DNA of 33,704 nucleotides, taken from positions 1-33,704 of the forward strand of contig JAFYHO010000063.1 in the NCBI GenBank assembly GCA_017539125.1, written 5' to 3'. Below the pieces are notes generated by a model. That model had not been told where the DNA came from. It was given only the letters and a program-made list of their open reading frames with translations, and searched no databases. Positions within the stretch are counted from its first letter, which is position 1. Every line of letters starts with the position of its first letter. The DNA is from Actinomycetaceae bacterium. GTDB lineage: Bacteria; Actinomycetota; Actinomycetes; Actinomycetales; Actinomycetaceae. Shown here piece by piece: positions 1 to 33,704 of this stretch. The translations under genes and the position numbers were made by a program.

Positions 1-1935
1 CTCGTGCAACGGCGGGTCAATCAGACGCACCGTGACAGGCAAGCCGTCCATAGCGTCGAAAATGCCAAGGAAGTCAGACTTCTGGAGCTTGGAAAGCTCA
101 CCGAGAGCAGCCTCACGTTCGTCGTCATTCTTCGCAAGAATAACCTGCTCGATGAGCTTACGACGGTCACCGAGGAACATGTGCTCAGTACGGCACAGGC
201 CGATACCCTTCGCGCCGAATGTGCGAGCGCGAGCAGCGTCCTCAGGAGTATCGGCATTAGCCTCAACACCAAGGCGAGCAGCCTCGTCGGCATGCTTCAT
301 AATACGGTCAACAGCCTCAACGAGCTCGCGGGTTTCGTCGTCCTGGCAGGCAGCCAAGCCGGCCTCAAGACCCTCAGCGATGTACGTCGTCACCGGGGAA
401 TCGACCACGGGAACTTCGCCCTCGTAAATCTTGCCGGAGGTGCCGTCGATAGAAATAACGTCACCAGCGCGCAAGGTCTTGTCCTGGCTCTGCACATAGA
501 CAGTGCCCTCAGCTTCGTTGACAATCAAATCCTCAGCGCCGACAACACAGCAACGGCCCATACCACGAGCAACCACAGCAGCGTGCGAGGTCTTACCACC
601 ACGAGCAGTAAGCACACCTGAAGCGGCAACCATGCCAGCCAAATCATCGGGGTTCGTCTCGCGGCGCACAAGAATCACCGAAGCGCCGGCGTTCGTGCGC
701 TCAATCGCCTGAGCATTGTTCAGCACAATCTCGCCGACGGCAGCACCGGGAGAAGCCGGCAGGCCAGCGGAAATGTTCTCGACATCAGCCTTGGAGTCGA
801 ATTGCGGGAAGAGCAGGGACTGGAGCTGTTCGCCCGTCACGCGGGTAACAGCCTCGTCCATATCAATCAAGCCCTCATCGACCAACTGAGCGGCAACACG
901 GAACGCGGCAGCAGCAGTACGCTTGCCAACACGGGTCTGGAGCATCCACAGCTTGCCCTGCTGAATGGTGAACTCGATATCGCACAGGTCAGTGTAGTGC
1001 TTCTCGAGCTTGTCCATAATGCCACGCAGCTCGTCATAAGCAGCCTTGTCAACGCGCTCAAGATCAGCAAGCGTCAGGGTGTTACGGATGCCGGCGACGA
1101 CGTCCTCGCCCTGAGCATTGATAAGGTAATCGCCGTAAACACCCGAGTGACCGGAAGAGGGGTCGCGCGTGAAGCAGACGCCCGTGCCGGACTCTTCGCC
1201 CATATTGCCAAAGACCATGGTGCAGACATTGACGGCAGTGCCAAGGTCGTCCGGAATACGCTCACGGCGACGATAAATGGCAGCGCGCTCAGTGTTCCAC
1301 GAACGGAAAACAGCGTCAATGGCTGCGTCCATTTGTGCGCGGGGGTCTTTCGGGAAGTCCGCGCCCGTCTCGCGCTTAACGATTTCTTTGAAGGTGACGA
1401 CGAGTTCTTTCAAATCGTCCGTCGTCATGTCGAGGTCGCCCTTATACCCCTTGCGGTCCTGAAGCGCCTGGAGCTCGTCGGCGAACAAGTCACCGTCAAT
1501 ATCCTGGACGGTCTTGCCGAACATTTGAATCAGGCGGCGATAGGAATCCCACGCGAAACGGTCGTTGCCGGATTGCGCAGCGAGGCCCTCGACAGACTGG
1601 TCATTCAAACCAATATTAAGAACGGTTTCCATCATGCCGGGCATGGAGAACTTTGCGCCTGAACGCACCGAAACAAGGAGCGGATCGGAAGCGTCACCGA
1701 GCTTCTTGCCCATAGCTTCCTCGACCTTGGCGAGATGTTCGGTCACTTCAGCTGCGACGCTTGCGGGCGTCTCACCCTCGGCGAGATATGCGCGGCACGC
1801 ATCAGTTGTGATGGTGAAACCAGGGGGAACAGGAAGTCCAAGATTCGTCATCTCGGCGAGGTTTGCACCTTTGCCACCGAGAAGGTCTTTCATTTCCTTG
1901 TTGCCCTCATCGAATGAATAGACGTATTTCGTCAT
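1..1935 (-). CDS. ppdK: Pyruvate, phosphate dikinase (3' end outside window)
   Basis: Interconverts pyruvate, ATP and phosphate with phosphoenolpyruvate, AMP and pyrophosphate in the cytoplasm. 645 codons are visible; the family is usually about 870-900 residues, so roughly the last quarter (most of the C-terminal PEP-binding TIM barrel) lies beyond the left edge. The N-terminus reads MTKYVYSFDEGN followed by LLGGKGANLAEM, typical of the ATP-grasp nucleotide-binding domain. The phosphohistidine swivelling domain is clear from GGKTSHAAVVARGMG; the catalytic His codon is at 583-585 (residue 451), close to its usual place. The ATG at 1935 follows a good ribosome site (AGAGGA, 6 nt away). The next gene upstream is 110 bp away, so it probably has its own promoter. 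The long plus-strand open frames opposite it are shadows of its codon bias. Confidence 0.96.
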   Translation of the reverse strand, partial: MTKYVYSFDEGNKEMKDLLGGKGANLAEMTNLGLPVPPGFTITTDACRAYLAEGETPASVAAEVTEHLAKVEEAMGKKLGDASDPLLVSVRSGAKFSMPGMMETVLNIGLNDQSVEGLAAQSGNDRFAWDSYRRLIQMFGKTVQDIDGDLFADELQALQDRKGYKGDLDMTTDDLKELVVTFKEIVKRETGADFPKDPRAQMDAAIDAVFRSWNTERAAIYRRRERIPDDLGTAVNVCTMVFGNMGEESGTGVCFTRDPSSGHSGVYGDYLINAQGEDVVAGIRNTLTLADLERVDKAAYDELRGIMDKLEKHYTDLCDIEFTIQQGKLWMLQTRVGKRTAAAAFRVAAQLVDEGLIDMDEAVTRVTGEQLQSLLFPQFDSKADVENISAGLPASPGAAVGEIVLNNAQAIERTNAGASVILVRRETNPDDLAGMVAASGVLTARGGKTSHAAVVARGMGRCCVVGAEDLIVNEAEGTVYVQSQDKTLRAGDVISIDGTSGKIYEGEVPVVDSPVTTYIAEGLEAGLAACQDDETRELVEAVDRIMKHADEAARLGVEANADTPEDAARARTFGAKGIGLCRTEHMFLGDRRKLIEQVILAKNDDEREAALGELSKLQKSDFLGIFDAMDGLPVTVRLIDPPLHE

Positions 1936-2045
1936 AGATTTTTCCTCTGTACAGAAACGGATACCAAAAATCCGCTTGTGGCGGGTTCATTGACAAGGCT
2001 ACCAAATGCCCGCAGGTAAAAGGCGCTAAGAGGGCGTCACGCCCA
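1936..2045. other. Intergenic leader of ppdK
   Basis: A 110-bp gap between the ppdK start and the end of the lipoprotein gene. A small hairpin (GGGCG-tca-CGCCC, 2032-2044) lies just after the lipoprotein stop and could help end that transcript, but it has no T-run. On the minus strand TTGTCA (1989-1994 region) is a possible -35 element for ppdK, but no convincing -10 box at the right spacing was found. Confidence 0.3.
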
Positions 2046-2729
2046 TCACGTCATAATGAGGCTGAAAGAATCGAGGAATCGCTGGGCGGCCTCGGCCTCG
2101 CTGGGGGTGGGCTCATCGCCATGCGAATACGCACACAGAGAGTAAACCCATCCCTGCCCGTCATCGATAACCAGCACCGTCCAAATATCGGCGTTGAAAT
2201 TGGTCGCCTGATAGCGCACGCCCACATTCCCCTCGTACGGCGCGGACTGCATATTCTCCACAAACGTCTCCGCGCCGACAAAATCGGCGGCATACCACTG
2301 CACCTGTCCCTCGCGCTCCTGCTCGTTCATGGGCGTGAGGGCTCGGAACTCGGAGTCGTCGAGCGGCTCGGCAAGCAGCATATACCGCGCGTTGGTGAGC
2401 GTCTCTCCCTCGACGATGAGCCGCAAAGCCCCGTTATCGTCGATTTCTTCGGTGGGCTGGGAGGGAAGTTGGACGCTGAAATTGCCGAAGGTGTCGCTGG
2501 CGAGCGTGTACGTGCCCCAGTCGGTTGCGTTTGCGCCGGCTGTCCATGCGCTTTGGATGTTTGGCGATGACGGCGACGATGACGTGGTGCTTGGGGTTGG
2601 GTCAGGTGTGGGCTTTTGTTCACTGCACGCACTGAGCATAGGCAGGGCACACAGGGCAAGCACGCAGGCGCACAGCCACGCGACAAGCGTGTGTGGCTTT
2701 CGGTACGTCATAAAGAATGGACTCGTCAC
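2046..2729 (-). CDS. Secreted lipoprotein of unknown function
   Basis: A 227-residue predicted lipoprotein. A basic N-terminus is followed by a hydrophobic stretch (about residues 13-33) that ends in the lipobox LSAC, so Cys35 should be the lipidated first residue of the mature protein. A Pro/Ser/Thr-rich linker (about 38-58) precedes an acidic domain of about 165 residues with no motif I recognise. The GTG at 2729 is preferred because AGGAGA lies 7 nt upstream. An internal ATG at 2711 would still leave a usable signal peptide. The start overlaps the stop of the upstream SCP-ortholog gene as GTGA, so the two are probably translationally coupled. The substrate or partner is unknown. Confidence 0.75.
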   Translation of the reverse strand: MTSPFFMTYRKPHTLVAWLCACVLALCALPMLSACSEQKPTPDPTPSTTSSSPSSPNIQSAWTAGANATDWGTYTLASDTFGNFSVQLPSQPTEEIDDNGALRLIVEGETLTNARYMLLAEPLDDSEFRALTPMNEQEREGQVQWYAADFVGAETFVENMQSAPYEGNVGVRYQATNFNADIWTVLVIDDGQGWVYSLCAYSHGDEPTPSEAEAAQRFLDSFSLIMT

Positions 2730-3169
2730 GATTTGTCTCCTGTGTCTCTATAACGTTCAAGAGTAGCAGGGGTGAATAGCGGAAAGAGCGTGGACAGATT
2801 TGAGCGCGTGCCCGAAGCCTGCACAGCGCCAGTCTCGCAGGACTCCTGCCAGCTGATATGCCCTAGCACAAGCCCCAGAAAAACAGGCATTTCTGCTTCG
2901 ACAACATTGGGCGGAGTTCCGCGCCTATGCTGCTGTCCCTCGCAGGCTTGCACGGCTCCCGCATAGGGCACGCGAATTTCGACGCTACGGCCGGGGTGAC
3001 GCTCAGCGATTTCCTCAAGGGCAAAACGGGTGGCGCGCAGGAAATCGTCACGCAACTGCTCTGGGATGGCAGCTGCACTTGCTGTGCCGCGAGCGTGCTC
3101 TGAGAAAAAGGCCGCAACACGGCTGAGGGCGTTCATGCCCTCTGTGCCGTCAATCCGCCGCCGTGCCAT
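2726..3169 (-). CDS. Sterol carrier family protein (bacterial SCP ortholog)
   Basis: 147 residues matching my memory of the small actinobacterial SCP-ortholog family. The features are an ARRRID start, the middle block SVEIRVPYAGAVQACEG, then RGTPPNVVE, and near the end VQASGTRSNLSTLFPL. In many actinobacteria this gene sits next to purine genes, and here purC and purD are directly upstream on the same strand, which supports the call. Its biochemical role is not established; the fold suggests binding of a hydrophobic ligand. The stop overlaps the GTG start of the lipoprotein by 4 bp. A REP-like element (3185-3308) separates it from purC. Confidence 0.8.
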   Translation of the reverse strand: MARRRIDGTEGMNALSRVAAFFSEHARGTASAAAIPEQLRDDFLRATRFALEEIAERHPGRSVEIRVPYAGAVQACEGQQHRRGTPPNVVEAEMPVFLGLVLGHISWQESCETGAVQASGTRSNLSTLFPLFTPATLERYRDTGDKS

Positions 3170-3184
3170 ATATACCTACTCACC

Positions 3185-3308
3185 CGTCATCGCGAGGAGC
3201 GAAGCGACGTGGCGATCAATAGACCATTTATTGCTCGCTTTGCAACGCAGGCATTATGGGAACTATAGATTGCCGCGTCAGCCCCTTTGGGGCTTCCTCG
3301 CAATGACG
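3185..3308. repeat. REP-like inverted element R1 (short class)
   Basis: 124 bp between the SCP-ortholog gene and purC. The outer ends are inverted: CGTCATCGCGAGGA on the left and TCCTCGCAATGACG on the right. The inside holds the family signature GCGAAGCGACGTGGCGATC and a second pair of ATTGC-containing arms. It is closely related to the element at 30980-31106. It has no coding capacity. Confidence 0.8.
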
Positions 3309-3312
3309 TTTT

Positions 3313-4224
3313 TTAGAAATCCCAGACCTTACCGGTCAGCTGCTCGTAAGCGGCGATGTAGCGGTCGCGGGTCTTGGCGATGACGTCCTCGGGGAGCTGT
3401 GGCGGAAGCTCGCCACTCTTCTTGTCCCAGCCAGACTCTGGCGAGGTCAGCCAGTCGCGGACGTACTGCTTGTCGAATGAGGGCTGAACTTCGCCTTCGC
3501 GGTAGCTTTCTGCCGGCCAGAAGCGCGAGGAATCGGGCGTAAAGACTTCGTCGGCAAGCACAATATCGCCCTCGCCTGCCTCGGGAGAGACGCCGAACTC
3601 CAGCTTGGTGTCGGCGATGATAATACCGCGCTCTGCGGCAATATCGCGGGCGCGCTCGTAAGCTTCGATGGTCAGGCGGCGCAAAGCGCGAGCCTTGCCT
3701 TCGCCCACACGCCCAGCCATATCCTCAAAAGTAATATTTTCGTCATGCTCCCCCACTTCGGCTTTGGCAGCGGGAGTGAAAATCGGCTCGTCCAGACGCG
3801 AAGCCTCAACCAGCCCTTCAGGCAATTCGATACCGCACACGGCACCCGTCTGCTTGTACTCTTCCATGCCTGAGCCCGTCAGATAGCCGCGCACCACGCA
3901 CTCGATGGGGAACATCGTCAGGCGGCGCGTAATCATGGCACGACCTGCGACTTCTTCGGGCACATCGGTGGAAATCAGGTGATTGGGGACGATGTCGGCG
4001 AGCTGCTCGAACCACCACAGGCTCAGCTGGGTGAGCACCTTTCCCTTGTCGGGAATTTGGGTCGGCAGCACGAAATCATAGGCGCTGATTCGGTCGGAGG
4101 CGACCATGAGATAGGTGTCCGGCGCGGAACCGGTATCGGGGCCTGCCGGGATATAGATATCGCGCACTTTGCCGGAATAGACGTGCGTCCACCCGGGGAT
4201 TGAGCGAGAGAGCTGGTCACTCAT
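3313..4224 (-). CDS. purC: Phosphoribosylaminoimidazole-succinocarboxamide synthase (SAICAR synthase)
   Basis: Joins CAIR and aspartate using ATP to make SAICAR in de novo purine synthesis. 303 residues, the normal size for the actinobacterial form. Recognisable blocks are VYSGKVRDIY near residue 15, ASDRISAYDF (about 43), ECVVRGYLTGSG (about 106), and IIADTKLEFG (about 200), where substrate-contacting residues lie. The ATG at 4224 has a strong ribosome site (GGAAGGA). purD lies 60 bp upstream on the same strand, so the two are likely co-transcribed. Confidence 0.96.
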   Translation of the reverse strand: MSDQLSRSIPGWTHVYSGKVRDIYIPAGPDTGSAPDTYLMVASDRISAYDFVLPTQIPDKGKVLTQLSLWWFEQLADIVPNHLISTDVPEEVAGRAMITRRLTMFPIECVVRGYLTGSGMEEYKQTGAVCGIELPEGLVEASRLDEPIFTPAAKAEVGEHDENITFEDMAGRVGEGKARALRRLTIEAYERARDIAAERGIIIADTKLEFGVSPEAGEGDIVLADEVFTPDSSRFWPAESYREGEVQPSFDKQYVRDWLTSPESGWDKKSGELPPQLPEDVIAKTRDRYIAAYEQLTGKVWDF

Positions 4225-4284
4225 CGTTGTGTCCTTCCTGCTAGAACTTTCCTGAGATTGTGTTTGGTTAATGGTTTAAGCCTG

Positions 4285-5568
4285 TTAGCCTGTTTGCTGG
4301 TCTGCTTGACCTGCTTGAAGCCGCGCAACATTGGCGGCGATATCGCTACGGTGGTGCGAGCCGTCGAGCTTGATGTGGCTCATGGCTTCGTAGGCGCGGG
4401 CGCGAGCGGCGTCGATGTCTTTGCCGAGGCCGACGGTTGCCAGGACGCGACCGCCTGCGCTGACGAGTTCGCCGTCTTTGAGGGCTGTACCTGCGTGAAT
4501 GACGTGTGCCCCTTCGACTTGCTCGGCTTCGTCGAGGCCCGTGATTGGGTCGCCGAGTTTCGGCGAGGCGGGATAGCCGGAGGCTGCGAGGACGACGGTG
4601 ACGGCTGCTTCGTCGCTCCATTCGAGCTGGTCGGGAAGCTCGCCTATTGCCGCTGCGTAGAGTAGCTGGGCGAGCGGTGTGCGCAGGCGTGCGAGGACGG
4701 ATTGCGTCTCTGGGTCGCCGAAGCGCACGTTGAATTCGACAACGCGAAGCCCGCGCGAGGTCAGGGCAAGGCCGCAGTAGAGAAGGCCGATGAAAGGCGT
4801 GCCGCGGCGTGCCATTTCGTCAACGACTGGACGTGCGACGGTTTCGACGACTTCCTTGGAGAGGTCCGCGGGTGCCCAGGGCAGGGGCGAGTATGCGCCC
4901 ATTCCACCGGTGTTGAGGCCTTCGTCGCCGTCGTAGGCGCGCTTGAAGTCTTGCGCCGGTTCAAGGGGTAGGACGTTCACGCCGTCGCAGACGCAGAAGA
5001 GGGAGACTTCTGGGCCGTCGAGATAGTCCTCGATGACAATTTGCCCGTCTGGCTTGGCAAGGCAGGCTTCGGCGTGCGCGAGGGCTTCGGCTCTGTCTGA
5101 AGTGACAACGACGCCTTTTCCTCCTGCAAGCCCGTCGTCTTTGACGACGTGGGGTGCGCCGAATTCGTCGAGGGCGGCGGCGGCTTCGTCGAGGGTGGTA
5201 CAGACGCGCGCCTCGGCGGTAGGCACGCCTGCAAGCTGCATGACTTCTTTGGCGAATGCCTTGGAGCCTTCCAGCTGGGCGGCTTGCCCGCCTGGGCCAA
5301 AGACGGCTATCCCTGCTTCGCGCACGGCGTCTGCCACGCCGGCGACGAGTGGCGCTTCTGGCCCGACAACGACGAGGTCAACCTGCTCGCGCTGCGCTAC
5401 GGCAGCGACTGCCTCGGGGTCGAGAATGTCGAGTTCGATATTTGTGCCGAGAGCAGCGGTCGCCGGATTGCCGGGGGCAATGAGGAGCTCGCTGAGCTCT
5501 GGGTCTTGGCTGAGTGCGCGGGCAATCGCGTGTTCGCGCCCGCCTGAACCGAGTAGAAGAATCTTCAC
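4285..5568 (-). CDS. purD: Phosphoribosylamine--glycine ligase (GAR synthetase)
   Basis: Second step of de novo purine synthesis: joins phosphoribosylamine to glycine with ATP. 427 residues, the usual length. The N-terminal domain starts MKILLLGSGGREHA. The ATP-grasp part contains VVKDDGLAGGKGVVV and later EFNVRFGDPETQ, the nucleotide/metal-binding block. It starts at a GTG (5566-5568). No good ribosome site is visible, but TAGGCT ends 6 nt before the GTG, so a leaderless mRNA is possible. It forms a purine pair with purC, 60 bp downstream. Confidence 0.96.
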   Translation of the reverse strand: MKILLLGSGGREHAIARALSQDPELSELLIAPGNPATAALGTNIELDILDPEAVAAVAQREQVDLVVVGPEAPLVAGVADAVREAGIAVFGPGGQAAQLEGSKAFAKEVMQLAGVPTAEARVCTTLDEAAAALDEFGAPHVVKDDGLAGGKGVVVTSDRAEALAHAEACLAKPDGQIVIEDYLDGPEVSLFCVCDGVNVLPLEPAQDFKRAYDGDEGLNTGGMGAYSPLPWAPADLSKEVVETVARPVVDEMARRGTPFIGLLYCGLALTSRGLRVVEFNVRFGDPETQSVLARLRTPLAQLLYAAAIGELPDQLEWSDEAAVTVVLAASGYPASPKLGDPITGLDEAEQVEGAHVIHAGTALKDGELVSAGGRVLATVGLGKDIDAARARAYEAMSHIKLDGSHHRSDIAANVARLQAGQADQQTG

Positions 5569-5761
5569 ATTCCCAGCCTAGTTTCATTTCCCCGCCCGCG
5601 GGTCAGATTAGACGGATTAGTGCCCTAGATTTTCCTCTCACACCTCATTGCTTTTCAAATTGTTTTCTGTAAATACTGCCTAACGCTCCATATTGTCTCA
5701 ACAACTCTACATCGTGTAGAATTGAGTAAAATTTTACGTAAGATTTATCGAAAGGGTTGCT
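5569..5761. promoter_or_regulatory. Divergent control region purD / orphan antitoxin, with antitoxin operator candidates
   Basis: 193 bp between divergent purD and the Phd-type gene. Three small palindromes lie just upstream of the antitoxin: CTACA-tcg-TGTAG (5707-5719), TAAAATTTTA (5727-5736) and TTACGTAA (5734-5741). Phd/YefM antitoxins usually bind short palindromes at their own promoter, so these are operator candidates. TAGAAT (5717-5722) and TAAGAT (5739-5744) are possible -10 boxes. No well-spaced -35 box was found for either. Confidence 0.45.
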
Positions 5762-6040
5762 ATGCCTGCTATAAAACCTGTTTCCGATTTGCGGAACTAC
5801 AACGAAGTGTTGGGCGACGTCTCTCCTGGCTCTCCCGTTTTTCTCACACGTAATGGGCGCGGGGCTTATGCTGTGGTGGACATTGCCGACTATGACCGCA
5901 TCCAAGCGCTTCAAACTCTCTTGCACGAGCTAGAAAAAGGCGAACAAAGCGCCCAAGACGAGGGCACGATTTCCCTTGACGATATGCGCGCGCGCTACCT
6001 AGACATCCTCGGTCTAGCCGACCTCAACCCAAACAATTAG
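5762..6040 (+). CDS. Phd/YefM-family antitoxin, apparently without a toxin
   Basis: 92 residues. The first half is a typical Phd/YefM DNA-binding domain: KPVSDLRNY near the start, then SPVFLTRNGRGAYAVVDIADYDRI (about residues 23-46). The C-terminal half is acidic, as in the toxin-neutralising tail of the family. AAAGGG about 7 nt before the ATG serves as ribosome site. In complete systems a RelE, Doc or Txe-type toxin follows within a few bases. Here the next 300 bp hold only AT-rich DNA and a 23-bp tandem repeat, and there is no toxin upstream either. It is therefore an orphan antitoxin, a remnant, or an anti-addiction regulator. Confidence 0.8.
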   Translation: MPAIKPVSDLRNYNEVLGDVSPGSPVFLTRNGRGAYAVVDIADYDRIQALQTLLHELEKGEQSAQDEGTISLDDMRARYLDILGLADLNPNN

Positions 6041-6137
6041 GCACACACCACTACACGTTAGATTTATTAATTCGCACAATACGCAACATACTAAATGCGC
6101 AAATACCCAACAATGCGCAACCTTTTAGAGTTCGCTT
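6041..6137. other. AT-rich gap after orphan antitoxin
   Basis: About 100 bp of low-GC DNA with scattered ATGCGCAA-type words (three copies around 6093-6121). No coding frame or toxin remnant can be recognised in it. It leads directly into the 23-bp tandem repeat. Confidence 0.3.
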
Positions 6138-6229
6138 CATCTTGGGTACTATCTTAGGTGCATCTTGGGTGCTATCCTGGGTGCATCTTGGGTGCTATCC
6201 TGGGTGCATCTTGGGTGCTATCCTGGGTG
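6138..6229. repeat. Tandem repeat, four 23-bp units
   Basis: Four consecutive 23-bp units, each CATCTTGGGTGCTATCCTGGGTG or a variant, at 6138-6160, 6161-6183, 6184-6206 and 6207-6229. The last three are identical; the first differs at a few positions. Each unit is itself two near-identical halves of 12 and 11 bp (ATCTTGGGTGCT and ATCCTGGGTGC). The short open frame through it (68 codons) has no ribosome site and is a product of the repeat. Confidence 0.93.
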
Positions 6230-6341
6230 CTGATAGGCCCCACACAACGCAAATCCCATCATTGTGATGAGCAAAACAGCTACACGTTGAATTTGAATTC
6301 GACCACGTCCAGGGAACGTATGACAAGGCATGACAAGAAAA

Positions 6342-7439
6342 TCACTTCTTCTTTCCAGACGTAAGCCCCGTTTTGAATTCGACGACGTCACCGTCTTGCA
6401 TGACGTAGTCTTTGCCCTCTTGGCGCTCCTTGCCGGCGGCGCGTACCTCGGCAATCGAGCCGTACTCCATGAGGTCCTCGTAGGAAACAACTGCCGCCTT
6501 GATGAAGCCGCGCTCAAAATCGGTGTGAATCACGCCAGCTGCCTGCGGGGCAGTATCGCCCTTGTGAATCGTCCAAGCACGCGACTCTTTCTCGCCGGCG
6601 GTCAAAAATGTCTGTAAACCGAGAGTGTCAAAACCGACCCTTGCCAGCTGGTCCAAACCGGACTCGCTCTGCCCTGTCGCCTCCAGCATTTCGGCGGCTT
6701 CGTCAGGCTCTAGCTCGACCAGCTCCGACTCAAATTTCGCGTCTAGGAAAATCGCCTGCGCCGGGGCAACAAACTCGCGTAACTCGGCTTGCATCGCCTC
6801 GTCAGCGAGACCGTCGTCGTCCGTATTAAAAACGTAAATGAACGGCTTAGCCGTCATCAAGTAAAACTGCTTGAGAATATCGGGGTCAAGATCCTTCGCG
6901 TGAGAAGAAATCACCTTGCCCTCTTCGAGAATGGCGAGCGCCGCCTGCGCAGTCTCCAGCACCTCTTTCGGCGTTTTCTTGCCCTTGACCTCTTTGTCCA
7001 GGCGCGGAATCTGGTTCTCAAGGGACTGCATATCGGCAAGAATCAGCTCGGTGGTGACGGTTTCGATATCGTCTTTCGGGTCGATACGCCCGTCAACGTG
7101 GACGACGTCGGGGTCGGAAAATGCGCGCGTGACCATGCAAATTGCGTCAGCTTCACGGATATTGGCGAGGAATTGGTTGCCGAGCCCCTCGCCCTTGGAC
7201 GCGCCGCGCACAATCCCCGCAATATCAACGAAAGAGACAGTTGCCGGCACGATTTTTGCCGAGTTGAACAGCTCGGCGAGCTTGCCTAGACGCTCGTCTG
7301 GCAGGGGGACAACGCCGATATTCGGCTCGATTGTGGCGAATGGGTAGTTCGCGGCGAGGACGGTCGCGCGAGTGAGCGCGTTAAACAAGGTGGACTTGCC
7401 GACGTTGGGCAGCCCCGCAATTCCGATTGTAAGTGACAC
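6342..7439 (-). CDS. ychF: YchF-type (Obg family) nucleotide-binding ATPase
   Basis: A universal P-loop protein that binds ribosomes and prefers ATP over GTP. 365 residues, standard length. The G1 motif is GLPNVGKSTLFN (about residues 8-19); GASKGEGLGNQFL (about 88-100) covers the switch II region; the C-terminal TGS domain ends with AGKERQEGKDYVMQDGDVV. The start is GTG (7437-7439). No ribosome site is visible, but TAGACT ends 6 nt before the GTG, which suggests a leaderless mRNA; the -35 element is weak. It stands alone between two accessory blocks. Confidence 0.96.
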   Translation of the reverse strand: MSLTIGIAGLPNVGKSTLFNALTRATVLAANYPFATIEPNIGVVPLPDERLGKLAELFNSAKIVPATVSFVDIAGIVRGASKGEGLGNQFLANIREADAICMVTRAFSDPDVVHVDGRIDPKDDIETVTTELILADMQSLENQIPRLDKEVKGKKTPKEVLETAQAALAILEEGKVISSHAKDLDPDILKQFYLMTAKPFIYVFNTDDDGLADEAMQAELREFVAPAQAIFLDAKFESELVELEPDEAAEMLEATGQSESGLDQLARVGFDTLGLQTFLTAGEKESRAWTIHKGDTAPQAAGVIHTDFERGFIKAAVVSYEDLMEYGSIAEVRAAGKERQEGKDYVMQDGDVVEFKTGLTSGKKK

Positions 7440-7809
7440 GCGGCTAGTCTACTCTGCTCCACCTACGGCGACCCCGCTACAGGCGGTGCAATCGCACACC
7501 CCGCCCGTCATTGCGAGGGGGAGCTTTTCTCTCCTCTCCCGTCATTGTTCGTTCGCTTCGCTCACTTGCCACAGCTGCCCCGCTTCGGTCTGGAATGTTC
7601 GTTCGCTTCGCTCACTTATGACACAACAGCGTCTCTACGGTCTCAAGGAAGCAAGCTTCCTTGGACGCTTCGTTCCTTGTTGTGCAAGCATTCCGACCCT
7701 CCACTCCTGGCTGTGCGAGGGAGTGAAACGACCGAAGCAATCTCAGCTCCCCCGCCTCATGGGGGGAGCTACTTCCCACCCCCACATACACTTCCCACCA
7801 CGTGTTGAC
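7440..7809. repeat. REP-like element R2 (long class) in the ychF-ATPase gap
   Basis: This 370-bp gap has no credible gene. From about 7506 to 7770 it holds a degenerate, long-class REP-like element. It begins CCGTCATTGCGAGG; the word TTCGTTCGCTTCGCTCAC occurs twice (about 7548 and 7600). A middle part shared with R4 follows (GGAAGCAAGCTTCCTTGGA, then TTCGTTCCTTGTTGTGCAA). It ends with CGAGGGAGTGAAACGACC, then GAAGCAATC, and a GGGGGA/TCCCCC stem. The length (about 265 bp) matches R4 (262 bp). Confidence 0.7.
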
Positions 7810-9024
7810 TCAAAAATAAATGTTACCGAAGTTGGTATCGTTGGCAAGCCAGCGTGCTATATCTATAATGGCGACGCCGTCTTGTTGCATATCGTCATGT
7901 TTGGTGCGTGCGATAATGCTTTTAGGGTATGCCTCTTTGATTGACAATAGTGGTGTTATTTCCCGATTAAAAGTTTTCGGTCTTGTTATGTCATCGGATA
8001 CTTGAATGTAATGCAGTTTCCCGTCTTTTTTAGCAACGAAATCTATTTCTTTAGAATAGAGCCTTCCAGTATAAACTTCATAGCCTCGTCTCAGTAACTC
8101 GAGGGCTACAAGGTTTTCGTATAAATGGCCAGAATCGGCAAATTTTGTGCCTAGTTCAGAAAAGCGGAACGATAAGTCTGCTAGATAATATTTTTTGTTC
8201 GACTCTAAATATCTTTTACCTTTTATGTCGTAGGCTTGCATTGGGTAGAACATGAAAGAACGACAAAGGTAATTTACGTATGCCCCAACTGTTTTATCGT
8301 TTGTTTTATAGCTGTCGGATGTTAATTTGGTGGCTATATTGCGAAGAGAAGTTGTGTTTCCAATATTGTCCATCAAAAAATTTGCAATCATAATGAGCAA
8401 ATCTTCATTTTCGATACTGTATTTTTGGACGATATCTTTGACAACTGTTGCCTTATAAACTCCTTGTATGTATTTTTTTGCGTCATTCTCGTTACGATAG
8501 GGGTAAGAACCGGACATGCCACCTTTGGTGTAATAATCATCAAATGCCTTATCGATGTCGGAATTTGGGAAATATGTGAGATATTCAGAAAAGGAGAAAG
8601 GGAACATATTGATTTCAAAAACGCGACCGCCGAATAATGTGGCTAAGTCACTAGATAGTAGGAAAGCATTAGATCCAGTCAAATAGATATCGTAGATTTC
8701 TTCATCGTGCACACTGTTGACGACTTGTTCAAAACCCTGGCACAACTGAACCTCGTCGATAAATAAATAATTTTGAGCGTTTTGACGATGGTGTTTTTCT
8801 ATGTAATCGTACAGTTTTTCTGCGTCCAAAAGACTACTATGTTTTTTTTGGTTCAGATTTATTCGGACGACATTAGCGTTCGTATCTTTTTCTACCAACG
8901 CACTGAAAGCGTCCATAAGTTTTGACTTGCCACTTCTTCTAATGCCTGTTATTACCTTGATATCAGGTATATCTTTTACGGCTTTTAATGTTTCGATGTA
9001 ACGATTTCTTTCAATAAGTTTCAT
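7810..9024 (-). CDS. AAA ATPase with DUF4143 C-terminal domain, probably acquired
   Basis: 404 residues. An N-terminal AAA-type ATPase domain shows the Walker A motif GIRRSGKSK (about residues 33-41) and a Walker B-like NYLFIDEVQLC (about 94-104). The C-terminal DUF4143-type domain has EIDFVAKKDGKLHYIQVS, resembling a PD-(D/E)xK nuclease fold. The physiological role of this family is unknown. The start is placed at the ATG at 9024 because AGGAGG lies 7 nt upstream; a reading from 9045 has no ribosome site. The gene is far richer in A+T than its neighbours, with many AAA, TTA and ATA codons, which points to horizontal transfer. An array of palindromic 51-bp repeats lies upstream. Confidence 0.88.
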   Translation of the reverse strand: MKLIERNRYIETLKAVKDIPDIKVITGIRRSGKSKLMDAFSALVEKDTNANVVRINLNQKKHSSLLDAEKLYDYIEKHHRQNAQNYLFIDEVQLCQGFEQVVNSVHDEEIYDIYLTGSNAFLLSSDLATLFGGRVFEINMFPFSFSEYLTYFPNSDIDKAFDDYYTKGGMSGSYPYRNENDAKKYIQGVYKATVVKDIVQKYSIENEDLLIMIANFLMDNIGNTTSLRNIATKLTSDSYKTNDKTVGAYVNYLCRSFMFYPMQAYDIKGKRYLESNKKYYLADLSFRFSELGTKFADSGHLYENLVALELLRRGYEVYTGRLYSKEIDFVAKKDGKLHYIQVSDDITRPKTFNREITPLLSIKEAYPKSIIARTKHDDMQQDGVAIIDIARWLANDTNFGNIYF

Positions 9025-9123
9025 AGTATTTCCTCCTAAATACACATTATCTCATTTCGCATTTTTAATCAATTTTTATTTTTGCGAAGTGGAAGATAGG
9101 TTGGGTGTCGTGTATATGCAGTC

Positions 9124-9180
9124 GAAGTGACGAGCAATCTCAACCCCGTCGTTGCAAGGCCCGCAGGGGAGAATCAATCT
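9124..9180. repeat. Degenerate REP-like fragments R3
   Basis: The words GAAGTGACGAGCAATC and CCCCGTCGTTGCAAGG, followed by GAGAATCAATC, match pieces of the REP-like family. The order is scrambled and the outer inverted ends are not both present, so this is a decayed copy or half copy in the upstream region of the AAA ATPase gene. Confidence 0.45.
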
Positions 9181-9194
9181 CTAATACGGCATTT

Positions 9195-9223
9195 CAATTC
9201 GGCAGACGCTGTCTGCCGAATTG
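9195..9223. repeat. Perfect 13-bp hairpin
   Basis: CAATTCGGCAGAC, a 3-nt loop GCT, then the exact reverse complement. It is strong enough to fold in RNA or as a cruciform, but there is no T-run on either side, so a standard intrinsic terminator is unlikely. It sits about 170 bp upstream of the AAA ATPase start and 20 bp before the 51-bp repeat array. Confidence 0.9.
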
Positions 9224-9240
9224 CCCTCCTGTCCAGTTCC

Positions 9241-9357
9241 CCTTATTTCAAGTTAGCCAGTTAAATTGAAATAAGGAGACGATTTTTAGGTCGTTATTTC
9301 AAGTTAGAGACTTAAGTTGAAATAAGAGGGCGGTTTGCGGGGGCTTATTTCAATTTA
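9241..9357. repeat. Tandem array of 51-bp palindromic repeats (2.3 copies)
   Basis: TTATTTCAA starts at 9243, 9294 and 9345, exactly 51 bp apart each time. In the first two units it is followed 14 bp later by the reverse complement TTGAAATAA (9266-9274 and 9317-9325), so each forms a stem of 9-11 bp. Both are followed by a diverged GA/GC-rich spacer. The third unit has only the left arm and then runs into unrelated sequence. No matching protein gene is read through it. Confidence 0.88.
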
Positions 9358-9438
9358 ATGGCGTCGTGACGGTGTTACTTGCTGGGTTTACCCGCAAAAG
9401 TGCAGGGTTGCCGACCAACAGAGTAACAGCAAAACAAA

Positions 9439-9510
9439 ATGCAAAGTTTGCTTGACATGAAATGCAAAGCGTGCTTTACTTTTTATGTATAGTTCACTTT
9501 GCATGAAGTG
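9439..9510 (+). promoter_or_regulatory. Promoter and operator candidates of the XRE regulator gene
   Basis: A well-formed sigma-70-like promoter: TTGACA (9452-9457), 17 bp, TTTACT (9475-9480). Three copies of the word ATGCAAAG surround it: 9439-9446, 9462-9469 (inside the spacer) and an inverted one at 9497-9504. The middle copy sits between -35 and -10, a common place for repressor binding, so self-repression by the downstream XRE protein is the natural guess. GAGGAGAG just before the ATG is the ribosome site. Confidence 0.65.
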
Positions 9511-9517
9511 AGGAGAG

Positions 9518-9727
9518 ATGAAAACACGCATAGCACAATTGCGCAAGCAAGCGCGCATATCGCAGACGGAACTCGCGGATGCCGTCGGCGTTACGCGCCA
9601 AACAATCACCTCGATTGAGGTGGAAAAATACACTGCCTCTCTCCCTCTGGCATACAAAATCGCCCAATACTTCAATCTCACCATTGAAGAAGTCTTCGAC
9701 CTTAGCGAATACGACACAGAAAGGTGA
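9518..9727 (+). CDS. XRE-family helix-turn-helix regulator, small
   Basis: 69 residues, almost entirely one Cro/CI-type HTH domain. RKQARISQTELADAVGVTRQ covers helices 1-3, followed by TITSIEVEKYTASLPLAYKI and a short tail FNLTIEEVFDL. This compact form is common in regulators paired with a membrane protein gene. A GAGGAGAG ribosome site lies 1-8 nt before the ATG. The stop overlaps a GTG of the next gene (GTGA), so the pair is one transcription unit. It has a strong promoter and operator-like repeats (see 9439-9510). Confidence 0.9.
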   Translation: MKTRIAQLRKQARISQTELADAVGVTRQTITSIEVEKYTASLPLAYKIAQYFNLTIEEVFDLSEYDTER

Positions 9728-9732
9728 CGGAC

Positions 9733-10326
9733 ATGGAAACCCCAGATTTCACCGGCCTGCACGGCAAGAAACTCATTAACGCTCACACGGCGTGGCAAAA
9801 GCGTGCCCGTAAAGGGGGAATACCACTAGAAAAGGCGCAATACGCTGGTTTGACGACCGACCAAGCAGTAGAAGTGCATCAGTACATTGAGCGTCAAAAA
9901 AGTATCCCCCTTTTATTTCTCACACTTTTGAATTTCATTGTATTTGGATGGGCAACTGCTCACGTATGGAGCGAAGGGGAGTACGGCCTGTATAGCCTCG
10001 TAGGAAACGTGGTGATTTTGTGTGGAATGCTGATATGTATCGTGTGGTGTGTTTCCAGTATTATGCGCGTCTATAACGCAACAAGCGCGCGCCGCTCCTA
10101 TATTCGTCATACTGATGAACGCCTGCAAAGCATTCGTCATCGAAGTGCAATTACTCCTCTTTCAGGCATGGCACTCCTTCTGTTTCTAGCGGGTGGGTCT
10201 CTTTGCTGTGAAGAAAGCGCGTCAAGCATTACTCCACTAGTAGCGGCAGGCCTAGCCCTCTGTATTGCTGGAGCAATACAATTCCTTGTCGCCGTCACCC
10301 GCTATCTCATCATGCTCCGCCGATAA
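9733..10326 (+). CDS. Integral membrane protein, partner of the XRE regulator
   Basis: 197 residues from the ATG at 9733, which has AAAGG about 8 nt upstream; a GTG at 9724 overlaps the preceding stop but has a poor ribosome site. A soluble basic N-terminal part of about 55 residues is followed by two hydrophobic segments (about 60-78 and 87-108 in this numbering), a basic loop (ARRSYIRHTDERLQSIRHR) and two more hydrophobic segments to the end. The family was not recognised. XRE-plus-membrane-protein pairs occur in stress and antibiotic response modules, but no function can be assigned here. Confidence 0.75.
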   Translation: METPDFTGLHGKKLINAHTAWQKRARKGGIPLEKAQYAGLTTDQAVEVHQYIERQKSIPLLFLTLLNFIVFGWATAHVWSEGEYGLYSLVGNVVILCGMLICIVWCVSSIMRVYNATSARRSYIRHTDERLQSIRHRSAITPLSGMALLLFLAGGSLCCEESASSITPLVAAGLALCIAGAIQFLVAVTRYLIMLRR

Positions 10327-10365
10327 CGCCCTATCCGTCCACAAAGAAGCAGATTAGCCCCAACT

Positions 10366-10627
10366 CGTCATTGCGAGGGAGAGAACGCAGTAAACGACCG
10401 AAGCAATCAGTAGTCCTTTTATTGCTCGCTTTGTTCGGCGTGTGTTGCACGCCTTCCACAGCTGCGTCGCTACTGGCGCGTGAAAGCAAGCTTTCACGGA
10501 CCTTTCGCTCCTTGCTGTGCAACTCAGCAATTCGTGTCGTTATAGATTGCGTCGTCGTTCGCAAAGCTCACTCCTCGCAACGACGGTGTGGAGATTGCCG
10601 CGTCGCTGGCGCTCCTCGCAACGACGG
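10366..10627. repeat. REP-like element R4 (long class)
   Basis: 262 bp filling most of the gap between the membrane protein and the MATE gene. It starts CGTCATTGCGAGGGA and carries CGACCGAAGCAATCAGTAG and TTTATTGCTCGCTTTG as in the short elements. It then has an extra block with GAAAGCAAGCTTTCACGG and TTTCGCTCCTTGCTGTGCAA, shared with R2. It closes with two successive right ends (CTCCTCGCAACGACGG at about 10571 and 10612). The second end looks like a partial duplication. The remaining about 70 bp of this gap hold no gene. Confidence 0.75.
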
Positions 10628-10645
10628 ATTGGGAAGATAAGCCAC

Positions 10646-10651
10646 TATACT
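10646..10651 (+). promoter_or_regulatory. -10 box of the MATE gene, likely leaderless
   Basis: TATACT ends 7 nt before the ATG at 10659, which has no ribosome site. A transcript starting at or near the A of the ATG would be leaderless. No convincing -35 hexamer was found at 16-18 bp. Confidence 0.4.
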
Positions 10652-10658
10652 TTCCTGT

Positions 10659-12008
10659 ATGTCGGATTCGTCGTCGCAATCGCTTGACCGGGAGTTACTC
10701 AGCCTCGCCCTGCCCACTCTCGCCGCGCTGCTCGCCGAACCGCTCCTGCTCGCCACCGATGCGGCACTCATCGGCCACCTTGGCACACCGCAACTTGCCG
10801 GCCTCTCTCTCGCCTCAACTATCCTCTCCACCCTCGTCGGACTCTGCATCTTCCTCGCCTACACGACCACCGCTGCCACAAGCCGCCTCTTTGGCGTCGG
10901 CAAAGAACGCGAGGGGCTACGCCACGGAATCGACGGGCTCTACCTCGCTGGAATACTCGGCGTTGCACTCTTCATTCTTGTACAAATCAGCGCCAGCCCT
11001 CTCATTTCCCTTTTCCAAGACGACCCCCAAACCCGTAGCTACGCCGTCAGCTATCTGCGCGCCAGCGCCTTCGGGCTGCCCGGAATGCTTATCGTCCTCG
11101 CCGCCACCGGCGTGCTTCGCGGCATGGCAAACACCACCACCCCAGCGCGCGTTGCCACCGTCGGCGCGCTCGTCAATATCCCCCTCAATGCCGTCCTCAT
11201 CTACCCCGCCCACCTCGGTGTTCTCGGCGCGGGAATAGGCACGGCAATCATTCAAACACTCATGGCGCTTGCCCTGACCCGCACAATCCTCCGCCACGCC
11301 CGCCGCCTAGGCGTCTCCCTCAAACTTCGTGGCGCTGGAGTGCTCTCCTCATTCCGCAAAGGTTTGCCGCTCATTATTCGCACCGCCAGCCTGCGCCTTG
11401 CCATTTTGGTGCAGATGGCCGCCGCGAGCACCCTCGGCGTCGAGATCCTCGCCGCGAACCATATCGCCATGACAATGTGGAACTTCGCCGCCTACGGTCT
11501 GGACGCCCTCGCAATCGCCGCGCAAATTCTCATCGGCCGTGAGCTCGGCAAAGGCGAAGCTGACGAGGCGCGCGCGCTTGCCGACCAATGCGTCACGCGC
11601 TCGCTGAAATGGGGCACGATACTCGCCGCCGTGCTCTTTCTCGGCTCTTTCGCTATCCCCTACATCATGTCGAGCGACCAGACAGTCCGCCACCTCGCCC
11701 TAATTGCCCTGATTCTCTGCGCTTTCTCCCTGCCCTTGGCGTCCGCAACGTACATGCTGGACGGCATCCTCATCGGCGCCGGCGACACGAAAGTACTCGC
11801 CATATACATGTGCATAGCGCTCGGCGTTTTTACTCCCCTCGCCCTCGTCGTCGCCCACGCGCCGTTCCACACTCTCGGCTTCCTCGCCCTGTGGATTTGC
11901 TATGCGGGAGTGTTCATGGCAATTCGCGCGGGGACGATGTTGTGGCGCTTGCGCTCCAACAAGTGGATTGTTCTGGGTGACGGTTTAGATGGTGACGGGA
12001 AAGGCTAG
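10659..12008 (+). CDS. MATE-family multidrug efflux transporter
   Basis: 449 residues with about 12 predicted membrane helices, typical of MATE antiporters, which use Na+ or H+ gradients to export drugs or other organic cations. The N-terminal half starts [20 protein letters not shown], then [19 protein letters not shown], the characteristic first-helix region. Later segments include [13 protein letters not shown] and the second-half counterpart [14 protein letters not shown]. It resembles the DinF-like branch. The start lacks a ribosome site but has TATACT 7 nt upstream. The stop overlaps the convergent ispH stop by 4 bp. The substrate cannot be inferred. Confidence 0.92.
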
Positions 12009-13006
12009 ACAGGGTTTTCGCCGGCGGCTTTCAGGTCGGCGCGCAGGTTTTTCGGCAGGGAGAAGCGGATATCTTCGCTTGCCGTCTCCACTTCTTCGAC
12101 GTTCGTGAAACCCCACTGCCCCAAGCGTTCGACCACCTCGCGTACAAGCACCTCTGGCACGGACGCGCCCGAGGTCAAGCCGACAACACTAGCCCCGTCG
12201 AACCACGCCTCACTCAACTCAGAAGCACTATCGACGCGATACGCCGCGCCAGCACCCGCGTCCAGCGCCACCTCAACCAGTCGCACCGAATTAGACGAAT
12301 TCGCCGAACCAACCACGATCACCACATCGCAACCAGCAGCCATCTCCTTGACCGCCCCCTGCCTATTCTGCGTCGCGTAGCAAATATCGCCCGAGGGCGG
12401 GTCAATCAAATTCGGGAAACGCTCACGCAGACGCTCGACCGTCTGCTTCGTCTCGTCGACAGAAAGCGTCGTCTGTGAAATCCACACGACCTTATTCGGG
12501 TCGCGCACTTCGATCCGCGCAACATCGTCAAGACCCTCAATCACCTGGATATGCTCGGGCGCCTGCCCGTAAGTGCCCTCAACTTCTTCATGCCCCTCGT
12601 GTCCGATGAGCAAAATATCGTAATCCTCGGAGGCAAAACGCAAAGCCTGCTTGTGTACTTTCGTCACCAGCGGGCAGGTCGCGTCAATCGTCAAAAGCCC
12701 ACGCGAGAGCGCCTCGCTCTCAACATCGGGGGAAACTCCATGCGCGGAAAAGACCACGCGAGCGCCCTCTGGAACCTCGTCCGTTTCTGAGACGAAAATC
12801 GCACCCCTTTTTGATAGGCTCTCGACCACATATTTGTTGTGGACAATCTCCTTGCGCACATACACCGGCGCACCATATAAATCGAGTGCCTTTTCGACGG
12901 CGTTGACCGCCCTATCCACGCCGGCGCAATACCCGCGCGGACTAGCCAATAACAGGCGTTTTTCCGCCATTTTCTCTACCTTTTCCTCTGCTTGCATATC
13001 GCTCAT
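12005..13006 (-). CDS. ispH: 4-hydroxy-3-methylbut-2-enyl diphosphate reductase
   Basis: Last step of the MEP isoprenoid pathway: makes IPP and DMAPP from HMBPP using a [4Fe-4S] cluster. 333 residues from the ATG at 13006, which has AGCAGG about 9 nt upstream; a GTG at 13015 is also in frame. The three cluster cysteines are visible in [26 protein letters not shown] and [11 protein letters not shown]. The conserved [16 protein letters not shown] and [10 protein letters not shown] blocks are present. It supplies precursors used by the prenyl transferase at 15.7-16.5 kb. Confidence 0.96.
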
Positions 13007-13179
13007 AATCGTCACCTGCTACACAGCGAAAATCCGCCGAAATACCACTTTCTGCACACCTACAAGCCTAGTGCTCCAGCGCCGCGCGCGCCACCTCAAA
13101 AACCGTCACATCTTCCAAAAACTCCCATCTAGGTACTTCGACCCAAATTTGTGTCCTCACCTCATGGCACGATGAGAGT

Positions 13180-14454
13180 ATGGCTTCTTCTGTCCGCATT
13201 CCAGAAAGTCTGCCGCAACGCGCTGCGCAGACTACTGCCGAGCGCCCGTGGCCACTGCGCCTGCTCTCGGCAAAAATGGAAGAGTACATCGACAAGATGA
13301 GCCATATTTGGATCGAGGGCGAGATTATCCAGTACAACGCCCGCCCAGGGACAAAAACGCAGTTCATTACGCTCAAGGATTGTGACGAGGACATTTCGAT
13401 ACAAGTCTCGATTTTCACCTATCTTATTCCCTCGACGATTCGCCCTGGGGACAAGGTCGTCGTCTACGCCAAGCCCTCGTATTACGGCAAGCGTGGCAGC
13501 CTGAGTTTGTGGGCTCAGGAGATCCGCTTGGCGGGAGTTGGCGATATTCTCGCCCAGATTGAGGCCTTGAAGGCGCGGCTTGCAGCCGAAGGTCTTTTTG
13601 ACGAAGGGCGCAAGAAGGCACTTCCCTTCCTGCCAAAGCGTATCGGCCTTATCGGCGGACGCAACGCCGAGGGCACGCGCGATGTTTTGGTGAACGCCCG
13701 TAAACGCTGGGCTTCCGCCGATTTTGAGGTGCGCGAGGTGGCTGTGCAAGGCGAGCGCGCCGTCCCCGAAGTCATTGCCGCTTTGGCTGAGCTGGACGGT
13801 ATCGACGATATCGATGTGATTGTGATTGCGCGAGGTGGAGGCTCTCTCGAAGATTTGTTGCCATTCTCTGACGAACAGCTTGTGCGAGCGGTTGCTGCCG
13901 CCAGCACCCCCGTCGTCTCAGCAATTGGACATGAACGCGATATTCCCCTACTTGACTTGGTCGCTGACGTCCGCGCTTCCACTCCGACTGACGCAGCCCG
14001 CCGTATCGTGCCCGATGTTGCCGAGGAATTGGCGGGCATTGCCGAAGCTTCACAGCGGGCACGCAATGCTCTCGAACGCCATATTGACCATTCTGCCAGC
14101 GAAATCGCCTCGCTGCGCTCGCGCCCAGTCCTCGCCTCACCCCACGCAATGTTTGAGTCGCGCCGCGAAGATATTGCCACCCTCACTTCTTGGCTCGACG
14201 CCCACACGCGGCGTTCAATCGAGCGCCAACAAGCCGAATTATCCAAAGCACTTGTCACATTAAGGGCACTATCGCCACATTCAACCCTTAAACGCGGGTA
14301 TTCTATTCTTGTCGACTCTTCTAAGAACGTCGTCAGCGAGAGCGTGCAGACAGAAAAAGGTGAGAATCTGACTGCGATTCTTGCAGACGGACGCTTAGAA
14401 GTGACTGTCCACGATATTATAGAATCTCGACAAGGGGGTGCGAGCAATGGCTAA
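13180..14454 (+). CDS. xseA: Exodeoxyribonuclease VII large subunit
   Basis: Catalytic subunit of ExoVII, which degrades single-stranded DNA in both directions and acts in repair. 424 residues. The N-terminal OB-fold (about 30-135) includes HIWIEGEIIQYN and LKDCDEDISIQV. The catalytic region has the family hallmarks LIGGRNAEGTRDVLVNA, VIVIARGGGSLEDLLPFSD and VVSAIGHERDIPLLDLVADVRASTPTDAA (read in blocks). A helical C-terminal part ends in LKRGYSIL. The ATG at 13180 is 164 bp from divergent ispH and has only a weak ribosome site. It overlaps xseB. Confidence 0.96.
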   Translation: MASSVRIPESLPQRAAQTTAERPWPLRLLSAKMEEYIDKMSHIWIEGEIIQYNARPGTKTQFITLKDCDEDISIQVSIFTYLIPSTIRPGDKVVVYAKPSYYGKRGSLSLWAQEIRLAGVGDILAQIEALKARLAAEGLFDEGRKKALPFLPKRIGLIGGRNAEGTRDVLVNARKRWASADFEVREVAVQGERAVPEVIAALAELDGIDDIDVIVIARGGGSLEDLLPFSDEQLVRAVAAASTPVVSAIGHERDIPLLDLVADVRASTPTDAARRIVPDVAEELAGIAEASQRARNALERHIDHSASEIASLRSRPVLASPHAMFESRREDIATLTSWLDAHTRRSIERQQAELSKALVTLRALSPHSTLKRGYSILVDSSKNVVSESVQTEKGENLTAILADGRLEVTVHDIIESRQGGASNG

Positions 14455-14743
14455 GACGCCGCAGGGTACAAATGCGCTGTCCGAAGTGGACGCCAAAGTT
14501 GCATCCTTTTCCTACGAAGAGGCTCGTTCGCGCCTTGTCGATATCGTCTCAACTTTGGAACAGGGCTCTCTCCCCCTTGAAGATATGCTGGCACATTGGG
14601 AGCTCGGCGAGGCTCTTGCTCGGCGCTGCCAGGCGCTTCTTGACGGTGCTCGTGAGCGTTTGGACGCGCGCACAAACGGCACCGATAACGGCGATAACGG
14701 TACTGACGACACCGCAATCAGCGAGGAAGGCGGTGAAAGTTGA
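14447..14743 (+). CDS. xseB: Exodeoxyribonuclease VII small subunit
   Basis: 98 residues. The core SYEEARSRLVDIVSTLEQGS followed by LPLEDMLAHWELGEALARRC is the helical hairpin by which XseB wraps XseA. The acidic Gly/Asn/Asp/Thr-rich tail is longer than in most homologs. The ATG at 14447 is chosen because AAGGGGG lies 8 nt upstream; it is inside the end of xseA (8-bp overlap), so the subunits are translationally coupled. The stop overlaps the TTG start of the kinase gene that follows. Confidence 0.94.
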   Translation: MAKTPQGTNALSEVDAKVASFSYEEARSRLVDIVSTLEQGSLPLEDMLAHWELGEALARRCQALLDGARERLDARTNGTDNGDNGTDDTAISEEGGES

Positions 14744-15726
14744 GCTCTATTATTATCGGCGAGTCGATGATTGAAATCATTACTGGCGATGACGAACCCA
14801 CCCACCGTCCTGGTGGCGCCTTCCTCAACACCGCCGTTGCTCTTTCGCGCCTTGGTCGCCATGTGCGCTTCTTGACTGATTTCGGTACGGATTATGACGG
14901 CAGTATTATCCGAGGTCATCTTGACCAAAACTCGATTCAAATCGCCACGCGTCCCGAATCAGAGCGCTCAGAGGGGACGATTCTTTCGTGGATTGCTCGC
15001 GTGGGTACGGGCCTGTCGCCTTTCTCGTACGACAATATCGCCTTTGATATCCCCAGTCCGCCTTCGACTCCAACCGAGCAGCTCGATCTTGACTTGTTCG
15101 CTCCGCGTACTGCTCTCTTTGGTTCTGTCGCCTGCCATATTCCCCCTGGCGATTCCAAAGTTCTTGAGTGGATTAAACTGCTGCGCGAAACGTCCACGAT
15201 TTTCTTTGACCCGAATATCCGCCCGACGATTACCCCCAATCTCGATCAGGCACGCGAACGGGTTGAAGAATGTATTTCTTATGCTGACGTTGTGAAGGCC
15301 TCAGAAAAGGACGTTCTTACTCTTTACGGTTCTCTTGCAGGCTATGACACTGTTGCCCGAGGGTGGCTCGATTTGGGCGCTTCAATTGTCGTTATTACTC
15401 ACGGCTTCAAGGGCTCGGTACTGTATTCGAAATCGGGCAGTATTATTCATATTCCGGCTCAAACAGGAAATGTTGTTGACCCCTTCGGTGGCGGTGACGC
15501 ATACATGGCTGCTCTTATTGACTGCCTTGGACGTATCGCGCTCGATACGGCTGCCCACCGTGACGCCCTTGGCAAGATTTCCGATACTTCACTAGAAATG
15601 CTGGGCTTGTTCGCTACTGCTGGCGCTTCGATTACGATTGAACGTCACGGTCCTGCCACGCCTACGCGCGATGAGCTGATGGATCGCTACCAGCTCTACC
15701 GTTCCTCGCCGCACGTGCTGGGCTAG
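14740..15726 (+). CDS. PfkB-family sugar kinase
   Basis: 328 residues of the ribokinase/fructokinase type, transferring phosphate from ATP to a sugar or nucleoside. GESMIEIITG and RPGGAFLNTAVALSRLG form the N-terminal substrate-binding signature; the C-terminal signature reads NVVDPFGGGDAYMAAL, with the catalytic Asp in GGGD. The usual form is DTxGAGD, so the Pro and the second Gly are unusual. Fructokinase is the best guess. It starts at TTG (14740-14742), overlapping the xseB stop, with GGAAGG upstream. It therefore appears to be the third gene of the xseAB operon, an unexpected partner. It converges on the prenyl transferase with a 1-bp gap. Confidence 0.88.
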   Translation: MSSIIIGESMIEIITGDDEPTHRPGGAFLNTAVALSRLGRHVRFLTDFGTDYDGSIIRGHLDQNSIQIATRPESERSEGTILSWIARVGTGLSPFSYDNIAFDIPSPPSTPTEQLDLDLFAPRTALFGSVACHIPPGDSKVLEWIKLLRETSTIFFDPNIRPTITPNLDQARERVEECISYADVVKASEKDVLTLYGSLAGYDTVARGWLDLGASIVVITHGFKGSVLYSKSGSIIHIPAQTGNVVDPFGGGDAYMAALIDCLGRIALDTAAHRDALGKISDTSLEMLGLFATAGASITIERHGPATPTRDELMDRYQLYRSSPHVLG

Positions 15727-15727
15727 A

Positions 15728-16492
15728 CTATTTCCCTAAGCGGCGCTCGCGCAAACAATAGTCACGCAGGGCGCGCAAGAAGTCTGTACGACGGAAATCA
15801 GGCCAATACGTCTCACAAAAATAGAGTTCGGTGTGTACCGTCTGCCACAGCATAAAACCACTCATGCGGATTTCACCCGATGTGCGTATCACGAGGTCGG
15901 GATCTGGCTGCCCACTCGTATACAAATGGCGGGCAATATCGTCGACACATAGACTGTCTGCTACCTCGTCAAGGCTGCGCCCCTGCTCGCTTGCTTCACG
16001 CAAAAGCCCACGTACAGCGTCTGCAATCTCCTGCCTGCCTCCATAGGAAACAGCGATATTGACCTCTACTTTGCCTTCAACGCTTGCCGTTCCTAGCTCG
16101 ACAGCGCGCAGACGTTCAGCAAATTCCTCGGGGAGCAAATCGAGCGCACCGACCATATGTAAACGCCAGCGGCCGATGCCTGCCAGATTCTCTGCCGCTT
16201 GGCAAATCACCTCGCCGAGAGCCTGCAACTCTTGCGGGTCGCGCTTGAGATTGTCTGTCGATAGTAGCCACAAAGTAACGAGAGGGATATGGACTTCTTC
16301 GCACCACGTCAAAAACTCGACGATTTTATCCGCGCCCTTGCGATGGCCGTCAGAGGCGCTCAAACCTGAAGCGCGCGCCCACCTGCGGTTGCCGTCAAGA
16401 ATAACGCCAACATGGCTGGGTAAATCGTTCTCGTCCAGCCCTTTGAGCAGGGAGCGCTCGTAGAGCGAATAGACTACTGAAGGGATTTCCAT
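15728..16492 (-). CDS. cis-prenyl transferase (UppS family; Z-FPP synthase-like)
   Basis: 254 residues. Builds a Z-configured polyprenyl diphosphate from IPP. HVGVILDGNRRWA (about residues 27-39) carries the catalytic Asp; VTLWLLSTDNLKR and VNIAVSYGGRQEI are family blocks; DLVIRTSGEIRMSGFMLWQ with FCETYWPDF binds substrate. In mycobacteria the neighbouring order is greA, hemolysin III, short-chain Z-prenyl synthase (Rv1086). The same three genes lie together here, which favours the short-chain type over the long-chain undecaprenyl synthase. That assignment is inference. GAGGAC lies just before the ATG. Confidence 0.9.
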   Translation of the reverse strand: MEIPSVVYSLYERSLLKGLDENDLPSHVGVILDGNRRWARASGLSASDGHRKGADKIVEFLTWCEEVHIPLVTLWLLSTDNLKRDPQELQALGEVICQAAENLAGIGRWRLHMVGALDLLPEEFAERLRAVELGTASVEGKVEVNIAVSYGGRQEIADAVRGLLREASEQGRSLDEVADSLCVDDIARHLYTSGQPDPDLVIRTSGEIRMSGFMLWQTVHTELYFCETYWPDFRRTDFLRALRDYCLRERRLGK

Positions 16493-16609
16493 ACGTCCTC
16501 GATTCCGTCTTTCCCCTCATCTTATAGTTTTTGTAGCACTGCACACCCTCTTTTATCGTGTCTTTTACGATTTAACTTACATCTACGCCACCGTAACTTA
16601 GTCAGCGCG

Positions 16610-16615
16610 TATACT
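16610..16615 (+). promoter_or_regulatory. -10 box candidate for the hemolysin III gene
   Basis: TATACT 56 nt upstream of the ATG, in the 178-bp divergent region between the prenyl transferase and hemolysin III genes. No good -35 element was found. Confidence 0.35.
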
Positions 16616-16670
16616 GAACGGCGAAAAGGCTGACTGCCACTCATACACAGATTTGCTGGAAAGGGAGATT

Positions 16671-17462
16671 ATGTCTGCAACTGTCGCTGATAGCCAAGCC
16701 AATTCACACTCACTCACCACGGATTCTGAGGCACTTTCCGGCGCTCCCGTAAGCGCTGAATCTGCCGAAGTTGCCGAAGAAAAACCCGTCAGCCGCATTG
16801 CGAAGCGACGCATATGGCTGGAATCCTTGCCGAAGCCGAAGATGCGCGGCTGGTCGCACGCGATGATGGCGCCTTTGACTCTTGCCAATTCGATTGTGCT
16901 CGTGGTGCTCGCCCCGACGGTCGCCCTGCGCGTGGCATGCGTGGTTTTCGGACTATCTGCGGTTGTGCTTTTCGGCAATTCTGCGGTTTATCATCTTGGG
17001 CGCTGGTCGGTTAGGGTCCATTCTGTTTTGCGCCGCATTGACCATTCCAATATCTTCTTGCTCATCGCTGGCACCTACACTCCCCTCTCTGTGGCTCTGC
17101 TGGATAAGAAAACGGCGATTCTGGTGCTCTCGATTGTGTGGGGCGGCGCGCTGGCAGGCATTCTGATGTCGGTGTTCTTCCCGAATGCTCCACGCTGGCT
17201 CTCGACCCCGCTCTATGTTTTGTTGGGCTGGGTTGCTATCTGGTTCTTGCCTGATTTCTGGCGGTCCGGCGGGCCCGCTATTGTGTGGCTTATTATTGCC
17301 GGCGGTATCGCCTACACGATTGGCGCTCTTTTTTACGGTTTCCGCTGGCCGAACCCGTGGCCGCGCGTCTGGGGCTTCCACGAGTTTTTCCACCTCGGGA
17401 CGGTCGCCGGTTACGCCTGTCAGGCGGTTGCCGTGTGGCTCGCGGTCATGTCCGTTGGCTAA
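16671..17462 (+). CDS. Hemolysin III family (TrhA/PAQR-like) membrane protein
   Basis: 263 residues. A hydrophilic, acidic N-terminus of about 45 residues precedes seven predicted membrane helices. Family marks are MRGWSHAMMAPLTLANS, NSAVYHLGRWS, RRIDHSNIFLLIAGTYTPL and the last-helix pattern WGFHEFFHLGTVAGY. The conserved His residues (SH, YH, DH and FHEFFH) belong to the PAQR metal site. The name hemolysin III is historical; a role in membrane homeostasis is more likely. The ATG at 16671 has AAAGGGAG upstream. The leading 45 residues are longer than in most homologs. Confidence 0.92.
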   Translation: MSATVADSQANSHSLTTDSEALSGAPVSAESAEVAEEKPVSRIAKRRIWLESLPKPKMRGWSHAMMAPLTLANSIVLVVLAPTVALRVACVVFGLSAVVLFGNSAVYHLGRWSVRVHSVLRRIDHSNIFLLIAGTYTPLSVALLDKKTAILVLSIVWGGALAGILMSVFFPNAPRWLSTPLYVLLGWVAIWFLPDFWRSGGPAIVWLIIAGGIAYTIGALFYGFRWPNPWPRVWGFHEFFHLGTVAGYACQAVAVWLAVMSVG

Positions 17463-17529
17463 GCCTGCGCTACCCCACTAGGTAAAAGAAACGCAAATTA
17501 TCTAATTAGCCCACCGTGAGGGTGTGCGC

Positions 17530-17538
17530 TGGTATTCT
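17530..17538 (+). promoter_or_regulatory. Possible extended -10 promoter of greA
   Basis: TGG directly followed by TATTCT, an extended -10 arrangement (TGN-TATNNT). There is no -35 match at 17 bp. Transcription would start near 17545, a few bases before the leader hairpin at 17549-17566. Confidence 0.35.
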
Positions 17539-17548
17539 TAGGGCTACC

Positions 17549-17576
17549 TGTCCGCGAGTGCGGACATGGTTTTTTT
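17549..17576 (+). terminator. Intrinsic terminator in the greA leader
   Basis: TGTCCGC, loop GAGT, GCGGACA, then TGG and seven T residues. It lies 87 bp after the hemolysin III stop and 33 bp before the greA start. It may simply end the hemolysin III transcript, or act as an attenuator for a promoter just upstream of it. Confidence 0.85.
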
Positions 17577-17608
17577 ACGCCATCTACGGCCTTCCGAAAG
17601 GAGAAGAT

Positions 17609-18094
17609 ATGGCTGAGGAAACTAAAGGCGCATGGCTTTCGCCTGAAAGCTACCGCAAACTCGAGGCGGAGCTTGAGGAAATGGTGACAGTGCGTCGCGC
17701 AGAAATTGCCGAAAAGATTGACGCTGCCCGCCAAGAAGGCGATTTGCGTGAGAACGGAGGCTATCATGCTGCGCGTGAAGAACAGTCACGTCTTGAGGGG
17801 CGCATTGCAGAGTTGAAACAACTACTTGAGACGGCAGAAGTGTCCGAGCCGCCTGCCGCCGATAAAGTCGCCCCTGGCACGATTGTGACCGCCAAAATTG
17901 CTGGCGACACCGAGCGTTTCCTTCTCGGCTCACGCGAGGTTGCCGAAATGGTGGATATTGAGGTTTATCCAGAGGCCGCTCCCCTCGGCCAGGCGATTCT
18001 TGGTCTTGCCAAGGGCGATAAGACGTCCTTCGACGCTCCTTCTGGCGCAAAGATTAAGGTCGAGATTCTCGATATTGAAGTCTTTGAGGATTAA
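17609..18094 (+). CDS. greA: Transcription elongation factor GreA
   Basis: 161 residues. Rescues backtracked RNA polymerase by stimulating transcript cleavage. The N-terminal coiled coil contains the tip IDAARQEGDLRENGGYHAAR, with the acidic Asp and Glu that act in the polymerase active site. The C-terminal globular domain has an FKBP-like fold (about 80-160). The ATG at 17609 has AAAGGAGA upstream; an in-frame GTG at 17516 would run through the leader hairpin and is rejected. The FKBP isomerase gene follows after 9 bp, so the two are co-transcribed. Confidence 0.96.
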   Translation: MAEETKGAWLSPESYRKLEAELEEMVTVRRAEIAEKIDAARQEGDLRENGGYHAAREEQSRLEGRIAELKQLLETAEVSEPPAADKVAPGTIVTAKIAGDTERFLLGSREVAEMVDIEVYPEAAPLGQAILGLAKGDKTSFDAPSGAKIKVEILDIEVFED

Positions 18095-18103
18095 GGAGAA
18101 ATA

Positions 18104-18505
18104 ATGACTGCTATGCCTAGTGTCGGCGGTGCTTTTGGCGAGTCTGCCGAATTGACTTTTCCTGACGAGGGCGCACCAGCTGGTCTTGTTGTGCAGGTAT
18201 TGAGCGAGGGTGACGGTCCGACTGTAACGGCTGGTCGTGAAATCTCGGTTCACTATCACGGGCAGATTTGGAATGGTGACGTTTTTGATTCCTCGTTTTC
18301 TCGTGGTGCGCCGACGGCTTTCCCTATCGGTGTTGGCATGGTTATCCAAGGTTGGGACCAGGGCTTGGTCGGCAAGAATGTGGGCTCTCGCGTGCTCTTG
18401 TCTATCCCGCCGGAAAAAGGTTATGGCGTGCGCGGAATGCCCGCCGCTGGTATCAAGGGGACGGACACTCTCGTCTTTGTCGTCGATATCCTAGGTGTCC
18501 ACTAA
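18104..18505 (+). CDS. FKBP-type peptidyl-prolyl cis-trans isomerase
   Basis: 133 residues, a single cytoplasmic FKBP domain that speeds proline isomerisation. Active-site features are HYHGQIWNGDVFDSS, FPIGVGMVIQGWDQGL (with the central Trp) and VLLSIPPEKGYG, ending in FVVDILGVH. There is no signal peptide. AAGGAGA lies 6 nt before the ATG. It follows greA in the same operon and ends at a strong hairpin terminator. Confidence 0.94.
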   Translation: MTAMPSVGGAFGESAELTFPDEGAPAGLVVQVLSEGDGPTVTAGREISVHYHGQIWNGDVFDSSFSRGAPTAFPIGVGMVIQGWDQGLVGKNVGSRVLLSIPPEKGYGVRGMPAAGIKGTDTLVFVVDILGVH

Positions 18506-18527
18506 AGACAACGAATGCACAGACGTA

Positions 18528-18561
18528 CAAAATATCCCACCCTTGCGGGTGGGATATTTTG
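18528..18561. terminator. Bidirectional intrinsic terminator
   Basis: A perfect 15-bp stem: CAAAATATCCCACCC, loop TTGC, then its exact reverse complement ending ATTTTG. It lies between the FKBP gene (plus) and the BI-1 gene (minus), whose stops face each other, so it can serve both. Confidence 0.9.
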
Positions 18562-18595
18562 TAGCAGAAGCGATGCGCTAACAGGTAGGAGGGTG

Positions 18596-19462
18596 TTAGC
18601 GGTCGCTTGCTAGGATTGCGAGAATTCGCAAGACCTCAATATAAATCCAGATGATGGAAATGACCAGACCGAAGGCGCACGTCCACGCGAACTCTTTGGG
18701 AGCGCCATTGAGCTCGGCGTTACGAATCAGCTCCAAATCACCAATAAGCGAATATCCGGCTGCCACAATCAGAATCAGACCGAAGATGATACCGATCGGA
18801 ATGCCACCGATTTTGAAATAATCCATCGACTGACCAAGCACGCCCGTCAACACAAGAACCATGTCAACAAGTGCATAGATAATTGCGGCAATAAGCAGCG
18901 TCATCACAATACGCATACCGCGTCCGGAAGTGCGCACCTTGCCAGAAAAATGCAGGCCTGCAGCCACGGCTACGACGATAAACGTCCCCAGAACGGCCTG
19001 GAAGGCAATACCGGGATAAGCCACATTGAGCGCGCCAGTGATAGCTCCGAGAGTTGCACCCTCAAGAACTGTGTAGGCGATGGCAAGACCAGGCTTGACA
19101 AGGCGCTGACGTGAGGCAACAATGCCAATCACGAGGGCTGCAATCGAACCGCCGATTGCCAGAGGCATGAGCATTTGCATAGGAAGCAAGAACCATGCCG
19201 CGAACGCGGAAATAACCGTCACGCCCAACAAAATGCCCGTCTTTTGCAGAGCATCGTTATACTTCATCGTCTCGACGGTATACGCGGGATAGCTCTCATG
19301 TGCCGCAGGCATGCTGTACTCGTAGTCGGCAACCTGCACCGGAGCATTCGGGACATTCATATCCTGATACGTCCCATAGGGAGCATTCGGAGCCGCGTCC
19401 CTATTCGGCGTGACCGCGCCGGGGCGGAAGTACGGATTATTTTCCATAACTGGGCTAGACAT
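18596..19462 (-). CDS. Bax inhibitor-1/YccA family membrane protein
   Basis: 288 residues from the ATG at 19462, chosen because GGAGAAAAG lies directly before it; an in-frame ATG at 19555 has no such site. A Pro/Tyr-rich cytoplasmic N-terminus of about 75 residues is followed by seven predicted membrane helices, as in the actinobacterial BI-1 family. The helix-loop motif ELIRNAELNGAPKEFAWTCA, read in two blocks near the C-terminus, is typical. Eukaryotic and Bacillus relatives act as pH-sensitive calcium leak channels; the role here is unknown. It is transcribed alone. Confidence 0.9.
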   Translation of the reverse strand: MSSPVMENNPYFRPGAVTPNRDAAPNAPYGTYQDMNVPNAPVQVADYEYSMPAAHESYPAYTVETMKYNDALQKTGILLGVTVISAFAAWFLLPMQMLMPLAIGGSIAALVIGIVASRQRLVKPGLAIAYTVLEGATLGAITGALNVAYPGIAFQAVLGTFIVVAVAAGLHFSGKVRTSGRGMRIVMTLLIAAIIYALVDMVLVLTGVLGQSMDYFKIGGIPIGIIFGLILIVAAGYSLIGDLELIRNAELNGAPKEFAWTCAFGLVISIIWIYIEVLRILAILASDR

Positions 19463-19666
19463 CTTTTCTCCTAAACCTCGGTGTACTTTCTCATCATAGC
19501 CTCTAACGCTGTATCGTCCCCTATGTATTCCTCCCATAGCGTGATAAATCATCATATTTCTGGGCTGTTCTCCCCCAAATGATAATCCTGTACAATCTTT
19601 TCACAGTGGACCCATTCCGTTACACTCAACGGCATACCTAAAATTTGTTAGAACACGAGGAGTTTT

Positions 19667-20650
19667 ATGATTCGCCTGGAATCTCTCACCAAAGTTTATG
19701 GGAAGAAAACGGCAATCTCTAATCTCAGCTTCGAGCTTGAGCCTGGAAAGGTTACCGGTTTTCTTGGCCCTAATGGTTCGGGCAAATCCACGACGATGCG
19801 CTGTATCGTCGGGCTTGACCGTCCCACAAGTGGGCGCGCCACAATTAACGGTGTCGAGTACCGTCACCTCAAGTCTCCGCTCACCGCGGTTGGGGCGCTT
19901 CTTGACGGTCAAGCTTTCCACGCTGGTCGCACTGCCCGTCACCACCTAAAAACTGTTGCGCGCACTCACGCTTTCCCTTTTGAGCGCGTCGATGAAGTCC
20001 TGACGCTTACGGGGCTCACAGAGGTTGCCGATAAGAAAGTTGGCGGTTTTTCTCTCGGTATGGCTCAGCGTCTAGGGATTGCGACGGCTCTGCTGGGCGA
20101 TCCCGAGGTGTTGATTTTTGACGAGCCCATTAACGGTCTTGATCCTGACGGGGTTCGTTGGGTGAGGACGTTGATGAAGACGCTTGCTGCGCAGGGGCGG
20201 ACAGTTTTTGTTTCTTCACATTTGATGAGTGAAATGGCGCTGACCGCCGACACCCTTATCATCATTGGGCGCGGCGAATTGATTGATTCTGGGCCGATTG
20301 AGAACTTCACTCGTTCTGCCGAGCACACAACGGTTATTCTCGCAGGTAGTGACCTTAACGCGATGGAGCTTGCTCTGCGCGCGGCTGGCTTGGAGCCGCT
20401 CGTCCACCCTGCCGATGAGGCTCACCCGCAAGGTTATCTTTCCATTCCCGAGGCGAGGGCTCGCGATATTGGCGCGCTCATGTACAGTGCCAATCTCGAA
20501 TTGCATGAGCTGTCCGAGCAGCATTCCTCGCTGGAGGATGTCTTTATGGAGCTCACGCAATCGTCGATTGAATACGCGATTGACGCGCCTGAACATGCAG
20601 AGGACGCCTCCGTTACCCCCGAGGAAATGGGCGAGGGAGAGGAGAAATAA
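19667..20650 (+). CDS. ABC transporter ATP-binding protein
   Basis: 327 residues. Walker A GPNGSGKST (about 37-45), Q-loop in ALLDGQAFH, signature FSLGMAQR in place of LSGGQ, Walker B VLIFDEPINGLDPDG, and the switch His in VFVSSHLMSE. A C-terminal extension of about 100 residues follows, as in the BcrA/CcmA-like subgroup that exports antibiotics or lipids. The ATG has ACGAGGAG 6 nt upstream. The permease starts 1 bp after the stop, so this is a two-gene transporter. The substrate is unknown. Confidence 0.93.
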   Translation: MIRLESLTKVYGKKTAISNLSFELEPGKVTGFLGPNGSGKSTTMRCIVGLDRPTSGRATINGVEYRHLKSPLTAVGALLDGQAFHAGRTARHHLKTVARTHAFPFERVDEVLTLTGLTEVADKKVGGFSLGMAQRLGIATALLGDPEVLIFDEPINGLDPDGVRWVRTLMKTLAAQGRTVFVSSHLMSEMALTADTLIIIGRGELIDSGPIENFTRSAEHTTVILAGSDLNAMELALRAAGLEPLVHPADEAHPQGYLSIPEARARDIGALMYSANLELHELSEQHSSLEDVFMELTQSSIEYAIDAPEHAEDASVTPEEMGEGEEK

Positions 20651-20651
20651 C

Positions 20652-21506
20652 ATGACGATACAAGAGACACAGGCCAACGCTGCCGTCACCGTCACTACCC
20701 CATCCGCACGCCTTTTTGCCCCGGAGACCTTCTACTACACTTTCGTGCGCGCCACCAAAAGCGAGCTGCACAAGCTGACTGCTTCTATCGCTTTTTGGCT
20801 GACGGGAGGTGCCGCTGTGCTCATCGCCTTCGGCATTGGCGCAATGTGGATGGCTCTGGCGGAGATGTTCGGCGAGGGCTCCGTAGGAAAATTCGATCCC
20901 AGTTTTGTGACAGGCACATGGGATACCTACGCTCTTTTCTTGATTCCACTTGGTGTGCTGGCGGTGAGTTCTGAGTATTCGCGTAACACTATGCGCACGA
21001 CGGTTCTGTCTGTGCCGAGCCGTCCTATTGCTTTTGCGGCGAAAATGACGGCGATTTTCATTTACTGCGGCACGCTGGCGCTTGCGATTATCCTTGCCAA
21101 TTTTGCGTCCGTCATGATTTTTGTTGATACGACAGGTTTTGTGCCGCATTCCTTGCGCGCGCTGTTCGTGTGTTGGCTCGTGCTAACGACGTTCGCGTTG
21201 GGTTCTGCTGGGCTTGCCTATCTCATGCGCTCAACCGCCCTGCCTATCGTTCTGCTTATTGTGATTTTGGAATTCGTTTCTATTGTGGCTCTCGTTCCCA
21301 ATGAAACTGTGCGTGAGATTGCCTCTACTGTCCTTCCCACATACGTCGGTCACACCGCTATGCAATCTGGCTCCGACTCTATTATCACCATAATGCTCGG
21401 CATAGATAATGACCTGTCGTGGGGTGAAGCTCTTGCCATATGGCTAGGCTATATGGCGGCTCTGGTTGCTGGCGGTTTTGCCCGTTTCGTCAAGTCGGAT
21501 GTTTAG
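20652..21506 (+). CDS. ABC transporter permease (ABC-2 type)
   Basis: 284 residues with about six predicted membrane helices and a cytoplasmic N-terminus of about 40 residues. FVRATKSELHKLTAS before the first helix, and VLAVSSEYSRNTMRTTVLSVP between helices 2 and 3, match the ABC-2 permease pattern found with BcrA-type ATPases. The ATG at 20652 has GAGGAGA upstream within the end of the ATPase gene. A reading from an upstream start at 20283 would overlap that gene by 370 bp and is rejected. Confidence 0.92.
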   Translation: MTIQETQANAAVTVTTPSARLFAPETFYYTFVRATKSELHKLTASIAFWLTGGAAVLIAFGIGAMWMALAEMFGEGSVGKFDPSFVTGTWDTYALFLIPLGVLAVSSEYSRNTMRTTVLSVPSRPIAFAAKMTAIFIYCGTLALAIILANFASVMIFVDTTGFVPHSLRALFVCWLVLTTFALGSAGLAYLMRSTALPIVLLIVILEFVSIVALVPNETVREIASTVLPTYVGHTAMQSGSDSIITIMLGIDNDLSWGEALAIWLGYMAALVAGGFARFVKSDV

Positions 21507-21613
21507 CGCTGTTCGCCCTCTCCGGTGACGGGAAAGGTGTCTATAAAAACACAGTGGGCAAAGTAGCCGTGTGAGTGGCATTTTTTGTCCGTGGGTCATG
21601 GCATGGTAGTGGT

Positions 21614-22582
21614 ATGCGAGTTGCAGGTATTGATTGTGGGACGAATTCGATTCGTCTGTTGATTGCCGAGGCGGATTCGTCGGGGCTGCGCGACATTGTG
21701 CGCACGATGGAGATTGTGCGTCTCGGACAGGGTGTCGATAAGACGGGCGAGTTCGCGCCGATAGCTCTCGAGCGCACTCTAGCTATGGTTGAGGAGTATG
21801 GGCGCTTGTGCCGCGAGCACGGCGTGAGCTCTATTCGTTTTGCTGCTACGTCGGCTACTCGTGATGCCCGCAACCGCGATATTTTTCTGGACGGTGTTCG
21901 CTCGCGTTTGGGCATTGACGTGCAGGTTTTGTCTGGTGAGGAAGAGGCGCGCACGTCTTTTGCTGGGGCGGCTTCGGTCTTGGGCGATTACACGAATGGT
22001 CCTGTGATTGCTGTCGATTTGGGTGGCGGTTCGACGGAGATTATTCTGGGCAATATGCGCGAAGGCGTGAGCGCGGCGTATTCGATGGATATCGGCTCAG
22101 TGCGTATTCATGAGCGTCATTTGCGCTCTAACCCGCCAACGGAGGCGGAGATTGAGGGGGCACGCGCAGATATTCGCGCAGCCCTAGACGAAGCTGAACG
22201 GCACGTCGATTTTGGGGCAGCACGCGATGTGATTGGTTTAGCTGGGACGGTCACATCCGTGACGGCTAAGTTCCTTGGTTTGGACGAGTACGATTCGTCG
22301 GCTGTACATGGCACTCGTATGAGCCTCGAAGAAATTGAAAGTACCTGCGAGTGGTTCTTCCGCTCGCCTACTGCCGATATTGCTGCTTTGGGTTATATGC
22401 ACCCTGGGCGCGTTGATGTGATTGGCTCGGGCGCACTGATTTGGTCGGAAGTGATTGCGCGTCTGGCTGAGCGTATGCGGGAAAGTGGCACGGAGTTCAC
22501 GGGAGCCATTACTTCCGAGCATGACATTTTGGACGGTCTTGCTCTCTGGGCGTACACCGACCCTCAAACCCCTGCTCTCTAG
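21614..22582 (+). CDS. Exopolyphosphatase / guanosine pentaphosphate phosphohydrolase (Ppx/GppA family)
   Basis: 322 residues of the short actinobacterial type. Removes phosphate from polyphosphate or pppGpp. The ASKHA ATPase fold shows MRVAGIDCGTNSIRLLIAE (phosphate 1 loop), VLSGEEEARTSF with the catalytic Glu region, VIAVDLGGGSTEII (phosphate 2) and DVIGLAGTVTSVTA. In mycobacteria ppx2 lies beside DUF501 and the FtsB/DivIC gene; here those two lie close by, at 23.9-25.3 kb, with an NlpC/P60 gene and a tRNA between. The ATG at 21614 fits the conserved start; its ribosome site is weak. Confidence 0.92.
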   Translation: MRVAGIDCGTNSIRLLIAEADSSGLRDIVRTMEIVRLGQGVDKTGEFAPIALERTLAMVEEYGRLCREHGVSSIRFAATSATRDARNRDIFLDGVRSRLGIDVQVLSGEEEARTSFAGAASVLGDYTNGPVIAVDLGGGSTEIILGNMREGVSAAYSMDIGSVRIHERHLRSNPPTEAEIEGARADIRAALDEAERHVDFGAARDVIGLAGTVTSVTAKFLGLDEYDSSAVHGTRMSLEEIESTCEWFFRSPTADIAALGYMHPGRVDVIGSGALIWSEVIARLAERMRESGTEFTGAITSEHDILDGLALWAYTDPQTPAL

Positions 22583-22610
22583 CCGCTCGTCGTTATCTGG
22601 GAAAAGAAAA

Positions 22611-22633
22611 GGGGCAAAACCGAAGTTTGCCCC
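22611..22633. terminator. Terminator between convergent ppx and NlpC/P60 genes
   Basis: GGGGCAAA, a 7-nt loop, TTTGCCCC. On the minus strand the stem is followed by CTTTTCTTTTC, so it best serves the NlpC/P60 gene, 29 bp after its stop; it may also stop ppx transcription. Confidence 0.7.
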
Positions 22634-22661
22634 AATTGATATACGCTAATCAGCTCTACTG

Positions 22662-23435
22662 CTATCCAACGCGGACGAAGTAGTAGCTGCCGTACAGCGG
22701 ACCCTCGGACAGAGGAGTTCCAGGCTTGTGAGCAGCAATATGATTGCCGTTGCCGGTGTAAATGCCGACGTGGCGCGCGCCCCAGACGACCAAATCGCCA
22801 GGCTGAGCCTCGGCGGCAGAAACACGATAACCAGCAGCTCCTTGAGCACCAGCGGTACGTGGAAGGGAATAGCCAAACTGGGCGAAAACGTACTGGGTGA
22901 AGCCAGAGCAGTCAAAACCTGCTGGCGTTGTACCGCCATACACATATGGGGTGCCAGCGAACTGACGTGCATAAGAAACGATTGATCCAGCTTCCGCTGT
23001 TGAAAGAAGAGGACCAGAGGCAGGAGCGGCAGCAGCAGCCGCAGCAGGCTGTCCAGCGGCGGCAGCGGCAGGCTGCCCAGCAGCGGTATTGGCCTGTGCT
23101 CGAGCAGTAGCAGCCGAAGCGGCGGGAAGCTGAACTTCAAGAGAAAGGTCAACATTGTCTGCTGTAACGCTATCTTCGACAACGAGCTGACCCACTTCTA
23201 AATTGTCAACATCAGCACTGATAACAGCCGAATCGGCAGTAATCGCATTGCTCTCAACTTTGCCAGAGGTCTTAAGCTCTGCCAACGCTCGGGAACCAGA
23301 AGCATCGTCAAGCGTTGCAGCCGTCGGAAATGCAGCACCAAACATAGCACCAGCAGCAAGAGCAACAGCCGCTGTGCGAATCTTAGAATCACCCAATGTA
23401 TTGGAAGCCGCGCTAAAGGCGTGACGTCCACTCAT
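22662..23435 (-). CDS. Secreted NlpC/P60-family peptidoglycan hydrolase
   Basis: 257 residues. A basic N-terminus and a hydrophobic, Ala-rich segment (about 20-41) form the signal peptide. A middle region ends in a long Ala/Pro/Gln linker (about 108-140), followed by the catalytic C-terminal domain: Cys in FDCSGFTQYVF, His in ARHVGIYTGNGNHIAAHKPG. Such enzymes cut the stem peptide (commonly D-Glu to diamino acid) during cell separation. The ATG has AAGGAGA upstream. A strong promoter and a possible MtrA-type site lie upstream (23492-23544). Confidence 0.93.
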   Translation of the reverse strand: MSGRHAFSAASNTLGDSKIRTAAVALAAGAMFGAAFPTAATLDDASGSRALAELKTSGKVESNAITADSAVISADVDNLEVGQLVVEDSVTADNVDLSLEVQLPAASAATARAQANTAAGQPAAAAAGQPAAAAAAAPASGPLLSTAEAGSIVSYARQFAGTPYVYGGTTPAGFDCSGFTQYVFAQFGYSLPRTAGAQGAAGYRVSAAEAQPGDLVVWGARHVGIYTGNGNHIAAHKPGTPLSEGPLYGSYYFVRVG

Positions 23436-23491
23436 ACGTTTCTCCTTGCGAGTCTGTTATTCTTCTGAGAGAAGAACCTTTACCGTCAACC

Positions 23492-23544
23492 ACTATACAG
23501 ACAAAAGTCCCAAATGTCACGCTTTGATAACGGTTAGGTAACAA
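23492..23544 (-). promoter_or_regulatory. Promoter of the NlpC/P60 gene with direct-repeat operator
   Basis: On the minus strand: GTGACA (23515-23520), exactly 17 bp, TATAGT (23492-23497), giving a leader of about 50 nt. Just upstream, on the plus strand, ATAAC (23527-23531) and GTAAC (23538-23542) repeat with an 11-bp period. Repeats of this kind (GTAACA) are bound by the response regulator MtrA in corynebacteria, which controls cell-wall hydrolase genes; the link here is inference. Confidence 0.6.
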
Positions 23545-23737
23545 CTCACAAGACTCTCTTTTATGAAAACTATTGACAAAAACTGAAACTTATGAAACGA
23601 GACACGTTTTTCTCTTTTCGTCACACTCGACCCCCGTCACACGAAAGACCAAATGTGGGCAATTCCTACAAAGAAAAGGCAAAGCGGGCACGCTAAAAGT
23701 TTTTCGGCACGGTAAAGTTATCTATGCCCAAGGGCGT
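23545..23737. other. Gap upstream of the tRNA gene
   Basis: About 190 bp of mixed, A-rich sequence between the hydrolase promoter and the tRNA. TTGACA occurs at about 23574 but has no well-placed -10 partner. TATCTA (about 23720) is a possible -10 for the tRNA. The open frame that crosses this region and the tRNA is not coding. Confidence 0.3.
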
Positions 23738-23811
23738 GCCTCCATAGCCCAATCGGTAGAGGCAGCGGACTTAAAATCCGTTCAGTGTGGGTTCGAATCC
23801 CACTGGAGGCA
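23738..23811 (+). tRNA. tRNA with UAA anticodon (Leu by codon), short variable loop
   Basis: A complete cloverleaf of 74 nt without encoded CCA. Acceptor stem GCCTCCA/TGGAGGC; D arm GCCC...GGC (three pairs plus C-A); anticodon stem GCGGA/TCCGT; loop CTTAAAA with anticodon TAA at 23772-23774; variable loop of five bases (TCAGT); T stem GTGGG/CCCAC with loop TTCGAAT; discriminator A. The anticodon reads UUA (Leu), but bacterial leucine tRNAs normally have a long variable arm (class II). The A73 discriminator agrees with Leu. It may be a special actinobacterial form; I could not check. Confidence 0.93.
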
Positions 23812-23883
23812 CTACAAAATCTCACTGAAAAAATAACGCCCACTGTAACCGTCGGATACGAATAAAATTTGGGAGAAAATACG

Positions 23884-24444
23884 TTATTTTTCGTCCCCGT
23901 CATAAGGCGAGCAGTGGCAAACGGAGGTATCCCATTTCATCATTGCCAGGGCTTTGTCTCCAGCTGGGCAGATCCCCTCGCCTGCGGCGAGCGCATAACC
24001 CACAAGCGCGTGCAAACATTTGACGCGCTCAGGCATTCCCCCTGCTGACACATCTGCTATTTCGGGCACCTCCCCAAGAATTGCCCGGCGTGCCACATAC
24101 GACTCATGCGCTTTTTGATGAGCCACGCGCGCGGCTTCGTCGTGGAGAATCTCCTCGCTCATATCGCTCATAATGCCAGTCGCCTCGAGGCGCGAGACTT
24201 CTTTGACCAGCTCAGGCAGGCACAGGTAGAAAAGGGTAGGGAAAGGCGTGCCGTCTGGCAGGCGCGGCATGGTGATGGTGACGGCGGGTTTGCCGCAGGC
24301 GCAGCGCGCACCGATTCCGACGAGCCCGCGCGGGGGGCGCCCCAATTGCTCGGCGACGGCTTCTTTATCGCCGTCTTGCAACGCGCTCGCATTGGGCGCG
24401 ATTTTTTGGAGTGTCTGCGCGTCGAGTGGCTCGTATTCTGTCAT
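23884..24444 (-). CDS. DUF501 family protein
   Basis: 186 residues. The middle holds QLGRPPRGLVGIGARCACG followed by LPDGTPFPTLFYLCLP, and the end has ERVKCLHALVGYALA, characteristic of the actinobacterial DUF501 family, which has several conserved Cys and His residues (CACG, CLHA, CHC) that may bind metal. The function is unknown. Its ATG overlaps the FtsB/DivIC stop (ATGA), so the two are coupled; the same pair lies beside ppx2 in mycobacteria. Confidence 0.9.
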   Translation of the reverse strand: MTEYEPLDAQTLQKIAPNASALQDGDKEAVAEQLGRPPRGLVGIGARCACGKPAVTITMPRLPDGTPFPTLFYLCLPELVKEVSRLEATGIMSDMSEEILHDEAARVAHQKAHESYVARRAILGEVPEIADVSAGGMPERVKCLHALVGYALAAGEGICPAGDKALAMMKWDTSVCHCSPYDGDEK

Positions 24445-25253
24445 TGCGCTCCCTTGTCTGCGTCCGTCGGACTGGTCGAAGCTGTTGGCGTGAGAGACGG
24501 CGTAGGAGACGGCGTGGGCGTAGGAGTGGGAGCATTTTTCTTGCCCTCTACATCAATCATGGGCACGAATTCAGGGTTATCAACCTCGCCGTCCTCGTTG
24601 ATATTGCCAGTAACATTGACCGCGTCCCACATTGTCATGTACCACGGTATCGATTGGCGGCGAATTTTTTGCAGCTCGGCTGTGCGCGCCTCGAGACGGT
24701 CGGCGGCGCTGCCTTCTTCATCGCCTGTGATGACATAGAGCGTCTCACCGGGCACGACATAACCTAGCCGCCCGCGCGCTTGGGCTTTCACATAGTCCTC
24801 GTTGTTCCAGAGTTTCAGCTGTTTGTCCAGCTCGGCATTGTGTGCTTGGACGGCTTCAAGTTCTTCTTGGGCTTGGTGTAGGCTGCGCTGCTGTTCGAGA
24901 TAGTTGAAGAAGGTTGGGGCGACGAGGATGAGGGCGAGGGCGGCGGAAAGAACAATGGCGAGGGTGCGCCCGGAGGATAGTCGGCGCGTGCCGCTGGGGG
25001 TGGAGATGACGATATCGCGCTTTTGCGACATGAAATCGTCGAGGTGGTCGCGCAAAGCGGCGGGGTTTGGCGTGTCTGTGACGCTGCGTAGTTCGCTGGT
25101 TTTCTTTGTGTTCGTGACGGTTTTCGCGGTGGTGTGGCTGCGATTGGTGCGAGTGGTTGAGGTGGTGTTTGGTCGTGTTCGCCCACGCGAAGAAGCCGCC
25201 GAGGGCGATGTGTTGCGCGCGGCGGGACGACGTGGGGCACGACGGGAACTCAT
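24441..25253 (-). CDS. FtsB/DivIC-type septum formation initiator
   Basis: 270 residues, much longer than E. coli FtsB. A basic, Thr/Arg-rich cytoplasmic part of about 95 residues precedes one membrane helix (IVLSAALALILVAPTFF). Then comes a coiled coil (LEQQRSLHQAQEELEAVQAH and on) and the hallmark LKLWNNEDYVKAQARGRLGY. The protein ends in a Thr/Pro-rich tail (PTPTPTPSPTPS). It should bind other divisome proteins outside the membrane. The start at 25253 is chosen because TAGAAT ends 7 nt before it (17 bp after GGGACA); the in-frame ATG at 25262 lies inside that -10 box. Confidence 0.87.
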   Translation of the reverse strand: MSSRRAPRRPAARNTSPSAASSRGRTRPNTTSTTRTNRSHTTAKTVTNTKKTSELRSVTDTPNPAALRDHLDDFMSQKRDIVISTPSGTRRLSSGRTLAIVLSAALALILVAPTFFNYLEQQRSLHQAQEELEAVQAHNAELDKQLKLWNNEDYVKAQARGRLGYVVPGETLYVITGDEEGSAADRLEARTAELQKIRRQSIPWYMTMWDAVNVTGNINEDGEVDNPEFVPMIDVEGKKNAPTPTPTPSPTPSLTPTASTSPTDADKGAQ

Positions 25254-25260
25254 AAGCTTC

Positions 25261-25289
25261 ATTCTAAAAGTCTCAGCCTGCCCTGTCCC
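25261..25289 (-). promoter_or_regulatory. Promoter of the FtsB/DivIC gene, likely leaderless
   Basis: On the minus strand GGGACA (25284-25289), 17 bp, TAGAAT (25261-25266). The start codon at 25253 is 7 nt beyond the -10 box and has no ribosome site, as expected for a leaderless mRNA. Confidence 0.55.
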
Positions 25290-25552
25290 CTCGGCGCGCG
25301 CTTATACGTGCCGTTCTTTATTTCGGCTCCAGCGCAGACTCGCAGGAATCTACCGACAAAGTTCCTTTTTACAAGCCTGTTTTCACGTGGCGTAAATTCG
25401 ACAAAATCGTGTTAATAGTTGGTGGCATTATTGCTGCGATTGGCGTTCTAGTCGCTTTCGGCATTTGGGCGTCAGTTGGTTTTGATATCAATGCCCTGCC
25501 CCCACTTGAGCACGTTTTCTTCAACGGACACTACAACGACATATTTCCGTAG
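25268..25552 (+). pseudogene. Small membrane protein frame without a start codon (remnant or unusual start)
   Basis: An open frame of about 94 codons that ends in TAG at 25550-25552. It contains no ATG or TTG; the only usual start is GTG at 25409, which has no ribosome site. The content looks protein-like: a polar stretch (KVPFYKPVFTWRKFDK) leads into one membrane helix (IVLIVGGIIAAIGVLVAFGI), then LPPLEHVFFNGHYNDIF. A gene that lost its 5' end is the simplest explanation. A 47-residue peptide from the GTG is the alternative. The family was not recognised. Confidence 0.35.
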
Positions 25553-25575
25553 TGCCAACAATGAAAACCCTCACT

Positions 25576-25617
25576 CCCCGTCATTGCCCATTGCTCCAGC
25601 AGTGAACAGTGACGGGG
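25576..25617. repeat. REP-like hairpin R5
   Basis: CCCCGTCA (25576-25583) and its reverse complement TGACGGGG (25610-25617), with an inner ATTGCT/AGCAGT pairing. It is a short derivative of the REP-like family and lies 11 bp before hspR-tail copy A. Confidence 0.65.
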
Positions 25618-25628
25618 ACTAGTACGTG

Positions 25629-25656
25629 GAGAGTCACCAGAGAACGATCGTGCTGC
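25629..25656 (-). repeat. hspR 3'-end repeat, copy A (degenerate)
   Basis: 22 of 28 bases match the end of hspR at 29416-29443, in the same orientation. On the minus strand it still encodes STIVLW, followed by a stop. It lies 87 bp beyond the DUF3800 stop, and a REP-like hairpin lies on its other side. Confidence 0.6.
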
Positions 25657-25742
25657 AAGAGCCAATGAACATAAACCCATCATTTCAAACGCTCTCACAT
25701 TTTTCGTCCTTAAAAGTGTAATTTTTGTTTCGTTGACGGGTG

Positions 25743-26420
25743 TCAGGATAGTTGTTTGCGGGCTATGGGATTGAGATAGTTTTTCTTCAATGCACGCTGG
25801 CTTGGGAAAAATGTCCGCTCTGACGCGCTTAAACCGCTGTCTTGAAGTTTTTGCCGAATAAGCTCAAGAGTGCAAAACATATCTGCCGCCTGAAAAAGAT
25901 AATAATCTGACGGTTTTACCCGGCGTATATCCGCATCAACGAGCACATTAAAAACAGCATTGATAATCGTGGTAATTTCTTTTTGCCCATTATCGTAATA
26001 AACAATAAGCTCATCGTAACTGTAGAAAAAATCGAGATGATTACGGACAAATAGACCTAACTCTTTTGCCATACGCGCAACAAGTTGTTCGTGGCTGGAA
26101 AACTCCTTTTTCTTAAATACAAAAGACCTATAAGAAATATCGCAGATACGAGAGAAATCAAAAAGACGATGAAAAAGTTTACGGCGCTCAGCAAGACCAA
26201 GATACTTATAGTCTTTCTCTCGGCGAATAAGCGGGGCTGTATGGATAGCGTGTTCTTGAGGAAAACCTGCTTCAATAATGCGGCGCTGTAAATGCTCTAA
26301 GCGCTCCGAAATATCTTTGGATTGGTCGTGGAAAACCAGCGAAATAATATAGTACGGAGCATGGGCTTCGAAATCGCCAAAATCGCCGGACTCATCAACA
26401 AAAATGCTAAGCGTTGACAT
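25743..26420 (-). CDS. DUF3800 domain protein
   Basis: 225 residues from the ATG at 26420, which has AAGGAAG upstream; an in-frame start at 26444 has none. The family signature is present: LSIFVDESGDFG at the N-terminus, a middle ELIVYYDNGQ strand, and SDYYLFQAADMFCTLE near the C-terminus. The conserved acidic residues (DES, YYD, AAD) suggest an RNase H-like nuclease fold, but activity is unproven. Such genes are common in mobile and defence-rich regions. It is bounded by hspR-tail copies A and B. Confidence 0.85.
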   Translation of the reverse strand: MSTLSIFVDESGDFGDFEAHAPYYIISLVFHDQSKDISERLEHLQRRIIEAGFPQEHAIHTAPLIRREKDYKYLGLAERRKLFHRLFDFSRICDISYRSFVFKKKEFSSHEQLVARMAKELGLFVRNHLDFFYSYDELIVYYDNGQKEITTIINAVFNVLVDADIRRVKPSDYYLFQAADMFCTLELIRQKLQDSGLSASERTFFPSQRALKKNYLNPIARKQLS

Positions 26421-26450
26421 GACTTCCTTAGGGGCGGTGAGCAAGGAAAT

Positions 26451-26471
26451 GGCGGGGAAACAATCCCCGCC
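26451..26471. promoter_or_regulatory. Hairpin in the leader of the DUF3800 gene
   Basis: GGCGGGGA, loop AACAA, TCCCCGCC: an 8-bp GC-rich stem 31 bp upstream of the DUF3800 start. No T-run follows on either strand, so it could be an operator or an mRNA structure rather than a terminator. Confidence 0.4.
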
Positions 26472-26587
26472 GAAAGGGTGAACCAGGGTCTTGCGACCAG
26501 CTCAGTAAGTCTCAGTTTAACACGGGAAAAAACCTGTGTCTATGAACTAAATCTCTAGGCGACACAGAAAAATGACGGGGTTAGGCA

Positions 26588-26625
26588 GAGGGTTGCCAGA
26601 GGACGATAGTGCCGCGAGGCTTGGA
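26588..26625 (-). repeat. hspR 3'-end repeat, copy B
   Basis: 36 of 38 bases match the end of hspR (29416-29453), same orientation. On the minus strand it reads SKPRGTIVLWQPSA then TAA, as hspR reads PKPRGTIVLWQPSTR then stop. It begins 8 bp beyond the ion channel stop. ATGACGGGG (a REP-like end) lies 7 bp from its other edge. Confidence 0.9.
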
Positions 26626-26632
26626 CAACTCG

Positions 26633-27346
26633 TCAGCGTTCGTTATCTGCGCTTTGTTTCGGCTCAGAAAACTCGTCAAGTAAACCCGCGGTAATAATGC
26701 TGGCAGGCAGAGCAACAATCGCAATTCCCGCAAAAGAAGATAGCATTGCTACAACACGGCCAATATCGCTACTCGGATAAAGATCACCGTACCCAACCGT
26801 TGTCAAGGAAATTACAGACCAGTAGATAGCGTCGAAAAAAGAGGTAAAGGTTTCCGGCTCAACATTGAAAATAATAAGCGCCGAAACAAGCACGTACCCA
26901 ATTGCCAACGCCAACACGACACCAAGGGCGTTTTTCTCTTTTCTCAAAGCAGAGCCGATAGCATTCACGCCCTTGCTGTAACGAATAAGTCTGAATGCTC
27001 GGAGTACGCGGAACAGGCGCAGGACACGCAAAGTGCGCCAAGCAGGATTCAGGGCGATAAAGGCAGGAAGTATAGAAAGCAAATCAACTATCGCCATTGG
27101 AGTAAAAGGATAAAGCAAGAAAGACAGCGCTTTTTTGCCGAGTTTGAAATCTGCCGTCACCCACCGGCACGCATAATCGACAATAAAGACCAGCACGCAC
27201 ACCCATTCAAGGGCAAGAAGCCATGTAGGAACATCTCTGAGGCAAAGTGGCACTAGAGAAAGAATGATGAGGACGGTCATCACTCGACCGTAAATTATCG
27301 CTGCCCCTTCTTCTCCATTGAGCAGGTCATATAATTTCTCGCGCAC
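26633..27346 (-). CDS. Voltage-gated-type potassium/ion channel
   Basis: 237 residues with six membrane segments. The S4 helix has regularly spaced arginines (RTLRVLRLFRVLRAFRLIRY) and the pore carries the potassium filter TTVGYGDLYP before the last helix, so it is a Kv-type channel subunit, probably tetrameric in the plasma membrane. The usual bacterial length is 230-280. The GTG start at 27346 has AAGGGGAA upstream. It lies between hspR-tail copies B and C, divergent from the ATPase/DUF234 gene. The short C-terminus after S6 leaves little regulatory domain. Confidence 0.92.
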   Translation of the reverse strand: MREKLYDLLNGEEGAAIIYGRVMTVLIILSLVPLCLRDVPTWLLALEWVCVLVFIVDYACRWVTADFKLGKKALSFLLYPFTPMAIVDLLSILPAFIALNPAWRTLRVLRLFRVLRAFRLIRYSKGVNAIGSALRKEKNALGVVLALAIGYVLVSALIIFNVEPETFTSFFDAIYWSVISLTTVGYGDLYPSSDIGRVVAMLSSFAGIAIVALPASIITAGLLDEFSEPKQSADNER

Positions 27347-27480
27347 AACTTCCCCTTGCCCTCACACATTCCAATGGCGGAACACTCCGTCCACGCCTGC
27401 AACTATTCCAGTTTTCCCATTGTGTGTGAACTATACACACTGAGGATTTTTTCTTACTTCGTTCACCAAAGCAAAGACCG

Positions 27481-27523
27481 TAATAGCAGACTTACGAGTA
27501 TCTTACTCACAAGTCTGCTATTA
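27481..27523. promoter_or_regulatory. 43-bp near-perfect palindrome upstream of ATPase/DUF234 gene
   Basis: TAATAGCAGACTT (27481-27493) and its exact reverse complement (27511-27523) enclose a second palindrome GAGTA-tct-TACTC (27496-27508). Only two AC/AC mismatches interrupt the whole structure. It ends 31 bp before the ATG. TATTAT (27519-27524) could be a -10 box inside it. An operator or a recombination site is more likely than a terminator. Confidence 0.75.
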
Positions 27524-27554
27524 TTTATCTTGTATTTTAATCAATGGAGGCACC

Positions 27555-28967
27555 ATGTTCATTGGCAGGAAAACCGAACTGCAGGCACTCAAAAACGCCT
27601 ACACGCACCCCGATTTCCAAATGCTTGTACTCTACGGACGCAGGAGAATCGGCAAAACAACACTACTCAACCACTTCGCAAGCAACAAAAAATCGTTGTA
27701 CTTCACCGCCCAAGAATCAAGCGACACTGAAAATCTACGTCGCTTCTCCGCTTTACTCCACGAATACTTCGGCGCCCCCACAACCCTAGGAACTTTCACC
27801 TCTTGGCTTTCCGCATTTGAATACGCTGCGCAACAAGCCAAACAGCTCGACAACCCTTTCCTTTTTATTTTCGACGAGTTTCCATATGCAGCACAAGCCA
27901 ACCAGGCATTGCCCTCCCAATTACAGATAGCCATCGACCACCATTTCACACAGACCAACGCATGCATCATACTCTGCGGATCAAACGAAGGCTTCATGGA
28001 AAGTGAAGTGTTAGACAAGAAAAGCCCCTTATACGGCCGCAGAACTGGCCAGATACACCTCAAACCTTTCGACTATTTTGAGGCAGCACAAATGTCTCAC
28101 ACTTCAAGCCCCCAAGAACAAGTCAGATACTACGCGACCTTTGGGGGAACACCCTACTATCTAGCCCAGCTTGACACTTCCTTAACCTACGAAGAAAACG
28201 TCCACCGCCTCATGTTTTCCTCGTCAGGACTGCTCTACGCCGAACCCTCAATGCTTTTACGTCAAGAACTACGCGAACCAGCTTTATACAACGCAATCCT
28301 TTCAGCAGTAGCGAACGGCGCAACAACACCAAAAACAATTGCAGACCAGTCAGGAGTCGCGTTAACCTCGGTCGGAAAATACCTCAAAACACTTGTCAAC
28401 CTCCATATTCTCGCACGCAAAACCCCATTCGGCACTAAAGTAGAAGGAAGGAAAGCCCTGTACTATATAACAGACCCTTTCTTTGCCTTCTGGTATCGTT
28501 TCGTTTCCCCCGCCGTCGGGGCAATCGAACTGGGCGCGGGCGCTGCGGCTGCACGTGAAGTAACAACAGGGCAAAGCCTGTCCACATTTGAGGGACACCA
28601 GTTTGAAACTATCACCACACAATGGCTCACACGGCGCAACACCCAAGAAGGCTTGCCATTCCTAGCAACCGAATTTGGCTCATGGTGGGGAACTGACCCA
28701 CAAGCGAAAGAACAGGTCGATATAGATGTCATCGCAGCCAATGCGCAACGACGCTCCATCATTGCTGGCGAATGCAAATGGCGTGAAAACTTCAACGAAA
28801 CCGAAACATTAAAAACTCTCGAACACCGCGCCCAGCTCATACCAGGAAACTGGGATAAGCGCTACCTCTACCTTTTTTCCAAAAAACCACTATCTTCAGC
28901 AACGCAAAACAAGATAAAAAACAACCCGGCTCTACGTTCAATCACTCTAAAAGAAATGTATTCTTAA
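27555..28967 (+). CDS. ATPase of the archaeal-type (ATPase_2) family with DUF234 domain
   Basis: 470 residues. An N-terminal STAND/AAA-like ATPase begins MFIGRKTELQAL, with Walker A LYGRRRIGKTT (about 26-36) and Walker B FLFIFDEFPYA (about 96-106). A winged-helix part follows (about 235-285: TTPKTIADQSGVALTSVGKY). The C-terminal DUF234 domain carries QVDIDVIAANAQ...AGECKW, a PD-(D/E)xK-like core. The cellular role of the family is unknown. GGAGG lies 6 nt before the ATG. The gene is divergent from the ion channel and bounded by hspR-tail copies B and C. Confidence 0.9.
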   Translation: MFIGRKTELQALKNAYTHPDFQMLVLYGRRRIGKTTLLNHFASNKKSLYFTAQESSDTENLRRFSALLHEYFGAPTTLGTFTSWLSAFEYAAQQAKQLDNPFLFIFDEFPYAAQANQALPSQLQIAIDHHFTQTNACIILCGSNEGFMESEVLDKKSPLYGRRTGQIHLKPFDYFEAAQMSHTSSPQEQVRYYATFGGTPYYLAQLDTSLTYEENVHRLMFSSSGLLYAEPSMLLRQELREPALYNAILSAVANGATTPKTIADQSGVALTSVGKYLKTLVNLHILARKTPFGTKVEGRKALYYITDPFFAFWYRFVSPAVGAIELGAGAAAAREVTTGQSLSTFEGHQFETITTQWLTRRNTQEGLPFLATEFGSWWGTDPQAKEQVDIDVIAANAQRRSIIAGECKWRENFNETETLKTLEHRAQLIPGNWDKRYLYLFSKKPLSSATQNKIKNNPALRSITLKEMYS

Positions 28968-28995
28968 GGCTTTCCAATACAGCAACCTTGAGCTT

Positions 28996-29012
28996 CCCCG
29001 TCATCGCGAAGG
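28996..29012. repeat. REP-like half element R6
   Basis: CCCCGTCATCGCGAAGG, the left end of the REP-like family alone, 13 bp before hspR-tail copy C. Confidence 0.5.
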
Positions 29013-29025
29013 GAGGCACTAGACG

Positions 29026-29053
29026 GAGGGCTGCCAGAGGACGATGGTGCCGC
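29026..29053 (-). repeat. hspR 3'-end repeat, copy C
   Basis: 27 of 28 bases match the end of hspR (29416-29443), same orientation; similarity fades over the next ten bases. On the minus strand it reads CGTIVLWQPSV then TAG. It lies between the ATPase/DUF234 gene and the ribbon-helix-helix gene. Confidence 0.88.
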
Positions 29054-29065
29054 AAGTTTGAGGCA

Positions 29066-29100
29066 TTGAAAAAGAAGTTATTTCGTATTACGATATTTAT
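29066..29100 (+). promoter_or_regulatory. Leaderless promoter and operator of the ribbon-helix-helix gene
   Basis: TTGAAA (29066-29071), 17 bp, TACGAT (29089-29094), then 6 nt to the ATG at 29101, so the mRNA should start at or very near the ATG. The palindrome TCGTA-t-TACGA (29083-29093) overlaps the -10 box and is a good candidate operator for the encoded DNA-binding protein. Confidence 0.65.
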
Positions 29101-29349
29101 ATGGCTGAAACAATACGAGGAAAAGAAGTCTCTCAAGTAGATATTGAGGCGTGGGTAGAAGAAGCCGAAGCAGGCTACGATGTCCCTGCCCTGATACAGC
29201 GCGGTCGTGGCAGGCCCGGGCGCGGCGCGCAACCCAGCCAAGTAGTTGCTGTGCGCTTCACCCCCGAAGAAATCGCAGAACTCGACGCCCGCGCGCACGA
29301 CCAACATCTCACCCGTTCAGCTTTTATCCGAGAAAAAGCCCTCGCATGA
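29101..29349 (+). CDS. Ribbon-helix-helix (CopG-like) protein, possible antitoxin
   Basis: 82 residues. The C-terminal half is a ribbon-helix-helix domain: strand VVAVRFTP, helix EEIAELDARAHDQ, turn HLTRS, helix AFIREKALA. The N-terminal half is acidic, with a basic Arg/Gly linker (RGRGRPGRG). This layout resembles antitoxins with a DNA-binding end, though here the RHH part is at the C-terminus. No ribosome site; the promoter suggests leaderless translation. Its stop overlaps an ATG (ATGA) that opens only an 18-codon frame, perhaps the stump of a toxin gene (see next entry). Confidence 0.75.
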   Translation: MAETIRGKEVSQVDIEAWVEEAEAGYDVPALIQRGRGRPGRGAQPSQVVAVRFTPEEIAELDARAHDQHLTRSAFIREKALA

Positions 29350-29402
29350 CCACATCTATCCACCCCTTTGCCCGCAAACAATACCGAGCGCTCCTACCCT
29401 AA
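29346..29402 (+). pseudogene. 18-codon stump overlapping the RHH gene, possible truncated partner
   Basis: ATG at 29346 overlaps the RHH stop (ATGA) and opens MTTSIHPFARKQYRALLP, then TAA at 29400-29402, just 10-14 bp before the hspR tail. The coupling is typical of antitoxin-toxin pairs, and the stump ends where the hspR repeat begins. It could equally be a chance frame. The family was not recognised. Confidence 0.3.
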
Positions 29403-29405
29403 AAC

Positions 29406-29885
29406 TCAGCGGGTAGAGGGTTGCCAGAGGACGATGGTGCCGCGAGGCTTGGGCTGGCGGCGAGCGCGGGTCTCGCGCAAGCGCACACGCAACTCGCTCG
29501 GATCGGCAGCCATGAACACATCACCGTCAGCGCCAGCGGCGAAAACGCGATTGCGCTCCAGCTCAGCAGCAGCAAGCACCTGCTCTTGCTTCTCGACCTG
29601 CCGACGTAAACGCCGCACCTGCCCACGCAGGCGCTCCACCTCATCTTGCAACTCAAAAATACGCGCAATACCCGCCAGCGACACTCCCTCGTCCTGCGAA
29701 AGGCGCTGAATCTCCTGCAAACGCTCAACATCGGCAAGGCAATAGCGCCGCCCGCCCCCACGGGTGCGCTGAGGCACGACAAGCCCAAGGCGGTCATACT
29801 GGCGAAGCGTCTGGGGGTGAATCCCCGCCAACTCCGCCGCCACCGAAACAGTGAAAATTGCTGCGTCACGCCGTGGGCTTACCAT
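29406..29885 (-). CDS. hspR: Heat-shock repressor HspR (MerR family)
   Basis: 159 residues. Represses the dnaK operon in actinobacteria by binding HAIR sites, with DnaK as co-repressor. The MerR-type winged HTH is clear: FTVSVAAELAGIHPQTLRQYDRLGLV, read in two blocks from residue 11, then GRRYCLADVERLQEIQ. A coiled coil (about 78-108) mediates dimerisation. The C-terminus KPRGTIVLWQPSTR matches the hydrophobic tail of other HspR proteins. It is the last gene of the operon, 47 bp after dnaJ. The final dozen codons recur three times downstream as direct repeats. No HAIR site is visible in the window; the operon promoter lies past the right edge. Confidence 0.95.
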   Translation of the reverse strand: MVSPRRDAAIFTVSVAAELAGIHPQTLRQYDRLGLVVPQRTRGGGRRYCLADVERLQEIQRLSQDEGVSLAGIARIFELQDEVERLRGQVRRLRRQVEKQEQVLAAAELERNRVFAAGADGDVFMAADPSELRVRLRETRARRQPKPRGTIVLWQPSTR

Positions 29886-29932
29886 GCTAACTCCAAAATC
29901 TTATCTAGCTTATATGCCTATTCTACCTGCAC

Positions 29933-30958
29933 CTACGTCCGTGCCAAGCGCTCAAACTCGCCACGCACGTCCGTCTCACTCGTCGCCTTATCGAAAAGCT
30001 CCGCCGCCTTCTTTGCCTCATCAGACAAATCTTTCGGCACGCTCACTTGCAGGCGCACATACAAATCACCGTGCCCGCTCTTGCCTTTCGGCATTCCCTT
30101 ACCACGGCAGCGCAACAGCTTGCCCGTGCTCGAGCCGGCAGGCACTTTGACCTGCACAGAGCCACCGTCAAGAGTCGGCACGCGAACCGTCGAGCCCAGC
30201 GCAGCCTCGCCCAGCGTCACCGGCACATCAACATAAACGTCCTTGCCACGCAACTCATAGACAGGGTGCTTTTCGACGGTGACAGTCAAAATAATATCGC
30301 CATTCGCGCCGCCGCCCACACCTGGGCTGCCCTTGCCGGCAATACGAATCTTCTGCCCGTCACTCACGCCCGCAGGGATACGCGCGGTGACGGAACGGCC
30401 GTCAGTCGTGTTGATTTTAATGGTCGTGCCCGAGGCCGCCTGACGCAGGGGAATCGAGATTTTCTCGCGCAAATCTGCGCCCTTGCGCTTGGTGTTTGCT
30501 GCGCCGCCCCCGCCAAAGGGGAAGTTGAAGCCGCCAAAGCCACCACCAGACGAAGCACCACCAGCTGACGCACCGAAAGAGCCAAGAATATCGTCAATAT
30601 TGATATTCGTGGCACCAGGACCACCGGGGCCGCCGCGTCCGCCGCCGAATAGGCCGCCGAACAAATCCTCGAATCCACCGGCACCACCAGCACCGCCAGA
30701 GGTGAAGCGTGCCCCGCCCCCGCCAAAGGTGCGGATAGCATCGTACTGCTTGCGATCCTCCGGATTGGAAAGCACCTCGTAGGCCTCGCCTACTGCCTTG
30801 AATTTCTCCTCGGCAGCCTTATCGCCCGGATTGCGGTCAGGGTGATACTGACGTGCCAGCTTGCGGTACGCCTTTTTAATCTCGTCGGCGCTCGCTTTCT
30901 TGTTCACGCCAAGAGTTTTATAGAAATCTTTGGAAATCCAGTCCTGACTTGCAGCCAT
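29933..30958 (-). CDS. dnaJ: DnaJ-family co-chaperone without zinc finger (CbpA-like)
   Basis: 341 residues. The J domain (about 7-72) has the HPD motif in YHPDRNPGD and stimulates DnaK ATPase. A long Gly/Phe/Ala-rich region (about 78-150) follows, then two C-terminal beta domains ([11 protein letters not shown]..., [16 protein letters not shown]...) for substrate binding. None of the four CxxCxGxG zinc repeats of type I DnaJ is present, so it is a type II protein although it sits in the dnaK operon. The ATG at 30958 has AAGGAAAG upstream. A REP-like element separates it from grpE. Confidence 0.94.
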
Positions 30959-30979
30959 GAGTTCACTTTCCTTCTTATT

Positions 30980-31106
30980 CCGTCATTGCGAGGAACGAGC
31001 GCCAGCGAGTGACGTGGCAATCAGTAGTCCATTATTGCTTGCGTTGCAAAGCGTGCAAATTTCCATTATTGATTGCCGCGCTCGTTTCACTCGCTCGCAA
31101 TGACGG
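30980..31106. repeat. REP-like inverted element R7 inside the heat-shock operon
   Basis: 127 bp between grpE and dnaJ. Outer arms CCGTCATTGCGAG (30980-30992) and CTCGCAATGACGG (31094-31106) are exact inverted copies. Inner blocks GACGTGGCAATCAGTAG, CCATTATTGCTTGCGTTG and TTGATTGCCGCGC match R1. The transcript could fold into a long hairpin between the two genes. Confidence 0.88.
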
Positions 31107-31121
31107 TGGCACATAACGGTT

Positions 31122-31769
31122 TTATTCGGGAGAAAGAACGCCGACGCGCGCCGGGCGGAGAAGTTTCTCGCCGAGACGATATCCGGGTTGGATAAGCGTG
31201 CCGACCTGCTCACTCTCAACCTCCGCAGACGGCGTATTCATCAACGCCTCGTGAATCTGCGGATCGAAAGCGTCACCAACCTCGCCAAAGCGTTCCAGCT
31301 TGAAGCTGGTGGCAAGGCTCTGCTCCAGCTTCTCGACAATCATGCCTGGTGTGCCCTCTAAATCGCCATGCTCGCGGGCGAGCTGGACGTCATCGAGGAC
31401 GGGCAAAAGCGTGTCGATGACTTTCGCAATTCCCTCGTCGTAGCGCGCCAAAGAATCTGCCTTCGAGCGCTTGACGAAATTGGAATACTCCTGGTTGAGG
31501 TTGTAGTAGTCGGCGCGGGCGCGTGCCAGCTCGTCCTCAAGACGGGCAATCGAGTCCATTGCTTCAGTCAACGGGTCGGCAGCGACCTCAGCGTCCTCTC
31601 CAGCACCAGCTTCGGCCTCGCCACTCTCGACTTCTGCCTCAGCAGGAGCATCGCCCTCACCAGCAGACTCACCAGCGTCGCTAGGGGTGTCGCCGAGGTT
31701 GTCCTCAGCGACACCGCCTGTTAATTCCTCATCGCGCGGGGTATCTTCAGCGCTAGATTCGGTGCTCAT
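31122..31769 (-). CDS. grpE: Nucleotide exchange factor GrpE
   Basis: 215 residues. Exchanges ADP for ATP on DnaK. A Glu/Ala/Gly-rich acidic N-terminus of about 65 residues precedes the long dimer helix (about 68-110), with LARARADYYNLNQEYSNFVK. The beta domain ends VGTLIQPGYRLGEKLLRPA, the family signature. The ATG overlaps the dnaK stop (TAATG), with GAGGACGAG upstream, so grpE is coupled to dnaK. Confidence 0.95.
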   Translation of the reverse strand: MSTESSAEDTPRDEELTGGVAEDNLGDTPSDAGESAGEGDAPAEAEVESGEAEAGAGEDAEVAADPLTEAMDSIARLEDELARARADYYNLNQEYSNFVKRSKADSLARYDEGIAKVIDTLLPVLDDVQLAREHGDLEGTPGMIVEKLEQSLATSFKLERFGEVGDAFDPQIHEALMNTPSAEVESEQVGTLIQPGYRLGEKLLRPARVGVLSPE

Positions 31770-33652
31770 TAGTTCTCGTCCTCGTCCTCGACGATTTCAG
31801 CATCAACGACGTCCTCATCAGAACCGGCATCAGGGAAGCCAGCCTGAGCGGCCTCGGTGAAGCCCTCTGTACCAGCGCCCTCAGCGGCGGCCTCAGCCTG
31901 AGCCGAAGCATAGAGCGCTTGCCCGATTGCCTGAGCTTTCTCGTTCAAATCCTCCATTGCGGACTTGACCGCTTCGATATCGTCACCCTCAAGAGCTTTC
32001 TTGACGGCCTCGGAAGCCTCACGCACCGGAGCAACAACGTCCTCGCTCAGCTTGTCCTCATTGTCCTTGAGGAGCTGGTCGATCGAGTACGCGGTCTGCT
32101 CTGCCTGGTTGCGAGTCTCTGCCTCTTCCTTGCGGGCAGCGTCCTCGGCGGCGTGCGCCTCGGCGTCCTTCACCATGCGGTCAATCTCTTCCTTGGACAG
32201 AGCCGAGCCGCCGGTAATCGTCATGGACTGCTCCTTGCCCGTGCCCTTGTCACGTGCCGAGACGTGGACGATACCATTCGCGTCGATGTCGAAAGTGACC
32301 TCGATTTGCGGAATGCCACGCGGAGCCGGCGCAATACCGGACAGGTCGAATGTGCCCAGCGGCTTGTTGTCGCGGGTGAACTCGCGCTCGCCCTGGAAAA
32401 CCTGAATCGACACAGACGGCTGATTGTCCTCGGCAGTCGAGAACACCTCAGAATGCTTGGTCGGGATAGCAGTATTGCGCTTAATCAGCGGCGTCATAAT
32501 GCCACCCTTGGTCTCGATACCCAAGGTCAAAGGCGTAACGTCAATAAGGAGGACGTCCTTACGATCACCGGTGATAACACCAGCCTGCAGGGCCGCGCCG
32601 ACGGCGACGACCTCGTCAGGGTTCACGCCCTTGTTCGGCTCGCGCCCACCCGTGAGCTCCTTGACCACTTCGGTGACGGCAGGCATACGAGTTGAGCCGC
32701 CGACGAGAATGACGTGGTCGATGTCCTCAACCTTGATACCGGCGTCACGGATGACGTTCTTGAACGGCGCCTTGGTGCGCTCGAGCAGATCCTTTGTCAT
32801 CTCCTCGAACTTCGCGCGGGTCAGGTTCTCATCGACGTGAATCGGGCCAGAGTCCGACATCGAAATATAGGGCAGGGAAATCGACGTCGTAGCAGCCGAG
32901 GACAGCTCCTTCTTGGCTTTCTCCGCGGCTTCCTTCAAGCGCTGGAGGGCAATCTTGTCCTTCGAGAGGTCAACGCCGGAAGCGCTCTTGACCTGCTCAA
33001 CGAGCCAATCGACAATGCGCTGATCCCAATCGTCACCACCGAGCTTGTTATCGCCCGAGGTCGCGCGCACCTGAATGGTGGAGAAGTCGTCCTCGTCCTT
33101 GCCGACCTCAAGCAGTGAAACGTCGAATGTACCGCCACCAAGGTCAAAGACCAGAATAAGCTCGTCCTCTTTGCCCTTTTCAAGGCCGTATGCGAGAGCC
33201 GCTGCGGTGGGCTCGTTGACGATACGCTGGACGTTCAGGCCAGCAATTGCGCCTGCGTCCTTGGTTGCCTGACGCTGAGCGTCGTTGAAGTATGCGGGGA
33301 CGGTAATCACCGCGTCGGTGACGGGCCCGCCAAGATAGGCTTCTGCGTCTTTCTTCAGCTTCTGCAAAATGAATGCGGAAATTTGCTGGGGTGTGTATTC
33401 CGTGTCGTCAATCTTTGTGCTCCACTGTTCGCCCATGTGGCGCTTGACGGAGACGATTGTGCGGTCAACATTGGTGACTGCCTGACGCTTGGCGACTTCA
33501 CCGACGAGCACCTCACCCGTCTTAGAGAAGCCGACGACAGACGGGGTGGTACGAGCACCCTCTGCGTTTGCGATGACCGTGGGTTCGCCGCCCTCGAGGA
33601 CGGAAACGCACGAGTTTGTGGTTCCGAGGTCGATACCTACTGCGTATGCCAT
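31769..33652 (-). CDS. dnaK: Molecular chaperone DnaK (Hsp70)
   Basis: 627 residues from the ATG at 33652, which has GGAGGAG 7 nt upstream; an in-frame ATG at 33679 would place that ribosome site inside the gene. The ATPase domain shows [10 protein letters not shown], the [17 protein letters not shown] loop, [12 protein letters not shown]-type block ([15 protein letters not shown]) and [11 protein letters not shown] substrate-binding domain (about 370-500) and an acidic tail ending EIVEDEDEN follow. It is the first gene of dnaK-grpE-dnaJ-hspR; its promoter and any HAIR site lie mostly beyond the window. Confidence 0.97.
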
Positions 33653-33704
33653 TTCTTTCTCCTCCTGTTGAGTTGACATTGCTGTAAATCCTGTACGCCG
33701 TAAA

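Follow-up and report, generated by a model that had tools for sequence, protein, structure and literature searches.

In the 33,704-nucleotide stretch of DNA analysed here (the window), which belongs to the 1.79-Mb draft of a rumen-type Actinomycetaceae genome (G000; 173 contigs, ~4% contamination, the sole genome of its species among those compared), the intact hspR gene (29406–29885, minus strand; Pfam MerR) is followed by an array of small gene units that extends to a ftsB/DivIC-like gene (24441–25262, minus strand; PF04977), the chromosomal border of the array. The units are bounded by the 3′ end of hspR itself, which occurs four times in direct orientation: as displaced copies A (25629–25656), B (26588–26625) and C (29026–29053), all on the minus strand, and as the native end, copy D (29416–29453), which forms the last codons of the gene. 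Both the positions and the similarities given in the original prediction hold. Against the 28-bp core of the native end (29416–29443), copy A matches at 22 positions and copies B and C at 27 each, and B is identical to D at 36 of 38 positions. When the ftsB–hspR interval was shuffled 2,000 times under an order-1 Markov model, the best match never exceeded 20/28, leaving even copy A out of reach; the next-best real site within the interval scores 15/28, and the best matches in positions 1–25000 of the window score 17/28 on the plus strand and 18/28 on the minus strand. No further tail copy was found in the rest of the genome at up to three mismatches, and neither 38 relatives nor viral contigs yielded the tail pattern. 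The viral contigs likewise yielded no relatives of HspR, and Rfam assigns no RNA family to the tails themselves.

Between the copies lie only accessory genes, as had been predicted, to which an RNA and a toxin remnant can now be added. Compartment A–B holds a DUF3800 gene (25743–26444, minus; PF12686) with a DUF3800-XI RNA directly upstream (26456–26504, minus; RF02975, 52.6 bits against a gathering threshold of 37.8). Compartment B–C holds an ion channel gene (26633–27346, minus; PF00520/PF07885) and a gene for a divergent ATPase_2/DUF234 protein (27555–28967, plus), the latter matching the PADLOC candidate PDC-S27. In compartment C–D, an RHH gene (29101–29349, plus) represents the antitoxin half of a toxin–antitoxin pair whose toxin half is broken off beside copy D, cut after ~11 codons (29346–29402, plus); where relatives of this antitoxin occur in plasmids of actinobacteria, the next gene is of ~80 residues and either a toxin or hypothetical. 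All three cargo units are G+C-poor (0.43, 0.48 and 0.53, versus 0.64 for hspR, 0.60 for dnaJ and 0.59 for ftsB). We found no recombinase anywhere in the hspR–ftsB interval, in agreement with the earlier observation that the region lacks an integrase.

The displaced tails look like former coding sequence. Each encodes TIVLW or TIVLWQPS in frame and reaches a stop shortly downstream (TIVLW-stop in A, TIVLWQPSA-stop in B, TIVLWQPSV-stop in C), again as originally described. The displaced copies show five differences from copy D within the TIVLWQPS codons, every one of them synonymous, although a random change would be synonymous in only one of four cases (P ~0.001), and each tail copy therefore probably once served as a working hspR 3′ end. 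This pattern supports the proposal that cassettes were added stepwise next to hspR with its end restored each time. After TIVLW, copy A continues TGA CTC TCC ACG TAC TAG; with CGA in place of TGA it would read W-R-L-S-T-Y-stop, close to the WRPSY-stop end of the congener G002. We infer from this single presumed change that copy A is a displaced ancestral hspR end, now decayed, and the oldest of the copies, as had been suspected.

The phenomenon is not confined to hspR, and its earlier description as a feature of that gene was too narrow. We screened 912 kb of G000, about half of its sequence, for gene 3′ ends that recur close by without being paralogues and found three more loci, which makes six inserts at four genes, with duplicated ends of 26–291 bp. 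On contig C7, the last 61 bp of a PdtaS-type histidine kinase gene (27097–28536, minus) recur at 26234–26294 with 84% identity, and RelB and PIN_3 genes lie between the two tails. The interval between this kinase gene and ligA is only ~12 bp in the congener G001 and holds other genes in G003 and G006, so that cargo differs between species; the short G001 interval counts in favour of insertion, with the qualification that the G000 gap also contains genes other than the insert. On contig C3, the last 97 codons of a hisN-like gene of the inositol-monophosphatase family (6597–7391, minus) recur at 439–732, enclosing genes for IetA, IetS, a C5 methyltransferase and one unassigned protein. Here 33 of the 97 codons differ, with differences spread throughout the 291 bp, and because 30 of the 33 are synonymous and only three non-synonymous, both tails have been maintained as coding sequence. 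On contig C88, 26 bp of an ATP-grasp gene (11294–12451, plus) recur exactly at 15746–15771 beyond a set of ABC-transporter genes (both assignments made by eye from the sequences); the displaced copy ends after LID, where the intact gene reads LIDFSK. No recombinase was found in the C7, C3 or C88 intervals. An additional candidate on contig C55 (L221:14476/15966) was rejected as lying antisense inside a repetitive adhesin-like gene, and the remaining duplicated gene ends in the sample are paralogue arrays, REPs or MITE-like repeats. In a control of 1.69 Mb from other Actinobacteria, multi-copy repeats and GC-rich pairs of low identity made up most of the matches, which were judged from the table as a whole rather than pair by pair and with L107 and L054 left out, and none was clear; 329 kb of G001 gave one weak candidate (44 bp, 77%).

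Most displaced tails also adjoin a REP element. The family concerned (CCCCGTCATTGCGAG...CTCGCAATGACGGGG) has 346 matches in G000 at up to two mismatches. In the hspR array, a short REP hairpin (25575–25618; inverted repeat I5) lies behind copy A, a REP end at 26573–26580 behind copy B, and a third, matching with one mismatch, at 28996–29009 (plus) behind copy C. The REP ends (TGACGGGG/CCCCGTCA) are separated from the 28-bp core by 11 bp at A, 7 bp at B and 22 bp at C; the predicted spacing of 7–13 bp thus holds for A and B but not for C. Overall, a REP end occurs within 40 bp downstream of five of the six displaced tails (A, B, C, hisN and C88), compared with none of the four intact target genes and a background of 5.4% of 635 gene ends. 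The REPs at A–C had been noticed before this test was made, and the sites were already known when the 10-mer and the mismatches permitted in it were chosen, so the fair part of the comparison is what the three other loci show, two of them having a REP end (P 0.008 without correction for that choice). An outward search from all 235 REP ends recovered B, hisN, C88 and a weak signal for A; controls scored no higher than 12. The adjacency pointed out in the original prediction is statistically real, and it may be mechanistic.

What these loci record is the serial insertion, at hspR and at other genes, of small packets of foreign DNA with duplication of the gene tail. At hspR, three successive insertions would have struck the extreme 3′ end of the gene, each bringing a working replacement for the last codons and pushing the older tail outward together with the DNA behind it. 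The DUF3800 unit would then be the oldest, followed by the channel/ATPase unit and finally the RHH unit, an order that would be the same if integrases had been responsible. As to how the DNA entered, we lean towards insertion without a recombinase, by short homology or template switching near REPs, over lost integrases, while holding this to have somewhat less than an even chance of being right. Incoming DNA from a relative would carry the homologous gene tail joined to the cargo; recombination or a template switch would start in the short homology, copy the cargo and rejoin the original template a little further upstream, which would duplicate the tail. A REP hairpin behind the gene could label the site or trigger the event, for instance through stalled replication or breakage. 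G000 encodes ComEC homologues, making DNA uptake possible. This route is favoured by the variable length of the overlaps, the unrelated cores without dyad symmetry, the multiplicity of targets and the presence of REPs at the spot; template switching at a REP also fits the newest hspR tail having no REP behind it. Further in its favour, none of the six inserts contains a recombinase, and the phage-type integrases of the genome sit at tmRNA and tRNA genes: one is next to the tmRNA gene, whose end is repeated there over 22 bp, and the other two are on contigs with tRNA genes nearby. Several features weaken it. The exact identity at the junctions, 21–26 bp in most cases, is very little for homologous recombination to act on and resembles a typical integrase core; the position of the copies at gene 3′ ends and the restored reading frame are what integrase targets show; copies B and C require that REPs were carried in by the inserts; and the REP test rests partly on the very copies that prompted it.

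The principal alternative is one that we consider plausible if somewhat less probable. The inserts could be remnants of phage- or ICE-like integrative elements whose integrases recognize gene 3′ ends, accreted in tandem at hspR, with the enzymes later lost or acting in trans. Such an origin would explain why the cores are short, sharply bounded and placed in the last codons, why the substituted C-termini have new stops and why the tails diverge synonymously, and G000 does possess six tyrosine recombinases and one serine recombinase. The anatomy is that of prophage e14, which replaces the 3′ end of icd in Escherichia coli with 10 synonymous and two non-synonymous changes and integrates by site-specific recombination at 11-bp direct repeats (PMC4759930). 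Like e14, the G000 inserts exchange the 3′ end of a protein-coding gene for a synonymously diverged version and leave the old end at the far side; unlike this prophage, they span 0.4–6 kb, the smallest only 0.4–0.9 kb, and have no integrase. Judged as integrative elements, the inserts do show a directly repeated and restored gene 3′ end but carry no integrase. In cis-mobilizable elements and in the tandem accretion of ICEs, integrase-less units are stacked between copies of an attachment-like sequence at a gene 3′ end. The hspR units share this arrangement, but we found no related element carrying an integrase for the G000 tails, and several unrelated targets are used in one genome.

A single enzyme acting in trans at hspR, one of the options first proposed, would be insufficient, since at least three other genes in the genome are duplicated with unrelated tails. 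No core is common to the four target tails, and under the integrative-element reading four enzymes would be required, all of them missing. Nor did relatives supply one: no element with an integrase for these sites turned up among 38 relatives and the viral contigs, and no tyrosine integrase lies near hspR in ~100 actinobacterial loci inspected up to 10 kb on each side, using a profile that was built from five of G000's own integrases and also recovered a sixth not used in building it. The cores lack dyad symmetry (a weak test), and the REP association is not predicted by integrases. Repeats of the hspR end at those ~100 loci reach at best 22/30, which is the level of chance. In G001 a phosphoglucomutase-like gene (named by eye) stands behind hspR, and ftsB lies on a different contig from hspR in both G001 and G002; the hspR–ftsB junction is absent from all relatives examined, among which we found neither an empty hspR–ftsB site nor donor DNA for the inserts.

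Two further explanations fare much worse. If the hspR end, or the whole gene with subsequent decay, had been duplicated locally and accessory genes had moved in between afterwards, this would account for direct-orientation tails close to their parent gene, but we regard it as very unlikely. Homology to hspR ends 28–38 bp into the gene, with no further hspR traces, which also disfavours the alternative raised earlier that the tails might be remnants of full-length duplications; moreover, the differences are synonymous rather than random (30:3 at hisN), which is unexpected of neutral leftovers, and the identical anatomy recurs at three other genes. Slimmer still are the chances of an assembly artefact in which strain fragments were wrongly joined at common short words, for while the draft is fragmented and slightly contaminated and small k-mers could span the exact 21–26-bp runs found at several junctions, copy A shares no more than 6–8 bp exactly with the other tails and B and C only 14 bp with each other, the hisN copies diverge along their whole length, and a wrong join alone cannot place non-hspR sequence on the gene side of a tail, for which a real duplicate is needed.

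Among known systems, small variable cargo between conserved genes without mobility genes, as in the kinase–ligA gap, is reminiscent of the minimal mobile elements of Neisseria. Those elements move by exchange through homologous flanks, and a duplicated tail is not among their defining features, whereas the G000 inserts are marked by one. Compared with integron cassette arrays, the repeats here consist of codons of the targeted gene itself and vary from locus to locus, and the array has no integrase next to it. The closest known kind is insertion with long target duplication. It was described by Nobusato, Kobayashi and co-workers (2000; cited in PMC3031569 and PMC4978471) for restriction–modification and similar units, which are flanked by direct target duplications of long and variable extent and for which no recombinase is stated. 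Direct target duplications likewise flank the G000 inserts, one of which carries a C5 methyltransferase together with IetAS. In contrast to that description, the duplication in G000 is always a gene 3′ end with a stop nearby, the tails have diverged by synonymous changes, one gene carries a stack of inserts, and REPs adjoin the displaced tails. The G000 loci are a gene-tail-specific, REP-associated variant of this kind of insertion.

More broadly, these loci bear on how small defence and toxin–antitoxin units move without mobility genes. Six tail-bounded inserts at four genes, those at hspR ordered by their stacking and most of them beside REPs, make it testable whether insertion by short homology at gene ends marked by REPs is a general route. 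A bolder and, on present grounds, rather doubtful extension is that REPs direct recombinase-free gene gain: repair or replication at the hairpin would switch to foreign DNA sharing the gene tail, copy a defence or toxin–antitoxin unit and return, with successive rounds building arrays. If so, each event would leave an additional copy of the tail ahead of the REP, and repeated rounds would explain arrays like that of hspR. A displaced gene tail next to a REP provides a search rule that can be applied to any genome.

Gene-tail duplications also occur at at least two other loci of the window's own genome, a 173-contig draft (coordinates with L-numbers are local to stretches of that draft). On contig C7 (L200:6234-8536), a RelB-PIN pair is bracketed by a 61-bp tail duplication of a PdtaS-type histidine kinase gene; the gap between the kinase gene and ligA is almost closed in the congener G001 and differs in the relatives G003 and G006. 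Contig C3 (L206:439-7391) carries a 291-bp, synonymously diverged tail copy of a hisN-like gene, and between the two tails lie IetAS, a C5 methyltransferase and one gene without a Pfam match.

On contig C48 (L198:4463-6188), 84-bp direct repeats of 96% identity, which contain ATGCAAAT motifs, surround a single accessory gene, AlbA-like as judged by eye. A second family of dispersed repeats, GCTGGCATTGTCGGTAAATGCTGGCATTT, clusters close to an integrase and a ParA-like gene on contig C64 (L203:3665-13697). An element of ~4 kb with a tyrosine integrase sits at the tmRNA gene on contig C18 (L211:2538-6822), and 22 bp from the end of tmRNA are repeated at its borders. A third Xer-like tyrosine recombinase is encoded in low-G+C DNA at one end of contig C131 (L201:8050-9087).

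Within the hspR array itself, a DUF3800-XI RNA (Rfam; window positions 26456-26504) lies immediately 5' of the DUF3800 gene. Upstream of the ATPase/DUF234 gene, a near-perfect 20-bp inverted repeat (90%; window positions 27481-27523) is perhaps the operator of that gene.
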